Source: a virus
Reading direction: 5' to 3' (one strand)
IMG/VR virus record: IMGVR_UViG_3300036790_000500
Location: 1-64,000 of that record
DNA length: 64,000 nt
The position numbers were made by a program, and so were the translations under genes. Shown piece after piece: positions 1 to 64,000 of this stretch. Positions within the stretch are counted from its first letter, which is position 1, and the number at the start of each line of letters is the position of its first letter. The notes beneath the pieces were generated by a model. The model was given only the letters and a program-made list of their open reading frames with translations, was not told where the DNA came from and did no database searches.

Positions 1-14
1 CTAAACATCACCTC

Positions 15-416
15 TTAGTCACGTCGGGCCGGACAGCCCTCACCGTATCCCGGTGCGTGGATGACCGCGAGGAACCCGACATATGACTTCCCGCCGCAGC
101 GGACGCATACGTGTGGGTACTCGTCAATCTGCTTCTTGCTCGTGACCTCGCCGCATGGGTTCTGTGAACGTCGCCGGATACGGGCCCACCAATTTTCCTG
201 AGGCTGAGAATCGAGGCGAGAGAACACGCGACCGGAAGCCTCCATGATTTTATCCCCTTGTCGCTGCCCGATTTCGATGCCGTCTTCCTTCCAACAGTTC
301 CCCCATCGATTGCGGCTCGCTTGGTCTTGTCCCCAGTCGACAACAACGTCACCGGGAAGAAGTTCTTCGAACCTGAACACTTGGTCGTCGTCTAGGTACG
401 GCGCAGCGTTACTCAT
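15..416 (-). CDS. Hypothetical protein with C-terminal CxxCGG zinc-ribbon-like motif
   Basis: Unrecognised 133-residue protein. The start is set at 416 because it overlaps the stop of the gene at 413-655 as ATGA and has GGAGGGG about 7 nt upstream; the open frame continues further upstream but would overlap that gene heavily. The C-terminus carries CVRCGGKSYVGF, closely resembling CPRCGGPAYVGF at the end of the 13872-14537 protein, so the two share a small domain that probably binds metal or nucleic acid (inference). Just after its stop, an AAGAGGTG followed by ATG (bases 9-7) suggests that another gene begins and runs off the window. Confidence 0.7.
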   Translation of the reverse strand: MSNAAPYLDDDQVFRFEELLPGDVVVDWGQDQASRNRWGNCWKEDGIEIGQRQGDKIMEASGRVFSRLDSQPQENWWARIRRRSQNPCGEVTSKKQIDEYPHVCVRCGGKSYVGFLAVIHAPGYGEGCPARRD

Positions 417-655
417 TGGCTCATCCCCTCCGGAACCTCGCTGTTCCGAATCACCGCTGCCCAAGGCGCGTCGACCGGGCAGTTCTGCGGCACGGTCCCC
501 AACATGTACTGGGCCTCGAGCCCACGCTCGAAATTGGGCAGGGCCTGACACGCCAACTCCTCGGAGGCGAAGGCATAAACCCTCATCCCCGCGGGTAACG
601 TACAGGCCATCTTAACGACCCATTCAGGACGTCGTTCTTCCACTTCGATTCCCAT
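413..655 (-). CDS. Small hypothetical protein, first gene of a coupled pair
   Basis: Unrecognised 80-residue soluble protein with no clear motif. The start at 655 has the Shine-Dalgarno GCAGGAGGC 5 nt upstream and lies directly downstream of a leader hairpin (672-689). Its stop overlaps the start of the next gene by ATGA, so the two are probably translationally coupled. Confidence 0.7.
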   Translation of the reverse strand: MGIEVEERRPEWVVKMACTLPAGMRVYAFASEELACQALPNFERGLEAQYMLGTVPQNCPVDAPWAAVIRNSEVPEGMSQ

Positions 656-732
656 GGATGCCTCCTGCTTCGGCCACTGAACCGTGGCCGCAGTCGAAGA
701 CCCCTCACGCTAGGGGGAGAGGGTAATGCTTT
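656..732 (-). promoter_or_regulatory. Structured leader: tandem hairpins plus Shine-Dalgarno
   Basis: Read on the minus strand, this gap holds a CCCC/GGGG hairpin, the box CTTCGACTG, a hairpin GGCCAC-GGTTCA-GTGGCC (689-672) and then GAAGCAGGAGG. It belongs to the repeated leader family described in the findings. Confidence 0.6.
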
Positions 733-972
733 TTACTTCTTAGAAACGTAGCGCCACTTGGACCACGTCATCTCGAATCGAAGGCTCTCGGGCAAGGCCT
801 TAATAACCTCATCACGAATGCTGAGTTTTCCCTGGGCTGGGCCGCCCGTTAACTTGTCCAATGCCTCGGCGTCATCGAGCAGGTCAACCGCTCGGGACAT
901 CACATAGACGTCCCAACGCTCGGGCGGCGCGGTGTCGAGGCACCCGAGCGGTTCACCCTCGACTCGACTCAC
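733..972 (-). CDS. Small hypothetical acidic protein
   Basis: Unrecognised 79-residue protein with an acidic N-terminal half and a Lys/Trp-rich C-terminus. The ATG overlaps the stop of the upstream gene (969-1208) as ATGA, indicating coupled translation and fixing the start. Confidence 0.7.
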   Translation of the reverse strand: MSRVEGEPLGCLDTAPPERWDVYVMSRAVDLLDDAEALDKLTGGPAQGKLSIRDEVIKALPESLRFEMTWSKWRYVSKK

Positions 973-1208
973 TTGAGCGAGTCCAAGTAACTGAGGATGG
1001 CTCGGCGGCAGAACTCCTTAGCACCGAGCGGTCCCTCTGAGGCGTCAGCGCTGGCGTGTAGAATCCGCCTGTACTCATCCGTGCTGAACGTGAGCGTCAG
1101 TTTCTCTTTGAGTTCCGTCGGTGGTCGACCGACCTTGCGCTTGCCGGAGTCCGCCGCGGATGACGCGTCGATGTGCTTGTCGTTCATGCGTTGTTTATTG
1201 GCTCCCAT
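969..1208 (-). CDS. Small basic protein with AT-hook-like GRPP, possibly ribbon-helix-helix
   Basis: 79 residues. The N-terminal third is basic and contains KRKVGRPPTELKEKL, an AT-hook-like GRP core. LTLTFSTDEYRRIL follows, which could form the strand and first helix of a ribbon-helix-helix DNA-binding fold (weak inference). The start at 1208 has AACAGGAGAAG upstream. The leader holds a perfect CCCGCT/AGCGGG hairpin (1254-1271). A DNA-binding regulator is plausible but unproven. Confidence 0.65.
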   Translation of the reverse strand: MGANKQRMNDKHIDASSAADSGKRKVGRPPTELKEKLTLTFSTDEYRRILHASADASEGPLGAKEFCRRAILSYLDSLK

Positions 1209-1286
1209 GTTCTTCTCCTGTTAGGGACCGGACAGACCCGCCTCCAATCGAAGCCCGCTCAGAGAAGCGGGATGGCGCAGGCTCGC
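1209..1286 (-). promoter_or_regulatory. Structured leader, divergent member
   Basis: The minus strand reads hairpin CCCGCT-TCTCTG-AGCGGG (1271-1254), then the conserved box CTTCGATTG, then a degenerate GGG/CCC stem and AACAGGAGAAG. The box and Shine-Dalgarno match the family; the second stem is weak here. Confidence 0.5.
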
Positions 1287-1727
1287 CTAATCGAGGTACT
1301 CGGCGGCCTTGCGAAGCGCGGCCGCAACCCGACATGACCGGGAGCGATACGCCTCGTATCTATTGATACCGCCAGTGCCAACGTGGTGGTCGTTGATGTC
1401 GGCAATCGAACCGATGATTTCCTCGAATTCTTCGGACTTGCATTGGCTGAGTGTTACGGCCATCTTCGTAACATCTCTCTCAAGGACATAATCAGTCTCG
1501 GGATGACGTCCTGTCATGGCGAAGTAGAGTTCACCGAGGCCGCAATGCATCGTTCGGACCCCGTTGGTCGGGTCAGGTCCGTTCTGTAACAGACCGTAAC
1601 AGAGCCGAATGAACGTTCGCTTCTTTGGGTCGTAGATTTTATCGGCGAGTTTCAGCATCCACTCGCGAGTGAGTTTCTTCGGGGGCTTTGCCAGGGGCCG
1701 AATCGAACATGAATTTGATTGCGCCAT
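1287..1727 (-). CDS. Hypothetical protein, 146 aa
   Basis: Unrecognised soluble protein. The N-terminus is basic (KPPKKLTREWMLKLADKIYD), followed by a region rich in Cys and Met. I chose the ATG at 1727 rather than the in-frame ATG at 1736: the sequence TTGCGGTAGGAT lies 7 nt upstream and matches the leaderless-promoter motif seen elsewhere in the window. The gene may therefore be transcribed from inside the end of its upstream neighbour. Confidence 0.65.
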   Translation of the reverse strand: MAQSNSCSIRPLAKPPKKLTREWMLKLADKIYDPKKRTFIRLCYGLLQNGPDPTNGVRTMHCGLGELYFAMTGRHPETDYVLERDVTKMAVTLSQCKSEEFEEIIGSIADINDHHVGTGGINRYEAYRSRSCRVAAALRKAAEYLD

Positions 1728-1729
1728 GA

Positions 1730-2146
1730 CTAGCATCCTACCGCAACGTCGGCCGGCCAGGTCAGGCCGAAGTTCTCCGAGACTCGCTGTAGTTGTGAGA
1801 CCATCAAGTTCGGTGAAGTCCCGCGGTCGTGTGCCTTCTGCAGTTCGATAGCAAAGCCGTCGAGTGGAAGGTCGCCATTGTTGACCTCGACGTCGTCGTC
1901 CGAAAGTTCCGCGGCCAACCCTATGCCTCTAAGCCTCAGCCAGTAGACGTCACCAGCGAACGCGCTCTCCGCGGCCCCCGCACCCTCGGTGTCAACCCAG
2001 CCCCAAGCGCAATGCATGACGAAGCCGTCCTCCCTGACCTTACGGTACACGTAATTGACGCCACCGGCGCCAATCCTGCAGCGCTCGAAGCCCTGGGAGG
2101 CGAGGCCGCGGACGGCCCGGTCGAACATCTCCTGATGTGTCATCAT
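1730..2146 (-). CDS. Hypothetical protein, paralogue of 9300-9692
   Basis: 138-residue protein of unknown function. It shares the N-terminal block QEMFDRAVRGLASQG and the internal motif MHCAWGWVD with the protein at 9300-9692, so this is a phage-specific paralogous family. The first 46 nt of the shared block are identical in DNA sequence (2089-2134 and 9632-9677). The start overlaps the TGA of the upstream gene. Cysteines at the shared RC and MHC positions could be functional, but nothing identifies an activity. Confidence 0.75.
   Translation of the reverse strand: MMTHQEMFDRAVRGLASQGFERCRIGAGGVNYVYRKVREDGFVMHCAWGWVDTEGAGAAESAFAGDVYWLRLRGIGLAAELSDDDVEVNNGDLPLDGFAIELQKAHDRGTSPNLMVSQLQRVSENFGLTWPADVAVGC
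1735..1747 (-). promoter_or_regulatory. Putative leaderless promoter (TTGCGGTAGGAT)
   Basis: On the minus strand a -10-like TAGGAT (1740-1735) preceded by TTGCGG lies 7 nt before the ATG at 1727. The same motif recurs at 4606, 14600 and 27043. It overlaps the 3' end of the 1730-2146 gene. Confidence 0.45.
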
Positions 2147-2430
2147 TTAATCTTCTCTCCACTGGTCCCGATGTAGTACTCGCATCCCGGTTCCGAGCAG
2201 ACATGGAAGAAGCCGCCGCTCGGGTTGGCTCTCATCTCGAGTCGACCGTCGCACATCTGACACTCGCCGCCGCCGGTGACCTCGAGGTAATACCGCTGCG
2301 TGACCGGTCGGGTCTTGCGGTCAGCCATCGACTTGCCGTGGGCCCGGGCGTTGTACGTGCCCTCTCCGTTGCGGCGCTTGAATTCCGCCATCAGTCGCTC
2401 CCGCTCGTCTCCGTCAGGTTGCTGTGACAT
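2143..2430 (-). CDS. Hypothetical zinc-ribbon protein
   Basis: 95 residues. The basic N-terminal half (KRRNGEGTYNARAHGKS) is followed by CQMC and, 24 residues later, CSEPGC: a four-cysteine treble-clef or ribbon pattern. Nucleic-acid or protein binding is likely (inference). It is first in a coupled set (ATGA with 1730-2146) and is preceded by one of the best-formed leader hairpins (2449-2468). Confidence 0.7.
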   Translation of the reverse strand: MSQQPDGDERERLMAEFKRRNGEGTYNARAHGKSMADRKTRPVTQRYYLEVTGGGECQMCDGRLEMRANPSGGFFHVCSEPGCEYYIGTSGEKIK

Positions 2431-2500
2431 GTCTTCACTCTCCTGTTTCGGGTCCGAGAGTGGACCCGTAAGCGGAGGCCGGTGATACGCCCGGCCCGTG
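2431..2500 (-). promoter_or_regulatory. Structured leader, canonical copy
   Basis: Minus-strand order: hairpin GGCCGG/CCGGCC (2496-2477), box CTCCGCTTA, a 7-bp hairpin CGGGTCC-ACTCTC-GGACCCG (2468-2449), then AAACAGGAGA. The CTCC of the box can pair with GGAG of the Shine-Dalgarno and close the structure. Confidence 0.65.
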
Positions 2501-2522
2501 AGCCGCTGTCGCTCTGCTTTCT

Positions 2523-2858
2523 CTACTGCCGCTGTTGGACCTGCAGGGTCGAACCCACGCGCTCCGCGTCCTCCTGCGGAAGCGCCGATGAACCGCCCTC
2601 GTCACGGGCCGAGCAACTCTGGCCCGATGGGTCGCACTCGGCTTGGCACCCACCGCATCCCTCGCTCTCGGCCTCGTCACAGAACTCGTTGACGGAGTCC
2701 TGGGCATCCGCGGCCGTGCCGCAACCCGACCAGTCGGCGCCACCGCAGTACTGCGTCTCACCGGAGCAGTCATAGACTTGGTCTGGGTTGACGGGCGCCG
2801 CCGTACAGCCTCCGACGCAAGCGACCATGAGGGACATGAACATGATTTTTTTCAGCAT
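2523..2858 (-). CDS. Cysteine-rich lipoprotein
   Basis: 111 residues. MLKKIMFMSLMVACVGGC is a lipoprotein signal peptide: positive N-terminus, hydrophobic core and lipobox VGGC. The mature part is acidic and very Cys/Gly-rich (repeated C-G-G and C-x-x-C spacing), suggesting a disulphide-stabilised envelope protein. The ATG at 2858 is favoured by the signal peptide and by a TATGAT box 6 nt upstream. An upstream GTG at 2876 with a GGAGGAGG further back is the alternative. It could be expressed in the infected cell envelope, for example in superinfection exclusion (inference). Confidence 0.65.
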   Translation of the reverse strand: MLKKIMFMSLMVACVGGCTAAPVNPDQVYDCSGETQYCGGADWSGCGTAADAQDSVNEFCDEAESEGCGGCQAECDPSGQSCSARDEGGSSALPQEDAERVGSTLQVQQRQ

Positions 2859-2864
2859 GCGTCC

Positions 2865-2874
2865 ATCATACCAC
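2865..2874 (-). promoter_or_regulatory. Putative extended -10 promoter (GTGGTATGAT)
   Basis: TGG-TATGAT on the minus strand (-10 at 2870-2865) ends 6 nt before the ATG at 2858. This predicts a leaderless or near-leaderless transcript for the lipoprotein gene. Confidence 0.55.
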
Positions 2875-2894
2875 AAAACAACCGCACCTCCTCC

Positions 2895-3143
2895 TTAGGA
2901 GGCGTTCGTGCCCTCTTCGAGTTGCCGTTGCAGGCGCTCGGTCCAGTGCTCGTGAACTCGGTCGGCCTCGCTGTCCAACTCGAGGCGCTTGCGGTCAAGC
3001 GCCGCCTCGAACGAGGCCAGCGAGCGTGCTCCGTTCAACTGCGCCTGTACTACTCGCAGCGCTGTATCTGGGCAGGTGTCCATCTCGCTGAAGAACTCGT
3101 CGGACTCGTCGAGGTCCTGCTGCGTAACATAGAATGTTGCCAT
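2895..3143 (-). CDS. Hypothetical helical protein
   Basis: 82-residue, strongly charged, probably alpha-helical protein (EAALDRKRLELDSEADRVHE suggests a coiled coil). The start at 3143 is fixed by AAACAGGAGA and the leader hairpin at 3160-3179; the open frame upstream of it runs into the downstream repeat tract of the neighbouring gene and is not real. Function unknown. Confidence 0.7.
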   Translation of the reverse strand: MATFYVTQQDLDESDEFFSEMDTCPDTALRVVQAQLNGARSLASFEAALDRKRLELDSEADRVHEHWTERLQRQLEEGTNAS

Positions 3144-3195
3144 CGGTATTCTCCTGTTTCGACCGCGAAGATGCGGTCGCAAGCGGAACAATGTC
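3144..3195 (-). promoter_or_regulatory. Structured leader hairpin
   Basis: Minus strand: box TTCCGCTTG, 7-bp hairpin CGACCGC-ATCTTC-GCGGTCG (3179-3160), AAACAGGAGA. The stem bases differ from those at 2449-2468 and 5255-5274 but pairing is kept. Confidence 0.65.
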
Positions 3196-3214
3196 TGAGG
3201 ATTGAGTGTTTGAT

Positions 3215-3565
3215 TTACTGCGACCGCGACCCAGACCACGACCCCGACCCAGACCCCGACCACGACCACGACCACGACCCCGACCACGACCGCGACCGCG
3301 ACCCCGACCCCGACCGCGACCGCGACCCCGACCACGACTCCGGCCGCGACCCCGACCACGACTCCGGCCGCGACCCCGACCCCGACCGCGACCGCGACCC
3401 CGACCACGACTCCGGCCGCGGCCCCGACCAAAAAATCCATTCATCTTCAGGAATGACCGTCCCGTGGTCAAGACAGAAGTCATAGAGGACATCCCGTGCC
3501 TCTAGACCCTCCGTCATGAGCGCATCGAACATTCGAAGCGTCTCCGCCGTCGGCGGCGCGTTCAC
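3215..3565 (-). CDS. Small acidic protein with Ser/Gly/Arg/Trp repeat tail
   Basis: 116 residues. The first 46 form a normal acidic domain (MNAPPTAETLRMFDALMTEG and on), followed by about 65 residues built only from SGSRSRS, SGSWSWS and GSRPESW units ending at a TAA. This frame is chosen because its ATG overlaps the stop of the upstream gene as ATGA; the alternative frames of the tract (poly-PR, poly-GR, poly-GV) lack such support. The tail resembles SR-type disordered sequence and could bind nucleic acid or undergo phase separation (inference). Confidence 0.65.
   Translation of the reverse strand: MNAPPTAETLRMFDALMTEGLEARDVLYDFCLDHGTVIPEDEWIFWSGPRPESWSGSRSRSGSGSRPESWSGSRPESWSGSRSRSGSGSRSRSWSGSWSWSWSGSGSGSWSGSRSQ
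3219..3430. repeat. Short-period tandem repeat tract (CGACCC/CGACCA units)
   Basis: About 210 bp of 6-bp GAC-CCC/GAC-CAC units, with a higher-order unit containing CACGACTCCGGCCGCGACCC present three times (from about 3335, 3358 and 3407). It lies inside the 3' part of the 3215-3565 gene and is a likely site of length variation by slippage. Confidence 0.85.
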
Positions 3566-3810
3566 GCCAACCCCGAAACGACGTGTTCATACGGCGCGAT
3601 GAAGACCCCACCAGAGAGCGGCACGAGGACCCCGTCGGGAAGCCGTTCATGCTTCTTGATTTTACCCGCGTAGTACTCGACGTTCGGTCCGGTCTCGAAG
3701 ACCTCCGTGGCGTCAGACAGCCGCGCATGCGACGGCCAGAGTTCCGTCACGGTTCCGATGTAATAGAAAGTTGGGGTCTTGAACGAGTACGTCTTACCGA
3801 CCTGTAGCAT
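3562..3810 (-). CDS. Hypothetical protein, 82 aa
   Basis: Unrecognised small protein. Alternating hydrophobic and polar residues (YSFKTPTFYYIGTVTELWPS) suggest a beta-barrel such as an SH3-like fold (inference). The start at 3810 has GGAGACGCAG upstream and a leader hairpin; the stop overlaps the start of the repeat-tailed gene. Confidence 0.7.
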   Translation of the reverse strand: MLQVGKTYSFKTPTFYYIGTVTELWPSHARLSDATEVFETGPNVEYYAGKIKKHERLPDGVLVPLSGGVFIAPYEHVVSGLA

Positions 3811-3860
3811 CTGCGTCTCCTGTCTCGGCCGCTATTAATTGCGACCGCGGTCAGAGATGC
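3811..3860 (-). promoter_or_regulatory. Structured leader hairpin with a U-G wobble
   Basis: Minus strand: CGGTCGC-AATTAATA-GCGGCCG (3847-3826), then AGACAGGAGA. The fourth base pair is U-G only in the minus-strand RNA and is a C-A mismatch on the plus strand, which supports a structure in the transcript. Confidence 0.55.
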
Positions 3861-3891
3861 GGTTCACCCGCCGAACCCGTGGACGGGCGAA

Positions 3892-3981
3892 TCAGTTCAT
3901 GTTTCGGCGGTCGAACCGAGCGAGCGTGGCCACGATGAGCCACGCGAACTCGAAGGCCCGGCGGCGGTGCCAAGCCGTCAT
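3892..3981 (-). CDS. Tiny membrane protein, 29 aa
   Basis: Starts at an ATG that overlaps the TGA of the 3978-4187 gene as ATGA, the standard coupling junction in this block, and ends in TGA at 3892. It reads MTAWHRRRAFEF, then a hydrophobic helix AWLIVATLA, then RFDRRNMN: basic flanks around a single short membrane segment. It is small enough to be missed by ordinary gene finding. Function unknown. Confidence 0.5.
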   Translation of the reverse strand: MTAWHRRRAFEFAWLIVATLARFDRRNMN

Positions 3982-4187
3982 ATGCCGAGGTTCTCAGCGA
4001 GCAGCGTGAGGGCCTCCCAGTAACTGTCCGACCACATCCAATACGGCGGACTCCAAGGGCCGGTAAGGACCTCCTTCTCATGGGAGTCAGGAACCACGAG
4101 TCCCGGACCCCAGTACGTGTCACGGAACCACTGGGTCCAGCGCCTGATGTCCAGGAGCGGCTCAAGCGTCAGCGCTTCAGGCTTCAT
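3978..4187 (-). CDS. Hypothetical Trp-rich small protein
   Basis: 69 residues, unusually rich in tryptophan (WTQWFRDTYWGPG and PPYWMWSDSYWEAL). It starts at the ATG at 4187 with AAAGGAGAAG upstream, inside the end of the membrane-protein gene 4177-4293. No family recognised. Confidence 0.65.
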   Translation of the reverse strand: MKPEALTLEPLLDIRRWTQWFRDTYWGPGLVVPDSHEKEVLTGPWSPPYWMWSDSYWEALTLLAENLGI

Positions 4188-4293
4188 CACTCTTCTCCTT
4201 TCCCTCTGAAAGAGGTTTAATCGGTTCGACCGCCGGCGGGTACGCCATGGCGAAGCCGAGCACCGCGAGCAACCCGAGCGCGACCCAGGTCAC
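4177..4293 (-). CDS. Small single-pass membrane protein, 38 aa
   Basis: GTG start overlapping the TGA of 4290-4526 (GTGA), with GGAGG 8 nt upstream. Residues 2-20 (TWVALGLLAVLGFAMAYPP) form one membrane helix, followed by a short charged cytoplasmic or periplasmic tail. Size and type fit phage accessory membrane proteins; no specific role can be assigned. Confidence 0.6.
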   Translation of the reverse strand: MTWVALGLLAVLGFAMAYPPAVEPIKPLSEGKEKSDEA

Positions 4294-4526
4294 GACGTCA
4301 CCTCCGTCGAGTCCACGTCGATGGAGCCGACGTACATCACGACCTCGGTCATAATCATCTTGCGAATGCGGCGGGCGTCCAGGGCCATGCCCATGCGGGT
4401 CTGGGAGACCCGAAAGTGACCGCGCCCGGCTGCCTCGTTTGCTCGACGCTCCCAGAGAAGCGCCGCGTCCTCGAGAGCGTCGGCGACTGTCATCTGGTCG
4501 AGCATATCGATTTCCTTGGGACCCAT
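4290..4526 (-). CDS. Hypothetical helical protein
   Basis: 78 residues, mostly helical and charged. The region ALEDAALLWERRANEAAGRG resembles amphipathic helices of small phage early proteins. The start at 4526 has CAGGAGG upstream and a leader hairpin GCCCGC/GCGGGC (4562-4545). Function unknown. Confidence 0.7.
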   Translation of the reverse strand: MGPKEIDMLDQMTVADALEDAALLWERRANEAAGRGHFRVSQTRMGMALDARRIRKMIMTEVVMYVGSIDVDSTEVTS

Positions 4527-4633
4527 AGCGTTCCTCCTGTTGGAGCCCGCGAAACTGCGGGCCCAATCGGTGGGGCGGTAAGAAGCCGCCGCCGTTGGCT
4601 TTTACATCCTATCGCAACTTTATCGGGCCGCTA
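4527..4633 (-). promoter_or_regulatory. Promoter-like box plus structured leader
   Basis: On the minus strand TTGCGATAGGAT (4617-4606) matches the TTGCGGTAGGAT promoter motif. Downstream come a GCGGCTTCTTACCGC hairpin, box ACCGATTG, hairpin GCCCGC-AGTTTC-GCGGGC (4562-4545) and AACAGGAGG. It suggests a promoter for the 4526-to-1 direction. Confidence 0.5.
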
Positions 4634-5032
4634 TCAATCTTCAGTCGCATCGATGTCCTCCGGACTGAGTCCGTTGTGACACACGGGGCAGTCCTCGGTG
4701 CCGGTGCATTCGTGCTCGGGATACGTTTCCGCGTACGGAACGTTCGGAAAGTAGACCACGTATCCGAGACCCATGTTGTCCTCGGTCCAACCGCGACCGA
4801 GGGCATCGATGGCCGCAGTCAGTCCATCGAGCCTCGCGTTGTTTTCGTCATCATGAGTGTCGGCGATTTCCTCGACGCTCGCCTGCACGGCATGCAGCAG
4901 CCGAGCCACGTTCCGACCCGTGCGACCCAAGAACGCAACGCAGGTCCGGCCGAACATGCCGCGACCCGAGTACGAGAAAGGCTCGAGGACGGCATCCTCG
5001 AGTAGCGTCTGAAGCGGGTGTTTGTTATGCAT
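4634..5032 (-). CDS. Hypothetical protein with CPVC motif near C-terminus
   Basis: 132 residues. The helical middle part (NVARLLHAVQASVEEIADTH) is followed by a C-terminal segment with HECTGTEDCPVCHNG, a C-x5-C-x2-C-H arrangement that could bind one metal ion. It overlaps the stop of 5025-5240, so translation is coupled. No family recognised. Confidence 0.7.
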   Translation of the reverse strand: MHNKHPLQTLLEDAVLEPFSYSGRGMFGRTCVAFLGRTGRNVARLLHAVQASVEEIADTHDDENNARLDGLTAAIDALGRGWTEDNMGLGYVVYFPNVPYAETYPEHECTGTEDCPVCHNGLSPEDIDATED

Positions 5033-5240
5033 GGCTCTTCTGTTCCTCCCGGGTCAGAAGCCGAATGGTCTCCGTCACCGTGTCGACCTCGACGGTCAAC
5101 AGGTCCGACTTCGGACCGACGTACCTCTCGAAGGCGAGATGGATGGCGGAGTTCGTGGCGCTATCGACGCCCTCCTCCGCCTCGAGGTCGATGTCCTGTC
5201 GCAGGTCGGCCAACTCGATGGTCATGATATGCTTTCCCAT
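5025..5240 (-). CDS. Small hypothetical protein, 71 aa
   Basis: Acidic N-terminal half and a beta-rich C-terminal half (LLTVEVDTVTETIRLLTREE). The start at 5240 follows ACAGGAGAAGGC and one of the best leader hairpins (5255-5274). First gene of a coupled pair. Function unknown. Confidence 0.7.
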   Translation of the reverse strand: MGKHIMTIELADLRQDIDLEAEEGVDSATNSAIHLAFERYVGPKSDLLTVEVDTVTETIRLLTREEQKSHA

Positions 5241-5304
5241 GCCTTCTCCTGTCTCGGGTCCGAGATTGGACCCGCGAGCGGAGGGCCTCGAAGAGGCCGA
5301 CCTC
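5241..5304 (-). promoter_or_regulatory. Structured leader, canonical copy
   Basis: Minus strand: hairpin GGCCTC-TTC-GAGGCC (5297-5283), box CCTCCGCTCG, hairpin CGGGTCC-AATCTC-GGACCCG (5274-5255), AGACAGGAGAAGG. Confidence 0.65.
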
Positions 5305-5547
5305 CTAGACTAACTCTCCCTCAATCATCAGACCGGGAATGCCCGATTTTCGGAGCCACGCCATGAACCCGTCCAGGTCACTGACGCGGTCGACGAGAAA
5401 CGACACCGTGATGTCCGCGTCGTTCTTCAGCCTTCCGACGAAGGCCGGCTCGGCCGACCACTCGAGAACCTTGAAGTGGTCGTACGCCGCCTCAAGCAGC
5501 GGCCTGACGTGCGGATAGTCAGGCACATAGAACCAAGGCCTTCTCAC
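5305..5547 (-). CDS. Hypothetical protein, 80 aa
   Basis: GTG start overlapping the TGA of the upstream gene (GTGA); the longer open frame to 5682 is not credible because it would cover that gene. A mixed alpha/beta protein with repeated hydrophobic blocks (FVGRLKNDADITVSFLVDRV). No family recognised. Confidence 0.65.
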   Translation of the reverse strand: MRRPWFYVPDYPHVRPLLEAAYDHFKVLEWSAEPAFVGRLKNDADITVSFLVDRVSDLDGFMAWLRKSGIPGLMIEGELV

Positions 5548-5855
5548 GATGACGCCCACCCGAAGAAGACGAACCAACGCTCGCCCGGCTTCTTCTCGTT
5601 CGGACCCATGCAGATGCAGGCCGCCGGACCCCACTTGTCGTCCGACCAGTGGTCGGGGTCGTCGGTCAACCGCTCCAGACACTCGGCCGGTGACTCACCT
5701 TCGTCCGGGGTGACCATCTTGAAACTGCTCTTCTCGGCGATGGTTCCGGTGTACCCGCCGTGCCCGTGCTCGTATCGGGCGGCGGTGACGGCCTTCTCGA
5801 AGGCCGCCGGTGACGTCGTGGCGCTGACTCGATTCCTGAATTGATTGGCTCCCAT
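5544..5855 (-). CDS. Hypothetical protein, 103 aa
   Basis: Soluble protein with a Gly/Tyr patch (EHGHGGYTGTIAEKSSF) and a C-terminal segment rich in aromatic residues (ERWFVFFGWASS). The start at 5855 is supported by ACAGGAGAAGGAC and the leader hairpin 5871-5890. It opens a coupled pair with 5305-5547. Function unknown. Confidence 0.7.
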   Translation of the reverse strand: MGANQFRNRVSATTSPAAFEKAVTAARYEHGHGGYTGTIAEKSSFKMVTPDEGESPAECLERLTDDPDHWSDDKWGPAACICMGPNEKKPGERWFVFFGWASS

Positions 5856-5920
5856 GTCCTTCTCCTGTTTCAGCACCGGAATTGGCGCTGCAATCGGAGC
5901 CCGGCATTCGTCCGGCTCGG
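5856..5920 (-). promoter_or_regulatory. Structured leader with compensatory G-U pair
   Basis: Minus strand: box CTCCGATTG, hairpin CAGCGCC-AATTCC-GGTGCTG (5890-5871), AAACAGGAGAAGG. One pair is G-U in the minus-strand RNA but A-C on the other strand. Confidence 0.6.
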
Positions 5921-5934
5921 TCTCCCCTCTTATT

Positions 5935-6639
5935 CTAGCAGTAGAAGTCTGCCAGGGTCGGCCCGCCGTCCTGGAGGGCGTTCACGGCGGCCATGAACTC
6001 ATGGGCCTCCGACACCGTTCCGGGCGCCAGGTCCAACTCGTGGATGCTCTCGAGGTCCGGGTCGTCATCCTCGAGACGCTTTAGGAAGCCAGCCAGGCCG
6101 GTCAGACCCATTCGGGTCCAGCGATACGGCTGTTCACCCTGTGACCGCAGCCAGTCCGCCTCGAACGCGCTGAACAGTTCGTAGTCCCCCTCGATGCTCT
6201 CGTAGTGATGGGCCTCGGCCTGCTGCCTGGCGCTGGCGAGCATGCAGTCCGTGGCCGAACGAACCAAGTCCGCAGCCCGTTCCTGGTCACCCCCACAGAA
6301 CTCCAGGACGACCGGCCAGACGTCGGCCGTCTCGCACTGGGTCTCATAGTCCAGGGTCTTCTCGATTTGCAGAAAACCCTCGTCGTCCTCCTCATAGGAG
6401 AGGGACCGAAGCCGGCCGTCGCTCCAGACCTCGTTCTGTCCGGGAAAATCGTCGTCTGCCGACTTGTGCCTCGTCGGGTCGGCCGGCGCCGGCGGAGCCC
6501 CGTCTTCGACCCTGAAGTAGCCGGCCAGCGTCGCGGGCGGGTTCAGTTCGTCCACGAAGTTCGGGCCCCTCCACTTCTCTGGAGTGTAGAGCCGGCCGTG
6601 TTCCTCTCGCTTCAGGTCTCGCTCGAATTTGATTGTCAT
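5935..6639 (-). CDS. Hypothetical protein, 234 aa
   Basis: The largest gene in the left block. Start at 6639 (AAAAGGA upstream); the frame stays open far upstream only as a shadow of the next genes. It begins MTIKFERDLKREEHG, has an acidic middle, helical segments with Cys (EFCGGDQERAADLVRSATDC) and an acidic C-terminal half rich in leucine (MGLTGLAGFLKRLEDDDPDL). No enzyme motif is seen. It lacks the usual leader element and sits only 13 nt after 6653-6943, so it probably shares that transcript. Confidence 0.7.
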   Translation of the reverse strand: MTIKFERDLKREEHGRLYTPEKWRGPNFVDELNPPATLAGYFRVEDGAPPAPADPTRHKSADDDFPGQNEVWSDGRLRSLSYEEDDEGFLQIEKTLDYETQCETADVWPVVLEFCGGDQERAADLVRSATDCMLASARQQAEAHHYESIEGDYELFSAFEADWLRSQGEQPYRWTRMGLTGLAGFLKRLEDDDPDLESIHELDLAPGTVSEAHEFMAAVNALQDGGPTLADFYC

Positions 6640-6652
6640 TTGTTCATTCCTT

Positions 6653-6943
6653 TTAGAACGGCGCCTTCTCATCGGCGATGATGGCCGCCACGACACAGCC
6701 CCAGTACTCCGCTCGAGCCTGGGCGACTTCCAGGGTGATGAGGGTCCACTTGTCCCCGTTGTTCCACTCGCCCCAGTACTCGTCGTTCCCGTCATCGAAC
6801 AGAGCGGTGAACGCCTCATCGTATATGGCGCTGCCCTTCTTGTTGGTACCGACGATGTCGGCCATCGCCGCGTCGACGTCGTCGTACGTCCGAAGCGTCG
6901 GTGAGTTGTGTCCGTCCTCGAACTCGAGATAGACGTTAGCCAT
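6653..6943 (-). CDS. Hypothetical protein, 96 aa
   Basis: Small protein with an acidic Tyr/Trp-rich centre (DDGNDEYWGEWNNGDKWTL) followed by a helix. The start at 6943 is fixed by ACAGGAGAACGG and the leader hairpin 6961-6983. Function unknown. Confidence 0.7.
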   Translation of the reverse strand: MANVYLEFEDGHNSPTLRTYDDVDAAMADIVGTNKKGSAIYDEAFTALFDDGNDEYWGEWNNGDKWTLITLEVAQARAEYWGCVVAAIIADEKAPF

Positions 6944-7019
6944 GTTCCGTTCTCCTGTCTCGGTCGCTGTTGATTTGCGACCGCGGTCGGAGGGACCCGC
7001 TCTGCCGGGTCCTTGCATT
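6944..7019 (-). promoter_or_regulatory. Structured leader with long-loop hairpin
   Basis: Minus strand: hairpin GGACCCG-GCAGAG-CGGGTCC (about 7011-6992), box CCTCCGACCG, hairpin CGGTCGC-AAATCAACA-GCGACCG (6983-6961), AGACAGGAGAA. Confidence 0.6.
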
Positions 7020-7373
7020 TCATTTCAGAACCGCCACCTTGATGAGCGCCTTGGCGCGGGGGAGGGAGACCTTGGCCGCCGTCGCGACCGGCGCCTCGAC
7101 CACCAGGCTCCGGAGTTCGCACGTTCCCTCCTCCTCGCCGCTGTCGTCCAGGAACACCAGCCACGCATGGCCCCGCTCCCCCTCCACCCGGGCGGCCATT
7201 CCCTCGGCCGTGACCGTGCAGTCGTTCGTGGTCGCCGTCCCCACGCCGACCAGGGCGTAGACGTTCGCCGAGGCCCGGAACGCCATGGGGACGTCGATGG
7301 GCCGCTGGGAGGCCGGGGACGCGTGGACGCTGGAGGCCCAACACACGGCCGCAAAGATGAGCGATTTCTTCAT
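7020..7373 (-). CDS. Secreted/periplasmic hypothetical protein
   Basis: 117 residues. MKKSLIFAAVCWASSVHA is a classical Sec signal peptide, with probable cleavage after VHA. The mature domain is about 98 residues, beta-rich, with two cysteines (DCTV and TCEL) that could form one disulphide. The start at 7373 fits the signal peptide and the leader with AGGAGAAT. Likely exported to the periplasm of the infected cell. Confidence 0.7.
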   Translation of the reverse strand: MKKSLIFAAVCWASSVHASPASQRPIDVPMAFRASANVYALVGVGTATTNDCTVTAEGMAARVEGERGHAWLVFLDDSGEEEGTCELRSLVVEAPVATAAKVSLPRAKALIKVAVLK

Positions 7374-7443
7374 GTCTTTAGATTCTCCTGTTTCGATGCC
7401 GGGATTGGCATCGCAATCGGAGGGCCGGAGACCCGGCCTTGAT
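7374..7443 (-). promoter_or_regulatory. Structured leader, canonical copy
   Basis: Minus strand: hairpin GGCCGGGTCTCCGGCC, box CCTCCGATTG, hairpin CGATGCC-AATCCC-GGCATCG (7413-7394), AAACAGGAGAA. With 5871 and 5255 it gives the clearest covariation set. Confidence 0.65.
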
Positions 7444-7761
7444 TCACCCCCAAAACGATGTCTTCCTCCAGACCACCGACAGCGGAACTCTGCGGTCGAA
7501 GTGCAAGACCCATCGGTAATCATCCAACTGCGCAAACGGCAAGAAGACAACTCCTAGCATGGAAGAATTTTCCCATTCCCAGACCCGACATATCGGCGTT
7601 CGGTCTGCGAGACAGCACTCGAGGCAATGCCTTCCGAACTCCTCCGCCGCATCCCGGTCCCAGGCGACGTGCGCATTCGAATGCATCCGTTTCAAGACGT
7701 CCTCAAAGTCCGCATCTCGAGCGTGCTTAGCGAGGTCACCGTACAGCTCGATGACCCTCAC
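7444..7761 (-). CDS. Hypothetical protein, 105 aa
   Basis: GTG start overlapping the TGA of 7758-8018. The N-terminal half is helical; a Cys pair (HCLECCLADRTPICRVW) lies in the middle; the end is strand-rich (VLHFDRRVPLSVVWRKTSF). The open frame upstream to 8349 is a shadow of the RNase III gene. No family recognised. Confidence 0.65.
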   Translation of the reverse strand: MRVIELYGDLAKHARDADFEDVLKRMHSNAHVAWDRDAAEEFGRHCLECCLADRTPICRVWEWENSSMLGVVFLPFAQLDDYRWVLHFDRRVPLSVVWRKTSFWG

Positions 7762-8018
7762 AGTCCCCTCTGCCCGAGCGTCAGGTACTCGTCTCCGAGC
7801 GGCCCGGCGGCGACTCCGATTGCCACCCACTGGAGGCAGAAGGCCGCCCAGGCGAGGTCCGCCACCATGTCGTTCATGGGGAGTCCCATGGGGTGACCCG
7901 CATACCTGAACCGCTCGTGTATCCAGTCGCGGTACAGAGTGGAGAACGGATGACTGCGGGTGTCGCGGGCCGCCGCGGTTCCGCACCGCGACCAGAGGCG
8001 ATACGGGCGCTCGCTCAC
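7758..8018 (-). CDS. Hypothetical protein, 86 aa
   Basis: GTG start overlapping the RNase III stop (GTGA). The pattern of an N-terminal TLYRDWIHERFRYAGHP segment plus DMVADLAWAAFCLQW resembles dATP/dGTP pyrophosphohydrolase-like or similar helical phage proteins, but this is too weak to name. It lies in a four-gene coupled run 8667-to-7444. Confidence 0.6.
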   Translation of the reverse strand: MSERPYRLWSRCGTAAARDTRSHPFSTLYRDWIHERFRYAGHPMGLPMNDMVADLAWAAFCLQWVAIGVAAGPLGDEYLTLGQRGL

Positions 8019-8470
8019 GGCAGCGCCCCCGTCCCCCGGGCCACCCAGGGGAGCAGCCCCATCGCTCCGGCCACCCACTCCGCCACCGGGAGCCCGCCCG
8101 CCGCGAAGCCGGCCCCGACCAGCGCCTCGACCCCGTCGCAGAGGGCCTTCTCGCTGTTGCGGACCTCCGCGGGCCGGGCCGAGCCCCCCACCGAGAGCCG
8201 CTCTCCCAGCCCGAGCCGCCGGGCGTGCCCGGCCAGGGCGGCCGTGCAGACCAGCCGGGCCCGCTCCTGCGACAGCCGGCCCTCGTCCCACTCGGGCCGG
8301 AGCCGGAGCAGGCGCTCGGCCACCAGGAGGTCCAGGACGCTGTCTCCAAGCCACTCCAGTCGTTCTGAGTGAGGCCCGGAGCGGTCGGACCGGTGCCTCA
8401 AGGCCTGACGGAAGAGGGCCTCGCCTAGACGACCCTGCAACTCCGCCCAGACGACGGCCGGCGCCGTCAC
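8015..8470 (-). CDS. RNase III-domain endoribonuclease without dsRNA-binding domain
   Basis: 151 residues. HSERLEWLGDSVLDLLVAE (34-52) is the RNase III signature with the metal-binding Glu and Asp, and NSEKALCDGVEALVGA carries the second acidic pair. The family cuts double-stranded RNA as a dimer. The protein ends right after the catalytic domain, so it has the architecture of Mini-III, which processes structured RNA without a dsRBD. GTG start overlapping the previous stop. The upstream frame to 8548 is not used. Given the hairpin leaders in the same block and the tRNA array, processing of phage RNA is an attractive role (inference). Confidence 0.85.
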   Translation of the reverse strand: MTAPAVVWAELQGRLGEALFRQALRHRSDRSGPHSERLEWLGDSVLDLLVAERLLRLRPEWDEGRLSQERARLVCTAALAGHARRLGLGERLSVGGSARPAEVRNSEKALCDGVEALVGAGFAAGGLPVAEWVAGAMGLLPWVARGTGALP

Positions 8471-8667
8471 AGGAACACCGCCGCGATGGAGTTGCGGTGC
8501 CGCTTCATGACCCGGACGGCCCGGGGGACGACGCCGATGCGGCGGCACAGGGCCCGCGGCGACTCCACGGACGTGTTGGTCAGGCCGCAGACCTGGCTCC
8601 AGGCGTCCATGTGGTCGTGGGCCTCGACAATCCAGACGTCGGTCTCCGTCTCAACGGCGTACATCAT
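8467..8667 (-). CDS. Small hypothetical protein, 66 aa
   Basis: Starts at the first of two adjacent ATGs (8667) with GAGAGGAG upstream. Basic C-terminal half (RRIGVVPRAVRVMKRHRNS). A two-strand/one-helix beginning (YAVETETDVWIVEAHDHMDA) resembles other small phage proteins that report on substrates, but no family is recognised. Coupled to the RNase III gene by GTGA. Confidence 0.65.
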   Translation of the reverse strand: MMYAVETETDVWIVEAHDHMDAWSQVCGLTNTSVESPRALCRRIGVVPRAVRVMKRHRNSIAAVFL

Positions 8668-8708
8668 GTCAGGGTCTCCTCTCGCTGTTTGCTGTGTGCT
8701 TTGCTCGG

Positions 8709-8774
8709 CGGCTCCCGGGGGACTCGAACCCCCGCGGGCTATCATCCGGCGGGCTCCTGTGCCCGCGGGGAGCC
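8709..8774 (-). tRNA. tRNA-like sequence, possible tRNA-Ile(GAT), minimal
   Basis: Perfect 7-bp acceptor GGCTCCC/GGGAGCC and a canonical T arm GGGGG-TTCGAGT-CCCCC. The middle part is only 34 nt (about 41 is normal): a strong GCGGG/CCCGC stem with a GG-containing loop, then the loop ATGATAG with T33, GAT and A37, and no variable loop. It may be a degenerate or minimal tRNA. It is isolated from the main array and on the other strand. Confidence 0.4.
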
Positions 8775-8808
8775 GAAAACGACTAGGACGGAAACGGACT
8801 CGCTCGGC

Positions 8809-9303
8809 TTACGGCGGCGGGGAGCCGCTCCCGAGGCAGGCCCCGACGCCCGCCAGGGTGACCGCCACGGAGACCGGGCCGCAGGCCAGCCCGTCGACCC
8901 CGAGTATCACCGCGTGGGAGGCCGAGCCCCAGCGGAGGTCGTCGGGGGACCCGTCGGACCCGACCCCGACGAAGAGGGTGCTCCCGGCCGCGTCGCTGAA
9001 GGCCGCCCAGAAGCGGGGGGCGAGGCCGCCCGTCGGAACGTCCGCGGCCGGCGGAAAGAAGAGGGTCGCGTCGACCTCGCAGGTCGGGGCCGCGGACCCG
9101 ACCGGCTCCATCCCATAGAACGTAAGGGACACGGAGCACAGGGGCGCGGCATCGCCGGAGCCGGAGCCCCTGTCGGAGCCGGAGCCGGAGACGCCCGAGT
9201 CCGGGCAGGGAGCATCCGCGCCCGCCACGCCCCCGCACGCGCCGCCGCCGGCCGCCGACAGGAGGGCAGAACACGCGAGACCGAGCGTCGTTCGAGCCCT
9301 CAC
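8809..9303 (-). CDS. Secreted or lipoprotein-like hypothetical protein
   Basis: 164 residues. The GTG start overlaps the stop of 9300-9692. The N-terminus VRARTTLGLACSALLSAAGG is a signal-peptide-like stretch followed by GGACGG, a possible but non-ideal lipobox. After it comes a Ser/Gly/Asp-rich linker (SGSGSDRGSGSGDA), then a beta-rich domain with three cysteines. A signal plus low-complexity linker plus beta domain is common in myxobacterial lipoproteins. Function unknown. Confidence 0.65.
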   Translation of the reverse strand: MRARTTLGLACSALLSAAGGGACGGVAGADAPCPDSGVSGSGSDRGSGSGDAAPLCSVSLTFYGMEPVGSAAPTCEVDATLFFPPAADVPTGGLAPRFWAAFSDAAGSTLFVGVGSDGSPDDLRWGSASHAVILGVDGLACGPVSVAVTLAGVGACLGSGSPPP

Positions 9304-9692
9304 GACGCCACGTCCGGATACATCGCGGCGTCGCTCAGTCCGTAATCCGCGGCCAGTTTCCGGAAGTCCTGCCGGAGGTTCGCGTTGCTGGACTCGTCAT
9401 GGGTCCGCTGGAGGGCCAGGGCGAACTCCCGGTCCCCATCGGACGTCAGTTCGGCATAGACCGGGCTCCGGACCGTGGAATTCGCGACCGAACCCACACC
9501 GGCGGTCGCCGGGTCGACCCATCCCCAGGCGCAGTGCATGACCCCGCCGCCGGGCGGCCAGAGCGTGTACTCGCAATTATTATAATAATAATCTTCGAGC
9601 CCATTCGAACCGCGTTGCACACAGCGGCGCCAGCCCTGGGAGGCGAGGCCGCGGACGGCCCGGTCGAACATCTCCTGCTTCGTGAGACCCAT
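9300..9692 (-). CDS. Hypothetical protein, paralogue of 1730-2146
   Basis: 130 residues. Shares QEMFDRAVRGLASQG, an RC pair and MHCAWGWVD with 1730-2146. The start at 9692 has CAGGAGGATGC upstream. A DYYYNN stretch is encoded by an AT-rich run (about 9572-9592) unlike the surrounding GC-rich sequence and similar to the AT island at 11.56-11.77 kb. Function unknown. Confidence 0.75.
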   Translation of the reverse strand: MGLTKQEMFDRAVRGLASQGWRRCVQRGSNGLEDYYYNNCEYTLWPPGGGVMHCAWGWVDPATAGVGSVANSTVRSPVYAELTSDGDREFALALQRTHDESSNANLRQDFRKLAADYGLSDAAMYPDVAS

Positions 9693-9804
9693 TGCATCCT
9701 CCTGCTTGACCCGCGAAAAGCCGCGGGCCCAGTACGAGACGGCAAGGGCGGTACGAGACGGCAAAAGGCCGGCCCGCAAACACACCAATATCAGAGGGAC
9801 TTGC
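9693..9804 (-). promoter_or_regulatory. Leader with hairpin and short direct repeats
   Basis: Hairpin CCCGCG/CGCGGG (9727-9710) sits next to AGCAGGAGG, as in the leader family, but the CTCCGATTG box is absent. On the plus strand GTACGAGACGGCAA occurs twice, about 18 bp apart (near 9732 and 9750). Confidence 0.45.
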
Positions 9805-10122
9805 CTAGAGAATGACCTCGACCTGATGACCCCAGAGCCGGGGCCCCACGTGGCCAACGTACCCCTCCCCGAGCAGCGCCTCGAGGTCGTCGCTCCGGTC
9901 GTAACCCGAGAGCCAGAGGCCGGAGCCGAGGCCGTTGGGAGAGAGGGCCCGGACGAGGTACGTGAGGCCGTCCGGCACGACGGAGACCCCGTCGGCGTAC
10001 TGGTCCCGTAGGTTGAGTTGCAGGAGCCGGGCCGCCCCCCCGGGGGAGTGCGAGGCCACGACCAGGTAGCCCCCGGGGGCGAAGTCGGGGCAGGTCACCA
10101 GATAGACGCTGAGGAGTTGCAT
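9805..10122 (-). CDS. Hypothetical protein, 105 aa
   Basis: An alpha/beta protein beginning MQLLSVYLVTCPDFAPGGYL with a central helix (GGAARLLQLNLRDQYADG). The pattern of two hydrophobic strands around a helix is common in small phage proteins; no family recognised. Start at 10122 with AAAGGCAAG upstream. A TATGAT promoter lies about 250 nt upstream, so the transcript would have a long leader. Confidence 0.65.
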   Translation of the reverse strand: MQLLSVYLVTCPDFAPGGYLVVASHSPGGAARLLQLNLRDQYADGVSVVPDGLTYLVRALSPNGLGSGLWLSGYDRSDDLEALLGEGYVGHVGPRLWGHQVEVIL

Positions 10123-10424
10123 GTGTCTTGCCTTTCTCTGGGTGTTTCTGGGTGTCTCTGGGTGCCCCACGCGCGCGTGCACGGGGGATACGTATGCCCC
10201 GCGGACATCCGCGGGACGGGGAGGTCGCGAGCGAACGGGAGGGAACCCAAGGCGCGGGAGGCGCATGGGAGGGGGGAGCGGGGTGCCCCTAGGCCCTGGG
10301 CAAAAGCGAACTCGCAGAGTGCCTTGAAAGCGACCTTGAAAGCGACCTTGAAAGCCGCCCCTAAGTGCCCATCATACCACAGCAAATCACAGCAAATCGC
10401 GTCTCGCCGCGAGCGCCGCGTCGC
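10123..10424 (-). promoter_or_regulatory. Non-coding 300-bp leader region with two tandem-repeat blocks
   Basis: No convincing gene. Contents: CTGGGTGT units repeated three times (10136-10164), three 12-bp CCTTGAAAGCGA units (10322-10356) and, on the minus strand, GTGGTATGAT with its -10 at 10376-10371. The promoter reads toward 9805-10122, making this a long, repeat-bearing 5' untranslated region. An apparent ORF here starts inside the promoter and is not supported. Confidence 0.5.
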
Positions 10425-10547
10425 CTAATACGTTCCGTCGAACAGGCCCCGCAACAGGAGCCAGAGGCCGTAGAGCACGAGGCCCAGGCCCTGGACGACG
10501 TACAGGAGGGAGAGGGACGCCAGCAGGACGAAGAGCAGGGTCAGCAT
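10425..10547 (-). CDS. Small membrane protein, 40 aa
   Basis: MLTLLFVLLASLSLLYVVQG and LGLVLYGLWLLLRGL form one long or two short hydrophobic helices, with a GTY end. The ribosome site is weak, so the start is tentative. Phages often encode such short inner-membrane peptides; no role is assigned. Confidence 0.5.
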   Translation of the reverse strand: MLTLLFVLLASLSLLYVVQGLGLVLYGLWLLLRGLFDGTY

Positions 10548-11017
10548 TGGGACACTTTCGCTTTCCGGTGCGCGAGGCACCCGCTTGGGACGGCTTGGCC
10601 GTAGCCTGAAGACGTGATGGGTGGCCCGCAAAGCCAAGAGTACGTTGGACGTTTTCGTCCTGGGTCAAGAGTACCCAAGGCTCTTGACCGGGCCCAATAG
10701 TTGCATTCAGTTGCTCTCTAAGTGCCTGCAAGAGCACAGAGCGCTTCAAGAGCACAGGTTTGAGAGTCGTGGTCTGGAGTCAGCGCTCGCGCCGAACGTT
10801 CAACGCACACCGTTACGTGTTACGTCGCTCGTCGCGAGCGCTGACTGCAACCCACGAGCGCATGGCTCTCTCTCAACAACTCTCTCCTCGGTTCGCTCCG
10901 TCTCCCGTCCCGATGGGACGGGAGTGGGGGAGACGGAGCGGAGCGAAGAGGGGAGGACCCGGCGAGCCGGCCTCCCGACTTCCTCAGAGAACCAGAGACT
11001 CCGAGACCCAGAGACCC
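10548..11017. other. Non-coding region with dense inverted repeats
   Basis: About 470 bp without a credible gene. It holds GGTCAAGAG/CTCTTGACC (10663-10689), a 14-bp perfect inverted repeat AGTCAGCGCTCGCG/CGCGAGCGCTGACT (10778-10846) whose loop contains GTTACGT twice, and a nested hairpin: GCTCCGTCT/AGACGGAGC outside CCCGTCCC-GAT-GGGACGGG (10895-10939). CAAGAGTAC and AAGAGCACAG are also repeated directly. It may be a structured RNA, a protein-binding array or part of an origin. Confidence 0.6.
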
Positions 11018-11461
11018 CTAGAGGCCGGCCGTGAGGAGGGCCACGGTCTCCTCGTCGGTCAGGACGGGAGTCGAGCCGCCGGTCGCCTCAGAGGCCTTGC
11101 GGGCGGGCTGGGCCACGGGGCGCTTGGAGGCGCCCCGGAGGCGGACCAGGCAGTCGTCGGTGAGGCGGCCCGGCTGGATGCGGCAGACCACCCGACCGTT
11201 CGTGGTGACCGGCTCGGAGTCCGGGAGTTCGATGTGGCTCTCGACCCACTTGACCCCCCCGACGGACTTGGGGACGATGAAGGCCGCGGTCGAGCCCACG
11301 GCCCGGACGAAGGCGTAGTCCTTGTTCTGGGGGAGCCCGGTCTCGGTGGGCGCGGCCTCGAGTTCCAGACCCAGGGCCTGGGCACGGGCGGCGAGTTCGT
11401 GGCAGAACGCGACGTAGGCGGGGACGGGCTTCTGGTTATTGGTGCTGGCGGCGTTCGACAT
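11018..11461 (-). CDS. Hypothetical protein, 147 aa
   Basis: Begins with a polar N-terminus, then a helix and a basic C-terminal half (RLRGASKRPVAQPARKASEA). The start at 11461 has ACAGGAGAATCG upstream but no leader hairpin. Its position beside the AT-rich island might point to a DNA-related role (inference). No family recognised. Confidence 0.65.
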   Translation of the reverse strand: MSNAASTNNQKPVPAYVAFCHELAARAQALGLELEAAPTETGLPQNKDYAFVRAVGSTAAFIVPKSVGGVKWVESHIELPDSEPVTTNGRVVCRIQPGRLTDDCLVRLRGASKRPVAQPARKASEATGGSTPVLTDEETVALLTAGL

Positions 11462-11978
11462 GTTTCGATTCTCCTGTGTTTTTGGTTGCGTTGCGCGTGG
11501 CTTGGGACGGCCCGACTCGGGTGGGTGGGGACGCGAGTGGGCCTGGGACCGCGTCCCCTTATAAGAACTATTATACCAAATAATGAGTTATTATAATAAT
11601 GTTTTATTTATTTGTTATTTTTATTTGATGAGTTTATTATAATAAATAATGAGTTATTATAATAATGTTTTATTTATTTATTTATTTATTCCTTTCCTTT
11701 TTCCTTATGAGTTTATTATATCAAATAATGTTTTATTATAATAATGAATAATGGGTTCCCCATAAAACATCATTAGATTCGGGCCGGCTTACCCCGCGCG
11801 GGTCGGACGGGAGAGTTTCCCGTGAAACCGTCGCAACTCCGTGCCCGTCACCGGACCGCGCCGCCGGCGACCCGCGCGAGAGAAGACCGAAGAAAAACCG
11901 GAGGAAACCCGACGGGACCGTCGCAACTCCGCGCGTCACTGGCCGCGGCGGACCCACGCGCCATAGTTTGGTTCATCA
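11462..11978. other. Candidate replication origin region (non-coding, strand switch)
   Basis: Lies between the left minus-strand block and the first plus-strand genes. It contains the AT-rich repeat island (11558-11774) and, in GC-rich flanking DNA, the direct repeat ACCGTCGCAACTCCG at 11827-11841 and 11917-11931. No coding frame is supported. An AT-rich unwinding element plus flanking repeats at a divergent junction is typical of origins, but the assignment is inference. Confidence 0.45.
11558..11774. repeat. AT-rich repeat island
   Basis: About 215 bp of almost pure A/T in a genome that otherwise reads near 60 percent GC. A 36-bp sequence beginning AAATAATGAGTTATTATAAT is exactly repeated at 11578-11613 and 11644-11679, and ATGAGTTTATTATA occurs at 11628 and 11707. 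Confidence 0.85.
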
Positions 11979-12836
11979 ATGCCGCCGGTCCTTCCGCCCC
12001 TTGCCCTCTTCGTCCCCGGGACGCTCGTCTCGGGCCTCGCCGAGGCCGGACCGCGCGGTCACACGGCGCCCCTGTCCCGTCTGGACCCCGAGGCTCAGGT
12101 GGCCTGGGACCGCGACGTCGCGGACTCGCTCGCCGCCGGTCAGGCCCCCACGTTCAGGCCGGGTCCCGACGGCTCCGTCTCGGCCTCGCTCTCCAACGGC
12201 GGCGGACAGCGGGTCTATGACCCGACGACTAGGAGTTGGTCCCGCCCGGCGCCGGGCGCCGGGGACCCGAAGGACCGAGACGACGCGCGCTCCCGCCCCG
12301 CGGGCTTCGGCGGTCACGGGCTATCGCCCGTCGAGCGCGGGGACGCGTACCTCCTCGACCGCTTCTCCCGGACTGAGGCGGAGCAACGGAGCAGCGTCGA
12401 GCGGGCGGCGGACGTCGCGTTCGGGCGGGGCTGGCGCAGCCTCATCGACTCCGTCTACGGCCCGGGCGCCGTCACGCGGCTCCTTCGGGACCTCTGGCGG
12501 AACTTCTACTCCGACCACGAGGCAATCGGCGAGGTCTACCACTACTACGACGTCGCCCAGCGGGCCGCGGACCAGGTCGCCCATGACCGCAGCGGCGGTG
12601 CGCGCGGGGCGGACGCGGCCGGCGGACGACAGCGGGGTGCCTGGGACGACGCCATGAGGGCCCAGGCCCGCGACGCGATAGGCGCCTATCCGATGCGGGT
12701 CGAGCCGCGATACGACCACGTCGGGCGCGACTCCCGAGTCCGAAGCGAGCACCCCCTGTCTCCCGAGTTCTTTGCCGGTGTCTGGTCGATGAGTTATCCC
12801 AACGAAGAGGAACCGGACTGGGAACAGGACTACTGA
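11979..12836 (+). CDS. Hypothetical protein, about 285 aa
   Basis: Unrecognised. The Pro/Gly-rich N-terminal third is followed by a helical, Arg/Asp-rich domain (about 110-200) and an acidic end EEEPDWEQDY. No ribosome site is visible at the ATG at 11979, so the start may be further in. The sequence AQVAWDRDVADSLAAG resembles VAWDRDAAEEFGRHC in 7444-7761, perhaps a shared short motif. The gene is very GC-rich, like its neighbour. Confidence 0.55.
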   Translation: MPPVLPPLALFVPGTLVSGLAEAGPRGHTAPLSRLDPEAQVAWDRDVADSLAAGQAPTFRPGPDGSVSASLSNGGGQRVYDPTTRSWSRPAPGAGDPKDRDDARSRPAGFGGHGLSPVERGDAYLLDRFSRTEAEQRSSVERAADVAFGRGWRSLIDSVYGPGAVTRLLRDLWRNFYSDHEAIGEVYHYYDVAQRAADQVAHDRSGGARGADAAGGRQRGAWDDAMRAQARDAIGAYPMRVEPRYDHVGRDSRVRSEHPLSPEFFAGVWSMSYPNEEEPDWEQDY

Positions 12837-12837
12837 G

Positions 12838-13455
12838 ATGGGGAGCGGTCCGCGGCTTCCCCGGGAGTACGCCCTCACGCGCGCCCTCCGGCTCCTTGAG
12901 GCCCTCGACGGCCGGGCGGTCCTCTGCGGCTCCCTCCGCCGCGGCCGGGACGAGGTGGGCGACATCGACCTGGTGCTCTCCGGAGTCTCCCTGTCGGAGG
13001 CCCTCTCCCGCGTCGCGGCCCTCGGCGTTCCGGTTCCGGCGCGCCCCCCGGCGGCCGCGGAGTCCCGCGGCCCGCGAACGGGGTTCCACGTCCCGACCTG
13101 GGGCATCGGGGTCGACCTCTGGGAGCCGGACCCGGTCGGCGGGCTCGGGGCCTGCGTCCTCCATGCCACGGGGTCCGGACCCCACAACACCCTGATGCGG
13201 CGCTGGGCCCGGGTGGTCCACGGCCGCTCCCTCACCTGGTCCGGCGTCGTCGACCTGGCCACGGGGGCGCGCCTGGCTCCCCCCGGGGACCCCGCCTCCG
13301 AGGACTCGACTCGGGCCCTCGTTCCCGGCTGGCCCCTCCTGCCTCCCGAGGAGCGCGAACTCGACCCGTTCGACCCGCCGGCCTGGCTCCGTCCGCTCCT
13401 GGCGGAGATGAACGAGCGCGAGGCCCGACGGTCCCCGGCCTCGTCTGAGGAGTGA
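12838..13455 (+). CDS. Miniature family-X DNA polymerase-like nucleotidyltransferase
   Basis: 205 residues. CGSLRRGRDEVGDIDLVLSG (30-49) is the pol-beta/PolX signature: GS at 31-32, RR, and the metal-binding D42-x-D44. Further on come GVDLW, a probable third carboxylate strand, and TGSGPHNTLMRRWARV, matching the TGS...HN...LR block of the PolX palm/thumb. The N-terminal 8-kDa lyase domain and fingers found in full-length PolX (about 330 residues or more) are missing. It may add or repair nucleotides; a non-templated or protein-modifying activity is equally possible. It follows the upstream gene by one base. Confidence 0.75.
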   Translation: MGSGPRLPREYALTRALRLLEALDGRAVLCGSLRRGRDEVGDIDLVLSGVSLSEALSRVAALGVPVPARPPAAAESRGPRTGFHVPTWGIGVDLWEPDPVGGLGACVLHATGSGPHNTLMRRWARVVHGRSLTWSGVVDLATGARLAPPGDPASEDSTRALVPGWPLLPPEERELDPFDPPAWLRPLLAEMNEREARRSPASSEE

Positions 13456-13503
13456 CCTCCCGCCTCTGGCCATGGCTTCCGTGGCCGGGCGCTCGGGCCT
13501 CCC
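13456..13503. terminator. Hairpin between convergent genes
   Basis: GGCCA-TGGCTTCCG-TGGCC lies between two convergent stops. No T-run follows on either strand, so rho-independent activity is uncertain. Confidence 0.35.
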
Positions 13504-13875
13504 TCAGACGCGCCGGCGGCCTCTTGGACGGTTCATGAGCGGCACGGCTGGCCACTCGGTCCAGGAGCCCGCGTCCCCGTTCGGGACCGGATTATAACTC
13601 CAGTGTCGCACGGTCCAGTGACCGAGCGCGCCGGCGCCGGGAGGCTCCTCGTCCGCCCAGAGGAACTGCTCGAGGAGGACCGGCGGTGAGAGCGGCTGCG
13701 CCGCCGACACGGCCGCCGACACCAGCGTCCTCCGCTCGATTCGGAGTCGCACGACCGGCGGGTCCCCGCGCTCGAACTCCGCGTCCCAAGCGACGCCGCA
13801 GCCGGGAAGCATCCGCTCCGCCCACTCCCAGGTCAGGTCCCTTAGGGTCTCATGGATGACCTCGGGACCGGTCAT
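13504..13875 (-). CDS. Hypothetical protein, 123 aa
   Basis: The ATG at 13875 overlaps the stop of the upstream gene (ATGA); the longer frame to 14025 is rejected. Layout: N-terminal helix (EVIHETLRDLTWEWAERMLP), then strands, then a basic end RPRGRRRV. The N-terminus with a single acidic helix and following GVAWDAEFERG strand is reminiscent of small phage tail-assembly proteins, but unassigned. Confidence 0.65.
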   Translation of the reverse strand: MTGPEVIHETLRDLTWEWAERMLPGCGVAWDAEFERGDPPVVRLRIERRTLVSAAVSAAQPLSPPVLLEQFLWADEEPPGAGALGHWTVRHWSYNPVPNGDAGSWTEWPAVPLMNRPRGRRRV

Positions 13876-14537
13876 CCGGAGCAGCCCGGGGACGAGCACT
13901 CCACCGTCGAGAACCCCACGTAGGCCGGACCGCCGCAGCGGGGGCAGGCATGGGGAAAGCGCCCGGCGACAAGGGGGGGACCCGACGGCATGAACTCCCG
14001 CGTGTGTGTGGGAGGCGTGGGCCATTGAAACGTCGGCAGGACGCTGATGCGAAGTCGCGACGGATTAACGTCCATGGGGGCCGCCCCGCTCGGAACCAGG
14101 GGATGAGTGACCCGAGCGAGCCAGTCGACCCAGGGCATGGGCTCCACGGCGCTGCGGTCGGCCGGCTCGGTTCCGGCCGGGAACGTGTACGAGCGGAGCC
14201 GCCACGGACTCTTGACGACGACGGGGCCGAAGACGGCGCCGAAGCCGTGGCTGATGTCGGTCCACTCGACGCTCATGACGTAGTGGACGCCCGGTCGCTG
14301 CAGGGCAGTCGCAACGTCCGAGAACTTGTCGAAGTCCTGTGCTGCCGTGCTGAAGGGGACCGCACACAGGCTCAGACCGGCGTCGTAGTAGTAATGGAGG
14401 CCGCACTGGTCGGGGGCCGGAACGCAGGCGCTGTGCAAATGGCTGCTGAGGTCCACCAGTTCGTCGCTCTGGTGACGCGTTGACCCGTACTCGTCGTATC
14501 CCCATGCGGTCACGGGACGGGGGTTGGGGCTTACCAT
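13872..14537 (-). CDS. Hypothetical protein with C-terminal zinc-ribbon-like motif
   Basis: 221 residues. An alpha/beta body with aromatic-rich strands, ending in HACPRCGGPAYVGFSTVE and CSSPGC, a C-x2-C...C-x4-C motif shared with the 15-416 protein. The ATG at 14537 lies 6 nt after a TACGAT box, so the mRNA is probably leaderless. Function unknown. Confidence 0.7.
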   Translation of the reverse strand: MVSPNPRPVTAWGYDEYGSTRHQSDELVDLSSHLHSACVPAPDQCGLHYYYDAGLSLCAVPFSTAAQDFDKFSDVATALQRPGVHYVMSVEWTDISHGFGAVFGPVVVKSPWRLRSYTFPAGTEPADRSAVEPMPWVDWLARVTHPLVPSGAAPMDVNPSRLRISVLPTFQWPTPPTHTREFMPSGPPLVAGRFPHACPRCGGPAYVGFSTVECSSPGCSG

Positions 14538-14611
14538 GCTTGCATCGTATCACAGCCGCAAAACGCGGCCGGCAGCATTGATGCCGCAACTTGTTGCGGT
14601 ATGATGTTGCC
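14538..14611. promoter_or_regulatory. Divergent promoter pair with inverted-repeat operator candidate
   Basis: Minus: TGATACGAT (-10 at 14549-14544) 6 nt before the ATG at 14537. Plus: TATGAT (14600-14605) 6 nt before the ATG at 14612. Between them are GCCGC-AAAAC-GCGGC (14556-14570) and CCGCAA-CTTG-TTGCGG (14584-14599), the latter abutting the plus -10 and a plausible operator. Confidence 0.55.
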
Positions 14612-14926
14612 ATGCAAACCCTAAGTTCCGCCGAGCGCTACGTCGTGATGTGCTTCCCCGAGGGCAGGGCGGCGGCCACCGTCGACCGGGTCGTGGGGCG
14701 GGCCGCCGCGGTCCTGGTCGTGCACCGCCGCTCGGGCAGCCTCGGCCTCCGTCACGAATCGTGGCGCGCGGTCCGTCGCTTCCTCATGGGAGAGGGGGAG
14801 CGGGTCGTGGCCCACGGGCGACGGACCCCGATGCCTGTCGCCCTGATTAGACGTGAGGCGAGCCCCTGGCCGCCGCCGCTTCCTAAGTTGAAGGGTGCCG
14901 AAGACCCCGCTGACCCGCCTGTATGA
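14612..14926 (+). CDS. Hypothetical protein, 104 aa
   Basis: Starts at the ATG 6 nt after a TATGAT box (leaderless type) instead of the upstream ATG that lies inside the promoter. Compact basic protein (DRVVGRAAAVLVVHRRSGSL, then ESWRAVRRFLMG) with a Pro-rich end. Function unknown. Confidence 0.6.
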   Translation: MQTLSSAERYVVMCFPEGRAAATVDRVVGRAAAVLVVHRRSGSLGLRHESWRAVRRFLMGEGERVVAHGRRTPMPVALIRREASPWPPPLPKLKGAEDPADPPV

Positions 14927-16436
14927 GATGCCCCGCACAGCGGGTGCCGTGGCTCCCGCCTTCCGAACCGCGTTGGACGCGGCGCGTCGGCATCGGGCCG
15001 ACTTCTCGGCCGATGAGTTCGCGGAGTGGTACGCCGACGCCGGCGGCCGGTCGTCCGAGGCCGGGAACATTGGCCAGGGCCTGAAGAGGTACGTGGCGCC
15101 CGCGGGGCAGAAGCCGGACGCGCTGCACCCCCTCATCGTCACCCGACAGGGAACCCGCGGTCGCGGCGGGAACAAGTCGCTCTTTCGGTATGCCTTCAAC
15201 GGTGAGAGCGTCCCGCGGAAGACGCCCCTGCCGCAGGAGCCCGGTGACGAGGGGAACGACGACGACCTCACTCCCGGCGAGTTCTCCTCCGAGCCGTGGG
15301 AGCCGGACGCGGACGACCCGACGGACGGCGGGGAGCACCAACCGGACGAGCAGCGGCCGCGGGCGCTTCCGGGCAACGACAAGATAAACAACGAGCCGGC
15401 CGGAGACGCGGACCAAGACGCCGGTGACGAGCCGAAGCCGGACGACGATGATGATGACTATGACGACGAGGAACCCGACGAGCCGGACGACGAACCGACG
15501 GACGCGGAGACCCAGTGGCTGCCGCAACCCGACCAGGACGGCAACTACGCCGAGAGTTCGATGTTCAAGTGCGCGGCCAAGGGCATGGGTCCGGAAAATC
15601 CCGTCTGGACGGAGATATCGAGGACGAACAACGACGTGGAGGCGCATCGCGTCGTTCGCAACAGGTTTCCAATTCAACTCCAACGACCGGCCATGGCCAT
15701 CGCCAAGGCCATCTTCCAGAACCTAAACAAGGACTGGGACAACGGCAAGGCGGAGACGCTCATTCGCACATGGGCAGGTCTCTTGGAGATGTACGGGCTC
15801 GGCGAGGGACCGGAGCGAGCAGAGCCGCTAAAGAAGCTAGTGGCGAAATGGGGTGAGGAGCCCTTCATCTACGCTGACCAACACTGGCCCAACGGCGGCG
15901 TCCAGTTCAAGCAAGACTACAATCGAGACCGACTCGTCGCAAACGTCAAGGGCGACGGTTGGTTCGAATGGACCAGCCGTCCCGGAGTCTTTCACAATTC
16001 GGAAGCGACTTGGGTGAAAATTGACAAGCCGAGTGTGGGTCGGGGAGAGCGCCATCGCCTCTACAACCAGCACATGAACGACTCCAACTACTGTCCTGAA
16101 TGCGGATACTACGGTAACGAGCACCTTCCCGAGGAGTGTCCCAACTGCAGTCCTGACGTTTGGGAGAGGCTCTACGGCGAACCCGAGGACGAGGGCAACG
16201 AGGGACTGGGAGAGGGCTTCTCTCTCCTCGAGGACTCGCCGGACGACGATGAGGTCCCGTCTCCCGAGAAGCGGGGCCGAATCTCCGTGGGTCGCGTCCT
16301 GCCGAACTACGGCCTCGATGAGTTCGTCGATGGAATGGACGAGCAACTCGGCATGTACACAGGCATCAGCGAGCCCGTTGACTTCGCTCAACGCGACGGC
16401 GAGAAGCGGGCCACCAAGCGCGGGTCGGGTCGCTGA
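14895..16436 (+). CDS. Large hypothetical protein with acidic linker and zinc ribbon
   Basis: 513 residues from the GTG at 14895, or 502 from the ATG at 14928; the start is uncertain because neither has a good ribosome site. Order: helical N-terminal domain (about 1-95), a long Asp/Glu/Pro-rich disordered linker (about 105-210, with a run of six Asp), an alpha/beta core with Trp-rich strands (210-390), a C-x2-C/C-x2-C zinc ribbon (YCPECGYYG to ECPNC) and an acidic C-terminus. Size and composition suggest a virion-associated or transcription-associated protein, but nothing specific is recognised. Confidence 0.65.
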   Translation: MPKTPLTRLYEMPRTAGAVAPAFRTALDAARRHRADFSADEFAEWYADAGGRSSEAGNIGQGLKRYVAPAGQKPDALHPLIVTRQGTRGRGGNKSLFRYAFNGESVPRKTPLPQEPGDEGNDDDLTPGEFSSEPWEPDADDPTDGGEHQPDEQRPRALPGNDKINNEPAGDADQDAGDEPKPDDDDDDYDDEEPDEPDDEPTDAETQWLPQPDQDGNYAESSMFKCAAKGMGPENPVWTEISRTNNDVEAHRVVRNRFPIQLQRPAMAIAKAIFQNLNKDWDNGKAETLIRTWAGLLEMYGLGEGPERAEPLKKLVAKWGEEPFIYADQHWPNGGVQFKQDYNRDRLVANVKGDGWFEWTSRPGVFHNSEATWVKIDKPSVGRGERHRLYNQHMNDSNYCPECGYYGNEHLPEECPNCSPDVWERLYGEPEDEGNEGLGEGFSLLEDSPDDDEVPSPEKRGRISVGRVLPNYGLDEFVDGMDEQLGMYTGISEPVDFAQRDGEKRATKRGSGR

Positions 16437-16439
16437 TTA

Positions 16440-17015
16440 CTAGAAGAGAGAGCGGTACAGGTCGCGAGTGGCTCCCTCGCCGCTGCACTTCGGCTTAAAG
16501 TCACGAAGCAGTCCGCCCCAACCGACGGCGTAGGCGCAACGTGTGTAGAGCCCCAGGCGCTCTGGATAGCCAGCGAGGACCTCCGTGATGCACTCGTGCG
16601 GCTGCGTGTACCAGCAGTCCATCACGTGTGTTCCGTCCGGGTGCTTGATGCGTCCCGCGCCGAACGCGTTGTCTGCCGCCGTGAAGCCTCCGATGACGCC
16701 CCCTGGCATTCCTCGATTCAGACGCGTCACGGCGTTGGCCACGAATGCCTCACAGTCTTCCCGGGTCGGGAAGACCAAGTCAAGGTCCCCGTTTCTCGAC
16801 GGCTTCTCGAGGAACGCGGCTGGCAACCAGCACGCCGAGCCTGTGAGCCAGACGGGGCCGCAGATGACCTTCGGTTTATGACACTCCCGTAACAGCGACG
16901 TCAGGCTGTCGTCACAGAGCCGAACCCTGGGAGTTCGCACGACCCGTTCCAACATCTGAACCGCCTCACTGAGAGGCGGCAACTGCTTCGGTGACGGTCG
17001 AATCGGTTGGGTCAT
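16440..17015 (-). CDS. Nucleotidyltransferase-fold protein
   Basis: 191 residues. LTGSACWLPAAFLE followed by NGDLDLVFP gives the GS...D-x-D pattern of the pol-beta nucleotidyltransferase superfamily, and HVMDCWY could supply the third acidic residue. The family transfers nucleotides to RNA, proteins or small molecules. It is only two bases from the cyclic-phosphate-processing receiver-like gene in the same operon, so an RNA end-processing or nucleotide-signalling role is possible (inference). Confidence 0.65.
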   Translation of the reverse strand: MTQPIRPSPKQLPPLSEAVQMLERVVRTPRVRLCDDSLTSLLRECHKPKVICGPVWLTGSACWLPAAFLEKPSRNGDLDLVFPTREDCEAFVANAVTRLNRGMPGGVIGGFTAADNAFGAGRIKHPDGTHVMDCWYTQPHECITEVLAGYPERLGLYTRCAYAVGWGGLLRDFKPKCSGEGATRDLYRSLF

Positions 17016-17017
17016 TC

Positions 17018-17440
17018 TCAGTCTTCCTTTCCCTTGTTCGCGAGTTTCATGAAGTTTATCAGTTGCGGAAACGGTAGCGCGCGGACGATGGGTCGGGCCG
17101 GGTGGCCGGCCAGGCGCTGCACCATCGCCACCGCGGCGGCCGGGTTACAGGTGTGAACGAAAATCTCCCGCGGCGGCGTCGCCATCGTCATGATGTGGTC
17201 GACCACGGCCATACCGGTGGCGACCTTGGTGGGAGCGCCCGGAACACTCATGATGTCGTCCTCGCTCAGGTCGTGGTCGAGGAACACCTGGTCGATGTCG
17301 CTCGGGTCCTGCAGGTCGCGAATGGCGTCCGCGGCCGTGAAGCACGCGTGCACGTTTAGTTCCTGGTCGACGGGTGTGTTCGCCATGAAGGCCTTATGTC
17401 GAGCGAGCATGTCGTCAAGGAAGAGCACAGTGGTGGCCAT
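17018..17440 (-). CDS. Receiver-like cyclic-phosphate-processing domain protein
   Basis: 140 residues. TTVLFLDDM at the N-terminus, DIDQVFLDHDLSEDD in the middle and EIFVHTCNPAAAVAM near the end match the stand-alone receiver-like domain annotated as cyclic-phosphate processing, found in phages and bacteria. The conserved Asp residues and HD pair are present. The ATG at 17440 is 7 nt after a TATGAT box; the upstream in-frame ATG lies in the promoter. Confidence 0.7.
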   Translation of the reverse strand: MATTVLFLDDMLARHKAFMANTPVDQELNVHACFTAADAIRDLQDPSDIDQVFLDHDLSEDDIMSVPGAPTKVATGMAVVDHIMTMATPPREIFVHTCNPAAAVAMVQRLAGHPARPIVRALPFPQLINFMKLANKGKED

Positions 17441-17511
17441 GTTCAACATCATACCACGTAAAAATTGATGTACCAACCGCAACTTATTGTCATATAATGG
17501 TAGTTGCCAAT
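17441..17511. promoter_or_regulatory. Divergent promoters
   Basis: Minus: GTGGTATGAT (-10 at 17453-17448) 7 nt before the ATG at 17440. Plus: TATAAT at 17493-17498, 13 nt before the ATG at 17512. The sequence CCGCAACTTATTG (17478-17490) nearly repeats CCGCAACTTGTTG at 14584. Confidence 0.55.
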
Positions 17512-17826
17512 ATGATGGTAATTGAAAAGATGAAAGACGCGACCTATGACGCCGTTTGCGCCGTGGGCGCCGAGTTCGTGAAGGAACTCGTGCTCCTGCT
17601 GAAGTCCTTGGAACTCGGCATGGACAACGCTCCCGCCATCGTCGCGGTGGCCGCCGCCGGCATCACCAAGGGCTTCAACATCGACCCGGAGCAATTCGCT
17701 CAGATGGTGGCGAAGGCGCAGCACATGTGGCGCCTCGACGGCGACGGCAGCGTGAACTTCGACCCGCCGCACCTGCGGCCGGACTACGTGGCGCCGGCCC
17801 CGGCCCTCGTCAGCGCTGGAAACTGA
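17512..17826 (+). CDS. Hypothetical helical protein, about 104 aa
   Basis: Helical protein with a hydrophobic alanine-rich centre (NAPAIVAVAAAGITKGF) and a Pro-rich tail. The upstream ATG at 17497 lies within the TATAAT box, so 17512 is preferred. First gene of the long plus-strand run. Function unknown. Confidence 0.6.
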   Translation: MMVIEKMKDATYDAVCAVGAEFVKELVLLLKSLELGMDNAPAIVAVAAAGITKGFNIDPEQFAQMVAKAQHMWRLDGDGSVNFDPPHLRPDYVAPAPALVSAGN

Positions 17827-17829
17827 ATC

Positions 17830-18153
17830 GTGACCGATGCTGCCGACGACGTCGTCAAGGTCGACTGGGGGGACGGCGTCAGCGCCCTCGACCGCGTGAT
17901 GCGAACCATCACAATGGCTGCAGACGGTGCCATCAAGGAACTCATCAATCGTGGATATGACCGCGCGGCCGACCACATTACGATTGAGCAGCACTCCGAG
18001 GACACGTTTCCCGTGTGGATTAGATGCCGGGGTCGACGCGTCTACGAAATCAACATCGCGAACGTCGATGGGGTCGTAGCCGTTCGCGGCAGTTGGCTGA
18101 GGCTTGGGCGATGGGCCCGCTGGAGAATGCGCGTGCAGGGCCGGGATGCCTGA
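17830..18153 (+). CDS. Hypothetical protein, 107 aa
   Basis: GTG start 4 nt after the previous gene. Acidic helical N-terminus, then beta-strands (FPVWIRCRGRRVYEINIANV) and a very basic C-terminus (RLGRWARWRMRVQGR). It overlaps the Fpg start by 8 nt. Unrecognised. Confidence 0.6.
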   Translation: MTDAADDVVKVDWGDGVSALDRVMRTITMAADGAIKELINRGYDRAADHITIEQHSEDTFPVWIRCRGRRVYEINIANVDGVVAVRGSWLRLGRWARWRMRVQGRDA

Positions 18154-18955
18154 ACTTCCAGAGGTAGACGCCATCACCGGTGTGGTTCGGAAATACGCCG
18201 TGGGTGACGTCATTCGAAGGGTTCAGGTGCTGCGGGGTCCTCACTACTTCAGTGACTCGCCGGGACTCCACGTCACCCAGTGGCCCGTCGACTCGGTTTA
18301 TCGCATCGGTAAGCAAGTTGTAATGCAGTCGTCGTGGGGCGGGTTCGAGGACAACGTCAGTTACGTCGTCACCCATAACGCGATGACGGGATACTTCGAT
18401 TGGGAACACGAGCCGTGGACCTTCGACTACGTCGAAGGCAAGCGTTCGTCGACCCCGTCGGACGTTCGTGTCCTTCTCACGTTTGAGAGCGGTCGAGTAC
18501 TTCGATTCCATGACGTTCGACTGTTCGGTCGGATGGACTACAGCGAGAGCCTTCCTTCCGGCGTCGGTCCTGAACTCATGAGAACTCCGAACATGATGCC
18601 GGGGCTTCGAGTAATCACGCTTCGACAGTTCGCGACGCTGCTGGAGTCGAACTGGCCCGTGAAGTCACTGCTGATGCAGCAGTCATTCGTCGCGGGCCTC
18701 GGCAACATCTACGCCAATGAGGGCTGTCACCTCGCGGGACTGGACCCTCGAACCCGAGCCTGCGAGGTCCGGCCCCACCTTGTTCCGGTGCTGCTGGAGG
18801 CCCTACGGTGTGTCGTGTCCCACTCCATCCCGACCGTGAGGTATGACTGGCTGAACGTATACCGGCGCACTCGATGTGGGACGTGTGACCGTCAGGTCAC
18901 GCGAATAAACCTCAAGGGACGAGCCACTTTCATTTGCGAAGGATGTCAATCATGA
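18146..18955 (+). CDS. mutM: Formamidopyrimidine-DNA glycosylase (Fpg/MutM)
   Basis: 269 residues, the usual length. It begins MPELPEVDAI, supplying the catalytic N-terminal proline (after Met removal) and Glu. QQSFVAGLGNIYANEG is the helix-two-turn-helix block, and the C-terminal zinc finger has CGTC and CEGC. The family removes 8-oxoguanine and opened purines by glycosylase/AP-lyase action. The true start is the ATG at 18146; the frame to 18104 is not needed. With the HhH-GPD gene just downstream it forms a base-excision-repair pair. Confidence 0.93.
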   Translation: MPELPEVDAITGVVRKYAVGDVIRRVQVLRGPHYFSDSPGLHVTQWPVDSVYRIGKQVVMQSSWGGFEDNVSYVVTHNAMTGYFDWEHEPWTFDYVEGKRSSTPSDVRVLLTFESGRVLRFHDVRLFGRMDYSESLPSGVGPELMRTPNMMPGLRVITLRQFATLLESNWPVKSLLMQQSFVAGLGNIYANEGCHLAGLDPRTRACEVRPHLVPVLLEALRCVVSHSIPTVRYDWLNVYRRTRCGTCDRQVTRINLKGRATFICEGCQS

Positions 18956-19158
18956 AAAAAGAAGCGCGTATTCATCTCAACAGGCATGCTCCGCTTCATC
19001 GACCGTCCGCAGTCCTCGGTTTCACGCTTGAAGAGGGTGACGAGTTGCGGGAGACCGATGTCTATGACAGCACCTCGGGAAACTGGGAGTCCTGCCCCTG
19101 TCCGGGTAATAAAGTCGGCGCTGGCATGGTGACTGTCTGGGTCCGCCCGGAGCAGTAG
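18952..19158 (+). CDS. Small hypothetical protein, 68 aa
   Basis: The ATG at 18952 overlaps the Fpg stop (ATGA) and has AAGGATG upstream. It contains a CPCPG turn, strands and a final VTVWVRPEQ. Probably translated with Fpg; function unknown. Confidence 0.65.
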   Translation: MKKEARIHLNRHAPLHRPSAVLGFTLEEGDELRETDVYDSTSGNWESCPCPGNKVGAGMVTVWVRPEQ

Positions 19159-19163
19159 AGGCC

Positions 19164-19322
19164 GTGCGAACCGATGCCTGGTGGGTCTGTCACTGCGGCG
19201 TTCCCGTCTCTAGGGTCGGGAAGAAGGCCTTCGGCGACAAGTGGCGAGAGCACCTCAGGGTTTGCACAGGCCCTTCGGGCTGCTCTATTCAGCAGGTTCC
19301 CCAGCGCCGTGACCAGCACTGA
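19164..19322 (+). CDS. Small putative zinc-binding protein, 52 aa
   Basis: GTG start with AGAGG upstream. The short frame reads WWVCHCGVPVS, KKAFGDKWREHLRVCTG and CSIQQ: a C-x-C...H-x3-C pattern like a small zinc finger. It overlaps the 5' part of the longer glycosylase frame, which supports placing the glycosylase start at 19309. Moderately confident only. Confidence 0.45.
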   Translation: MRTDAWWVCHCGVPVSRVGKKAFGDKWREHLRVCTGPSGCSIQQVPQRRDQH

Positions 19323-19719
19323 GTTCTCGCCGCTAAATCTCTTTCAGGAGCGCTATCGAGGGGAGCCCTGGCGGGTGCTTTGCTGCTGCATCTGCTTGAA
19401 CCTCTGCACGGGCACCGCGTTTGAGGCGGTTCACGAGGACCTCTTCGCGCTATGGCCGACTCCGGAGCGAATGGCACTCGCGAGCCCAGACCTCGAGGTC
19501 CTGCTCAGCCAACTCGGATTACAGAATAGACGGGCTCGCTCCCTTCGCAGTATGTCAGCGGCCTATCCACTCTGGGATAGAGTGGACCCGACAGTTCTAC
19601 CGGGAATAGGTGAGTACGGCGCCCACTCCTACCTCATATTCATCCGAGGACAACTGGATGTCCTTCCCAAGGATAAAGAGTTGAGAAAGTTCCTCGAATG
19701 GATGAAGAGCAGAAGTTAA
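19309..19719 (+). CDS. MBD4-like HhH-GPD DNA glycosylase
   Basis: 136 residues from the GTG at 19309. Helical HhH-GPD fold: PWRVLCCCICLNLCTGTAF, LLSQLGLQNRRARSLRSM, the hairpin LPGIGEYGAHSYLIF and the catalytic aspartate region LPKDKELRKFLEW, which matches the PEDHKLNKY block of MBD4-type glycosylases that excise T or U from G mismatches. It lacks the FeS cysteines of endonuclease III. An open frame extends back to 19174, but that part is low-complexity and overlaps 19164-19322. Likely base-excision repair with MutM. Confidence 0.8.
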   Translation: MTSTEFSPLNLFQERYRGEPWRVLCCCICLNLCTGTAFEAVHEDLFALWPTPERMALASPDLEVLLSQLGLQNRRARSLRSMSAAYPLWDRVDPTVLPGIGEYGAHSYLIFIRGQLDVLPKDKELRKFLEWMKSRS

Positions 19720-19976
19720 ACCCGCTGGAGACCGTTGCTGCGGAGATGACGCAGCACTCCGGTATGACTGAGGATGAGATGAGAGTCGCCTTGACCGGCG
19801 TCCTTAATCACCTCCAGCGTCGAGCCCAGATAGCCCTAAGAGCACACCCTGACTCAGACGACGCGACGCGTATGGCCAATGAATACCGAGCGGTGTCTGA
19901 GGTCGTGAACGTCTTCGGAACGCAACTCATAGCGTTCGAGGACATCGAGCGTCATGCCGCAGGAATCCCGAACTAG
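19698..19976 (+). CDS. Hypothetical helical protein, 92 aa
   Basis: Begins inside the glycosylase gene (overlap 22 nt). Almost entirely helical: MTEDEMRVALTGVLNHLQRR and a later helix EYRAVSEVVNVFGTQ. Function unknown. Confidence 0.65.
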   Translation: MDEEQKLNPLETVAAEMTQHSGMTEDEMRVALTGVLNHLQRRAQIALRAHPDSDDATRMANEYRAVSEVVNVFGTQLIAFEDIERHAAGIPN

Positions 19977-20292
19977 GCTCGAGCAGCACAGGGAGTCCTT
20001 TACCCTCGCGGGTGGCGTCGGCGAACTGCTGCGGGTCGATGACCTCCACGACGACGAGTTAGCGATTATTAACCGCACGTTCTTCGAACGAATCCGGGAG
20101 ATTGCGCCGGACGACCTCAGCGGCATCTACGCCGCGTACCTCCAGACGCTACATGAGTGGGGCGTCATGTGCCCCCATCCACGTGAGTTGCGGTTGTATG
20201 ATGGATGGCGGAAGAGCGACGTCCCCCTTCCCTCCACCGAGTCCCGGTGGTACGAGTGCGGCCTCTGTCGGGCCGCGGTCATCAACGCGTGA
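19954..20292 (+). CDS. Hypothetical protein with CPHP/CGLC motif
   Basis: 112 residues. Helical N-terminal two thirds (TFFERIREIAPDDLSGIYAA), then MCPHPRELRLYDG and YECGLCRAAV, giving a possible two-cysteine-pair metal site. It overlaps the preceding gene by 23 nt. Confidence 0.65.
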   Translation: MPQESRTRLEQHRESFTLAGGVGELLRVDDLHDDELAIINRTFFERIREIAPDDLSGIYAAYLQTLHEWGVMCPHPRELRLYDGWRKSDVPLPSTESRWYECGLCRAAVINA

Positions 20293-20301
20293 GGAGTTGC
20301 C

Positions 20302-20757
20302 GTGGCTGAGCGAACCTTCATCATTCAACGTTACAGCGGCGAGAACTGGTCCATGGTCATGGGTGAGTTGCCGTTCCTCGTTACCGGACCGAATTTCAAG
20401 AGCATCGTCGTGCCGGGCTCCTTGGCCCAACACCTTGAGTATCGCTTCATTCAACCGTTCGTTCTGCTCCTCCGTGACCTCGAGGACATCGGTGACCCGT
20501 TGCTGCAGCGTGAGGCGGCCGCTGAGTTCCTCCTAACGGAGGGGTTCGTACAGGCCCTTTGGTCCGTGGACCCGACGACGGTCTGCTCACCTGAGTTGCG
20601 ATGGAAGGTGGCGAACGACCAACTCGCTCGGGAGATTCCCCGCGCTTGGCCCATCGCTCGCTCGGTCGTTGAACTGCTTTCAGGCATGTCGGCTCCGGAG
20701 TATCGCCGCTCGTACGTCTCAGAGGACGGCCTTCGGCTCGAGGCCATGGAGCCATAG
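20302..20757 (+). CDS. Hypothetical protein, 151 aa
   Basis: GTG start with GAGGAG upstream. Strand-rich N-terminus then helices (SLAQHLEYRFIQPFVLLLRD). It ends at a TAG that is in frame with the membrane protein following it. Unrecognised. Confidence 0.65.
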   Translation: MAERTFIIQRYSGENWSMVMGELPFLVTGPNFKSIVVPGSLAQHLEYRFIQPFVLLLRDLEDIGDPLLQREAAAEFLLTEGFVQALWSVDPTTVCSPELRWKVANDQLAREIPRAWPIARSVVELLSGMSAPEYRRSYVSEDGLRLEAMEP

Positions 20758-20760
20758 AGC

Positions 20761-21018
20761 CTGCTGCCGTACCTTCTCATCTTCCTCTGTGCAACCGTCC
20801 TCGAGGTCGGTTGGGTCGCGTCGGTTCGACTGGTCGGTCAACGGAACGCGGCGGTGCTCGTGCTGTCCGCGATGCTGATGCAGGGCATCGCTTACTACTC
20901 CATGCTAATCCTAGTCCATGACAGTTTTACCATGTGGTCAGGAGTGCTCGGGGCCGGTGTGGGAGCGCTTGTCGGGTTGCGGATTCCCGAGCGCTGGCTA
21001 AGCCACGAGCGAAACTAA
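20761..21018 (+). CDS. Membrane protein, about 85 aa, probable CTG start
   Basis: Open frame immediately after the TAG of 20302-20757 and in the same frame: LLPYLLIFLCATVLEVGWVA, AAVLVLSAMLMQGIAYYSML, VLGAGVGALVGLRI, about three to four membrane helices, ending at TAA. There is no ATG, GTG or TTG before the second helix; the CTG at 20761 lies 9 nt after GGAG. Either a CTG start or amber readthrough from the previous gene would explain it. Helix spacing and length resemble small multidrug-type or DUF membrane proteins, but no family is recognised. Confidence 0.55.
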   Translation: MLPYLLIFLCATVLEVGWVASVRLVGQRNAAVLVLSAMLMQGIAYYSMLILVHDSFTMWSGVLGAGVGALVGLRIPERWLSHERN

Positions 21019-21263
21019 TGTTGTTTTTCGTCGTCCAGCGACATATAATAGTCCTGTAACCCGATGTTGCTCTCAGTCACATATACGCTGTCGACCAATT
21101 GCCGGTCGTGGTCCCCCATGGGGATTACCGACAAGCACGGCGAACAGCGCCTTGTGAACGCCTTCACGGCGTGACTTAGAGAGCCCGGGAGACCAACACA
21201 TCTTTCCATCCCGGGCAACACCGGGATAGGATGGTCCTGTAACCCTTTGATGAGGAGGACGAT
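21019..21263 (+). promoter_or_regulatory. Intergenic region with hairpin and direct repeat
   Basis: Contains GTCCTGTAACCC twice (21051 and 21234, each followed closely by GATG) and a hairpin ATCCCGG-GCAACA-CCGGGAT just before the second copy. A weak 34-residue minus-strand frame (21015-21116) lacks a ribosome site. Probably the leader of 21264-21800 and a terminator or regulatory element. Confidence 0.4.
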
Positions 21264-21800
21264 GTGCTGGAGAAGAAGTGGAAGGCCCTGACGGGCGCTG
21301 AGGTTGACCTGAAGCGGGTCGTCGAGGAGGAACTCGCGCTCTATCCCGGTGCCGAACTCCACGTCGGCTCTGACAGCCAGCAGGTGGGTCAGAACACCGA
21401 GTACGTCACCGTGGCGGTCATCCATCGCCCGGGAAAGGGCGGTCGGGTCTTCTTCTGCCGTGAGCGCATTCCACGAGTAAAGGAGTTGCGTGAGCGACTA
21501 TGGAAGGAGGTCTGGCGGTCGACGGAACTCGCGATGGAACTCACCGCGACGCCGGACATCGGAACGGCTCCTGAGGTGGTTGTGGCGGCCATCCACATCG
21601 ACGCCAACGTCGACCCCCGGCACAAGTCCTCGAAGTACGTGGAGGAACTCGTGGGGCTCGTCATGGGCCAGGGCTTCAACGCCATGGTCAAGCCGGAGTC
21701 ATGGGCAGCGAGCCACGCGGCTGACCACGCGGTGAAGGGAAAGAACGAGGCCTCTCACAGGAAGCCGCACTCGCAGCCACGAAGGAACACTGGAAGGTAA
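21264..21800 (+). CDS. RNase H-like YkuK/DUF458 family protein
   Basis: 178 residues. AELHVGSDSQQVGQNTEYVTVAV is the first strand with the conserved Asp of the RNase H-like fold, VVVAAIHIDANVDP carries the second, and EELVGLVMGQGF with KPESWAASHAADHAVK closes the family pattern of DUF458 (YkuK). GTG start with GAGGAGG upstream. Nuclease activity is suggested by fold only. Its last nine bases overlap the 5' end of tRNA-Ser. Confidence 0.75.
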   Translation: MLEKKWKALTGAEVDLKRVVEEELALYPGAELHVGSDSQQVGQNTEYVTVAVIHRPGKGGRVFFCRERIPRVKELRERLWKEVWRSTELAMELTATPDIGTAPEVVVAAIHIDANVDPRHKSSKYVEELVGLVMGQGFNAMVKPESWAASHAADHAVKGKNEASHRKPHSQPRRNTGR

Positions 21801-21877
21801 GAGCCGAACGGGTCGGCTTCCGCTCTCGAAAAGCGGCTACCCCTAAGACGGGTCGGGTTCAATCCCTGTATCTTCCG
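21792..21877 (+). tRNA. tRNA-Ser(CGA)
   Basis: Acceptor GGAAGGT/ATCTTCC, anticodon arm CCGCT-CTCGAAA-AGCGG, long variable arm with CCC/GGG, T loop TTCAATC. First tRNA of the array; it begins inside the stop region of the preceding gene. Confidence 0.85.
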
Positions 21878-21937
21878 CGTCTCTCTGAAAACTGAATAGA
21901 TGACATGCATCGCGGTCCAGAGAAGGACCGCAAACTT
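21878..21937 (+). other. Spacer hairpin in tRNA array
   Basis: Perfect GCGGTCC-AGAGAA-GGACCGC hairpin between the first two tRNAs; a possible processing or pausing element. Confidence 0.4.
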
Positions 21938-22012
21938 GGTGGTACTGGTGTAGCGGCCCTGCACACCTCACTGTGACTGAGAAGGTACCGGTTCGACCCC
22001 GGTGTATCACCC
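21938..22012 (+). tRNA. tRNA-His(GTG)
   Basis: Acceptor GGTGGTA/TATCACC, anticodon loop CTGTGAC, T arm ACCGG-TTCGACC-CCGGT. Discriminator C73 fits histidine identity. Confidence 0.9.
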
Positions 22013-22015
22013 CAA

Positions 22016-22087
22016 GCGGACGACGAGACAGGCCTACGGGTCGACCTCAAACGTCGACTGATGCCGGTTCGAATCCGGCCGTCCGCA
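22016..22087 (+). tRNA. tRNA-Leu(CAA), short variable loop
   Basis: Acceptor GCGGACG/CGTCCGC, anticodon arm TCGAC-CTCAAAC-GTCGA, T loop TTCGAAT. The variable loop is only CTGAT, unlike the long arm of bacterial leucine tRNAs. Confidence 0.8.
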
Positions 22088-22092
22088 CGATT

Positions 22093-22166
22093 GCCCTCGA
22101 AGTTCAGTCTGGTAGAACACACGCTTGGTAAGCGCGAGGATGCCGGTTCAATGCCGGTCGAGGGCT
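22093..22166 (+). tRNA. tRNA-Thr(GGT)
   Basis: Acceptor GCCCTCG/CGAGGGC, anticodon loop TTGGTAA, T arm GCCGG-TTCAATG-CCGGT. Confidence 0.88.
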
Positions 22167-22170
22167 CCAT

Positions 22171-22243
22171 GGGTCATTGGCGTAACGGACAAGCGTACTC
22201 GGCTTTTACCCGAGCGGTGGGGGTTCAACTCCCTCATGACCCA
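22171..22243 (+). tRNA. tRNA-Lys(TTT)
   Basis: Acceptor GGGTCAT/ATGACCC, anticodon arm CTCGG-CTTTTAC-CCGAG, T loop TTCAACT; CCA follows in the DNA. Confidence 0.9.
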
Positions 22244-22252
22244 CCATTTCAT

Positions 22253-22323
22253 GCCCACGTAGTTCAACGGAAGAATGTCCGTTTCGTAATCGGACGACGC
22301 CGGCTCAACTCCGGCCGTGGGCT
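22253..22323 (+). tRNA. tRNA-Thr(CGT)
   Basis: Acceptor GCCCACG/CGTGGGC, anticodon loop TTCGTAA, T arm GCCGG-CTCAACT-CCGGC. Confidence 0.85.
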
Positions 22324-22401
22324 CCAAAAGTGATACGACCCGTCATGAGACGGCCGGGGTCAACTTCACCGTTGCGGTCTTTACCCTTGGGACCGCACCA
22401 T
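22324..22401 (+). other. Unassigned structured spacer
   Basis: Holds CCGTC-ATGA-GACGG and GCGGTC/GACCGC hairpins but no T-loop signature. It could be a decayed tRNA or processing element. Confidence 0.3.
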
Positions 22402-22475
22402 TGAGGAGTGGTGTAATTGGTAACACAGTACCCTCTGAAGGTAACAGATTGTGGGTTCAAATCCTACCTCCTCAA
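22402..22475 (+). tRNA. tRNA-Gln(CTG)
   Basis: Acceptor TGAGGAG/CTCCTCA, anticodon loop CTCTGAA, T arm GTGGG-TTCAAAT-CCTAC. It lies directly before the HNH endonuclease gene. Confidence 0.85.
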
Positions 22476-22486
22476 CTAATTACCCT

Positions 22487-23182
22487 GTGCCAACCTGTGA
22501 ACATTGCAGCAACGAGCATGATGGGTCTTATGCGACTGGAAGATTCTGTGCTGAATTTTGTTACAGACAGTTCGTCACGGCCAAGGGGAATGCAAAACTG
22601 TCCCAGAAATGGGACTCGATTCATGCTTCATACGATTCGAATCCGAACCGTTGTAAAGAATGCGATGAAGCATTGTCTTTTAGACGACGAAACAAACCCT
22701 TCTGCAGCAAGAAATGCTCATCGAAGCACAGTAACAAAGGGAAATTCTGGGCTAAACCGAAACAGTGTCGACGCTGCAGTAATCCAGCAACAAAAGGCAG
22801 CGTACTCTGTGAAAGGTGCAGGGATTCTCATTTGAAGAGGACGAGCCCAGACAAAAAGTTCATCGTGGCTAAAAAGGGTGGAAAACCACCACGAAATGCC
22901 TTGCTGATGATTCGCGAATATCGATGCGAAGGCGAAGGCTGCGGACTGACTGGTATGTGGCTCGGAAAACCACTCACACTCCACTTTGACCACATAAACG
23001 GTGATAGACGAGACCACCGCTTGGGAAACATTCGCTGGCTCTGCCCAAACTGTCATAGTCAGACAGAAACGTACGCAGGGAGAAACATTGCTTCCGCAAG
23101 ATTGAAACGCTTTTCAGGTGTACAGGCACAGACCCACGACTTTGAATCGACGGCGTCAGAGGGTTCGACTCCTTCCACCTGA
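22487..23182 (+). CDS. HNH homing endonuclease inserted in the tRNA array
   Basis: 231 residues from GTG 22487, with no visible ribosome site. It has several CxxC/CxxxC zinc knuckles (TCEHC, RCKEC, FCSKKCSS, QCRRC, LCERC), then the HNH nuclease core LHFDHINGDRRDHRLGNIRW followed by LCPNCHSQT (beta-beta-alpha metal fold). It is noticeably richer in A/T and AAA/GAA codons than its neighbours, a sign of separate origin. The last 69 nt of the frame run through tRNA-Gln(TTG) and the stop codon lies in that tRNA's acceptor stem. Typical of a mobile, free-standing nuclease. Confidence 0.85.
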   Translation: MPTCEHCSNEHDGSYATGRFCAEFCYRQFVTAKGNAKLSQKWDSIHASYDSNPNRCKECDEALSFRRRNKPFCSKKCSSKHSNKGKFWAKPKQCRRCSNPATKGSVLCERCRDSHLKRTSPDKKFIVAKKGGKPPRNALLMIREYRCEGEGCGLTGMWLGKPLTLHFDHINGDRRDHRLGNIRWLCPNCHSQTETYAGRNIASARLKRFSGVQAQTHDFESTASEGSTPST

Positions 23183-23183
23183 A
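23114..23183 (+). tRNA. tRNA-Gln(TTG), overlapping the HNH gene
   Basis: Acceptor TCAGGTG/CACCTGA, loop CTTTGAA, T arm GAGGG-TTCGACT-CCTTC, CCA encoded. The D arm is short. The whole gene lies inside the 3' end of the HNH reading frame. Confidence 0.7.
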
Positions 23184-23194
23184 CCAATTTTTTT

Positions 23195-23267
23195 GCTGAC
23201 GTGGTATAGTGGCAATTACTTCTGCCTTGTAAGCAGCACAACCTCGGTTCGAGTCCGAGCGTCAGCT
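23195..23267 (+). tRNA. tRNA-Thr(TGT)
   Basis: Acceptor GCTGACG/CGTCAGC, anticodon arm TCTGC-CTTGTAA-GCAGC, T arm CTCGG-TTCGAGT-CCGAG. Confidence 0.9.
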
Positions 23268-23274
23268 TAGTTCT

Positions 23275-23349
23275 GTACTCCTAGCGTCACTGGTGAATTG
23301 CATTAGTCTGTTAAACTAAGAGAGGTGGGTTCGATTCCCACGGAGTACG
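23275..23349 (+). tRNA. tRNA-Asn(GTT)
   Basis: Acceptor GTACTCC/GGAGTAC, anticodon arm TTAGT-CTGTTAA-ACTAA, T arm GTGGG-TTCGATT-CCCAC. Confidence 0.92.
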
Positions 23350-23359
23350 CCAAGTTTAT

Positions 23360-23473
23360 GTCGTCGAGACGAAAGCCAAGCGAGTGACGTTGCGTGCTTG
23401 GAACTCTTTCCTCCGTCCCTAGTACGAAGTACAAGGAGCGGGATGGGTCCTGGTGCGAGTCCGGGCGGCGACA
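23360..23473 (+). ncRNA. tRNA-like element, 114 nt, no clear anticodon
   Basis: Ends pair as GTCGTCG/CGGCGAC and a T-arm-like CCTGG-TGCGAGT-CCGGG precedes the 3' strand, but the interior is about 80 nt with CCAAGC/GCTTGG and TAC-GAA-GTA stems. It may be an intron-bearing or decayed tRNA. Confidence 0.4.
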
Positions 23474-23485
23474 CCTTTCATCTTT

Positions 23486-23557
23486 GGGCCATTAGTGATA
23501 ACGGGAGCACACCGCACTTGCAATGCGGAGGCAGGAGTTCGACACTCCTACGGTCCA
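23486..23557 (+). tRNA. tRNA-Ala(TGC)
   Basis: Acceptor GGGCCAT/ACGGTCC with the G3-U70 pair that marks alanine, anticodon arm CCGCA-CTTGCAA-TGCGG, T arm AGGAG-TTCGACA-CTCCT. Confidence 0.88.
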
Positions 23558-23568
23558 CTTTACGAAAT

Positions 23569-23639
23569 GCTTCATTAGTTCAATGGTAGAACTCGCGGCC
23601 GATAACCGCAAGACGGAGGGTCGGTACCTCTATGAAGCA
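23569..23639 (+). tRNA. tRNA-Ile(GAT), atypical
   Basis: Acceptor GCTTCAT/ATGAAGC; anticodon loop CCGATAA has C instead of T at position 33; the T loop reads GTCGGTA instead of TTCRANY. It could be a modified or decaying gene. Confidence 0.6.
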
Positions 23640-23643
23640 CGAC

Positions 23644-23726
23644 TGCGGTCAACGACTCGATACCTGCCGAAACGCAGGGACCCACGAGCAACGTGCCGGA
23701 ACCATCTGGAATACCGGTGGCCGCAA
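23644..23726 (+). ncRNA. tRNA-like element without T-loop signature
   Basis: Closing stem TGCGGTC/GGCCGCA and a CCTGC-CGAAAC-GCAGG hairpin with a six-base loop, but no recognisable T loop. Possibly a decayed tRNA. Confidence 0.35.
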
Positions 23727-23733
23727 TCACTAT

Positions 23734-23804
23734 GCCCCCATGGCGTAACGGTAGCGTATCGTTCTTACAAATCGAAGGCCCAGGCTCGACTCCTGGTGGG
23801 GGTA
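23734..23804 (+). tRNA. tRNA-Val(TAC)
   Basis: Acceptor GCCCCCA/TGGGGGT, anticodon loop CTTACAA, T arm CCAGG-CTCGACT-CCTGG. Confidence 0.85.
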
Positions 23805-23812
23805 CTGTCCAT

Positions 23813-23885
23813 GTCTCTGTAGCACAGACGGTGAGTGCGACCGGTTGAAACCCGGAAGACGGTGATTCGATTCCACCCAGAGACG
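23813..23885 (+). tRNA. tRNA-Phe(GAA)
   Basis: Acceptor GTCTCTG/CAGAGAC, anticodon loop TTGAAAC flanked by CCGG/CCGG, T loop TTCGATT, CCA encoded. Confidence 0.88.
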
Positions 23886-23889
23886 CCAT

Positions 23890-23963
23890 GCACCCGTCGC
23901 CCAATGGATAGGGCACATGATTACGAATCATGACAAGTGGAGGTTCGAGTCCTCTCGGGTGCA
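23890..23963 (+). tRNA. tRNA-Arg(ACG)
   Basis: Acceptor GCACCCG/CGGGTGC, anticodon arm CATGA-TTACGAA-TCATG, T loop TTCGAGT, CCA encoded. Confidence 0.92.
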
Positions 23964-23967
23964 CCAT

Positions 23968-24039
23968 GTGTCTATAGCCCAACGGATAGGGCAGCAGTTT
24001 CCGAAGTTGCAGATACAGGTTCGATTCCTGTTAGACACA
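23968..24039 (+). tRNA. tRNA-Arg(CCG)
   Basis: Acceptor GTGTCTA/TAGACAC, anticodon arm GCAGT-TTCCGAA-GTTGC, T arm ACAGG-TTCGATT-CCTGT, CCA encoded. Confidence 0.9.
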
Positions 24040-24044
24040 CCAAT

Positions 24045-24115
24045 CGAGATGTAGCCTATTGGAAGGCCCACGCTTTGGGAGCGTGCTCACGCTGGTTCGA
24101 ATCCAGTCATCTCGA
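24045..24115 (+). tRNA. tRNA-Pro(TGG)
   Basis: Acceptor CGAGATG/CATCTCG, anticodon arm CACGC-TTTGGGA-GCGTG, T loop TTCGAAT, CCA encoded. Confidence 0.92.
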
Positions 24116-24122
24116 CCAGTTT

Positions 24123-24196
24123 GCCGGCCTAGCCCAACGGTAGTAGGCACCTCATTTAAACTGAGTCCAGTGAGGGTTCGAGTCCCTCGGTCGGCA
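24123..24196 (+). tRNA. tRNA-Leu(TAA), short variable loop
   Basis: Acceptor GCCGGCC/GGTCGGC, anticodon arm CCTCA-TTTAAAC-TGAGT, T arm GAGGG-TTCGAGT-CCCTC. No long variable arm. Confidence 0.82.
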
Positions 24197-24202
24197 CTGC
24201 AT

Positions 24203-24272
24203 ACGTCGTGTGAGATGGTCTCGGCCGCGGCTCCAACCCGTTGGCGAAGGGGTTCGATTCCTCTACGGCGTG
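24203..24272 (+). tRNA. tRNA-Trp(CCA)
   Basis: Acceptor ACGTCGT/ACGGCGT, anticodon loop CTCCAAC, T loop TTCGATT, CCA encoded. The D arm GAGA-TGG-TCTC is very short. Confidence 0.75.
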
Positions 24273-24281
24273 CCAATGTTT

Positions 24282-24353
24282 GCCGACGTTCCCAGCGGTG
24301 AGGCAGCACGTTTAGAGCGTGATTAGTTGTAGGTTCGAATCCTATCGTCGGTA
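24282..24353 (+). tRNA. tRNA-Leu(TAG), short variable loop
   Basis: Acceptor GCCGACG/CGTCGGT, anticodon CACG-TTTAGAG-CGTG, T loop TTCGAAT, CCA encoded; short variable loop. Confidence 0.8.
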
Positions 24354-24361
24354 CCAGGTTT

Positions 24362-24434
24362 CGAGTTGTAGTTCAGTAGGTAGAACGCACCGTTCGGGAC
24401 GGTGAGGTCGCTCGTTCGAATCGAGTCAACTCGA
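24362..24434 (+). tRNA. tRNA-Pro(CGG)
   Basis: Acceptor CGAGTTG/CAACTCG, anticodon arm CACCG-TTCGGGA-CGGTG, T loop TTCGAAT. Confidence 0.9.
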
Positions 24435-24439
24435 CAAAC

Positions 24440-24512
24440 GCCGCCGTAGCCCAATGGCAGAGGCAATGGTTTGAGAGGCCATCCAGTGACGGTTCGAGTC
24501 CGTTCGTCGGCA
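24440..24512 (+). tRNA. tRNA-Leu(GAG), short variable loop
   Basis: Acceptor GCCGCCG/CGTCGGC with one mismatch, anticodon arm ATGGT-TTGAGAG-GCCAT, T arm GACGG-TTCGAGT-CCGTT. Reading the loop one base over would give TGA; GAG makes the better stem. Confidence 0.65.
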
Positions 24513-24517
24513 CAACG

Positions 24518-24528
24518 TGTGGTATGAT
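24518..24528 (+). promoter_or_regulatory. Internal promoter of the tRNA array
   Basis: GTGGTATGAT, the extended -10 seen before several genes, with its -10 at 24523-24528, about 14 nt before the next tRNA. It probably drives the second half of the array. Confidence 0.5.
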
Positions 24529-24541
24529 TGCTTCAGCAACT

Positions 24542-24630
24542 GCTCCTGTAGTTTAACGGCAAAACCCCGGCCTTATACTCCGGTCGCGCTGGATTAGCGC
24601 AAGTTCTCGGTTCGAATCCGAGCGGGAGCA
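24542..24630 (+). tRNA. Class II tRNA, anticodon apparently TAT (Ile?)
   Basis: Acceptor GCTCCTG/CGGGAGC, loop CTTATAC between CCGG/CCGG, a long variable arm GCGCT-GGATT-AGCGC, T arm CTCGG-TTCGAAT-CCGAG. A long variable arm normally marks Leu, Ser or Tyr, so identity is uncertain. Confidence 0.6.
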
Positions 24631-24634
24631 CCGT

Positions 24635-24711
24635 GACCCCGTATCCCCTCGACCTCCTAAGTCGGTGAAAGGGTAACCGGACACATGCAGGTTCAATTCC
24701 TGTCGGGGTCG
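24635..24711 (+). tRNA. tRNA-Arg(CCT)-like, D arm absent
   Basis: Acceptor GACCCCG/CGGGGTC and T arm GCAGG-TTCAATT-CCTGT are normal. The anticodon arm TCGAC-CTCCTAA-GTCGG comes only 8 nt after the acceptor, leaving no D arm, and a 21-nt extra segment follows it. A run of seven Ts comes just after the gene. Confidence 0.55.
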
Positions 24712-24719
24712 CTTTTTTT

Positions 24720-24799
24720 GCAGGGACAAGCACCGGGCGCTGGTCGGGCTCATAATCCGACGCCGAGAGGCACAGTGGGTTCGATTCCCATCCCCTGCT
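24720..24799 (+). tRNA. tRNA-Met(CAT), with small extra arm
   Basis: Acceptor GCAGGGA/CCCCTGC (last pair mismatched), anticodon arm TCGGG-CTCATAA-TCCGA, T arm GTGGG-TTCGATT-CCCAT. The variable region holds GCC-GAGA-GGC. Could also be read as Ile2 after modification. Confidence 0.7.
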
Positions 24800-24805
24800 A
24801 CCAAT

Positions 24806-24890
24806 GGGAGTGTAGACGGTTAAGGAGACCGCCCCGGCTGTAACCCGGGAGCCCCAACGGGCCAGCCAGGTTCGATACCCGGCACTCTCA
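24806..24890 (+). tRNA. tRNA-Tyr(GTA)
   Basis: Acceptor GGGAGTG/CACTCTC, anticodon arm CCCGG-CTGTAAC-CCGGG, long variable arm as expected for tyrosine. Confidence 0.85.
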
Positions 24891-24893
24891 CTA

Positions 24894-24972
24894 GGATACG
24901 AAAGCGGCGATTCGCGCCGGTAGGCTTGCAGGCCTGCGAGGTTCCCGCTGCAGGGAAGGGACTTTCGTATCC
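24894..24972 (+). ncRNA. Cloverleaf-like RNA that is not a tRNA
   Basis: An 11-bp perfect closing stem GGATACGAAAG/CTTTCGTATCC encloses three hairpins: CGGCG-ATTCG-CGCCG, GTAGGC-TTGCAG-GCCTGC and TTCCC-GCTGCA-GGGAA. The four-way junction mimics a tRNA, but there is no TTCRANY T loop, no seven-base anticodon loop and no 3' overhang signature. Confidence 0.55.
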
Positions 24973-24980
24973 ATTGCCTT

Positions 24981-25054
24981 GGGTCTCTGGCGAAATCGCG
25001 TATCGTACCTCCCTCTTAAGGAGCGAGTTCTGGGTTCGAATCCCAGGAGACCCA
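24981..25054 (+). tRNA. tRNA-Lys(CTT)
   Basis: Acceptor GGGTCTC/GAGACCC, anticodon CTCC-CTCTTAA-GGAG, T arm CTGGG-TTCGAAT-CCCAG, CCA encoded. Confidence 0.9.
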
Positions 25055-25063
25055 CCATCACCT

Positions 25064-25136
25064 GCTTCGTAAGTCCGCTGGCGCGGACAGGCGATTGTCT
25101 ATCGTCTCAAGATGGGTTCAATTCCCATACGAAGCG
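25064..25136 (+). tRNA. tRNA-Asp(GTC)
   Basis: Acceptor GCTTCGT/ACGAAGC, anticodon arm GGCGA-TTGTCTA-TCGTC, discriminator G as in aspartate tRNAs. Confidence 0.9.
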
Positions 25137-25220
25137 CTCAGGGAGAAGACGCGGTTCAATTCCGCGGCACTGGAGGTGACTCCGGTGTGAGTGTGACGGC
25201 TACGCACGCTCCCGCTCTAT
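25137..25220 (+). other. Structured spacer with T-arm-like and GNRA hairpins
   Basis: CGCGG-TTCAATT-CCGCG is a perfect T arm without a matching acceptor; CACTGGAG-GTGA-CTCCGGTG is an 8-bp hairpin with a GNRA loop; GAGTGTG/CACGCTC follows. Possibly a broken or rearranged tRNA. Confidence 0.4.
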
Positions 25221-25291
25221 GGCGCATTCGGTCAATGGTAGGCCGCCCGGTTCTCAGCCGGATAACATGAGTTCGATTCTCATATGCGCTA
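25221..25291 (+). tRNA. tRNA-Glu(CTC)
   Basis: Acceptor GGCGCAT/ATGCGCT (first pair G-U), anticodon loop TTCTCAG, T arm ATGAG-TTCGATT-CTCAT. Confidence 0.82.
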
Positions 25292-25421
25292 CTTAGTCGT
25301 AGAACTACCCGCGTAGTCGCGTGCGGGGGGCAGGGGAGGTTACGGCGCGTTCAGGGCGCCAAGAACAGAACCTCCGTAGTCGGTTGGGCACTGAACCGCA
25401 ATCGGCGAACGGACACTTTTC
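25292..25421 (+). other. Structured spacer in tRNA array
   Basis: GGAGGTT/AACCTCC encloses GGCGC-GTTCAGG-GCGCC; CGGTT/AACCG follows. No T-loop signature. Possibly another non-tRNA structured RNA. Confidence 0.35.
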
Positions 25422-25492
25422 GCGGGCTTGGCCGATTGGTTAGGCGCTGGATTTCCACTCCAGTCAGAGGGTTTCGATTACCCTAGTCCGCT
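25422..25492 (+). tRNA. tRNA-Gly(TCC)
   Basis: Acceptor GCGGGCT/AGTCCGC, anticodon arm CTGGA-TTTCCAC-TCCAG, T arm AGGGT-TTCGATT-ACCCT, CCA encoded. Confidence 0.92.
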
Positions 25493-25504
25493 CCAATTCC
25501 GAAG

Positions 25505-25513
25505 TGGTATGAT
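25505..25513 (+). promoter_or_regulatory. Leaderless promoter of the beta-barrel gene
   Basis: TGG-TATGAT with the -10 at 25508-25513, 7 nt before the ATG at 25521. Confidence 0.6.
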
Positions 25514-25520
25514 GCATGCC

Positions 25521-26294
25521 ATGAAACTGCCGCTAATGCTTGCTACGTTGGGGGCCCTCGTCGCCCCCGTCCACGCCGACGGAATGTCGTCGGGTGTAAC
25601 GAACCGGGGGGACTGCCCTCACGTTAAGAAGAGCGTCGTCGTTCACCGGCGAAAGCGAGTTGCTCCGCCGACGAAGCCATCGACGCCGGTGAGTCCTCCC
25701 GTGCGTTTGGCCTGTAGTTGTCCTCCCGGTCTCCAAGGCCCTCCGGGACCGAAGGGACCTCCGGGTGAGACCGAGGTCGTTATCCGGGTCGTACACGAAG
25801 TCATTCGTGAGCAGGCTCCAAGCATCATGCTTCGCCTCGGTGTGATGGGCCAGGCGTATGGACCTCACGGTGACTGGGCATGGGGGCCGGCACTGCAACT
25901 GGCCGTTCCACTCGACCATCGTGACCGAAACGAACTCGTAATCGACGCCGGCCTGGCCGACATCGCTAACGGTGCCTCGTGGAGTCCGGGTCGGGAACCG
26001 GGACTCATGCTCCACGTCGGATACGCCCACTACCTCAGGTCCGTCCCCTGGCTGGGCGTTACCGGCGGCGTGGTTTACACGGCGATTAACGGCTCACCGC
26101 AGAACGGTCAGGTCGAGGGGCGTTACCTCTCGGGAGACATCGGGCTGGTGGCCCGGAAGTCCCTCGGTCGGTCACTCAGCCTTCGAGTTGAGGTCGGACC
26201 GACGGTCGGTGGACTCAGGGACACCCACGACCCCAATGACACGCAACTCGGAATCGGAGCGCAAGGCGCGGCTTTCCTGGGAGTAAGGTTCTAA
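25521..26294 (+). CDS. Secreted outer-membrane beta-barrel-like protein with collagen-like segment
   Basis: 257 residues from the ATG at 25521; the upstream frame starts inside a tRNA and is wrong. MKLPLMLATLGALVAPVHA is a Sec signal peptide. Then come a basic linker, CSCPPGLQGPPGPKGPPGE (four collagen-like G-x-y triplets), a short helix and a C-terminal domain of alternating strands (LRLGVMGQAYG, LVIDAGLAD, LMLHVGYAHYLRS, LSLRVEVGPTVGG) ending in GVRF. A terminal Phe is the usual sorting signal of outer-membrane barrels. About eight strands would fit an OmpA/OmpX-sized barrel. It could alter the host surface during infection (inference). Confidence 0.7.
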   Translation: MKLPLMLATLGALVAPVHADGMSSGVTNRGDCPHVKKSVVVHRRKRVAPPTKPSTPVSPPVRLACSCPPGLQGPPGPKGPPGETEVVIRVVHEVIREQAPSIMLRLGVMGQAYGPHGDWAWGPALQLAVPLDHRDRNELVIDAGLADIANGASWSPGREPGLMLHVGYAHYLRSVPWLGVTGGVVYTAINGSPQNGQVEGRYLSGDIGLVARKSLGRSLSLRVEVGPTVGGLRDTHDPNDTQLGIGAQGAAFLGVRF

Positions 26295-26297
26295 GAC

Positions 26298-26639
26298 ATG
26301 AAATCAATCCTTCTCTCCCTTCTCATTTGCCTGGCGGCATGCGCTAGCCTCGACCGCAGTGACAACCCCCAGGCCGCGCCGCCCGCTGACGCTGAATCCA
26401 GTCCGGTCGGTTCTGATGCGAGCATGCCTCCTCCGCCGCCCCCTCCTCCCATCGATGCCTCGATTCCCGAGGACGCTCCCGAGCAGCCGGACGCGGGGTG
26501 CCACACCGGCTGTACCTGCGACAGCGACTGCTCCCACGGAGAGTACTGCGTGAGCGGGACCTGCGAGCGGAAGTGCGGTTGCATGGAGGACTGCCCGTCG
26601 GGGTACTCCTGTGACCGCGGCTACTGCGAACTCAAGTAG
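26298..26639 (+). CDS. Proline-rich, cysteine-rich lipoprotein
   Basis: 113 residues. MKSILLSLLICLAACASLDR has a lipobox LAAC. An Asp/Ala/Pro linker with eight consecutive prolines is followed by a Cys-rich module, CHTGCTCDSDCSHGEYC and CGCMEDCPSGYSC, with about twelve cysteines in a repeated C-x3-C-x-C-x3-C pattern. Such linkers and Cys modules are common in Myxococcota lipoproteins. It lies 4 nt after the beta-barrel gene, so the two are probably co-expressed. Confidence 0.75.
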   Translation: MKSILLSLLICLAACASLDRSDNPQAAPPADAESSPVGSDASMPPPPPPPPIDASIPEDAPEQPDAGCHTGCTCDSDCSHGEYCVSGTCERKCGCMEDCPSGYSCDRGYCELK

Positions 26640-26707
26640 CCGTTGACGGTCTCCGGCCCGGCTCCCACGTGAAGACCGTGTGGGATGAGAAAAACCGGGT
26701 TAACTCT
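26640..26707 (+). terminator. Nested hairpin after the lipoprotein gene
   Basis: CCCGG/CCGGG around TCCCAC/GTGGGA (about 26657-26699). No T-run; may act as terminator or protect the mRNA end. Confidence 0.35.
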
Positions 26708-26776
26708 GCGGGTGGCGTAAGGTACGCCGCGACGTTGCCAACGTAGCACCAGCCGGTTCGATTCCGGTCGCCCGCT
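26708..26776 (+). tRNA. tRNA-Gly(GCC)
   Basis: Acceptor GCGGGTG/CGCCCGC, D arm GCGT/ACGC, anticodon loop TTGCCAA, T arm GCCGG-TTCGATT-CCGGT. Confidence 0.87.
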
Positions 26777-26787
26777 CCGCTCTCGAT

Positions 26788-27036
26788 TCAGTTCGCCGTT
26801 TCGATGCTCTCGGCCTCACCCAGGACGCAACCGAAACTCGCCGCGAAGTGCTCCATCGACGAGTATCGAACTCCCTCGGCCTCGAACGTCCCGTCCTCCT
26901 TCTCCCAGACGATGAAGGAGGGAGAACCACAGAACGGTCCGGTGGAGTGCAACTCGAACATGTACTCCCGACCGCTGGGAGTGGAGAGCAACACGCGGTA
27001 CTTCTTTCCGACTGCGGTTGAAATCAGGACCGGCAT
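26788..27036 (-). CDS. Small hypothetical protein, 82 aa, opposite strand
   Basis: The only minus-strand gene in the tRNA region. Start at 27036, 6 nt after a TATGAT box, with GAGGGA in between; the ORF start at 27057 lies inside the promoter. Strand-rich N-terminus (VLISTAVGKKYRVLLSTPSG) and a helical C-terminus. Function unknown. Confidence 0.65.
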   Translation of the reverse strand: MPVLISTAVGKKYRVLLSTPSGREYMFELHSTGPFCGSPSFIVWEKEDGTFEAEGVRYSSMEHFAASFGCVLGEAESIETAN

Positions 27037-27042
27037 TCCCTC

Positions 27043-27054
27043 ATCATACCGCAA
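27043..27054 (-). promoter_or_regulatory. Putative promoter (TTGCGGTATGAT)
   Basis: Minus strand -10 TATGAT at 27048-27043 preceded by TTGCGG, 6 nt before the ATG at 27036. Confidence 0.5.
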
Positions 27055-27061
27055 CACTTTT

Positions 27062-27138
27062 GGCGTCGTCGTTCAACGGACAACAAGGACCGCGGCCTTT
27101 CACCCCGCAGATGCAGGGTTCGACTCCCTCCGACGCCA
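27062..27138 (+). tRNA. tRNA-Glu(TTC)
   Basis: Acceptor GGCGTCG/CGACGCC, anticodon loop CTTTCAC flanked by GCGG/CCGC, T arm CAGGG-TTCGACT-CCCTC. Confidence 0.82.
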
Positions 27139-27160
27139 CCACCAGCAGCATCACCATCAC

Positions 27161-27231
27161 GCACGGCACCTGGCGGCCAGGCTAACGGTTGCAACCCGTT
27201 AAGGACTCGGTTCGACCCCGAGGCTCGTGCT
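27161..27231 (+). tRNA. tRNA-Cys(GCA)
   Basis: Anticodon arm AACGG-TTGCAAC-CCGTT, T arm CTCGG-TTCGACC-CCGAG, acceptor GCACGGC/CTCGTGC with one mismatch, CCA encoded. Confidence 0.82.
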
Positions 27232-27235
27232 CCAT

Positions 27236-27307
27236 GCCTCCGTCGCCCAACGGACAGGGTCCCGCTCTTCTAAAGCGGCAGTGGGGGTTCGAGTCCTCCC
27301 GGAGGCG
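27236..27307 (+). tRNA. tRNA-Arg(TCT)
   Basis: Acceptor GCCTCCG/CGGAGGC, anticodon arm CCGCT-CTTCTAA-AGCGG, T loop TTCGAGT, CCA encoded. Confidence 0.9.
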
Positions 27308-27320
27308 CCACTTAACTACG

Positions 27321-27770
27321 ATGCGTTACCAAGAGAAGTCCTGGAGTTGCGGAGCGGCCTCGCTGGCGAACGCCTGCCGGGCCCTCGGTAAGCGGGTCTC
27401 GGAGCGTCGCATGCGGGCCCTCTGCGGAACGAACGAGAACGGGACCGACGAGGCGGAGTTGATTCAGGCGGCGCGGGCCCTCGGCCTCACCGCTACGGAG
27501 TTCAAGGGAGCCGACAAGGGGGCCGCCTGGGCCTACGTCAGAGCACAACTCCTAGAGGGTCGGCCCTCCCTCCTCTGCGTCGAGCAGTGGCAGCACTGGA
27601 TTGCAGCGGTCGGCATCGTCGGTGACAAGGTCATCGTGATTGACCCCGCGAACACGGTCAGGAACATCGCTGAGAACGGTGTCTGGACGATGAACCGCAA
27701 CGAACTCGGAAAGACCTGGCGGTCCAGGGACCCCCAGGAGCCCTTCTATGTGCTTACCGTAGGAAAGTGA
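27321..27770 (+). CDS. Stand-alone C39-type cysteine peptidase
   Basis: 149 residues. SWSCGAASLANACRALGKRV carries the nucleophile Cys10, HWIAAVG the His92 and VIVIDPAN the Asp108: the catalytic triad order of C39 peptidases, which normally cleave double-glycine leaders of bacteriocins as the N-terminal domain of ABC exporters. Here no transporter is attached and no signal peptide is visible, so it acts in the cytoplasm. It begins 14 nt after tRNA-Arg(TCT), with no ribosome site, and is enclosed by tRNAs. The substrate is unknown. Confidence 0.75.
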   Translation: MRYQEKSWSCGAASLANACRALGKRVSERRMRALCGTNENGTDEAELIQAARALGLTATEFKGADKGAAWAYVRAQLLEGRPSLLCVEQWQHWIAAVGIVGDKVIVIDPANTVRNIAENGVWTMNRNELGKTWRSRDPQEPFYVLTVGK

Positions 27771-27832
27771 CTACCTCATAGGGGCAGCGTTTCCATCACC
27801 TCTCAGACAAAACGAGAGTGGCTACAGAGCAA
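27771..27832 (+). other. Spacer with hairpin
   Basis: CTCTC/GAGAG hairpin (about 27800-27818) between the peptidase and tRNA-Met. Confidence 0.35.
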
Positions 27833-27903
27833 GCCAGCGAGGCCCGGGCGGCCTGGCCTGTTTCATAAGCAGGACCGCAGCGGTTCGACTCCGCTCGTTG
27901 GCA
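27833..27903 (+). tRNA. tRNA-Met(CAT), second copy
   Basis: Acceptor GCCAGCG/CGTTGGC, anticodon arm CCTGT-TTCATAA-GCAGG, T arm AGCGG-TTCGACT-CCGCT. Could be an Ile2-type tRNA after modification of C34. Confidence 0.82.
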
Positions 27904-27911
27904 CGAAGACT

Positions 27912-27995
27912 CGGATGGTAAACCCACGCGGCGTGGGGCGCGCCCGCTAAGCGACGCAAGGCGAAAGTCAGGGGTTCGATTCCTCTACCATCCGC
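27912..27995 (+). tRNA. tRNA-Ser(GCT), atypical C33
   Basis: Acceptor CGGATGG/CCATCCG, loop CCGCTAA with C at position 33, extra arm closed by GAC/GTC, T arm AGGGG-TTCGATT-CCTCT. Last tRNA of the array. Confidence 0.65.
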
Positions 27996-28096
27996 AAACC
28001 AATAGAACAGCCGCGATGCACAAAAAGGCGTCCTCACGCGTCCTCTACTTAACTACTTAAAACATACTAACTCCCAAGAGATAGACGAACCAATAC

Positions 28097-28121
28097 CGGC
28101 CCGGTCCAAAAGACCGGGCCG
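28097..28121 (+). terminator. Strong terminator hairpin after the tRNA array
   Basis: CGGCCCGGTC-CAAAA-GACCGGGCCG, a 10-bp perfect stem, followed by TTGCTGT. It separates the tRNA array from the 28.1-kb gene cluster. Confidence 0.65.
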
Positions 28122-28168
28122 TTGCTGTCCATATGGACTATAGACGCGGGTGAGGCTACGTACCCCGC

Positions 28169-28501
28169 ATGCCCACTACTGAGAACGAAGTGAAGACCGA
28201 GACTGTGAACCCCCTTGAGACGAGAGTCCGTGAACTCGAGGCGGAACTGAAGTCCGTGAGGGACAAGCACGACTACCAGGAGCGCCGAGCCGACGAGGCC
28301 GAGAGGAAACTGAAGGCCAAGCCGACGGCAAAGGGAGTCACCGAGGACAACGTGGTCATCCTCGATGGGAAGGTCCATCCCATCGTGAACACCTATCGCG
28401 CCGACAACACAAACGCTGACGTCAAGCGCGGCTACGTCCCCGAGAACGAGACCCTCGTTCACATCGGGGTTCAGCACGCCGGCTTCACCAGACGGAAGTA
28501 A
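28169..28501 (+). CDS. Hypothetical coiled-coil protein, 110 aa
   Basis: Residues 15-52 (LETRVRELEAELKSVRDKHD and on) form a heptad coiled coil; the C-terminal half is a small mixed domain. No ribosome site is visible before the ATG. It lies 9 nt before the PD-(D/E)XK nuclease gene. Function unknown. Confidence 0.6.
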   Translation: MPTTENEVKTETVNPLETRVRELEAELKSVRDKHDYQERRADEAERKLKAKPTAKGVTEDNVVILDGKVHPIVNTYRADNTNADVKRGYVPENETLVHIGVQHAGFTRRK

Positions 28502-28510
28502 GATACCGGG

Positions 28511-29458
28511 GTGACCCGGGTCCATCTTCCGTTATACGGCCAACTCAAAGAACACGTCTCCTTCAGTGAACTTCGGCTCTTCAACGAGTGCAACTGGAAG
28601 TGGTTCCTCAGGAAGGTCGCCGCTGTCGTGGCGGACGACGACCGCTCGTTCCAGATGGATTTCGGCAAAGCGGTCCACGCAGGTATGGAACTTCTATACT
28701 CCAGTGGACCGAAGGCCGGCGACGCTGTCGAGGCGAGCCTCTTAGCCTCGAAAATCTACGATGAGGCCCTGGTCCAGTACGGCCTGGGTTCCGTTCCTGA
28801 GTTGCATCCCTCCGACCTCAAGGAGGCTCTTAGGATTAGGGACCTGCTCCCGAAGATATTCGCGGACGCTCTGCTCTGCCCCGACCTTCAGGACATCCGT
28901 CCGCTGAGGTCTGAGTTACAGTTGATGGAGCCCATTCAGCGGACGGATGGGCTCGAGGTGAAGTTTAAGGGCTTCATCGACATCATCTACGTCAAGAAAC
29001 TGAAGACGAAGTCGGTCATCTACATCGCTGACTTCAAGACCTGTCAGTGGGGATGGCAGGCCGGGAAGTTCGATGACATCGAGGTCATCTCACAGATACT
29101 TCTCTACAAGCACTTCTTCTGCAAGTTGACCGGGGCCGACCCAAGGAACGTGACGGTGGCCTTCATCCTCCTCAAGAAGAGACCCAAGAGGCTCTCAAAG
29201 AAGGGCGAGGAGCCGGTGGTCTATGACCTGAGCGTCGACGTCTGCAAGGTCGGTGGCGGTCCCAAGGCAACGAACAGGGCCTTGGACTACCTGCAGACCT
29301 CAGTCACCGCGATGCACTCGTACAGTTACGAGCAGAACTTTAACGTCTGTAAGCGTGTCTGGACGGACCAGGAGACAGGAGAGGAACGGAAAGCAGTCTG
29401 CCAGTACCTGGGCACTGACGACTGTCCGGGGTCTGCGGAGGTTCGGTCGGTTACTTAG
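28511..29458 (+). CDS. PD-(D/E)XK nuclease, RecB/Cas4-type, with four Fe-S-like cysteines
   Basis: 315 residues, GTG start. VSFSELRLFNECNWKWFL (17-33) is the RecB-family N-terminal motif; FGKAVHAGMELLY (51-63) supplies the His; GFIDII (D157) and IADFKTC (D174, K176) form the PD-(D/E)XK centre; QILLYKHFF is the trailing QxxxY motif. C27 plus C280, C297 and C305 match the one-plus-three cysteine arrangement of Fe-S nucleases such as Cas4 and AddB. Probably a DNA exonuclease for recombination or replication. Confidence 0.85.
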   Translation: MTRVHLPLYGQLKEHVSFSELRLFNECNWKWFLRKVAAVVADDDRSFQMDFGKAVHAGMELLYSSGPKAGDAVEASLLASKIYDEALVQYGLGSVPELHPSDLKEALRIRDLLPKIFADALLCPDLQDIRPLRSELQLMEPIQRTDGLEVKFKGFIDIIYVKKLKTKSVIYIADFKTCQWGWQAGKFDDIEVISQILLYKHFFCKLTGADPRNVTVAFILLKKRPKRLSKKGEEPVVYDLSVDVCKVGGGPKATNRALDYLQTSVTAMHSYSYEQNFNVCKRVWTDQETGEERKAVCQYLGTDDCPGSAEVRSVT

Positions 29459-29461
29459 GAC

Positions 29462-30097
29462 GTGGCTCTCATCTACTGTTTAGTTGACCCTCGTGACGGT
29501 GCGATTCGTTACATTGGACAGACGTACAACGAGGCTCGTCGACGCAAGGAATACGGTGGATACCGTCGTGCTGGCGGCGGACACGTTTGGAACTGGTTGC
29601 GTTCCGTCAAGGATGGCGGATTGCAACCGACGTTCGTCCCTGTCGAGTACATCGATGACGCAACCGATGACATCCTTGACGATGCTGAGATAGGTTGGCA
29701 CTCGCTTTTCGCGGAACACGGTTACGACCTGACCAATGACATTCGAGCACTCGGTCGGTCGAATGGGAAACGTCGTGGAGCCGCCATCAAGGCAGCAAAG
29801 TCTGGTTCTGGCTGGGACAAAACGACCAAGAACTATGCTCGTGGAGAGCGCAATCCAAGGACGGGTAAACCCGGTACCATGCTTGGCAAGACGCTTTCGC
29901 TGACTGCACTCGTGAAGATACGTAAGAGGGTTCGGTGTGTCGAGGACGGACTCACATTCTCTCACGGACAAACCGCAGGTGAGTTCTATGGAATCCACCC
30001 TGCCTCCGTGAAGTGGTCTGCTCGTCATCGAAGACGGACCAAGACCGAAAACGGTCAATGGATACACTTCGAGTACGTTGAGGACGGTGCAGAATGA
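29462..30097 (+). CDS. GIY-YIG homing endonuclease
   Basis: 211 residues, GTG start. IYCLVDPRDGAIRYIGQT (4-21) is the GIY-YIG pair and RRRKEYGG the catalytic Arg region; a linker follows, then RVRCVEDGLTFSHGQTAGEF, a NUMOD/IENR1-like DNA-binding repeat. GC content and codon use are lower than the neighbours. Free-standing homing endonucleases of this type spread between related phages. It overlaps the next gene by four bases. Confidence 0.85.
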   Translation: MALIYCLVDPRDGAIRYIGQTYNEARRRKEYGGYRRAGGGHVWNWLRSVKDGGLQPTFVPVEYIDDATDDILDDAEIGWHSLFAEHGYDLTNDIRALGRSNGKRRGAAIKAAKSGSGWDKTTKNYARGERNPRTGKPGTMLGKTLSLTALVKIRKRVRCVEDGLTFSHGQTAGEFYGIHPASVKWSARHRRRTKTENGQWIHFEYVEDGAE

Positions 30098-31425
30098 GTG
30101 AGCGGAGGAAACTATTGTGGCTGGCCGACCATGCCCTGATACCGAGCGGCGTCGGGATACAGGTCAAATATGCGATGGAAGGTCTCATCAAGACTGGGAA
30201 GTATCAGGTCTTCCAACTCGGCGGAGCCATCAAGCATCACGACTATCGTCTTCAGTGCGTGGCCCCTGAGGTTTACGGCGACGGTACATGGCTCATCCAA
30301 CCGGTCGACGGGCACGGAAACAAGGAGATACTGCGGAAACACCTTGCGGAGTACAAGCCTGATGCGTTAGTCCTCACGACCGACCCGCGCTTCTTCTACT
30401 GGGTTTGGGAGATGGAGGACGAGATTCGAGCCGTCTGTCCCATCGTCTATTGGCACGTCTGGGACAACGACCCCATCCCCGAGTTCAACCGACCAATCTA
30501 CGAAGCGACCGACCACATCATTTCTCTTAGTCTGAAGACCCACGGCATCATGCAGGGCCTCGGTCTCCCAGCCGAACGCTTCAGTTACGTTCCGCATGCA
30601 GAACCGAGTGAGTTGTTCAAGCCGTTGCCCGATGATGAGGTGATTCAGGCTAGGCAGAAGAGTTTCGGTCCGTTCGCGGACAGGGAGTTCATCGTGATGT
30701 GGAACAACCGGAATGCCCGCCGAAAGATGACCGGTGATGTGATTGAGAGTTTCGCCAGGCTGACCAAGAAGGTCGGCCGACACAAGTGCGCTCTCCTCAT
30801 GCACACGGCGGCCGGTGACCAGGAGGGCCAGGACGTTCATTCCGTCGTGAGGAAACTCGGCGTGGAGGACCTCCTCATCATGTCAGAGGCGCGGGTCACA
30901 CCGGAGCAGTTGAACGTGATGTACAACTGCGCGGACGTCGTGCTCAACATCTCGTCTAACGAGGGGTTCGGTTTGGGAACGCTTGAGGCCCTGTACGCTG
31001 GCACTCCCATCGTGGTAAACATGACGGGCGGCCTGCAGTTTCAGGCCGGCGACTGGTGGTGTGACCTCGAGGACTTCAGTGACCAGGACAAACTCACGAA
31101 GGTCGCTCGCTCTCGCCGGTCCAGTCACCGCTGGTGGGGTGAACCGGTCTTTCCGGCGGCTCGTAACCTCGTGGGCTCGCAGCAGGTCCCGTACATCTAC
31201 GACGACCGCGTCAACGACCAACAGGTCGCCGATGCCCTTGAGAAGGTCTTCAAGTTGGGTCGAAAGGGCCGGAAGAAACTGGGTCTCGAGGCTCGAGAGT
31301 GGGCCCTCAAGGCCTTCGGTATGCAATCAATGATTGAGGGATGGGACAGGGCCCTGACATCGGCCATCGACCGGCACGCTGATGTCCGTGGTAAAATGGG
31401 TCAGGTCCGTGTCGCTGCTCTCTAA
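30094..31425 (+). CDS. Glycosyltransferase, GT4-like (GT-B fold)
   Basis: 443 residues. N-terminal LLWLADHALIPSGVGIQVKY, linker, then the C-terminal donor domain with FIVMWNNRNARRKM, LNVMYNCADVVLNISSNEGF and GLGTLEALYAGTPIVVN (E-x7-E type GT4 block). GT-B retaining transferases use a nucleotide sugar. First glycosyltransferase of the cassette; ATGA overlap with the homing endonuclease gene. Confidence 0.85.
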   Translation: MSERRKLLWLADHALIPSGVGIQVKYAMEGLIKTGKYQVFQLGGAIKHHDYRLQCVAPEVYGDGTWLIQPVDGHGNKEILRKHLAEYKPDALVLTTDPRFFYWVWEMEDEIRAVCPIVYWHVWDNDPIPEFNRPIYEATDHIISLSLKTHGIMQGLGLPAERFSYVPHAEPSELFKPLPDDEVIQARQKSFGPFADREFIVMWNNRNARRKMTGDVIESFARLTKKVGRHKCALLMHTAAGDQEGQDVHSVVRKLGVEDLLIMSEARVTPEQLNVMYNCADVVLNISSNEGFGLGTLEALYAGTPIVVNMTGGLQFQAGDWWCDLEDFSDQDKLTKVARSRRSSHRWWGEPVFPAARNLVGSQQVPYIYDDRVNDQQVADALEKVFKLGRKGRKKLGLEAREWALKAFGMQSMIEGWDRALTSAIDRHADVRGKMGQVRVAAL

Positions 31426-31434
31426 AGGAAATCC

Positions 31435-31728
31435 ATGAAATACACGCTCGAACCCAAGAACAAACTCCTCGTGATTAAGCCGCTTGAGAGCGACAGCAAG
31501 ATAGGAGCCCTGTTCATTCCGTCGACCGCTAACCACGGCGCCTATCGCCAGGCCGTCATCGTGGCGGTTGCCGATGACGTGGAGCCGGCCCTCAAACTCA
31601 ATCCCGGTGATAGGGTCATCTACGATACCATCGGTCAGATTGATGTGCGGGTCGGAAACCAGGGCTTCTCGCTCGTTTCATCGAAGAACGTGCAGTCGGT
31701 CATCCACCAAACGCACGGGGACGAGTAA
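31435..31728 (+). CDS. GroES-like cochaperonin
   Basis: 97 residues, the Cpn10 length. The fold pattern KNKLLVIKPLESDSKIGALF, the flexible loop region, RQAVIVAVADDV and LNPGDRVIYDTIGQIDVRVG match GroES/gp31-type proteins. T4-like phages use such a protein with host GroEL to fold the capsid protein. Good ribosome site (AAAGGAAATCC). Confidence 0.8.
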   Translation: MKYTLEPKNKLLVIKPLESDSKIGALFIPSTANHGAYRQAVIVAVADDVEPALKLNPGDRVIYDTIGQIDVRVGNQGFSLVSSKNVQSVIHQTHGDE

Positions 31729-32706
31729 ATGGCCGTCCTCGTGACCGGCGCCGCCGGCTTCATAGGCTCCAACCTCGTCGATGAGTTGATGACCCAAGGC
31801 TTTCAGGTTCTCGCTCTTGATGACCTCTCCGAGGGCAGGATGGAGAACCTTGAGCGCTGGCGCGGCCACAAGAACTTCCAGTTCATTCGTGGGTCGATAC
31901 TGGATTACGATACAGTCCGTCGTGCCGCCGATAACACGGCCTGCGTCTTCCATTTGGCAGCGGATTCTCGAATTCAGACAGGAATCGCAGACCCTCGTCA
32001 CTCGATTGAAACGAACGTCGTGGGAACGGCCAACGTGGCCGAGGCGGCCCGACAGGGTGGTTGTCCGCGCATCGTTTACTCAGCCAGTTCCTCGGCCTAC
32101 GGTCGTAAGAACGAGCCACCGATGGTCGAGGACATGCCGACAGACTGTCTCAACCCGTACTCGATGTCGAAGAAGGCGGGCGAGGACGTCATGGACGTCT
32201 ATAATCGCCTCTATGGAATCAGCACCGTCAGCCTCCGGTACTTCAACGTTTACGGTCCCCGTCATCAGGAGGAGGGCCGGTACGCCACCGTCATCGCCAT
32301 TTTCCGACGGCAGTTGCGAATGGGGCAGATGATGACCGTAGTCGGCGACGGTACCCAGCGCCGGGACTTCACCTTCGTCGGGGACGTGGTCCGGGCCAAC
32401 ATGCTCGCCATGATGAACCGAGAGGCGACCGGCGTCTTCAACATCGGAACCGGTACAAACTTTAGCGTGAATGAACTTGCCGCGCTCATCGATGGCGACA
32501 AGTACGGGACCAACTGGATGAACAAGGTCGAGTACGTCCCTCCTCGTCTGGGCGAGGCCAGCGTCACGCTGGCAGATAACACCAAGGCCTGGAACGTCCT
32601 CGGCTGGAAGCCGCAAGTGTCACTCGAGCAGGGCCTCGATGTCATCGATGTGTATGAGAAGAAGATGGGTGCCGGCTCCAGTCGCATCATCCTGGCGGGG
32701 CGCTGA
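31729..32706 (+). CDS. NAD-dependent nucleotide-sugar epimerase/dehydratase
   Basis: 325 residues. TGAAGFIGSN (6-15) is the Rossmann dinucleotide site; SASSSAYG and Y144-x3-K148 (YSMSK) form the catalytic triad of extended short-chain dehydrogenases. Closest in pattern to UDP-glucose 4-epimerase-type and heptose epimerase enzymes; the precise substrate cannot be told. It joins the GroES-like gene without a gap and overlaps the next gene by one base. Confidence 0.88.
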   Translation: MAVLVTGAAGFIGSNLVDELMTQGFQVLALDDLSEGRMENLERWRGHKNFQFIRGSILDYDTVRRAADNTACVFHLAADSRIQTGIADPRHSIETNVVGTANVAEAARQGGCPRIVYSASSSAYGRKNEPPMVEDMPTDCLNPYSMSKKAGEDVMDVYNRLYGISTVSLRYFNVYGPRHQEEGRYATVIAIFRRQLRMGQMMTVVGDGTQRRDFTFVGDVVRANMLAMMNREATGVFNIGTGTNFSVNELAALIDGDKYGTNWMNKVEYVPPRLGEASVTLADNTKAWNVLGWKPQVSLEQGLDVIDVYEKKMGAGSSRIILAGR

Positions 32707-35700
32707 TGGCGAAGAGGAAACGGCTTCTTTTCACGGGTCCCGTTCTCACAGCCTCAGGCTACGGTGTGCATGCCCGTCAACTCCTGGCCGGTCTGGTGGA
32801 ATCGGACCAGTATGACGTCTACGTTGAGAGCCTGAAGTGGGGTGAGACCCCCTTCCTCACCGACCCGAGCCTCGAATGGATTCGACAACTAGTCGCTAAG
32901 CAGGCGCCGGCGCAGCCGGACGTGCACGTCCACGTCACCATTCCCAACGAGTTCAAGCGCCGCGCGCCGCTGGAGATTGGCGTCACCGCCGGCATCGAGG
33001 TCGACCGCGTCTCCCCGCAGTGGCTCCTGAAGTGCAACTCCGAGGTCGATGTAGTCGTCGTCCCCAGTGAGCACTCGAGGGTCGCCTTCGGAGTGCAGTA
33101 CCAGGGCTCGAACGGTCAGCAACTCAAACTTGAGAAGCCAATCCTCGTGATTCCTGAGGGAGTGGACACCGCTTGGTTCAAGCCGGCGCGAGCAGAGTCT
33201 GAACTCTTGAATCGAGTCGAAGTGCCGGATAGGAACTTCGTCTTCACGGGACTCGGGTTGGACAAGCCCCAAGGCCGTGACCGAAAGAACGTCACTCGCT
33301 TGATTGAGTACTTCTGCAAGGCCTTCAGCGGAAGCAAGGGCATCGGTCTAATCCTGAAGACCTCCGTCGTCAACGGCTCCTCGCTCGACTATGAAATCTG
33401 TAAGAAGCGAATAAAGGAAATCAAGACGTCGGCTGGGTTTCCTGACGCACCGGTCTTCCTTGTCCATGGACGGGTCTCTGAGACCGAGATGGCCGGGATT
33501 TACAACGACCCTCGGGTGCTCGCCGCGGTTAGCCTGACGCACGGTGAGGGCTACGGACTTCCGTTGATTGAGGCAGCCGCCTGCGACCTCCCTGTCATCG
33601 CGACCGACTGGTCGGGTCACCTAGACTTTCTTACCCACCCCGATGGACGTAAACTCTTCGTTCCTGTGGAATATGACCTGACCGAGGTCTGGCAGGAGTG
33701 TACCTGGGACGGCGTCATCGAGCCGGGAACCCGCTGGGCGGTTGCCCGTGAGGCCGACGCAATCACCAAACTGCAGAAGATGGCGCTCTCCTCCGAGACT
33801 CCCCGTAAGTGGGCCCAGGAACTCGGCCAATCTATTCGTGAGCGCTTGAACCTAAAGGCCACCCAGGACCTCTTCAACGCTGTCGTGGCGCAGGCCTGTC
33901 GGGAAATCGACAGCGCTAGGCCGTCCCAAGACCGGGATGCCTTCGTCGCTGCGCTGCGGTCACAGGTCTCCGCCAGGGGCCTCAGCCTCGTCTATACGAT
34001 GCCCATGTCAGCGGGTGACGTGTTCCTTAGCACCGGTGTCGTGAGTGCCCTCCGACGTCGCCATCCAGGCCACCGGGTCTACTTCGCCACCCAGGGTCGA
34101 TACTTCGACATCATCAAGGACCTAAGGCTTTCAGACGGAACGCTGTTGGTGGATGAGTTGCTGGAGTACCAACCCTGGATGCAGGAGGTAGCGGTCCTCG
34201 AGGACGTCTTCGATGAGGTCTACACCCCGAACCTAGCCGTACAGATGCTTTGGTCGAACTGGGTCCACAAGGGCAATGGTCGACACCTCCTGGACGAGTT
34301 CGCGGTCCAATGCGGGGTGAACGCCCTGGAGCCGGTCCTCCCGGACATGGAGCCAATCGATGTCCTGAGCGTGGGAGACACGTGGGTCGCCGTCCACTCC
34401 GGAGGACAGAAGTCCGCCCGCGGCTACGCCCACTGGCCGGAACTGGTCAAGAACATCAGGTCCGCCGGACTAAAAGTCGTCCAAGTCGGCGCTTCCGATG
34501 ACCTCTCCGTGGGGGAGGTTGACTTAGACGTCCGGGGGAAGACCGACCACCGGCATTTGGGGATTTATCTCTCGAACTGCGCTGCATTCGTGGGAATCGA
34601 CAGTTACCCGATGCACGTTGCCGCGGCCTGTGGGACCAACGTCGTAGCCCTCTTCGGAAGTTCCTACGCGACCACGACCGGCCCGCGCAAGTCCGGGCGA
34701 GGTAAACTCAGGGTCATGGAGACCCCCGACCGGAACGGCTGTGACCGGGCCTGCTACAAGGACGTCTGCAAGGTTGACGCGGGGAATCCCTGCATCAACA
34801 ACATCAAGCCGATATACGTCTATCTCGACCTGATGAAGTCACTCGGTATCACCGACGCACCGTTCTACACGGAGCATCACCCTAGGATTGGCGGCTACAT
34901 TCATTTGATGAACCCGAAGAGGAACGGGTACCCATTCGTTCAAAGCATCAATAGCATGCTTGGGTTCTGTGCGGAGGTCATCGTCGTCGACGGCGGCTCC
35001 ACCGACGGAACCAAGGAGGAACTCGAGGCGATGTCCCTGGCTGACCCGCAACTGAAGGTCATCACCCGTGAGTGGGACCCCGAGGAGCCCGGGATGGACG
35101 GGATGCAGAAGGCCTTCGGTCGAGCCATGGTCTCCCCTGACTGCGAGTTCCTCTGGCAGCAGGACGCCGACGAGGTCGTGCACCCTGACGATTGGCCGAA
35201 GATTGTGCAACTCTGCAAGCGGTTCCCCGCCGACGTGGACGTCATGCACCTCCCCGTGATTGAACTCTGGGGCGACGACCGTCACGTTCGCACCGACCGG
35301 CACAGTTGGAAGTGGCGGCTCTCCCGGAACAACCTCCGGGTGACGCACGGCATCAACACCCAGGCTCGGCAGTTGGACCCCAAGACGGGTCGGGTCTTCT
35401 CGAAGCCCGGCCAATCGGACGGCTGCGAGTACATCGACATCGTGACCGGTAACCACCTGTCGCATCGCGGCTTCTACAACCAGGAACTCGAGCGCCTGCG
35501 ACGGGAGGACCCCGAGGAATACGGTCGACAGATGAATCGGGTCTTCGCGACACTGCCCAGCGTCTGGCACTACAGTTGGGCCGACCTACCGCGGAAGGTG
35601 CGGAACTTTCGAGACTTCTGGAACGCTCAGTGGTCAGTCCTCTACCAACAACCCGTCGAGGCCCGCTTCGCGGACGTGGTGTCGGAGGAGGACGTCCAAC

Positions 35701-35801
35701 GAAAGGCCAAGGAGTTATTGGAGCGCGGCGGGGAGCATAGCCCCGCTCCAACGTTCCTAATTGACCGTGAACCACCTGCAAGCATGAAGGAAAGACAATG
35801 A
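32706..35801 (+). CDS. Trifunctional glycosyltransferase: GT4 - GT9 - GT2
   Basis: 1031 residues with three complete modules. About 1-400: GT4, with DVVVVPSEHSR, LTHGEGYGLPLIEAAACDLP and VIATDWSGH. About 415-715: GT9 heptosyltransferase-like, starting LSLVYTMPMSAGDVFLSTGV, with VAVHSGGQKSARGYAHW and NCAAFVGIDSYPMHVAAACG. About 720-970: GT2, with EVIVVDGGSTDGTKEEL and the metal motif QQDADE. The fusion suggests ordered addition of three sugars, one probably a heptose. It is one of the largest genes in the cassette. Confidence 0.85.
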   Translation: MAKRKRLLFTGPVLTASGYGVHARQLLAGLVESDQYDVYVESLKWGETPFLTDPSLEWIRQLVAKQAPAQPDVHVHVTIPNEFKRRAPLEIGVTAGIEVDRVSPQWLLKCNSEVDVVVVPSEHSRVAFGVQYQGSNGQQLKLEKPILVIPEGVDTAWFKPARAESELLNRVEVPDRNFVFTGLGLDKPQGRDRKNVTRLIEYFCKAFSGSKGIGLILKTSVVNGSSLDYEICKKRIKEIKTSAGFPDAPVFLVHGRVSETEMAGIYNDPRVLAAVSLTHGEGYGLPLIEAAACDLPVIATDWSGHLDFLTHPDGRKLFVPVEYDLTEVWQECTWDGVIEPGTRWAVAREADAITKLQKMALSSETPRKWAQELGQSIRERLNLKATQDLFNAVVAQACREIDSARPSQDRDAFVAALRSQVSARGLSLVYTMPMSAGDVFLSTGVVSALRRRHPGHRVYFATQGRYFDIIKDLRLSDGTLLVDELLEYQPWMQEVAVLEDVFDEVYTPNLAVQMLWSNWVHKGNGRHLLDEFAVQCGVNALEPVLPDMEPIDVLSVGDTWVAVHSGGQKSARGYAHWPELVKNIRSAGLKVVQVGASDDLSVGEVDLDVRGKTDHRHLGIYLSNCAAFVGIDSYPMHVAAACGTNVVALFGSSYATTTGPRKSGRGKLRVMETPDRNGCDRACYKDVCKVDAGNPCINNIKPIYVYLDLMKSLGITDAPFYTEHHPRIGGYIHLMNPKRNGYPFVQSINSMLGFCAEVIVVDGGSTDGTKEELEAMSLADPQLKVITREWDPEEPGMDGMQKAFGRAMVSPDCEFLWQQDADEVVHPDDWPKIVQLCKRFPADVDVMHLPVIELWGDDRHVRTDRHSWKWRLSRNNLRVTHGINTQARQLDPKTGRVFSKPGQSDGCEYIDIVTGNHLSHRGFYNQELERLRREDPEEYGRQMNRVFATLPSVWHYSWADLPRKVRNFRDFWNAQWSVLYQQPVEARFADVVSEEDVQRKAKELLERGGEHSPAPTFLIDREPPASMKERQ

Positions 35802-36124
35802 GTAGTCACTGGGAACAAGGAAAGATTGACAGAGCACTTCGAGGCGAAACTCAGAAGCGAATCCAGAAGACTGAGAAGAGACCGGGTCCGGTCAAGCGGG
35901 CCTTCAGTCGAATCAAGCGAATGTTCTTCTCCTTGTTCTTCCGTGTTCGATGGGTTCTCCTCGACCGCAAGCGGACGTATGCGCGGATGCGTCAGTTGAC
36001 CGGCGTCGACGAACCGAAGCGGAAGCGTGAGCCAATACACATCGCGGTCGGCCCCACTATCACGCCCGCCGACATGCACGAGCCTGCGCCGGCTCTGAGC
36101 CAGAGACGCTGGAAGGACAACTGA
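35798..36124 (+). CDS. Basic hypothetical protein, 108 aa
   Basis: Highly basic (KRIQKTEKRPGPVKRAFSRI) with a short hydrophobic stretch MFFSLFFRVRWVLL that could sit on the membrane. It overlaps its upstream neighbour by ATGA. It may anchor glycosyltransferases (weak inference). Confidence 0.6.
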   Translation: MSSHWEQGKIDRALRGETQKRIQKTEKRPGPVKRAFSRIKRMFFSLFFRVRWVLLDRKRTYARMRQLTGVDEPKRKREPIHIAVGPTITPADMHEPAPALSQRRWKDN

Positions 36125-36127
36125 CCG

Positions 36128-36892
36128 TTGTCCCTGATTGCAGACATCTTCGTTACGATACGGGGTGGAAGAGAGGACCTCACTGCTCGTTCCCTGCGTT
36201 CACTTCGGGAGAACACGACGCACGGTCAGTATCGCCTTACACTCTGCTTCGACGGGACGTCTCGGGGGGAGCGACACGACCTGGAGACGGCCTTCAATCC
36301 GGCCTATTCCCTCTCCTCAGACTTGAATGAGGGTCTCGGTCCGACCATCAATCGAGCCGTGGCTCACATCAAGTCCGTCAATGATTGGTACTCCGACCCG
36401 AAGGCATCGAACATGGCGCTTGTGGCCCCGTACCTCTGCATGGTCCAGGACGACGTCCAATACTCGAAGGACTGGCTACCCGTCCTTGCGTCACGATTCA
36501 GGGCCTACGGCATGCAGTACAAGTTGGGGTTCGCCTCGGGCATTGAGTGCGTCGAGCATCCGGTTCGTCAGTCCCTGATGCATGACGGAAGCATCGTTCT
36601 CAAGGACTGGCTTCGCGCTACGATGATGCTCTCGACCCGGGAGTACTGGGAGAGCATGATGCCGATTCCCCGTTTCGACCCGGAGACGGGTCAGGTACGG
36701 GCCAAGCCGAACGACGGCATGGGCAGCGGGGTGGATTGGTGGGTCATTCGTGACCACGAGAACTCCGTTTGTAGGACCGGACGCACGAACCTCGTGTTGC
36801 CGGGGCTCTGCCAGCACATGGGATATGCTCAAAGCACATGGTTGAAGCGGGAGATGCCGGAGAGCGACAGCGACAAGGAGAAGATTGGATGA
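36128..36892 (+). CDS. GT2-like glycosyltransferase
   Basis: 254 residues from TTG 36128. SLIADIFVTIRGGREDLTAR starts a GT-A fold; CMVQDDVQYSKDW carries a D-D metal motif, and DGMGSGVDWWVIRD lies in the acceptor region. Probably an inverting GT-A enzyme. TTG is the only start that keeps the first strand; the ribosome site is weak. Confidence 0.7.
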   Translation: MSLIADIFVTIRGGREDLTARSLRSLRENTTHGQYRLTLCFDGTSRGERHDLETAFNPAYSLSSDLNEGLGPTINRAVAHIKSVNDWYSDPKASNMALVAPYLCMVQDDVQYSKDWLPVLASRFRAYGMQYKLGFASGIECVEHPVRQSLMHDGSIVLKDWLRATMMLSTREYWESMMPIPRFDPETGQVRAKPNDGMGSGVDWWVIRDHENSVCRTGRTNLVLPGLCQHMGYAQSTWLKREMPESDSDKEKIG

Positions 36893-37938
36893 GGAGGCTC
36901 ATCACTGTCTCCTACACCTCTCTGAACGCCTCGGGGGGTGTGCCGGCCTTCAACCGAGCCCTACACTCGGCCTTTCCTGACCGGGAGTGTAAGCACTTCT
37001 GCTGGGAGGACTTTCCATGGCATCCGGAGGTCGACGCCCAGGGAGAGACCGAGTGGGGCAAGGCCCGTCGCTTGAACGAGTACCTGGTCCGCTCCCGGCT
37101 CATCGGCACGGACGACGTCGTGGTGGCCGACGGCTTCTGGGCGGCCGGCCTCGAACATCTCCCGAAGGCGATTAGCGTGGCGCACGGCATCTGGTCGCAC
37201 CTCACCCTTGAGGACGTCCAGGCCGGGAAGCAGCCGGACATGCCGTATCACCATGCGGCCCAAGTGGAGTTCCGTCGACGCTGGTGTGGCCTCGGCAAAC
37301 GCATGACGGCAGTCTCTGATTTCATCGCCAATGAGATGAAGCGGCAGTGGGGGTTCGAGGTCGACCGGGTCATCAACAACGGCGTTGACACGGAACTTTG
37401 GAAGCCGATGACAAATCGCCTCCCTCGGGCACGCCCTCTCGTCCTCCACGGAGTTAACGACGCTTCTAATCTCAACAAGGGCGGTGACCACGTGGTTCTG
37501 CTCGCAAAGGAACTCGATGCAGACGTCCTCTCATTCGATGATGGAGTAGACAGATATCGATTCGCTGGGAAAGATTTCACTAGACCTGAAGCACTCGCTC
37601 AGGCAGACATTTTCGTCCATCCCTCCGGTTACGAGGGAAATTCCATGATGGTGGCTGAGGCCTTGGCTTGCGGTGTCCCTGTCATCGGCTATGACGTCGG
37701 CTACCTCTGGTCCATCAAGGACTGCTACGGCTCCGTCATCGATAGGACCAAGCGGTCACCGGAGTTTACGCTTGCGGCCGCTCGAGACCTGCTCTCTAAC
37801 GAACCGCTGCAGACCAGGCTTCGTGGTCAGGGTCGTGACCTGGCAACCAGAGACCTCAGCATCGTTTGCTTCCGGGACAGTTGGCGGGAGTACATTGATT
37901 TTGTTGAAGGGAGGCGTCGTGATAAGGGTTCGCGTTGA
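36889..37938 (+). CDS. GT4-like glycosyltransferase
   Basis: 349 residues. Start at 36889 with AAGGAGAAG upstream and ATGA overlap. MTAVSDFIANEMKRQWGFEV and VINNGVDTELWKP are typical GT4 linker motifs; ADIFVHPSGYEGNSMMVAEA and LACGVPVIGYDVGY form the donor-binding block. Confidence 0.85.
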   Translation: MRRLITVSYTSLNASGGVPAFNRALHSAFPDRECKHFCWEDFPWHPEVDAQGETEWGKARRLNEYLVRSRLIGTDDVVVADGFWAAGLEHLPKAISVAHGIWSHLTLEDVQAGKQPDMPYHHAAQVEFRRRWCGLGKRMTAVSDFIANEMKRQWGFEVDRVINNGVDTELWKPMTNRLPRARPLVLHGVNDASNLNKGGDHVVLLAKELDADVLSFDDGVDRYRFAGKDFTRPEALAQADIFVHPSGYEGNSMMVAEALACGVPVIGYDVGYLWSIKDCYGSVIDRTKRSPEFTLAAARDLLSNEPLQTRLRGQGRDLATRDLSIVCFRDSWREYIDFVEGRRRDKGSR

Positions 37939-38596
37939 CGACTATCCTAGGACTTCTAAACACGAGCCCCAGCACACGCGGTCGACCTTTCGGGACTTCC
38001 ACCGTGTTCTGAGTGAGGGCATCGGAGGCAAGCGGTATCTCCTTGGGGTGGTGCCAGGCCAGTGTGACCCAGACGACCTCCTGCTCATACGAAATGAGTT
38101 GGATGTGGTCGTCGGCATGCACGGGACGGACCACGATGAGGAGCGGTTGACTAGGAACGGCGGCAACCAGTTCGAACCCTATTTGACAGCCAATCAAATC
38201 TCTCAGGCTCTTGATGAGCATCGAAAGGCCTTAGGGTCTGCCCTCGGTCAGTGGGCGACCGTCTACATGCCACCGCGAAACGTCATCGACGAACGTACTG
38301 TCACAGCGGCCTTAGCGTGCGGCTTTCACTACTTCACATCCGGACCCGAAACGTCCGCTGACGTTCGAGAACGCCATCCGTTGATGTTCATCCACAGTGA
38401 GAAGCCACACGAGTACGGGCGCTCGGATGAGATGTTCGCGGCTCGCAGCCACCTTACATTGGCCGAGCGGGCCGCCGAAGGCCGCGACATCACGCTGTGT
38501 CTTCACTGGACGTGGGAAACGAACGTGGGACTGGGCCAACTTCGGAGGTTCCTAAATCAGATACCCAAGGCCCTCTTCGCGGACTTCGACGGATGA
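37919..38596 (+). CDS. Polysaccharide deacetylase-like protein
   Basis: 225 residues; GTG 37919 with GGGAGG upstream. VIRVRVDDYPRTS has the D-D pair and GMHGTDHDEERLT the His cluster of NodB/DUF2334-type metal-dependent deacetylases; LCLHWTWE near the end could supply a further His. It may deacetylate the glycan or an intermediate. The family assignment is tentative. Confidence 0.6.
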   Translation: MIRVRVDDYPRTSKHEPQHTRSTFRDFHRVLSEGIGGKRYLLGVVPGQCDPDDLLLIRNELDVVVGMHGTDHDEERLTRNGGNQFEPYLTANQISQALDEHRKALGSALGQWATVYMPPRNVIDERTVTAALACGFHYFTSGPETSADVRERHPLMFIHSEKPHEYGRSDEMFAARSHLTLAERAAEGRDITLCLHWTWETNVGLGQLRRFLNQIPKALFADFDG

Positions 38597-40104
38597 CCGA
38601 CGTCTGCCTCGTCATACCGCCGTCCATCTTCCTGCTGGACGAGCGGGTCTTCGCATCGCTGGGCATCCTAAAGGTCGCTTCATCGCTCGAGGCCGCCGGT
38701 CATCGGGTCGAAGTCCTCGACCTCTCCGGCATCGCCAACTACGAGGAGGTGGCGGCCCTGCACGCCCGAGGGTCCCGTTCCACGGTCTTCGGAATCACCA
38801 CGACGACACCCCAGATGCCGGCGACCACCAAGGTCCTAGCCGCCATTCGCAAGGTCCGGGCGGACGCTCGGGTCATCATCGGCGGGCCCCATCCCACCCT
38901 CATTGCCGCTGCCCGACGTATGGAGGCAAAGCGGGGGACGGTGGCGCGTGGGCATGCGGCCTTCGACGTCCTGATGGGCATGTTCGACGCAGTGGTCTCA
39001 GGGGACGGGGAGTTGGCCATCCACGAGGCATTGACGACCGATGGCTTCATCGACGCCGATGACCCGAAGGGTCCGCTCTTCCTGACCAATGCAACGCTGG
39101 AGGAGACCGCCTGGCCGGCCCGGCATCTCATTGACCTTGGCTCATATCACTACGACGTGCATGGGTACAACGCGACGAGTCTCATTGCACAGTTGGGATG
39201 CCCATTTAAATGTTCGTTCTGTGGTGGCCGAAACTCCAGCATGCTTCGACGCATCCGTACTCGCTCCACGGAGAGCATCGTCGATGAACTTGAGCACCTA
39301 CATCGAACGTACGGTTATCGCGGCTTCATGTTCTATGACGATGAATTGAACGTCAACAAAGACATAATCCAACTCATGGACGGCATCTCTAACCTGCAGG
39401 AACGTCTAGGAGTGGATTTCCGGCTCCGCGGCTTCGTTAAATCTGAACTCTTCACTCCCGAGCAGGCACAGAGCATGTATCGGGCTGGATTTCGGCAACT
39501 TCTCACGGGTTTCGAGAGCGGTTCGGAACGCATCCTGTTAAACATTAACAAGAAGGCCACCAGGGACGAGAACACTCGTTGCGTTGACACCGCACGGGCC
39601 GCCGGTCTCAAGGTTAAGGCCCTGATGTCGGTCGGACACGCCGGGGAGAGCCTGGAGACCGTCGAGGCCACTCGGGACTGGCTTCTCGAGGTCCAGCCTG
39701 AGGACTTCGATTGCACCGTCATCACGACGTACCCGGGCACCCCCTACTACGACGAGGCCGTGAACACGTCACCCAACGTCTGGACCTACACAGCCAAGAA
39801 CGGGGACCGACTGCACGCCCGGGAGTTGGACTACAACACGACGGCGGACTACTATAAGGGCGCCCCCGACGGCGGCTACGCGGCCTACGTCTTCACCGAC
39901 CACATCACGTCGGACGACCTCGTTCGGGCTCGCGACGACCTTGAGCGTGAGGTCCGGGCGAAGTTGAGCATTCCGTTCAATCAATCTGCAGTATCAGTGA
40001 ACTTTGAGCACTCCATGGGACAGGGCCCGGCCCTCCCACCGAGCATCCTCCGGACATCGGATGGAAGCGTCAAGAGGGTGGTGAGGCTCAGTGTCGTCCG
40101 CTAG
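38593..40104 (+). CDS. B12-binding-type radical SAM enzyme
   Basis: 503 residues. The N-terminal 180 residues form a cobalamin-binding-like Rossmann domain (SLGILKVASSLEAAGHRVEV, then VIIGGPHPTL and VVSGDGE). C203, C207 and C210 in GCPFKCSFCGG bind the 4Fe-4S cluster. FMFYDDELNVN and LLTGFESGSERIL are typical of the barrel. Such enzymes methylate or rearrange unactivated carbons, so a branched or C-methylated sugar is possible (inference). ATGA overlap with the deacetylase-like gene. Confidence 0.88.
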   Translation: MTDVCLVIPPSIFLLDERVFASLGILKVASSLEAAGHRVEVLDLSGIANYEEVAALHARGSRSTVFGITTTTPQMPATTKVLAAIRKVRADARVIIGGPHPTLIAAARRMEAKRGTVARGHAAFDVLMGMFDAVVSGDGELAIHEALTTDGFIDADDPKGPLFLTNATLEETAWPARHLIDLGSYHYDVHGYNATSLIAQLGCPFKCSFCGGRNSSMLRRIRTRSTESIVDELEHLHRTYGYRGFMFYDDELNVNKDIIQLMDGISNLQERLGVDFRLRGFVKSELFTPEQAQSMYRAGFRQLLTGFESGSERILLNINKKATRDENTRCVDTARAAGLKVKALMSVGHAGESLETVEATRDWLLEVQPEDFDCTVITTYPGTPYYDEAVNTSPNVWTYTAKNGDRLHARELDYNTTADYYKGAPDGGYAAYVFTDHITSDDLVRARDDLEREVRAKLSIPFNQSAVSVNFEHSMGQGPALPPSILRTSDGSVKRVVRLSVVR

Positions 40105-41134
40105 CGGCAAGGTCCTCGTCATCTCCACTCGAGAGGGCAGTGACTTCTCGATGGACCTGGTCTACGCGGGGCTCTGTCGGCGCTTTGGGTTCGACCGGGT
40201 AGTTGATTATCCGGCCCACGCCAAGCACCGCCGGGGTCGGCCCGTCCTAACGGGAGACCCAGAGCGGGACTACGGCCTCGAGCGGGGGTCCCTTTGCTAC
40301 GTCTCCGGCTGCGAGGCCACCCCGGCCCACTCCCTTCAGGAGGTCGCCTCCATGGCGCTCGCCGGCGAGTTCGACTACGTCTTTCTCGACGAGACGGACG
40401 AGGCGTTCGTCCGCTTCATCTCCGTCTTCGCGACCGGTCATCGTCGTACTAGGGTCGTGGTTGTCGCGGGGCATGACCGATTTCGCGGGGACCCGGCCGC
40501 GGTCCAGATGCGCTTCGGCCAACGCCTGGCAGCCATGTTCATCGACGATTGGCTGCCCCAGTACGACGGCCTCCCACGCACGCACCTGATGAACCTCTCC
40601 ATCAACTTCGACCACCTCTGGACGTCGGACCGGCGGGACGAGTTCCTTGCGGACAAGCGGTATGACGTCTGTTTCGTGGGATACAACAGCCATCCGGTTC
40701 GGAAGTTGGTCGTCGACCACGTTCGGATGCGATGGGGTCACCTGAACAACCACATCGTCCTCGAGGAGCGTCCGGACACGTTCTCAGACTTCGTTCGTCA
40801 CGACCGGCTTTTCGAAACCATGGCGCGGTCCCGGGTCTGCCTCAACCTCCCCGGAGCCTCGACCGGCGGCCGGGCCCTTCGCTTCTATGAGACGCCTTAC
40901 GTCGGTTCGTTCATGCTCTCTGCCCGTTTTCCAGCAAAACTCATAGACCCTCCCGAGGAGGACCGCCATTGCGCCTTCTTCGATTCCCTGGCCGAGTTGG
41001 ACCGCAACATCGGTTGGGCCTTGGAAGAGGAGTTGACCCGTGAGATGATGGCCGCTGAGTGCCATGACCTCTTCCTGAGGAAGCATTCGGTTGACGCGCG
41101 AATGGACTACGTCTTCAACATCCTTGAAGGGTGA
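40091..41134 (+). CDS. Glycosyltransferase, CgeB-like
   Basis: 347 residues, GTG start. KRYDVCFVGYNSHPVRKLVV, MARSRVCLNLPG and GRALRFYETPYVGSFML fit the C-terminal block of CgeB/GT4-like spore or phage glycosyltransferases. It overlaps the radical SAM gene by 14 nt. Confidence 0.7.
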   Translation: MSSASGKVLVISTREGSDFSMDLVYAGLCRRFGFDRVVDYPAHAKHRRGRPVLTGDPERDYGLERGSLCYVSGCEATPAHSLQEVASMALAGEFDYVFLDETDEAFVRFISVFATGHRRTRVVVVAGHDRFRGDPAAVQMRFGQRLAAMFIDDWLPQYDGLPRTHLMNLSINFDHLWTSDRRDEFLADKRYDVCFVGYNSHPVRKLVVDHVRMRWGHLNNHIVLEERPDTFSDFVRHDRLFETMARSRVCLNLPGASTGGRALRFYETPYVGSFMLSARFPAKLIDPPEEDRHCAFFDSLAELDRNIGWALEEELTREMMAAECHDLFLRKHSVDARMDYVFNILEG

Positions 41135-41149
41135 TAGGATGGACCACAC

Positions 41150-42052
41150 GTGAGGGTCCTTTACGCGAAATGCTTCGGGCTGGGAAACGCTGTGATGAGC
41201 GTTCCAGCCATCAAGGCATTGGCCTCTGTCGCTAGGGGTCCGATTGACGTGCTCGTGGGTAGCACCCCCGACGACGGCGGGGCCCTCGAGGTCATGTTAG
41301 AACTGCAGAAGTACTATGACTGCGTCGGTGATGTCTTCGTCGACCGGGCCGGACTTGACGTCGTTTACGACGTAGCGGTGTTAGCCATTCCCTTCGACGG
41401 CCGCTGGTCGAACGGGACCCACTTTCGCGCTCAGTCCGTCGTGGACGCTCGGCCCAGGCCCGGTGACCCGAACGTCCTCGGCCTCAACTCATGGAAGAAA
41501 CATGAGATTGAGTACCAGATGGACAACGCTCGTGGGCTCGGATATAGCGGTCGCACCATGTCATCGTGCTTCACCCTCTCTCCCTGGAAATGTGATGAGG
41601 ACCTGGTCTATGTCGGCCTCGGCTTCAAGCGGGACCCGTCGGGGTTTTGGTCTAAGAAGCACTGGGGTAACGGTCGCTTCATTGGCTTCATGGAGTCTCT
41701 GAAGGAACTCAGGCCCCAGACGCGCTTCATCACCACCTGCGGCTCCGTGGACATGCCGGTGGTGACCGACGTGCATCGTGGTTTCCCGGAACTGAAAGCC
41801 GTCTTCGCTTCTATTAGGATGTCGTTCCCCGACGTGGCTCGGGCCGGCAGTTTCTTCGGAAACGACACAGGCATGGCCCATGTGGCGGCCTCGTTCGGTC
41901 GGCCGACGTACATGATGACGGCCTTTGAGGGCTCGGAGATAAAGAATCCCCCGGCCTGTCCGAGGTCGAAGTGCAACCCGTTTCACACCGTCGCCATGGA
42001 CCCCAAGGCCGTGGCGGCTGACTTCGCTGACTTCGTATGGGGGAAACAGTAG
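41150..42052 (+). CDS. GT9 heptosyltransferase-like protein
   Basis: 300 residues, GTG start. VRVLYAKCFGLGNAVMSVPA is the N-terminal motif of ADP-heptose:LPS heptosyltransferases; FFGNDTGMAHVAASFGRPTY is the conserved C-terminal donor block. The Asp of the family is present. TAGGAT at 41135-41140, 9 nt upstream, could be an internal promoter. Confidence 0.82.
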   Translation: MRVLYAKCFGLGNAVMSVPAIKALASVARGPIDVLVGSTPDDGGALEVMLELQKYYDCVGDVFVDRAGLDVVYDVAVLAIPFDGRWSNGTHFRAQSVVDARPRPGDPNVLGLNSWKKHEIEYQMDNARGLGYSGRTMSSCFTLSPWKCDEDLVYVGLGFKRDPSGFWSKKHWGNGRFIGFMESLKELRPQTRFITTCGSVDMPVVTDVHRGFPELKAVFASIRMSFPDVARAGSFFGNDTGMAHVAASFGRPTYMMTAFEGSEIKNPPACPRSKCNPFHTVAMDPKAVAADFADFVWGKQ

Positions 42053-42703
42053 ATGCTCGACCAGTTGGGAAAGATGCTCCTGGCGTTCATAGAGATGGCC
42101 ACGCGTCCGGGGTTGGCGGAGGATACCCACGGAAACCTCTCGTGTCGTGACGTCAATCTCGACGATTGCATCCTCATCAAGCCCTCCGGAATTCCATATA
42201 TCCAGATTGAGCGGCCCGACGTTCGTCGGGTCCGGCTCTCCGACGGGTCGACGTTTCGGGAGGACGGATGCATTCCGTCCGTCGACACCCCTCATCACCT
42301 CAGTATCTATCGACGTTATCCTGACGTCAGTTCAATCTGTCACACTCACTCTCCGTATGCCACGGCCTGGGCCATCACAGGAAACACGATGCACGTTTGC
42401 TGCACGGAGCACGCGGACTACTTCGGACACAGAATACGCTGTCTACCGTTTGCCTCGTTGGACGTCTGGGGGGACCGGGTCTCTCTCTTGCCGGGGGAGC
42501 AGGCTGTCCTATTGGGACAGCACGGGGTCCTGGTCCTCTGTCGGGACCCCGACCCGAGGAAGGCCGTCGCCCTTGCCGCGGCCGTAGAAAGCATTGCCAA
42601 GAAGTATACCCTTGCGTCCTCGCTGTCAGACGTGCTATCAATCATGGACCACGACGAGGTCGAGAAGTGGCATGACCGGTACACGAATAGGTACGGCCAA
42701 TGA
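42053..42703 (+). CDS. Class II aldolase/epimerase, AraD-like
   Basis: 216 residues. DTHGNLSCRD, KPSGIPY, SVDTPHHLSIYRRYPDVSSI, then H97 and H99 (CHTHSPYATAWA) and H157 (LLGQHGVLVL) give the metal site of class II aldolases. The CTEHADYFGH motif is closest to L-ribulose-5-phosphate 4-epimerase. The reaction may interconvert pentose phosphates or cleave a ketose 1-phosphate. Adjacent to RpiB, so pentose-phosphate chemistry is likely. Confidence 0.82.
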   Translation: MLDQLGKMLLAFIEMATRPGLAEDTHGNLSCRDVNLDDCILIKPSGIPYIQIERPDVRRVRLSDGSTFREDGCIPSVDTPHHLSIYRRYPDVSSICHTHSPYATAWAITGNTMHVCCTEHADYFGHRIRCLPFASLDVWGDRVSLLPGEQAVLLGQHGVLVLCRDPDPRKAVALAAAVESIAKKYTLASSLSDVLSIMDHDEVEKWHDRYTNRYGQ

Positions 42704-43164
42704 GCAAGTGGGTCCACGTCGCCAGCGACCACAACGGCAACGCCGCCCGGGCTTGGGTTCTAGACGTGCTTAAGACCATCCCGGACGTCACGTCGGTGAC
42801 GGACCACGGACCGACCGAGGCCGACGGAAAAGTCGACTATCCAGACTATTCAGAGAGGGTCTGCTTCGGCATCGATTTCTCCTCCAACCCCCTGACTTAC
42901 GGCATCCTCATCTGCGGCACCGGCACCGGCATGTGCATCACGGCCAATAAGCACTGGGGCATTCGAGCCGGGCTGGCGACGGACCGGGCCACCGCGTTGT
43001 TGATGCGTCAGCATAATGACTGCAACGTCCTGGTCATGGGGCAGTGGCGTAACTCCCTTAGTGAGATGGAGGAGATGGTGCGAACGTTCCTTGCAACGCC
43101 GTTCGGTGAGGGTCGTCATGCCGCTCGCGTGGATAAGGTTTGGCGGCTGGAGCGTCGTCCGTGA
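42700..43164 (+). CDS. rpiB: Ribose-5-phosphate isomerase B-like
   Basis: 154 residues. VASDHNGNAAR, GILICGTGTGMCITANKHWG with C72, and RQHNDCNVLVMG with H105 are the active-site blocks of RpiB/LacAB. It interconverts ribose and ribulose 5-phosphate, or acts on other aldose phosphates such as allose. ATGA overlap with the aldolase gene. Confidence 0.88.
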   Translation: MSKWVHVASDHNGNAARAWVLDVLKTIPDVTSVTDHGPTEADGKVDYPDYSERVCFGIDFSSNPLTYGILICGTGTGMCITANKHWGIRAGLATDRATALLMRQHNDCNVLVMGQWRNSLSEMEEMVRTFLATPFGEGRHAARVDKVWRLERRP

Positions 43165-44048
43165 GACTCACCGTCATCGGCGACGCCATCGAGGACGAGG
43201 TCGTTGACCTCGAGGTCCTGCATGAGGGAGCCGAGGGCCAACCCACGTATCGAGAGGTTCGTCGACGTCTCATGGCCGGTGGGGCCGCGAACGTTGCTAA
43301 GCACTGCGCTCGTCTCGGGGCCCATGTTTACCTCGTTCACAGCGGAAAGCCGGAGACGTTCAAGGACGACCTCACGCTGCGAGAGTCGCTGCAAATCATG
43401 CAAAACTACGAGGTCGGTCAGGGGTCGGGTCCCCGTGCCGTCATTCGCAAGACGCGGTATTATTGCGGTGACAGGAAGGTGTTGAAGGTCAACCATCCAC
43501 CCGAGTGCGAGACGCAGGGGCCCGATGTCACCAGTCAAATGTTGCTCTATGGACACACTGATGCCGTGCTTGCCTGTGACAACGGTCACGGCTTCTTTAA
43601 CCAAGAGAATGCCCAAGAATTGGTCCGCCTGTGTGACCGCCGAAGCATTCCTTTGTTTGTAGACTGTCAGGCATCCAGCGGGAGTCCATGCTTCGAGCGA
43701 TGGTTTGGAGCCAACTCTGTCTTCGTTAACAAGGATGAGGCGGAGCACCTCGGGGCGGCGTGCTCTCGGTTTGAGAACGTTCACTATAAGTGCGGTTTTG
43801 CCGGTTCACGCCTCGTCAACCGGAGTACCCCTCCATATGTTCGCGAAGTATGCGGCGGATACTCGGTCAAGGTCGTTGATGCAGTCGGGGCCGGCGACGC
43901 CTACATGGCCGCCTGGGCTGTCCATGGAAACCTGAACCTCGCTAACGCCTGGGCGGCCCTCTCCTGTAAGCGAAGGGGAACCGAGTTGCCGGAACTCTCT
44001 GAGATTGGAGAAATAGATGCGTCTCTTGCTCGATACGGCGAACCTTGA
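43161..44048 (+). CDS. PfkB-family sugar kinase, HldE-N-like
   Basis: 295 residues, GTG start. VIGDAIEDE at the N-terminus, MAGGAANVAKHCARLG (glycine-rich lid) and VVDAVGAGDAYMAAWA with the catalytic Asp. Most like the kinase half of HldE (D-glycero-D-manno-heptose-7-phosphate kinase). A second member lies at 49124-50080. Confidence 0.82.
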   Translation: MRLTVIGDAIEDEVVDLEVLHEGAEGQPTYREVRRRLMAGGAANVAKHCARLGAHVYLVHSGKPETFKDDLTLRESLQIMQNYEVGQGSGPRAVIRKTRYYCGDRKVLKVNHPPECETQGPDVTSQMLLYGHTDAVLACDNGHGFFNQENAQELVRLCDRRSIPLFVDCQASSGSPCFERWFGANSVFVNKDEAEHLGAACSRFENVHYKCGFAGSRLVNRSTPPYVREVCGGYSVKVVDAVGAGDAYMAAWAVHGNLNLANAWAALSCKRRGTELPELSEIGEIDASLARYGEP

Positions 44049-44682
44049 TGACGTCAAGCGCTTTGCACAGAATGATGCCATAGCCGGCGTTACCACTAAC
44101 CCGTCCCTTGTCGCGAGGGAGCAACGGGCCAACTACTTCTCACTCCTGCGTTCAATCGCTGACGTATTGGGACCGTCTCCGCATCTGAGTGTCGAGGTCA
44201 TTACCCTTGACCCGGACATAATGTTAAAGCAGGCGGACAGCCTCCATGAACTCATTCCTTGTGCGGCAATCAAGGTCCCAGTCCTCCCTGAAACGCTTCG
44301 GGTCATCACTCGTTTGCATGACATGAAGATAGCCGTGAATGCGACCGCCTGCTTCACAGCGCTTCAGGCAAAGATTGCTGAGGATGCGGGTGCGGACTTC
44401 GTCTCGTTTTTCTTCAATCGAATGATAGATGCAAAAAGCGGGCAGAGTAATCCACGTGAGCACGCTCTCGCTGAGATTTCGACATACAAGCATCGCTTCT
44501 GTAGACAGGCCAAGGTCATTTGCGGTAGCATCAGAGAGCCGCTCGACATTCAGGACTGCTGGGCAAACGGTGCAGACTTCGTGACGGCATCGGCCAAGGT
44601 TATCGACCGCGCCGTCACACACGTGAAGACGACCGAGAGCGTGCAGCAGTTTCAGAAGGACATCGAAGCATGGCTCGCATAA
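44017..44682 (+). CDS. Transaldolase/fructose-6-phosphate aldolase-like
   Basis: 221 residues, the FSA/TalC size. RLLLDTANLDDVKRFAQ, GVTTNPSLVA, the Schiff-base Lys86 in AAIKVPVLPE and NATACFTALQA match the small transaldolase subfamily. It may build a heptulose or hexulose phosphate from smaller sugars. It overlaps the kinase gene by 32 nt and is lower in GC than most neighbours. Confidence 0.88.
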   Translation: MRLLLDTANLDDVKRFAQNDAIAGVTTNPSLVAREQRANYFSLLRSIADVLGPSPHLSVEVITLDPDIMLKQADSLHELIPCAAIKVPVLPETLRVITRLHDMKIAVNATACFTALQAKIAEDAGADFVSFFFNRMIDAKSGQSNPREHALAEISTYKHRFCRQAKVICGSIREPLDIQDCWANGADFVTASAKVIDRAVTHVKTTESVQQFQKDIEAWLA

Positions 44683-45050
44683 GCAAGAGGACGCTGGCAG
44701 AGCGTCATATCCAGGCCCGCGGATGGGGCCGAGAGCATTGGATTGAGAACCTTCCAGAGTATTGCGGGAAGATACTCGTGATTGACCCGGGAAAGCGCGG
44801 CTCATTTCACTTCCATCAAAACAAGATGGAAACGATGCTGGTTATTAAGGGAGCAATGCGGCTCAGGCTGCTCGACACCGACACGGCAGAGGAGTACTTT
44901 CAGGTGCTTATAGAGAACGAAAGCATTCTGCTTAAGCCAGGCCAACCCCATCAGATAATCAACGATTACAGTGACGAGGAGTTGGTGGTCATCGAGTTCA
45001 GCACCATCCATGAGGAGACCGACAGTAAACGCATTCAGAAGGGGGACTGA
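44670..45050 (+). CDS. Cupin, mannose-6-phosphate isomerase-like
   Basis: 126 residues. GWGREHWIENLPEYCGKILV and GSFHFHQNKMETMLVIKGAM are the type II phosphomannose-isomerase cupin motifs with HxH...E metal ligands; GQPHQI supplies the last His. It probably isomerises a sugar phosphate in the same pathway. Confidence 0.8.
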   Translation: MARISKRTLAERHIQARGWGREHWIENLPEYCGKILVIDPGKRGSFHFHQNKMETMLVIKGAMRLRLLDTDTAEEYFQVLIENESILLKPGQPHQIINDYSDEELVVIEFSTIHEETDSKRIQKGD

Positions 45051-45053
45051 GGA

Positions 45054-45977
45054 ATGCGTTTCAATATGGTGGGAGCCTTTCTTCGCAACTTCCCGTTTGG
45101 GACGGAAATCGCCTTCGCGAAGGGCCTCGAGCGCCGCGGCCACACGGTCCATCGCATCGACCCGGGATATCCGAACCAGGTCTGGGACGATGACGCCGAC
45201 GCCACGATAGTCTTCAAGTGGATTGACCTCGGTCTGAAAGACGTCTACGAGCGGCTCGAACGCTGTGCCGGTCTGAAGGTCGTCTACCAGCCCGACGACG
45301 CCAGGTTTCCACACATCAAGGAGATGATAAGGGGGATGCGTGGCTTCTGTACGCACCTGCTGTCGTTCGATGACTACGGCGCGGAATACGCGTTGACCGT
45401 CGGATACCTCGATGCGGAGACGCTGCGAGTGACCGCCGATGATGAACTGTACTGTCCCGACTCGAATGTGGAGCGGGACATCGACGTTTCGTTCGTGGGT
45501 AGCCTGACCGCTGGCCCGAACCACGCCTCCCGCATGGAGATGTGTCGCCTGGTACAGGCCTGGGCGAACGCTAACGGTAAGACCACGTGGTTCGGGGAGA
45601 CGTACTTCAGCGTTCCCGGCTACCCCTCTCCACTCGACATCTACAGGCGCTCCAAGGTCGTTCTTAATCATGCGACGGACGTTGGTCAGCCGTTCGGATG
45701 GGGGCACGGTTTTCAGTGCAGACACTTTGAGGTGGGGATGGCCGGAGTGTTCCTGCTCTCGAACATGGTGTATGGGGAACGGTTTGAACTGCTCCATACC
45801 CAGTATGGAAACGAGACCCAGTTAATCAACAAGTTGGAAACATACCTCGGCACCGGTGGAGGGGTTCTCTTTGACCGAGAGGTCCTCGCAGGCTTCCATC
45901 GCAATAACATTCTTCGTGAACACATGCCGGAGCATCGCGCTGACCAGATAGTGAGTTTCGTCAAGAGGAACACGTGA
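45054..45977 (+). CDS. Glycosyltransferase, CgeB-like
   Basis: 307 residues. MRFNMVGAFLRNFPFGTEIA, DVSFVGSLTAGPNHASRMEM and FQCRHFEVGMAGVFLLSNMV match CgeB/GT-B transferases. Good ribosome site (GGGGGACTGAGGA). Confidence 0.72.
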   Translation: MRFNMVGAFLRNFPFGTEIAFAKGLERRGHTVHRIDPGYPNQVWDDDADATIVFKWIDLGLKDVYERLERCAGLKVVYQPDDARFPHIKEMIRGMRGFCTHLLSFDDYGAEYALTVGYLDAETLRVTADDELYCPDSNVERDIDVSFVGSLTAGPNHASRMEMCRLVQAWANANGKTTWFGETYFSVPGYPSPLDIYRRSKVVLNHATDVGQPFGWGHGFQCRHFEVGMAGVFLLSNMVYGERFELLHTQYGNETQLINKLETYLGTGGGVLFDREVLAGFHRNNILREHMPEHRADQIVSFVKRNT

Positions 45978-46606
45978 GGAACATCGCAGACACTGGGGTT
46001 GGTTGTAAACTGAATCTCGGTTGCGGGGACGACGTGCGAGAGGGACACGTTAACGTCGACTTTAGGCAGACCCATCCGAACGTCATCATCGCCGACCTCT
46101 CCAGGTTTCCCTGGCCGTTCGCTGATGCTTGCGCCTCACAGGTCCTGATGCTGGACTTTCTTGAGCATTTCCCATGGGCCCAGACGGCGCAGATACTACT
46201 TGAGTGCTATCGGGTGCTTGAGCCGAGTGGGGTCGTGGTGGTCCAGGTCCCGGACGCCCTTCATACGACCCGGGCCCTGACGCAACGGGGGCACTACCGC
46301 TGCAACCGATGTGGCGCGGGGTTCCATGACGGCGAGGTCACGGGCACACGACCTGGGTGCCCTGGGTGTGGACAGACCAGGGACGAGGTCTCCGAGGTCG
46401 CCATGCGAAGGTTCTACGGCGGTCAGGACTACCCGGGAAACTGGCATCAGACCTGTTTCACGGAGCAGATGTTGAGGTCGAAGGCCAAGGCCGCAGGCCT
46501 GGAGCAAATCGAGCGTGGAACACACGACGCTAAGGCCGGCGACGACGAACATTACTGGGCGAACTGGACGCTGCACATGACGTTCAGGAAGGGTGACTTG
46601 TGGTAG
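45974..46606 (+). CDS. SAM-dependent methyltransferase with inserted zinc ribbon
   Basis: 210 residues, GTG start. CKLNLGCGDDVREGHVNVD (10-28) is the SAM site; LMLDFLEHFPWAQTAQILLE and RVLEPSGVVVVQVPD are motifs II and III of class I methyltransferases. A CNRCGAGFHDG...CPGCGQ ribbon is inserted near residues 108-135. It may methylate a sugar or protein. Confidence 0.8.
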   Translation: MRNIADTGVGCKLNLGCGDDVREGHVNVDFRQTHPNVIIADLSRFPWPFADACASQVLMLDFLEHFPWAQTAQILLECYRVLEPSGVVVVQVPDALHTTRALTQRGHYRCNRCGAGFHDGEVTGTRPGCPGCGQTRDEVSEVAMRRFYGGQDYPGNWHQTCFTEQMLRSKAKAAGLEQIERGTHDAKAGDDEHYWANWTLHMTFRKGDLW

Positions 46607-47670
46607 AAGACCGCTCCCGAAACCTCCGCGTCGCCTTCGTCGGTCAGTCCCGCTCCCCTAACGACATGCCTGAGGGGTATTGGCCAACGTTCTTGAAGTT
46701 CCATATGGAACTCCCGTATTACTTTGCCATGAACGCTCCGATGGACGTGACCGTCACCACGACGGAGCCGGTCACGCACGAGTTCGAGAGCAATCTAGGC
46801 TCACTTCGCTGCATCACTGAGGATGAGTTCTGTGACAATCCGCAGACCGGGATGAACTACGACGTCGTCGTGCACTGGCGGAAGTGGTTCGAGTCCCTGT
46901 ACTGCATGGGCGGACGGAACGTCATCCTCTCCCAGGACCACTCGTACTCCCGTGACTGGTTGGAGACGGCCAAGGACGCCTATGTCGATGGCCTACTCGA
47001 CGGCGTCCTGGTCTTCCCGACTTGGCATCGACGCAACACGGAACGCGAACTGACCGGGGTCCTGCCCTCCAGCCGCCTCTACGAGGGTCTGACCTTCGGC
47101 GTGGACACCTCTGTCTATTACCCCATGGAGAAGGACCCCTTCCATCTCCTGTGGGCCTCCGACCCCGGCAGGGGCCTCGATGACTTCATCAACCCGTTCC
47201 TAAGGCTCTGGCAGCGCGACCGCCGGTTCCGCCTGACGGTGACCTATCCGGACTACGTGAGGCCCGAGGCAGTCGCTCGGTTCTCAAGTTTTCTATCGCA
47301 TCCGGCCGTTAGCCATCGGCCGAGACTACGCAACGGCCCTGAACTCTGGAACCTCTTCAACTCGGCCGGCTTCCTGCCGTATTCCTCCAATTTTCCAGAG
47401 CCGTCGAGCCGTTGCCATCGCCAGGCCATGGCCGCCGGCTGCTGCGTGCTCTATCCCCCGAACATGGGAACGCCGTCCGAGACCATCGAGAGCGGTTTGA
47501 CGGGAGTAATCGAGAGTCCTCGGCTCTGGTCTGACGTGATACCTACGCTTGTGAAAACCGGACAGTGGGAGGAACTCGGGCATAACGCTCGCGTGTTCGC
47601 TCACTCCGAGAGGTGGGCGGTCCAGGCCCAGCGTTTCTACGACTTCTTCTCCAGGGGACTCCAGCAGTGA
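46600..47670 (+). CDS. GT4-like glycosyltransferase
   Basis: 356 residues, GTG start. FHLLWASDPGRGLDDFINPF and WNLFNSAGFLPYSSNFPEPS precede AMAAGCCVLYPPNMGTPSET, the donor-site block. It overlaps the methyltransferase gene by seven bases. Confidence 0.75.
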   Translation: MVEDRSRNLRVAFVGQSRSPNDMPEGYWPTFLKFHMELPYYFAMNAPMDVTVTTTEPVTHEFESNLGSLRCITEDEFCDNPQTGMNYDVVVHWRKWFESLYCMGGRNVILSQDHSYSRDWLETAKDAYVDGLLDGVLVFPTWHRRNTERELTGVLPSSRLYEGLTFGVDTSVYYPMEKDPFHLLWASDPGRGLDDFINPFLRLWQRDRRFRLTVTYPDYVRPEAVARFSSFLSHPAVSHRPRLRNGPELWNLFNSAGFLPYSSNFPEPSSRCHRQAMAAGCCVLYPPNMGTPSETIESGLTGVIESPRLWSDVIPTLVKTGQWEELGHNARVFAHSERWAVQAQRFYDFFSRGLQQ

Positions 47671-48656
47671 TTGACATCCAAGCCGAGGACTTCGTCCAGG
47701 CATTCGACATGACCCAGGCCACGGTCGGCCAGGTCGGTTACGGCTTCATTGGAAACGCAGTCGTTGAGTTGTTTCGACCGCACTGTCAAGTTGCGGTTTA
47801 CGACAAGGCCGGCTACGGGGGCAAGGAGCGTCCACCCAATGTCACGCTTTGCGAGGACCTCGACGGCGTCGTGGCTAACGCTGAGGTCGTCTTCGTGGCC
47901 GTTCCGACCCCGATGAAGCCGTCGGGTGAGTGTCACACGGGCATCGTCGAAGCGGTGCTTCAAGACATCCAGAACTCCGCCGTTCGCATCGGTCGGGATG
48001 TGATGTCGTTCATCGTGGTCATCAAGAGCACGATGCCACCGGGCTTCACGGCGCGGATGCAGGAGAGGTACGCGCTCCGCATCCTCTTCTCTCCCGAGTT
48101 CCTGACGGAGGCGAACGCGGTCCAGGACTTTAAGAAGGCCAATCGCGTGATTCTCGGCGGTGAGGTAGAGGACGCTCGGGTCGTCTTCAAGTACTTCGAG
48201 GGAGTGTGGCCGGACCGCCAGCCGAACACTTGGATAAACGGCGAGGGAGGCCACCCAGACGGACCGGTACAGGTCATTCAATGCGACAGCACCGAGGCCG
48301 AGATGGTCAAGTTGTCGACTAACGTTCACCTGACGGCAAGGGTAATGGTCTCCAACGAACTCTATCAAATCTGTCAGAAACTGGGAATCGACTACGACAC
48401 CGTGCGACTGCTCACGCAACTTGACCGTCGCATCGGTCTCAGCCACATGAATGTGCCGGGTCCGGACGGTTCCCTGGGGTTCGGAGGCCATTGCTTCTGG
48501 AAAGACACACAGAGCCTTAAGTTCATTACGGAAAATCTGGGGACTCTCGGTCTATCTGGTCGCTCTATCTTTCACACTCTCGTTGAGAGAAATCTTGAAA
48601 TTCGTGAAGACCGTGACTGGGAAAAGCAACCCGGCAGGGCGGTCATCAATGAGTGA
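47667..48656 (+). CDS. UDP-glucose/GDP-mannose dehydrogenase-family protein
   Basis: 329 residues, GTG 47667 overlapping the previous stop. GQVGYGFIGN (21-30) is the NAD site; FVAVPTPMKPSGE, VVIKSTMPPGFT and FSPEFLTEANA are family motifs; K215 and the catalytic C276 in GFGGHCFWKD are present. It is shorter than the usual 400 or more residues, lacking most of the C-terminal UDP-binding domain. It probably oxidises a nucleotide sugar to a uronic acid. Confidence 0.8.
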   Translation: MIDIQAEDFVQAFDMTQATVGQVGYGFIGNAVVELFRPHCQVAVYDKAGYGGKERPPNVTLCEDLDGVVANAEVVFVAVPTPMKPSGECHTGIVEAVLQDIQNSAVRIGRDVMSFIVVIKSTMPPGFTARMQERYALRILFSPEFLTEANAVQDFKKANRVILGGEVEDARVVFKYFEGVWPDRQPNTWINGEGGHPDGPVQVIQCDSTEAEMVKLSTNVHLTARVMVSNELYQICQKLGIDYDTVRLLTQLDRRIGLSHMNVPGPDGSLGFGGHCFWKDTQSLKFITENLGTLGLSGRSIFHTLVERNLEIREDRDWEKQPGRAVINE

Positions 48657-49122
48657 GCGGTTTACGATTAACCTCGATGAACTCGAGTTCAACGGAGAGG
48701 CTGGGCTGCTGACCAACGTTCGTGGCCGCTGCATCGTGGCCAACGGCTGCTTCGACATCATCCATCCCGGTCATCTCTCTCTCCTCGCTAGCCTCGACAC
48801 GCTGGCCTACCAGATGAAGTTGCGGCCCATCGTGGCCATGAACTCGGACGCTTCAGTTCGACGATTGAAGGGCGACGCCCGACCGATAGTCCCCCAGGAG
48901 AGCCGGTCCCTCCTCATCAACTCCCTGAAGTGGCCCCTGACGGTGGTCCTCTTTGACGAGGACACACCGCAACGGTTGATGGACGTGTTGCAGCCGGCCG
49001 CCGTTCTCAAGGGCTCCGAGTACCCGAAGGAAGCCGTGATACGATGGAGGGACAGCCAGGTCGTCACGGTGGACATGGTCCCCGGGTGGTCGACCTCAAG
49101 GATAGTCGGCGATACGAGGTAA
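48649..49122 (+). CDS. RfaE2/HldE-C-like sugar nucleotidyltransferase
   Basis: 157 residues. IVANGCFDIIHPGHLSLLAS (29-48) has the HxGH signature of the nucleotidylyltransferase superfamily; PWSTSRIVG-type end reads GWSTSRIVGDTR, the STTxI/STSxI motif that binds ATP. This is the arrangement of the adenylyltransferase half of HldE. Immediately followed by the PfkB-type kinase, so a split HldE pair is likely. Confidence 0.85.
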   Translation: MSERFTINLDELEFNGEAGLLTNVRGRCIVANGCFDIIHPGHLSLLASLDTLAYQMKLRPIVAMNSDASVRRLKGDARPIVPQESRSLLINSLKWPLTVVLFDEDTPQRLMDVLQPAAVLKGSEYPKEAVIRWRDSQVVTVDMVPGWSTSRIVGDTR

Positions 49123-49123
49123 G

Positions 49124-50080
49124 TTGAAGAGGGTTCTGGTCATCGGGGACGTCATCAAGGACGTCTACACCGACTGCGTTTTTAGAAAGATGTGTCCGGA
49201 CGCGCCGACGGTCCCCGCGGCTCTCGTCGACCGAACTTCCTTCCGGCCCGGGGGTGCAGCGAACGTTGCCCTGAACATCGCCCAATTGGCACCCGGCGTC
49301 CACGTCGACCTAATCGGCGTCGTCGACGTGGACCTAAAGCGAACCATCGGAGCCATTTCTGAACAGATGGTTGCAATGGATTGGGCGGTCCTCGGGAGCC
49401 CCCTCGAGAAAAACCGTGTCTCCGTTGACGGTGAACTTCGGTTGCGTCTCGACGACCAGGGAAAACTAAACCCCTGGTACGGCAGCCACATCGCCCTCAA
49501 CCTGAGGGACTACCTCGGCTACGTCACTCCAGACCTCATAGTCTTGTCTGAGTACGCCGGAGGGACGGTGGATGACCAATCCCTGGACCTTCTGCTTGAG
49601 CATCGCTCGAGGCTCCTGGTGGACACTAAGCGGACGGACCTATCGGTCTTCGCCGTGGGGGGCCAGTCCACCCTGCTTTGCAAACTGAACCATGAGGAGT
49701 GGATGAACGTCGTCAAGACCGATTCGACCCCTGAAGGCCACTTCAAGTACCTCGTCGTGACGGAGGGTCGAGCCGGGTCCGTCCTCCGTCGAATGGAGCG
49801 GTTGCTCGCGTCCCAGACAGGGGTCACCGTTGCCCGACACATCACCCATACGCTTCGAGTCTCGGCCGTCATGGCCGAGACGGTTGACGTCTGTGGCTGC
49901 GGGGACACGTACCTAGCCGGCATGGTCGCATCGCTCCTGGACAACGCGGACCCGTACACCGCCATGCAGTTCGGTGCCGCCGCCGCGGCCACCGTCGTCA
50001 CGAAGCCTCGGGTCGCTGTGGCGGACCGCGCACTCACCCTGCAGATACTTGGAAGGACTCACGAAGATGAAACTCTCTAA
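49124..50080 (+). CDS. PfkB-family sugar kinase, HldE-N-like
   Basis: 318 residues, TTG start with GAGG upstream. IGDVIKDVYTDC, RPGGAANVALNIAQL (41-55) and VDVCGCGDTYLAGMVASLLD near residue 260 with the catalytic Asp. The GCGD tetrad replaces the usual GAGD. With the nucleotidyltransferase one base upstream it reconstitutes the two HldE activities. Confidence 0.83.
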   Translation: MKRVLVIGDVIKDVYTDCVFRKMCPDAPTVPAALVDRTSFRPGGAANVALNIAQLAPGVHVDLIGVVDVDLKRTIGAISEQMVAMDWAVLGSPLEKNRVSVDGELRLRLDDQGKLNPWYGSHIALNLRDYLGYVTPDLIVLSEYAGGTVDDQSLDLLLEHRSRLLVDTKRTDLSVFAVGGQSTLLCKLNHEEWMNVVKTDSTPEGHFKYLVVTEGRAGSVLRRMERLLASQTGVTVARHITHTLRVSAVMAETVDVCGCGDTYLAGMVASLLDNADPYTAMQFGAAAAATVVTKPRVAVADRALTLQILGRTHEDETL

Positions 50081-50240
50081 CGAAGCCCTGGTGTCAATCA
50101 TTGAGGCATTGCGTCTCGGTCTCACCGAAGGCGTGGACGTCTCCGAGTTGCTGAAGCGGCTCGACCTCGAACCAAACTCAGAGAACAGGCTCACACCAAT
50201 AAAACCAGTGAATGAGGTTTTCACGCTGAAAACGGAGTGA
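50067..50240 (+). CDS. Small hypothetical protein, 57 aa
   Basis: Begins inside the kinase gene. A helical, acidic protein (ALVSIIEALRLGLTEG...VSELLKRLDLEP). Function unknown. Confidence 0.6.
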   Translation: MKLSNEALVSIIEALRLGLTEGVDVSELLKRLDLEPNSENRLTPIKPVNEVFTLKTE

Positions 50241-50242
50241 CC

Positions 50243-50443
50243 GTGGCTCGCTTTGATTACGAGTGTCAGAAGTGTAAGAGGGTCGTTGAGATTGAGCGGT
50301 CGGTCCATGACGAGTCTGACGTTCTTTGCTGCGAGCCCGACTGCGGTGCGATACCGATGCTTCAACTGATTAGCAGGTCTACCTTCCACTTGAAGGGCCT
50401 CGGCTGGGCAGCCGAGGGATACTCGAAGAACGGAGTTGATTGA
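50243..50443 (+). CDS. FmdB-like zinc-ribbon protein
   Basis: 66 residues. VARFDYECQKCKRVVEIERS and CCEPDCG give the CxxC...CxxxxC pattern of the FmdB/CxxC-CxxC putative regulatory family. GTG 50243 has CGGAG at a good distance. Often found next to phage structural genes. Confidence 0.7.
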   Translation: MARFDYECQKCKRVVEIERSVHDESDVLCCEPDCGAIPMLQLISRSTFHLKGLGWAAEGYSKNGVD

Positions 50444-50751
50444 TGATTCTGCTCGCTTGCTCCGTCGCATTGAACGTCGGCCTGGCTTTTCTCCTAGTTC
50501 GAATCGGTCGTCGACTACTGCAGTTCGATGAGGCCCTAGCGATTCTCACCGAGCCGATGCAGGACTACGCGGAGTACCTGAAGAAAGTGATGGACGCAGA
50601 GGGCGTGCTTCATGACAGTCCTGAGATTGTAGCCTTCCATAAGGCGAATCGAAACGCACTGAAACTGATTGAGGGAGTCATCCAGGAGTCCTTCGCCGAT
50701 AGGCCCAAGAAGCCGCGGCTGTCTAAGCTTCCCCGACCAGTCGTGAGGTGA
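50443..50751 (+). CDS. Small membrane-anchored protein
   Basis: 102 residues. The N-terminal helix MILLACSVALNVGLAFLLV spans the membrane; the rest is charged and helical, ending in a Lys/Arg/Pro tail. Similar anchored coiled proteins accompany phage baseplate clusters, but the function is unknown. Confidence 0.65.
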   Translation: MILLACSVALNVGLAFLLVRIGRRLLQFDEALAILTEPMQDYAEYLKKVMDAEGVLHDSPEIVAFHKANRNALKLIEGVIQESFADRPKKPRLSKLPRPVVR

Positions 50752-50755
50752 CGCA

Positions 50756-51430
50756 ATGCCAATGTACTTCGGCCCCGAGGTCGACGCCAAGATATCGGAA
50801 TACGTCAAGGAGACTGACGTCCCCACGAAGAACAAGATTTTCGAAGACAGCATCCGACCGGCGCTGCTCAAACTAATCGAGAGTCAACTCTACATGTACG
50901 GGTTCTATAAGATTGATGACCCGGACATGCTCAAGAACGAGTGCCTGTCAAACCTATACGAGATTCTTCCCAAGTTCGACCCAAACAAGGGCAAGAAGGC
51001 CTTCTCGTACTTCAATGTCGTCGTCAAGAACTGGTTCATCTGGAAGATTCGCGACAAGAACAAGCGGCTAAGGCAGCAGTCTGAGAACTTCTACGGCATC
51101 GACCACGACGTCGTCCGCAACGACCCATCGCTGATATCCGCCTCACACGAGGATAACATCGTAGATGCGGAGTTCCTGCTCTCTCTTCATCGGGACATGG
51201 ACAAGTGGCGACCGCTCCTTCAGAAGGACCAGGAACGAAAGGTCCTGGATGCCATTCGGTTTCTCCTTCAGAATCCAGACCTGGTGACTATCTTTAACAA
51301 GAAGGCCGTCTTCTTTTACATTCGTGAAATCACGGGGTTGACCATGAAGCAGGTCAACCATAACATGAATAGATTGAGGGCCTTATACTCGGAGTTCCGA
51401 GAGAGGTTCCACAGTGGGGAAGAAGAGTGA
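50756..51430 (+). CDS. T4 gp55-like late sigma factor
   Basis: 224 residues. The block IRPALLKLIESQLYMYGFYK, ECLSNLYEILPKFDPNKGKK, AFSYFNVVVKNWFIWKIRDK resembles the sigma region 2-like core of T4 gp55 and homologues in large myoviruses. It would direct host RNA polymerase to late promoters. Position just ahead of the baseplate genes fits this role. The similarity is by pattern and memory only. Confidence 0.72.
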   Translation: MPMYFGPEVDAKISEYVKETDVPTKNKIFEDSIRPALLKLIESQLYMYGFYKIDDPDMLKNECLSNLYEILPKFDPNKGKKAFSYFNVVVKNWFIWKIRDKNKRLRQQSENFYGIDHDVVRNDPSLISASHEDNIVDAEFLLSLHRDMDKWRPLLQKDQERKVLDAIRFLLQNPDLVTIFNKKAVFFYIREITGLTMKQVNHNMNRLRALYSEFRERFHSGEEE

Positions 51431-51728
51431 AAAGGACTTGCTTGCAGAGAAGGTCGCCAAGGTCCTCGCCGATGCAGGCGACGACCGCGACCGAATCTCA
51501 AAGTTTCTCGACGACCTAATCAACTCGGTCTCGGGAACCGAGGTCATTGGCATCGCGGAGTACGTCTCTAAGATTGCTGACGCTCTGACACGGCAAAACC
51601 AACTCCGCGTGGCCGCCCTCAAGGTGGAGCAGAAGGCCGGCGCGGCTGTATCTGATGATGACTCCGATGACATCGCTGGCGAGATTGGTCTGCCGTTCGA
51701 GCAGGAACTCGATGAGAGTTCGAACTGA
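51414..51728 (+). CDS. Hypothetical helical acidic protein, 104 aa
   Basis: GTG start inside the sigma gene end. Helical protein (LLAEKVAKVLADAGDDRDRI) with a DDDSDD stretch and an acidic tail. Perhaps a structural or chaperone subunit. Confidence 0.6.
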   Translation: MGKKSEKDLLAEKVAKVLADAGDDRDRISKFLDDLINSVSGTEVIGIAEYVSKIADALTRQNQLRVAALKVEQKAGAAVSDDDSDDIAGEIGLPFEQELDESSN

Positions 51729-51886
51729 TGGTGGACCGCTCCCGCGTCGATAGGTTGCAGAAGATTGCCATCGAGATGGACGAGATTGTCCGTGAGATAG
51801 GTCCGAAATGGATTAAGTTGGCTCACCTTCGTAAGGAGAGCCAATCGATAATGGAGGAGTTGAGGGACGATGCCGAAAAGTTTTGA
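51728..51886 (+). CDS. Small hypothetical protein, 52 aa
   Basis: The ATG overlaps the TGA of the previous gene as ATGA; the stop is inside the start of 51870-52469. Amphipathic helical sequence (VDRLQKIAIEMDEIVREIGP, then HLRKESQSIMEELRDD). Short and easily missed; the tight overlaps on both sides support it. Confidence 0.6.
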   Translation: MVDRSRVDRLQKIAIEMDEIVREIGPKWIKLAHLRKESQSIMEELRDDAEKF

Positions 51887-52469
51887 TTGGTATCGTCGGC
51901 CCGAACTCATCATCGCGGACCTGGTGCAGCGCGCCGGTCGCGGCGAACTCGAGGGTCGTCGGCAGTATTATCGTGCCGTCGTACTCGCGGTGGACCTTGA
52001 GGGAGGACTGCTTCAGAACAAGGGCGGCTCCGGTTCAATCACTGTGAAGCGCTCCGACGGGTCCTCCCAGACGTATAGCGCCGCTCCAGGGCTCGAGAAC
52101 CCACGCGGTTCCGTGAAGGCCCGGATTCTAACTGATGGGTTCGACCGCCTCATCACGGACGATGAGACTCGGGTCTTCTGGCCCATGTTTCCCACCGACC
52201 AGTTGGGCGTTCCCGTGGCTCCCGGTGAACACGTCTACGTGACCTTCGAAGGGAAGGGGACTGAGCACGGCCTCTGGCTCTCGCGGGTGTCTGGACAGGA
52301 CTCCGCAGGCAGTTTTCAAGGCGTCGATTCGTACACGGCCCCCTCTGCGCAACAGAGCGCGATGGACAACTTCGAACCGAATGACCCAGAGTACCAGCGA
52401 ACGGACGCGTCGGCCGGCATGGCCCCAGGGGTGAGTGCCATGCGGTTCTTCGACGGCGGAGACGACTAA
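51870..52469 (+). CDS. gp5/baseplate hub-type OB-fold protein
   Basis: 199 residues. RRQYYRAVVLAVDLEGGLLQ, then VKARILTDGF, WPMFPTDQLGVPVAPGEHVY and VTFEGKGTEHGLWLSRVSG form the five-strand OB domain found at the N-terminus of T4 gp5 and its relatives. A disordered Ser/Asp-rich C-terminus follows. Component of the central baseplate hub or spike. Confidence 0.75.
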   Translation: MPKSFDWYRRPELIIADLVQRAGRGELEGRRQYYRAVVLAVDLEGGLLQNKGGSGSITVKRSDGSSQTYSAAPGLENPRGSVKARILTDGFDRLITDDETRVFWPMFPTDQLGVPVAPGEHVYVTFEGKGTEHGLWLSRVSGQDSAGSFQGVDSYTAPSAQQSAMDNFEPNDPEYQRTDASAGMAPGVSAMRFFDGGDD

Positions 52470-53047
52470 TGGGACAGGACATGGTCTACGAGGTCGTTCC
52501 GAGGCTGCAACGTCGAGTGGGTGACGCGGTCCTGGCCAACCAGAACAATGCGACTATTCTTCTCGGTCGTGACCGCCCGGGAGGCGTCGACAGCGGCTAC
52601 GGCAGCGGTCCTGGAGCGGGGGCCGTTCATGCGATTGCGGGACGAGCGAACGCCGATGACCCCTCCATCGCTGACGATTCCGTCACGCTTTATCTGTCTG
52701 CGAAGTCAGACCCGGACGACAACTCAGGAACGACCTCCGTGGGAACCGCGGTTAAGGGCGTGCCCACGGCCGTCCTGCGGGCTGACTGCGTCCGCATCGT
52801 GCCGCGCCGCGACTTCAAACTCTCAGTCGGCTCAGCATACCTCATCATGCAGAGCGACGGTACGGTCGTGATTGAGGGAAACGTTTCACTCGGAGTGGGT
52901 GCCGCCCAGCGGCTCATCCGCGGCGACCTCTTCAACCTAGCGTTCGCGGCCCACACCCACGTGTCCGCGGCCCCAGGAAACCCGACTTCGCCACCGACAG
53001 CCCCCCTTCCGGACTCCCTCTTCAGTTCTAAAGTCCTGGTCTTCTAA
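52469..53047 (+). CDS. Baseplate spike/hub-associated protein
   Basis: 192 residues. Beta-rich core (DDSVTLYLSAKSDPDDNS, LMQSDGTVVIEGNVSLGVG) and the C-terminal AAHTHVSAAPGNPTSPPTAP, reminiscent of spike-tip or gpV-type proteins with an HxH metal site. It follows the OB-fold gene with one base overlap. Confidence 0.65.
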   Translation: MGQDMVYEVVPRLQRRVGDAVLANQNNATILLGRDRPGGVDSGYGSGPGAGAVHAIAGRANADDPSIADDSVTLYLSAKSDPDDNSGTTSVGTAVKGVPTAVLRADCVRIVPRRDFKLSVGSAYLIMQSDGTVVIEGNVSLGVGAAQRLIRGDLFNLAFAAHTHVSAAPGNPTSPPTAPLPDSLFSSKVLVF

Positions 53048-53096
53048 GGCAGTAGAGCCGCCTCGGCTTTGCTGAGGCGCCGCTACCTATAGCCTG
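53048..53096 (+). terminator. Hairpin between baseplate genes
   Basis: GCCTCGGC-TTT-GCTGAGGC, an 8-bp stem with one G-U pair, inside a 49-nt gap. No T-run, so it may be an attenuator or processing site. Confidence 0.4.
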
Positions 53097-53483
53097 ATGA
53101 GTTACGGAGTTTCCTTTCCGCTCGCCTATGCGACCGGTTCGGTCGGTTACCTAGAGCCAACAAACGACATCGTTTCGGCCCTTCAGTCGAACGTCCGTTG
53201 CCTCCTCCTCACCAACTGGGGAGAGCGCGTCATGCACGCGGACATGGGTGGCAACTTCCGCGGCTTTCTGTTCGAACCGATGACGAACACCCTGCGCGCC
53301 GCCGTCGCCGCTCGGGTCAAGCAGCAACTATCCAAGTGGCTGCCGTTCCTTACCCTGACAGGCCTCACCGTCACGTTCTCCTCTGAGGACGCCTCGATTT
53401 CCGACCCTGGGTTTCGCGTCGAGATGGCAATGTCGTACGGCAACGTGCCCGTCAACCTCTCCCTGCTCTATCCGCCCTCCTGA
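53097..53483 (+). CDS. gp25/W-like baseplate wedge protein
   Basis: 128 residues. LQSNVRCLLLTNWGERVMHA, DMGGNFRGFLFEP and AAVAARVKQQLSKWLPF are the gp25/gpW family blocks (lysozyme-like fold without the catalytic residues). It connects sheath and baseplate in contractile tails. Confidence 0.88.
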   Translation: MSYGVSFPLAYATGSVGYLEPTNDIVSALQSNVRCLLLTNWGERVMHADMGGNFRGFLFEPMTNTLRAAVAARVKQQLSKWLPFLTLTGLTVTFSSEDASISDPGFRVEMAMSYGNVPVNLSLLYPPS

Positions 53484-53491
53484 GGTCACCG

Positions 53492-55327
53492 ATGGCAAGC
53501 ACTCCCGCACCGCCGAACGTCTATAAGCAGCGCATCGTCAGCCTCCTCAACCGTGACTTCCGCTCGTTCAAGCGGGACCTCCTCACGTACAGTTCGGCCT
53601 ATGCCACGGCGTCCTTCTCGGACTACAACGAGTCCTCGCCAGGCATGTCCTTTCTGGAGATGGGTGCGTACATCGGCGACGGTCTGAGTTACATGCTCGA
53701 CCAGGCGTTCAATGAGGGCACCGACGCCGCGACGCAGATGAAGAACGTCCAGGCCAACGCTAAGATGCGCGGCTATCGACCGCTCGGCAAGCGTCCCTCG
53801 GTCGGTCAACTTGCCTGGGCCGTCGAGGTTCCGGCCACCGTCGACAACACGGGGGCCGTGGTTCCCGACGACAGTTACACGCCGGCGCTTCTCAAGGGCT
53901 CACAAGCCATATCCCAGAATGGAACGCCGTTCGAGACCCTTGCTGACGTCTACTTCACCGCTTCACTCGGGAGAATGGTGACCGGTTCGGCCTTTGACCC
54001 GACCACCGGTGTGCCGACCTCGTTCGCAATTCAATGCACAGTGGACGTGGTGGCCGGCAAGACCGTCACTGACTCCGTTGCAGTCACCGACTTTCAGCAG
54101 TTCCGGCGCATCGACCTCGGACAGACGGACGTCATTGAGGTGATTGACGTCTTCGACAGCCAGGGCAACGAGTGGTACGAGGTCGACTACCTCGCGCAGG
54201 ACTGGGTCTTCGTCGCTGAGACGAACACCAACGATGACTCCGACACCGTTCCGTACGTAATGAAACTCCAGACGGCGCCGTATCGCTTCGTCATCGACCG
54301 CGACATCACGACGGGCGTCTCCACGTTGGTGTTTGGGTCCGGAGACGGTCTGAACTTCGACGATGAGTTGGTCCCGAACGTGGGGTCATATGCCTTGCCG
54401 CTGGCTGGGAGACAGACCTATAGCACCTTCTCCATAGACCCCCAGAACTTCCTGCGAACGAGAAGCCTGGGGCTCTCACCGCACAACACGACCCTGACGA
54501 TAAACTACCGCGTCGGCGGCGGCTCGGCCACCAACGTCCCCGCTCGTTCCGTGCGTCAGGCCTCGAACGCCGTCCTGTCGTTCCCGAGTACGAACCTGAA
54601 CACCACCACACTCGGTGCAGTAGAGGGTTCAATCGGGTGCCTCAACCTCGCGTCCATGACGGGCGGCGGTGAGTCCGAGACCATTCGAGAAATCAAGGCC
54701 AATGCCGCGGCCTTCTTCGCTGCCCAGAACAGAATCGTGACCCGCGAGGACATCATCGCGCGAGCCTACTCGATTCCGGCCCCGTTCGGCATGCCGGCCC
54801 GTGTCTATGCAAAGCCGAGCCTGAGCGGCCGGTATGCGTTCGACCTGCACATGCTCTCGTACGACAGCACCGGAAACCTGGTCGTGGCCACGCCGACCCT
54901 GAAGTCGAACATGGCCACCTACCTCAGTAAGTTCAAAATGCTGACGGACGGAATCAACATCCTTGACGCGGACATCCTAGACCTGCGGGTCTACTTCGGC
55001 GTGACGGTCACGGCGGGCTCGAACGCCTCCCAGGTGCTCTTGAACTGCACGAACGCCTTGACCAGTTACTTCGCTCAGGGAAACCTCCAGATAGGTCAGC
55101 CGATTGTCGTGTCTAACGTCGTCGCCGTCCTCGACGGCCAGACCGGCGTCCAGGCGGTGACCGACGTCTCGTTCACGAACGTCTACGGCATCACCGATGG
55201 GCTCCAGTACTCGGACGACCGCTTTAACATCTCCCAAAACCTGCAGAACGGCATGCTGGTCTGTCCCCCTGAGGCGACCTTCCAGGTCAAGTTTCCCACG
55301 AAGGACATAGTCGGGAGCGCTTCGTGA
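53492..55327 (+). CDS. gpJ/gp6-like baseplate wedge protein
   Basis: 611 residues. The N-terminal part resembles gp6-type wedge proteins (SSPGMSFLEMGAYIGDGLSY, MRGYRPLGKRPSVGQLAWAV); the central part has the baseplate J pattern (GLNFDDELVPNVGSY and SETIREIKANAAAFFAAQNR), and LLNCTNALTSYF near the end is typical. It forms the wedge dimer that links baseplate to fibres. Confidence 0.85.
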   Translation: MASTPAPPNVYKQRIVSLLNRDFRSFKRDLLTYSSAYATASFSDYNESSPGMSFLEMGAYIGDGLSYMLDQAFNEGTDAATQMKNVQANAKMRGYRPLGKRPSVGQLAWAVEVPATVDNTGAVVPDDSYTPALLKGSQAISQNGTPFETLADVYFTASLGRMVTGSAFDPTTGVPTSFAIQCTVDVVAGKTVTDSVAVTDFQQFRRIDLGQTDVIEVIDVFDSQGNEWYEVDYLAQDWVFVAETNTNDDSDTVPYVMKLQTAPYRFVIDRDITTGVSTLVFGSGDGLNFDDELVPNVGSYALPLAGRQTYSTFSIDPQNFLRTRSLGLSPHNTTLTINYRVGGGSATNVPARSVRQASNAVLSFPSTNLNTTTLGAVEGSIGCLNLASMTGGGESETIREIKANAAAFFAAQNRIVTREDIIARAYSIPAPFGMPARVYAKPSLSGRYAFDLHMLSYDSTGNLVVATPTLKSNMATYLSKFKMLTDGINILDADILDLRVYFGVTVTAGSNASQVLLNCTNALTSYFAQGNLQIGQPIVVSNVVAVLDGQTGVQAVTDVSFTNVYGITDGLQYSDDRFNISQNLQNGMLVCPPEATFQVKFPTKDIVGSAS

Positions 55328-56685
55328 TTTACAGAATTTATCCAACGGCCGACACGTTCCTAACGGACAACTACGTCTACCCGAACTACACCCCGATGAC
55401 CGGCGCGAACGTGGGTGCCGCTCCTGAGTTGCAGGTCTTCAAGCGAGCGGGGGTTTCGGGCGCGGTCGGTTCAATCGGTTCATCGAGCCTCGGTCGAATC
55501 CTGATGCAGTTCGACCTAACCCAGTTTTGTTCATTGACCGGTTCCGGCGACCTCCCCTCGAACGGCACGTTCACGCTGCAACTGAACCACAAGACGACCG
55601 GCGGCCGCCGTCCCACGAGTTTTGACCTCGTCGTGAGTCCGGTCCAGGCTCCATGGGACGAGGGCTCGGGCCAGGACGTTGAGCAACTCCAAGACGCAGG
55701 CTGGGCGAACTGGACGATGCGTGATTCCCAGAACTACTGGGGCACGCCGGGCGGCGACTTCTGGACCGACATCACCGCCTCCCAGCACTTCGATACGGGC
55801 CTTGAAGACCTCAGCGTCGATGTCACCTCGATGGTTGGAGACTGGCTGGGGAGCGAGTTCGCCAACTACGGCTTCGGGATTATGCTTACCTCGTCCATTG
55901 AGTCGAACTCGGTGTACATCGACTACTACAAGAAGGTCTTCTATGCGCGTGAAACGCAATACCAGGACCGCGCCCCATATCTCGAGTATCGAGCCAATGA
56001 CTTCACTCATGACGACCGTGTGAACGCGCAGTGGGGCCAACCGGTCACCCTGTACCTGTATAACGTCATCGGCGGCGTCTTTGCAGACATCCCGCAGCCG
56101 ATTCTGATGTCCGTCTCGGACGCCTCTGGAACCCTAACGAGCGTCACCGCAAGCCGCGGACTCGTTCCCGGGGTGTATAGCGCCTCCTTCGTGTTGCCCA
56201 CTGGCTCCTATAGCGGCTCTGTCTTCTATGACTTATGGGGTAGCGGTTCGTACGCCTATTCCACTGGAACGTTCTCCCTCGTGGGTGGACTGCCCATCAA
56301 CTCGATTCAACGCCCGCAACTCACGGCTCGGGTCCGGAACCTCCAAGACGAGTACTCCTGTGAGGACTCGCCTGTCTTGGAGGTGTTCTTTCGGAAGCGT
56401 CCATTGACGGTCCAGGTCGTGCAGACGGCCTCGCTCAGTCCAACTCCGTACATCGTGGAGCACGGCTACTGGGCCATTGAGAACGACAGCACCGGCCAAC
56501 GGGTGATTCCGTTCGGGACCGGTTCGCTCCAAGAGACGCGCCTCTCGTACGGGGCTGACGGCAACCAGTTTCGGCTCTTCATGTCAAACCTGCACGCAGG
56601 CAACGCCTACCGGGTCCTCTTCCTCGTGAACGACAACGGGGCCCAGCAGGTCATTGACAATCAGATTCTCTTCAAAGTCGTGTGA
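55324..56685 (+). CDS. DNRLRE-like/beta-sandwich tail protein
   Basis: 453 residues, GTG 55324 overlapping the wedge gene. Starts YRIYPTADTFLTDNYVYPNY and continues with GRILMQFDLTQFCSL, SFDLVVSPVQAPWDEGSGQD and YGFGIMLTSSIESNSVYIDY, the DNRLRE/PKD-like adhesion domain that often carries a TIxD core. The C-terminal half has further beta domains. Likely a baseplate-proximal adhesion or fibre component. Confidence 0.75.
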   Translation: MIYRIYPTADTFLTDNYVYPNYTPMTGANVGAAPELQVFKRAGVSGAVGSIGSSSLGRILMQFDLTQFCSLTGSGDLPSNGTFTLQLNHKTTGGRRPTSFDLVVSPVQAPWDEGSGQDVEQLQDAGWANWTMRDSQNYWGTPGGDFWTDITASQHFDTGLEDLSVDVTSMVGDWLGSEFANYGFGIMLTSSIESNSVYIDYYKKVFYARETQYQDRAPYLEYRANDFTHDDRVNAQWGQPVTLYLYNVIGGVFADIPQPILMSVSDASGTLTSVTASRGLVPGVYSASFVLPTGSYSGSVFYDLWGSGSYAYSTGTFSLVGGLPINSIQRPQLTARVRNLQDEYSCEDSPVLEVFFRKRPLTVQVVQTASLSPTPYIVEHGYWAIENDSTGQRVIPFGTGSLQETRLSYGADGNQFRLFMSNLHAGNAYRVLFLVNDNGAQQVIDNQILFKVV

Positions 56686-56690
56686 GTTAA

Positions 56691-59615
56691 GTGACCGACA
56701 TCTTTCAACTCTTTGATGGCACGATGGGCGCGGGTGCGGCCGCGTCCGTCTCTAATCAAAGCGCCGGTTCGTTCTCAAGTGTCACGACCGATAACGACCT
56801 CATCTCGACGCTGGCCTCCGGCAGCGACGCGGTGTCCCTGCTCGTCGATTACTCAGACTTCGCGAACTTCGTCACGTTCAACTCAGCCCAGAGTTACGTG
56901 ACCGTGACGGCCGACCAGGTCGTCAATGAGTATCCGATGGGCGGCTCCGCCAACGACCTGCAGGTCTTCATCAACTCGCTGGACGGGTACCAACAGTACT
57001 TTCTGACGAATTGGCCGTCATGGGCCGGTCACCTGCGGCTGAACCCCGCCGTCTCCGCGTCGTACGTCAGCATCTCTGACAACGGAGTCCAGGACGGCGT
57101 GGCCCGAACGGCCATGCTCAGTCCCGGTACCGGGTCAATCACCGTCCAGGCGTGGATTGATGTGCCGGTCCTGACCGGGAGCAGCGACGTGCAGGTGGTC
57201 TTTCAGAAGGCCGCTCCCGGTGGGACTGACGGCTATACCGCCTTCGTCTCCGGCTCAGCGGTCTACTTCCAGGTCTCGTCCGGCTCTACGCTGGCGACGG
57301 TCTCGGGTTCCCTATCGCTGATGCCGTCGTTCTTCTCGGCCGTCCTCGACCGCGGCTCTGCGACGGGTTCACTCTCGATGTACGTCGGTACCTCGGGCAC
57401 GTACCCGGTCCGCACCGACTTCACGTCGGTGCTCCTCGGGTCTCGCTTCGACCTCGCGTCCGGCTCGTTCTACATCGGCTCCGGCTCAGTGGTGAGTAAG
57501 GTCGTGCGACCGTTCACGGGCTCGTTGGACGACGTCAGCGCATGGTTCATTCCGCGGGCCTGCCAGGACATCACCGGCTCGTACAACAGGAGAACGTTCG
57601 CGCAGTACGGACTAACGGGGCTTTGGCGTTTCAATGACGCATCACCGAGTACACCGTCCGTCATCGGCGGAGTAATTCACGATTCGTCCGGTAACAGGCT
57701 GGACGGCCGAGTCCAGATGTACTTCTCGGGTTCCAGGGGCTCGGGGTCGCTGACCAACGATTCGGTCGACCCAATTCTCTCGTTGGATGACCCGACCGTC
57801 GTGAGTTACGTCGTGAACGCGCAGGTCACCGGCGCTCTCTACGACCGAAATAACCAGAGTTTAATCTTCAACCTCTTTCCGGACGCGTTCTCGAGCGTCG
57901 ACCCCGCGTCACAAGCGGTGTTCGAGAGTTTTACGTTGATTCTGGCACGGCACTACGACCGGCTCAAACTCTACATTACGCAACTGCCGAACCTTCGTCG
58001 GGTGAACTACGACGAGTTCGACCAGGCACCGGACGAACTGCTGGACCAGGTCGGCGACTTCATGGGTTGGAACCTCCAGGGCAGTTTCGTGACGACTGAC
58101 GCCCTGAAGTACTTCCTCGGTCGAAACGTGACCCTTGGGCCCGAGGGCAACGCTCCGCTCGACACTCAACTCTTCGACATCAAGGCCCAGTTCTGGCGTC
58201 GAGTGCTGCAGAACCTGGTGTATCTGTACAAGACGAAGGGAACCCGAGAGGGCGTTGAGGCCCTGATGCGGGCCTATGGCGTCGATGATAACTTCGTTCG
58301 TCTGAAGGAGTACTCGAATCGAAACGAGCAGCAACTCGTTCTCAATCGAGTAGAAGCCGAGAAAAGCGTGTTCGCGCTTCAGGTCTCCGGGTCCGTGGCC
58401 GTCTCAGCGGCGGCGTTAAACTCCTCGCTTACGTCCGACCGCGGCGACTTCTCAATCGAGGCCCGCGTGCGGTTTCCTCTCCCGGATGATGACCTGATGC
58501 CGCCGACGCAACTGTCGGGGGTCATTGCGTCGCTCTCCTCTGGCTCATCGGCGGTCTCCGTCTGGTACAGCAAGCCCCTGGCCACGTCGCTCACCGGAAA
58601 CATCTACGTCTCGAGTTCCGCGGGAGTTCTGCAACTCACGTCGGCGTCCGTGTTCGACGATAACTTCTACAACCTGAGCGTGGTTCGCGAACACGTCACC
58701 GGTACGATGACCCTCGACGCCCGGCGGTACTCGAACGGTGACTTGGTCTTCGTGACCAGTTCCGTGGCCGTGAGCGGGTCCGGAGCCTACCCCGGTTTCG
58801 TTCCGTACACGGGCTTCGCCGTCGGCTCCACGAACACGAACGGTGAGTTTTGGGTACAGGAGACCCGTGCTTGGTCATCCCATCTTCTGGCGGATGAGGT
58901 CGATGCGCATGCGCAACACTTTGAGAGTTACGGGCGCGACGAGAGCCATAGGAACGACGACCTTCGAGTACACTGGCGGCTCGCCGACGGAGCATACGTC
59001 ACCGCGACCGGAGCACTCACCGTTCTAGACTCGACTCCGTACGGCGTCAACGGCTCAGGCACGAACTTCGTCCCTAACACCCAGCCGTTCACGAAGTTCC
59101 TCGTCGACTACGCGTATATTCCGAGCGTCGATTGGAACGGGCAGAAGGTCAGAATCTTCTCTGGCTCGACAATCGACCCGCAGGACGCCTGGCACGACGA
59201 CCGGTTCGTGGCCCTCGAGTTCAACATGTACGACGCTCTAGACGAGGACATCTCTCATCTAATGACCTCGTATCAGGAGTTGAATAACGTGCTCGGTCTT
59301 CCGGTGAATCGGTATCGGGAGGAGTACGAGGGCCTGCAGCAGATGCGGGAGACGTACTTCAAACGGCTCCAAGGCCAACTCAACTTTAGAGTATTTGTGG
59401 ACATGCTGGACTTCTTCGACACGTCATTCGTCACGATTGTGCAGAGGATGCTGCCGGCCCGGGCCCTCTTCAAGGGTGATGAGTTGGTCGTAGAGAGCCA
59501 CATGCTCGAGCGGCCCAAGTACCAGTATCAACTTCGACCCGTCCATGAGGGTCTGATTGACATCTCTGGGTCCATTTCGGTGACGGACCTCTATGATATC
59601 TACTGCTCACGATGA
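56691..59615 (+). CDS. Large tail protein with two LamG-type domains and a gpI-like centre
   Basis: 974 residues, GTG start. Concanavalin/LamG-type sandwiches at about 100-330 and 560-760 (for example LMPSFFSAVLDRGSATGSLS, and LTGLWRFNDASPSTPSVIGG with the typical W-x-F-N/D). The centre (about 385-520) has YDEFDQAPDELLDQVGDFMG, KAQFWRRVLQNLVYLYKTKG and REGVEALMRAYGV, the tail protein I (P2 gpI) block. It probably links wedge and fibre and binds host glycans. Confidence 0.8.
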   Translation: MTDIFQLFDGTMGAGAAASVSNQSAGSFSSVTTDNDLISTLASGSDAVSLLVDYSDFANFVTFNSAQSYVTVTADQVVNEYPMGGSANDLQVFINSLDGYQQYFLTNWPSWAGHLRLNPAVSASYVSISDNGVQDGVARTAMLSPGTGSITVQAWIDVPVLTGSSDVQVVFQKAAPGGTDGYTAFVSGSAVYFQVSSGSTLATVSGSLSLMPSFFSAVLDRGSATGSLSMYVGTSGTYPVRTDFTSVLLGSRFDLASGSFYIGSGSVVSKVVRPFTGSLDDVSAWFIPRACQDITGSYNRRTFAQYGLTGLWRFNDASPSTPSVIGGVIHDSSGNRLDGRVQMYFSGSRGSGSLTNDSVDPILSLDDPTVVSYVVNAQVTGALYDRNNQSLIFNLFPDAFSSVDPASQAVFESFTLILARHYDRLKLYITQLPNLRRVNYDEFDQAPDELLDQVGDFMGWNLQGSFVTTDALKYFLGRNVTLGPEGNAPLDTQLFDIKAQFWRRVLQNLVYLYKTKGTREGVEALMRAYGVDDNFVRLKEYSNRNEQQLVLNRVEAEKSVFALQVSGSVAVSAAALNSSLTSDRGDFSIEARVRFPLPDDDLMPPTQLSGVIASLSSGSSAVSVWYSKPLATSLTGNIYVSSSAGVLQLTSASVFDDNFYNLSVVREHVTGTMTLDARRYSNGDLVFVTSSVAVSGSGAYPGFVPYTGFAVGSTNTNGEFWVQETRAWSSHLLADEVDAHAQHFESYGRDESHRNDDLRVHWRLADGAYVTATGALTVLDSTPYGVNGSGTNFVPNTQPFTKFLVDYAYIPSVDWNGQKVRIFSGSTIDPQDAWHDDRFVALEFNMYDALDEDISHLMTSYQELNNVLGLPVNRYREEYEGLQQMRETYFKRLQGQLNFRVFVDMLDFFDTSFVTIVQRMLPARALFKGDELVVESHMLERPKYQYQLRPVHEGLIDISGSISVTDLYDIYCSR

Positions 59616-59648
59616 TGTGGCCATGGGGGCCTAGGTAAAGAAACACAG

Positions 59649-60398
59649 ATGGCAGACAACACCATACTCAACCTCGGAACGGGCGGCGACACCCTTCGCA
59701 CTGAGGACGTCGGCGGCGGCGTCAAGGTTCCCGTTTCGAAGATTCACACGGGAGCCTCGGACGTGGACGGCGGTCCCGTCACGACCGCTAATCCGTTTCC
59801 CGTGCAAGTCGTCTCCGGCTCCCAGACAAGCCTGTTGCAGGGAGGCGTGCTCGCGGGACCCGCGAATCCGATTTCGACGCAGACAGTGTCCGGTTCCCTA
59901 GTCAGTCTGCTACAGGGTGGGCTCGCCGTCTCGGCCGGCAACGCCGTTCCGGTGCAGGTCGAGAATCCGGTGAGCATCACGGCGAACGGAAGCACCGTTT
60001 CGTGGACCGCACAGTTACCGGTCATTGAACCATGCGGCCAGGTCGTCTCCGGTTCAACGGTCTCGACGGTCAACTACGCCTTCGGTGACTTCAGTACGTC
60101 GGGCTCCGCCAATCAACTCGTGGGACAGCAGGGAACAGGCGCAGGCAAGCGCATTCGCGTGCTTTCGGCCGTCCTCTCCTCGGCGAACGCCGTGAACGTA
60201 CGCTTCACGACGGCGAACCCAAACGGTTCGACCGGCAGCATCAGCGGTCAGTTCTTCGTGGCGGCATCGGGCGGCTTCGTCCTGCCCTTCAACCCCCACG
60301 GTTGGTTCCAAACGAACGTCAGCGAGAGCCTGAACGTCGCCACGACGGGTGGCACCGACGTCGGAATCGGAATTACCTGGGTCCTTGCGGGGCAGTAA
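59649..60398 (+). CDS. Tail/virion protein with internal repeats
   Basis: 249 residues. Two repeats around VSGSQTSLLQGGVLAGPANP and VSGSLVSLLQGGLAVSAGNA, then a beta-rich half. Similar repeats occur in fibre-associated or head-decoration proteins. Ribosome site GGTAAAGAAACACAG is weak. Confidence 0.65.
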   Translation: MADNTILNLGTGGDTLRTEDVGGGVKVPVSKIHTGASDVDGGPVTTANPFPVQVVSGSQTSLLQGGVLAGPANPISTQTVSGSLVSLLQGGLAVSAGNAVPVQVENPVSITANGSTVSWTAQLPVIEPCGQVVSGSTVSTVNYAFGDFSTSGSANQLVGQQGTGAGKRIRVLSAVLSSANAVNVRFTTANPNGSTGSISGQFFVAASGGFVLPFNPHGWFQTNVSESLNVATTGGTDVGIGITWVLAGQ

Positions 60399-60408
60399 GG
60401 AGTAAGCG

Positions 60409-61926
60409 ATGCCCCTCTCCAGCGTCACCCGGGACGCCCTCGGCGGCTGGTACTTTCCGTCGGGCTCGACCGAGTGGGCGACCCTGCTCGCCGGGTCCGG
60501 CCTCGGGCTGCCGGTCTCCGTCTGGTCGCTCCAGGAGAGGTCCGGCGGCGTCTTCGGCGACAGCGTGCAGGGGAACGGGAACAACGACCTCGTCGTCGGT
60601 ACCTCGACGGCGGAGTACGTCCCTGGATGGTCTCGCATCGGCATCATTCCCAGCTTCAGCAACACCACCAATCCGAACCTGAATATCGCGGTCAGCAGCT
60701 CACTGCTCCTCACGGTCGTGAGGCCGAGGGCCCTCCAGACTGCCTCTACCGGGACCGTCGTTGGCCTCGGGGTCAATACCTCGTATCGGGCCATTGCCTT
60801 TACCGGCGAGGTCGGCGTACAGCCGGGTCACACCGGTTCCTGGATGTACGCCACCATCGACGGCTCGGCCCAGCCCACCGGGTCTCTGCCTGTCACGTCG
60901 GGCCAGGTCTATCTCGTCGCTCTGCGTGTCAACCTGACGGCCGGCTCGACCGGACTCGTCACCGAGTACGAGACGATAACCCAGACGCCGTACACGGTCC
61001 CTCCGAACACGGGCGCCGGAATACTCTGGGGAGCGGCGTTGACGAATACCGCGAACGTCGACTTCCTCTACGGCGCCCTCTGGCAGGGCCCCACGGCGGA
61101 GATGACGGACACGCAGGTCCAGTCGCTCTTCAACCTGATGAAGTACGGGACGGTGGCCCGCGGCGTCACCCAGGACACGACCTCGGGCTGGCGCGCCCCG
61201 CGGGACCCCACCGAGTGGGCCCTGCTGCTCACCGGCTCCGGCGTTCCCGTCCCGAGCGCGGCCTACAACATGACCGAGACGAGCAGTCCGACGGCGGACA
61301 ACGTGGGCCAGGACATGTTCTACAGCGACCACCTGACCGCCGGCACCGTCGGCGTCGGCGGGACGTTCCCCGGTTGGTCGCGACCGGGATTCCAGACGTA
61401 CGACGGCGGCGCGTACGGTGTGCAGACCGCGAACACCCTGACGGGCGCCTCCCGGGCCGTCCTCATGTACTACGGCATCAGCGGCTCCGCCGAGCTGCTC
61501 AACATGCTCAACTACATGGGCAACGGCCTCGACGTCTCCCTCGTCTCGGGGAGCATCTACGCCGTCGGCGGAAACCGAGTGGGGACCGGCGTGCGGGGGT
61601 CCGTCCCCGCGGCGTTGCCCAGCGTTCGGCCCTTCCTCTACGTCGTCAACGACACGGCCGGCACCAACAAGTACTACTCGACCGTCGAGAGCGTGGTCGG
61701 CTCGGCCGGCATCGTCGACGCGAACACCATCACCCTCGGCTCGAACGTCAGTTCCCAGCCGGCCCCCTCCGGCACGCTCCTCTACGCCGCCGTCTGGACC
61801 GGCAGTTACGCGGAGATGACGGACACCCAGGCGGCGACCCTGCTGCGGCTGGCGCAGTTCGGCACGCTGTCGAGCGGGTCGGCGGTGGCGCGCAATCTCC
61901 TCATGCTCATGGGTTACGGGAGTTGA
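60409..61926 (+). CDS. Duplicated LamG-like tail protein
   Basis: 505 residues in two tandem copies of about 250 (1-250 and 251-505). Matching landmarks: STEWATLLAGSG and PTEWALLLTGSG; VPGWSRIG and FPGWSRPG; WQGPTAEMTDTQVQSLFNLM and WTGSYAEMTDTQAATLLRLA. The fold looks like a concanavalin-type lectin. SD AAGGAG 5 nt upstream. Likely a receptor-binding or fibre protein. Confidence 0.75.
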   Translation: MPLSSVTRDALGGWYFPSGSTEWATLLAGSGLGLPVSVWSLQERSGGVFGDSVQGNGNNDLVVGTSTAEYVPGWSRIGIIPSFSNTTNPNLNIAVSSSLLLTVVRPRALQTASTGTVVGLGVNTSYRAIAFTGEVGVQPGHTGSWMYATIDGSAQPTGSLPVTSGQVYLVALRVNLTAGSTGLVTEYETITQTPYTVPPNTGAGILWGAALTNTANVDFLYGALWQGPTAEMTDTQVQSLFNLMKYGTVARGVTQDTTSGWRAPRDPTEWALLLTGSGVPVPSAAYNMTETSSPTADNVGQDMFYSDHLTAGTVGVGGTFPGWSRPGFQTYDGGAYGVQTANTLTGASRAVLMYYGISGSAELLNMLNYMGNGLDVSLVSGSIYAVGGNRVGTGVRGSVPAALPSVRPFLYVVNDTAGTNKYYSTVESVVGSAGIVDANTITLGSNVSSQPAPSGTLLYAAVWTGSYAEMTDTQAATLLRLAQFGTLSSGSAVARNLLMLMGYGS

Positions 61927-61929
61927 TGG

Positions 61930-62247
61930 ATGGCGCTCGGCGGCATCATCATTTACATCCAGAACCTGCAGGACGCGACGCCTCCTGCGCCTCCCGTAGT
62001 CCCGTCTCGGCTCTTTAATCGCAGAAATTGGCTCTATCGTCCGAGACGCGGAATGATGGTGTCTGGGCGTCAGCCAGCGAGTGTGCCGACCGGCATGTTC
62101 ATTGGCTCCGCCGCAGTCACGCGGACACGATGCACGCCGCTGAAGAAAACGTTCGTGATTACGACCACAGACAGCCTAGACATCGGTGGCGACGTGATGA
62201 CCTCGGCCGTCGGTCCGAGCGGTTGCATCTCAAGGTCCGGTCCCTAA
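61930..62247 (+). CDS. Hypothetical protein, 105 aa
   Basis: Small protein with a hydrophobic N-terminus (ALGGIIIYIQNLQ), a basic centre (RLFNRRNWLYRPRRG) and a C-terminal strand region. It is placed between two fibre genes and could be a fibre-attachment subunit. Confidence 0.6.
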   Translation: MALGGIIIYIQNLQDATPPAPPVVPSRLFNRRNWLYRPRRGMMVSGRQPASVPTGMFIGSAAVTRTRCTPLKKTFVITTTDSLDIGGDVMTSAVGPSGCISRSGP

Positions 62248-62249
62248 CA

Positions 62250-64000
62250 ATGAGACTCAGTAAGACCGTCTTCACATCATCGATTTACCTTGATGGAGCA
62301 ATTTCCACGGGACGTCGATACGAGGTCGCGAAGTACAACGCTAAACTCCTCGGCCTATCTGCGAATTCGATTGGAATTCCTCCGGGTCCATCGACCGTGG
62401 TCGTCGATGCCGTGTCGACAGGCACGCTGACGAGCCCCTCGTGGACCCATGCGTCGGTCGGCTTCAACCAAGCGTTCGTTGGGATGTCGCTCTCGGCCAG
62501 TTTCTACGAGGCGAAGGAACTCAACTACTACTTCTCCGGTACCGAGGTCCTGGAGCAGACCCCTGCTCCAGTGAGCGCCCAACTCTATTACTCGAAGCAG
62601 ACCAAACTTCAGACAATCATCATCAAGCACACGGCGTCGTTCCTTGACACAGTTGTTCCGGTCGGCTCCCAGTTTTCCGGCGTCTTCAACACGTACACTC
62701 CAAGAAGTTTTTTTCCAGGAACCGGAACGCTCTGTTATCCGAATACGAACCCGAACTTCGGGTTGCCCGATGTCATCGGACCCACGAAGTTCTTCCTTAA
62801 CGTGCCGCAGTCAGGCAAACTGGTCGACATTAAGGTCTGGATTGAGTTCGTTCAGGCGAGTGCTTCGGGGCTTATCGGAAACTCTCCGCTCGCTAACGTG
62901 GCCATCTCGCTTCGCAGTCCGAACGTGAGTTGGAACGGCGCTCTCGGTTTTGGCCACGCGCATCCCATTCTGAACAATTCGACGCTCATAAACCAAATCG
63001 GTAATTTAAACGGGGTTGTCTTTCCTAACGCTGAACTCTATGCGAATTCGTTTCTGCTGTGGGAGGGAAGGAACCAGACCCCCTCGGCTCCCTTCGGTCT
63101 TATAAACTGGCCGGGCGGCGGCCGCGTCTCAGACCTTCCGACATGGGATTACGACCGCGGAATGCGCGTCGTCTTCTCCGATGGAGGGATTAACAATCCG
63201 CGACGACTAACTCTTGATGTCTCCACTTCAGGAAACTTCGTTGGTTCGCCGAACTCATCCGGAAGCACTGTGACCGGCAGCGCGTGGGGCGCCGGTGTCC
63301 CCTGGACGTCTGATGTGACCGCCGTATCCGCTAGTCACACCGCCTCGGGCTCACCGCCACCCGGCTGGCTGACGGGACCGGGCGGAGTCGCGAGCGTCAA
63401 TGAGTGGCCGACGACGGGAGTCAATTACGGTGCGAACTACCTGCAACCGGTGTACCCGCTTCTTGACCCCATTCTCGTGAAAAAGAGAATGACGGGAGTA
63501 GGATTCTCGTATGATGACACCGGAAATTACGCAAATCCCCAGGTTTCCATGGCTCAAATTCCGACGCCGTCGGCGTGGCTGGGTGCTCGCCCCGGGCTAA
63601 GGGGTTCAGAAATTAGCGGCACTTGGGTGTTGATGTTTTCCGAGATTGGCTATGCATGGTACGATGGAAATTGGGCCGCCACAGGAACGATTTTCTTCCG
63701 TCAGGCTCGCCTCGAGATTACGTACGAGACACCGCAGTGGACGGCCCCGGCACGCGTTAGACGCACCAGTGCCGGAGCCCAAGCGATTGGAGAAACGTCG
63801 TATAAGTACGAAATCTCTGGGACTGACACGATTTGCTGTAATTTTTTTGACTTGCAATACGAATATCCGTTTAATCCGATTGGCGGCTACTTTACCAGTA
63901 AGACCGTGACGGAGGTCTGGGTGAATCCGCCGCCGCTGGCTCAGGTCGGGCGAACGTTCGGGGTCACATACAACACTGGGTCTACAGGCGCCGGCGCGAA
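62250..64000 (+). CDS. Large tail-fibre-like protein, runs off the window
   Basis: Open frame of at least 583 codons from the ATG at 62250 to the window end, with no stop, so the gene is incomplete here. Beta-rich with repeated Ser/Thr/Gly/Asn, and segments such as LVDIKVWIEFVQASASG and LANVAISLRSPN that resemble the proprotein-convertase P-domain-like sandwiches in phage fibres (tentative). GC content falls below that of the upstream genes, a common feature of horizontally exchanged receptor-binding proteins. Confidence 0.75.
   Translation, partial: MRLSKTVFTSSIYLDGAISTGRRYEVAKYNAKLLGLSANSIGIPPGPSTVVVDAVSTGTLTSPSWTHASVGFNQAFVGMSLSASFYEAKELNYYFSGTEVLEQTPAPVSAQLYYSKQTKLQTIIIKHTASFLDTVVPVGSQFSGVFNTYTPRSFFPGTGTLCYPNTNPNFGLPDVIGPTKFFLNVPQSGKLVDIKVWIEFVQASASGLIGNSPLANVAISLRSPNVSWNGALGFGHAHPILNNSTLINQIGNLNGVVFPNAELYANSFLLWEGRNQTPSAPFGLINWPGGGRVSDLPTWDYDRGMRVVFSDGGINNPRRLTLDVSTSGNFVGSPNSSGSTVTGSAWGAGVPWTSDVTAVSASHTASGSPPPGWLTGPGGVASVNEWPTTGVNYGANYLQPVYPLLDPILVKKRMTGVGFSYDDTGNYANPQVSMAQIPTPSAWLGARPGLRGSEISGTWVLMFSEIGYAWYDGNWAATGTIFFRQARLEITYETPQWTAPARVRRTSAGAQAIGETSYKYEISGTDTICCNFFDLQYEYPFNPIGGYFTSKTVTEVWVNPPPLAQVGRTFGVTYNTGSTGAGA

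Follow-up and report, generated by a model that had tools for sequence, protein, structure and literature searches.

A covarying RNA hairpin that takes in the Shine-Dalgarno sequence heads small-gene units in a large uncultured T4-like phage

The phage and its element-bearing gene block

The window analysed in this study, namely bases 1-64,000 of a 107,053-base IMG/VR virus contig (G000), encodes a T4-type capsid protein (Gp23), a T4-type terminase, a tail sheath and 31 tRNAs, as well as a T4-type portal on a long open reading frame that also matches an intein domain. It stems from a large T4-like phage that has not been cultured. Querying the cultured-phage collection with the first 8 kb returned no similar DNA, and the best full-length capsid match in that collection was a Microcystis phage at 35% identity. 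The last 20 bases of a second contig of 92.8 kb (G002) are identical to the first 20 bases of G000. Since the end of the one equals the start of the other over exactly 20 bases, the two contigs are probably parts of a single genome of ~200 kb, a join that we infer from the sequences.

The start of the window is occupied by a block of small genes that are probably early, a timing that we assume from the size of the genes, their novelty and where they lie. The block also encodes, at 8015-8470 on the minus strand, an RNase III catalytic domain of 151 aa (Pfam PF00636, E=1.3e-19; PF14622, E=3.4e-19). None of the proteins encoded downstream of the elements described here has a Pfam match that passes the curated cut-off, and Pfam and PHROGs yielded no functional assignment.

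Fourteen copies of a leader element are present in this phage, 11 between 0.66 and 9.74 kb of G000, all on the minus strand, and three further ones at the joined end of G002; a pattern and covariance search of the remainder of G000 returned zero copies. An earlier note on this DNA had listed ten leaders, all of which are present where it placed them, and the eleventh lies at 9699-9738. A covariance model trained on seven copies (R1) scores the copies at 662-699 (the second hairpin of this leader, from box to GGAG; heading gene 655-413; 51.5 bits), 2440-2477 (gene 2430-2143; 57.3 bits), 3151-3188 (gene 3143-2895; 56 bits), 5246-5283 (gene 5240-5025; 61.8 bits), 5862-5899 (gene 5855-5544; 59.8 bits) and 7385-7422 (gene 7373-7020; 62 bits). 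R1 also recovers copies on which it was not trained, namely those at 6952-6992 (gene 6943-6653; match at 6950-6994, E=1e-7), 3817-3856 (gene 3810-3562; match at 3815-3858, E=4e-5), 4534-4572 (gene 4526-4290; match at 4532-4574, E=0.008) and, marginally, 1215-1253 (gene 1208-969; match at 1213-1255, 20.3 bits, E=0.03), together with two copies on G002 (E=1.9e-6 and 4.6e-4) and one on G003, the contig of a relative described below (E=9.3e-8). The copy at 9699-9738, which heads gene 9692-9300, was missed by R1 (14.5 bits, E=0.91) and owes its status to pairing in the common register; in R2, a model trained with that copy included, it is matched at E=9e-9.

The elements are not scattered at random over the gene junctions of the block. 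With one gene start corrected to 3143, which gives a gap of 71 there and a next gap of 36, they occur in 11 of the 13 gaps of at least 36 nt and in none of the 15 tight or overlapping junctions (28 junctions in total; hypergeometric probability about 4e-6), and the proposal that the element is used once per unit is therefore right. A scan for sigma-70-type promoters gave no match inside the elements.

Anatomy and covariation of the hairpin

Registers were counted in 20 copies (14 from this phage and six from G003), numbered from the base of the hairpin and ungapped apart from the copy at 4534, from which one bulged base was taken out. A single imperfect hairpin of 16 registers (consensus GAAACAGGAGA) comprises the box, the stem, the linker and the Shine-Dalgarno sequence, the 5' strand being the box, of the type CUCCGAUUG, and the 3' strand the Shine-Dalgarno region (ACAGGAG). 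Registers 1-4 are CUCC:GGAG. Registers 5-6 form a 2x2 internal loop with GA (15 copies) or GC (five) on its 5' side, G5 being found in 19 of the 20 copies and U at register 5 in one, and with CA on the opposite side in every copy (C 20/20, A 20/20). Register 7 is U-A in 16 copies, C-G in two (e.g., the copy at 662) and C.A in two; register 8 is U-A in 11 and C-G in nine (e.g., the copy at 5246), with zero exceptions. Purine-purine oppositions prevail at register 9 (G.A 10, G.G 5, A.A 1) and the rest are G-C or G-U, the copy at 4534 having a G-C pair here besides its bulged U. Registers 10-16 are a 7-bp stem of free sequence, and the six-base loops are mostly ANUYYC-like in this phage.

That the stems vary and yet pair, as had been noted before, was borne out by exchanging arms. 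In registers 10-16, 134 of the 140 cells are paired, whereas swapping the 3' arms among the copies leaves 78.5 paired on average and never more than 106 (5000 trials); in registers 7-8, the same swap lowers the count from 38 to a mean of 31.5 (maximum 36). Alignment of the leaders followed by a covariation check, as the earlier note had recommended, gave a concordant outcome: in a model-fitted alignment of 18 copies, which leans towards its model whereas the register count is free of that lean, 97.3% of cells are paired versus 77.1% in shuffles, the covariation score is 0.516 versus 0.168 (0 of 500 shuffles as high), nine of 13 pairs have changes on both sides, and every slid register scores far lower. 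Box and linker also pair and covary, most clearly at register 8, and the box is therefore the 5' strand of the same hairpin; of the arrangement described earlier, a box followed by a separate hairpin, the order stands but the separateness does not. G-U pairs, which had been taken to mark the RNA strand, do occur (e.g., in the stem of the copy at 5862), although their count of eight versus six A-C is insufficient to settle the strand alone. RACAGGAGA, which had been given as part of every leader, is not universal, GCAGGAGG being found at 672 and 9704. The two copies regarded as looser, at 672 and 1254, both fit the same register; the latter is the weakest of all, with imperfect pairing in the common register and no CUCC:GGAG helix predicted by folding.

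The pairing of CUCC with GGAG lies beyond the reach of the covariation test because GGAG is invariant. It can form in 76 of the 80 cells of registers 1-4, in line with the earlier suggestion that the CTCC of the box can pair with the GGAG; register 2 is broken in three copies and register 4 in one, and five of the nine departures in the CUCC arm are C to U changes that keep a G-U pair. In partition functions of the 20 copies, CUCC:GGAG has a mean probability of 0.77 and is predicted at 0.64 or above in 17, and the Shine-Dalgarno sequence is predicted to be unpaired at 18%, versus 62% when the box is barred from pairing. Folding favours an open Shine-Dalgarno sequence in two copies (1215 and the G003 copy at 182802) and is undecided between open and paired for the copy at 2440; in the G003 copy at 184 kb, the broken register 2 stands alongside an extended outer helix that reaches the start codon. 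The 3' arm is the Shine-Dalgarno sequence itself, 4-11 nt before the start codon in 20/20 copies. With registers 7-16 covarying and CUCC:GGAG strongly predicted, the helix is one that takes in the Shine-Dalgarno sequence, and its occlusion by the hairpin is predicted by these folding models. The median predicted accessibility of the Shine-Dalgarno sequence is 0.10 at elements versus 0.28 at other GGAG-led starts, a modest contrast (p=0.02). CA precedes GGAG at 20/20 element sites, versus 7/83 other GGAG-led starts of this phage.

A first hairpin upstream of the box, said in the earlier note to be often present, can be made out clearly in about 10 of this phage's 14 copies but is mostly absent in G003; the summed stem score of the first hairpins is 77 (null mean 26, null maximum 45). 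In many copies of this phage, the box follows immediately on the 3' arm of the first hairpin, as with the hairpins at 2478-2495 (copy 2440; p=0.09, MFE), 5284-5298 (copy 5246; p=0.027), 6993-7012 (copy 6952; p=0.003) and 7423-7438 (copy 7385; p=0.030). Others are located at 701-716 (copy 662; p=0.047, MFE), 1254-1271 (copy 1215; p=0.010) and 4574-4590 (copy 4534; p=0.047), all on the minus strand. For the copy at 5862, a core at 5901-5915 (MFE, p=0.043) can be extended into the CUC of the box, and the copy at 3151 has no clear first hairpin.

Conservation in a relative and comparison with known elements

A plain pattern scan of viral contigs matched G003, a contig of 185 kb whose capsid protein is 79% identical to that of this phage and among the two nearest capsids found. 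A search of related phage genomes, which had been put forward as a check, thus yielded six copies, at 179-184 kb of G003; as in this phage, they lie on the strand opposite to the capsid gene and about 92 kb away from it. Their box is mostly CUCCGAUCG, and the arms covary in the same registers. Between the block proteins of G003 and those of this phage there is one weak match, and they are otherwise unrelated; the element has been kept despite this, so the leader has outlived the genes that it served. The evidence for the element spans these two phage lineages, on contigs that may be incomplete. About 116 matches from the pattern scans of viral contigs were re-read, and a convincing stem was seen only on G002 and G003, with one borderline single copy on another contig (L018). 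None of the 14 single matches from a pattern scan of bacterial and archaeal genomes was convincing. Covariance searches gave no convincing element in 34 contigs encoding related capsids, an absence that is weak because many of these contigs are fragments, nor in five phage records (three of them cultured).

No relevant covariance-model match was obtained from Rfam 15, whether the gathering score or a limit of E=1 was applied. Several known elements were compared. A CsrA-type site was rejected, its ANGGA core not fitting CAGGAG. The SAS and ESAS elements of cluster K mycobacteriophages and Microbacterium cluster EF phages resemble the present one in having many copies per genome, in lying upstream of starts and overlapping the Shine-Dalgarno sequence, in preferring larger intergenic gaps with unrelated genes downstream and, in cluster K, in an upstream inverted repeat (PMC3203893, PMC7302621). 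However, SAS has one fixed sequence of 13 bp, GGGATAGGAGCCC-like and located at the Shine-Dalgarno site, which the consensus GAAACAGGAGA does not match, whereas here the Shine-Dalgarno sequence is itself one arm. The ESAS of cluster K is a 17-bp inverted repeat of fixed consensus, which is absent here, the stems being free and compensatory changes keeping the pairing; identity with either was thus rejected. For the cluster K ESAS, in which departures from the consensus do not speak for RNA pairing, the authors found little support for such pairing and favoured DNA sites (PMC3203893).

Leaders that sequester the Shine-Dalgarno sequence in an RNA helix are known from T4-like phages, namely for e, soc, 49 and I-TevI of T4 and mobE of Aeh1; these are single-gene structures, whereas here a motif with a conserved internal loop is repeated at least 14 times (PMC3014915). 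A late promoter within the 5' strand lets T4 gene e evade the sequestration (PMC3014915), but no such promoter was seen here. T4 RegA and RegB offer a likeness in that many early mRNAs are jointly controlled at their Shine-Dalgarno regions; RegB, however, requires that GGAG be accessible, and structure blocks it (PMC3014915). The RegA family (PF01818) was not found in three records in a search without a positive control. Judged against the open-access literature and Rfam, we class the element as a structured RNA family that is new but whose functional kind is known.

A proposed gate on ribosome entry and other readings

A Shine-Dalgarno sequence inside a conserved hairpin that heads each coupled unit is most simply read as a ribosome-entry gate. 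Each copy, as an RNA hairpin located in a leader between cistrons of the small-gene block, would act in cis and would hold the ribosome-binding site in its basal helix, with the box as the 5' and the Shine-Dalgarno sequence as the 3' strand. With one copy at the head of each translationally coupled unit, the access of ribosomes to the unit as a whole would be gated. The stems drift but the unpaired positions stay fixed, and a common factor therefore most likely reads the internal loop; this factor may be a nuclease or an RNA-binding protein of the phage, or the ribosome as it initiates. Through such a factor, a dozen or more units could be turned down or up together; a protein (repressor or activator), a cut by RNase III, or the ribosome itself (30S subunit) are candidates for opening or locking the hairpin. 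We regard a translational gate of this kind, with the Shine-Dalgarno sequence held once per unit and the loop probably read by a common factor, as reasonably probable. A more specific form, in which a phage-encoded factor reads the internal loop and switches at least 14 early units together, the operator having been copied in front of recruited genes, is proposed only tentatively. The earlier note had spoken of a ribosome-entry switch: entry is the best reading of the anatomy, whereas switching goes beyond what the sequence carries.

In T7, early mRNAs contain RNase III sites, i.e., hairpins with internal loops at early-gene boundaries. By analogy, host or phage RNase III might cut the present hairpin and split a polycistronic early mRNA into units; with a cut in the 3' strand, the Shine-Dalgarno sequence would be released as well. 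Processing is a serious rival because an RNase III domain is encoded at 8015-8470 within the very block, which makes the phage enzyme a possible processing enzyme; the location of the elements at unit boundaries, the 16-register hairpin with its conserved internal loop, and the first hairpin abutting the box in many copies also agree with it. However, the record of G003, which keeps the element, has no member of the RNase III family (a host enzyme could serve there), most G003 copies are without an abutting first hairpin, and a processing site has no need of the exact Shine-Dalgarno register, which T7 sites do not hold fixed; we consider processing unlikely. It is similarly improbable that the hairpin is passive, lowering or insulating translation (by blocking read-in) or protecting the mRNA, with no factor and no switching. 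Once-per-unit placement at gaps, strong stems and the occluding structures of T4 e, soc, 49 and I-TevI (PMC3014915) would suit such a role, but it does not need the fixed unpaired positions, i.e., the CA found at all element sites and few other starts, and the near-invariant G5, which are moreover kept between phages with differing genes.

A DNA-level element, such as an N4-type hairpin promoter or a DNA-binding site with RNA pairing as a by-product, is very unlikely. Repeated symmetrical elements upstream of phage genes often are DNA sites, the authors of the ESAS study preferred this reading (PMC3203893), and the G-U to A-C ratio of 8:6 is not decisive; sites in double-stranded DNA, however, are not conserved as free sequence with pairing kept, the 3' arm coincides exactly with the Shine-Dalgarno sequence, 4-11 nt ahead of the start codon in every copy, and a transcription start past the hairpin would leave almost no leader. 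A sensor of temperature or of a ligand is more improbable still. It is true that some RNA thermometers likewise place the Shine-Dalgarno sequence in a basal helix that is weak and has an internal loop. Against this, a search of Rfam up to E=1 gave no thermometer or riboswitch match to the element, the genes that follow are unrelated and number a dozen or more, and the inner stem has high stability; a larger conserved pocket was not seen. Gating of ribosome entry through a common factor remains the reading that we prefer.

Small unknown genes of phage early regions turn over quickly, and their common control has mostly been studied at promoters. The element described here would be a structured RNA gate that recurs ahead of genes unrelated to one another, outlasts their replacement and ties the units to the same signal. 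Its covariance model may serve to find such regulons, the element gives a concrete target in the search for the factor, and the leaders form a natural set in which Shine-Dalgarno accessibility can be tested. As a counter-example to SAS/ESAS, for which RNA pairing found no support, it is an element in which RNA pairing is clearly selected.

Genes of the minus-strand block

The proteins encoded at 1730-2146 (-) and 9300-9692 (-) in the window are paralogous (39% identical), and the DNA near both gene starts is almost identical. The paralogue that starts at 9692 carries the leader element; that at 1730-2146 is coupled by ATGA. The block also encodes a phage RNase III catalytic domain of 151 aa (8015-8470, (-)), w/o an obvious double-stranded-RNA-binding domain. 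The gene at 3215-3565 (-) is strongly repetitive in its DNA, and the C-terminal half of its product is a serine-arginine-glycine-tryptophan repeat (SGSRSRSGS...).

Other sequence features

Immediately upstream of gene 8667-8467, a fold resembling a tRNA (8710-8774, (-)) combines an acceptor-like stem of 7 bp with a T-arm-like GGTTCGAGTC; ARAGORN made no tRNA call for it, and its match to mascRNA was weak and sub-threshold. In a genome of 61% GC, the stretch 11580-11770 is very AT-rich, with TAAATAAATA and ATTATTATAATA repeats, and could be an origin or promoter region. A TTGCGATAGGAT-like sequence, possibly a promoter motif of the phage or its host, recurs upstream of some leaders (minus strand; window 4600-4625 and 1735-1750, and about 1370-1400 in locus L139).

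Portal gene and probable contig join

The T4-type portal gene in locus L008 (37-3786, (+)) additionally matches Intein_splicing and HNH_3. The start of G000, the contig containing the window, overlaps the end of a second contig, G002, exactly by 20 bases, which suggests that the two form a single genome of about 200 kb.
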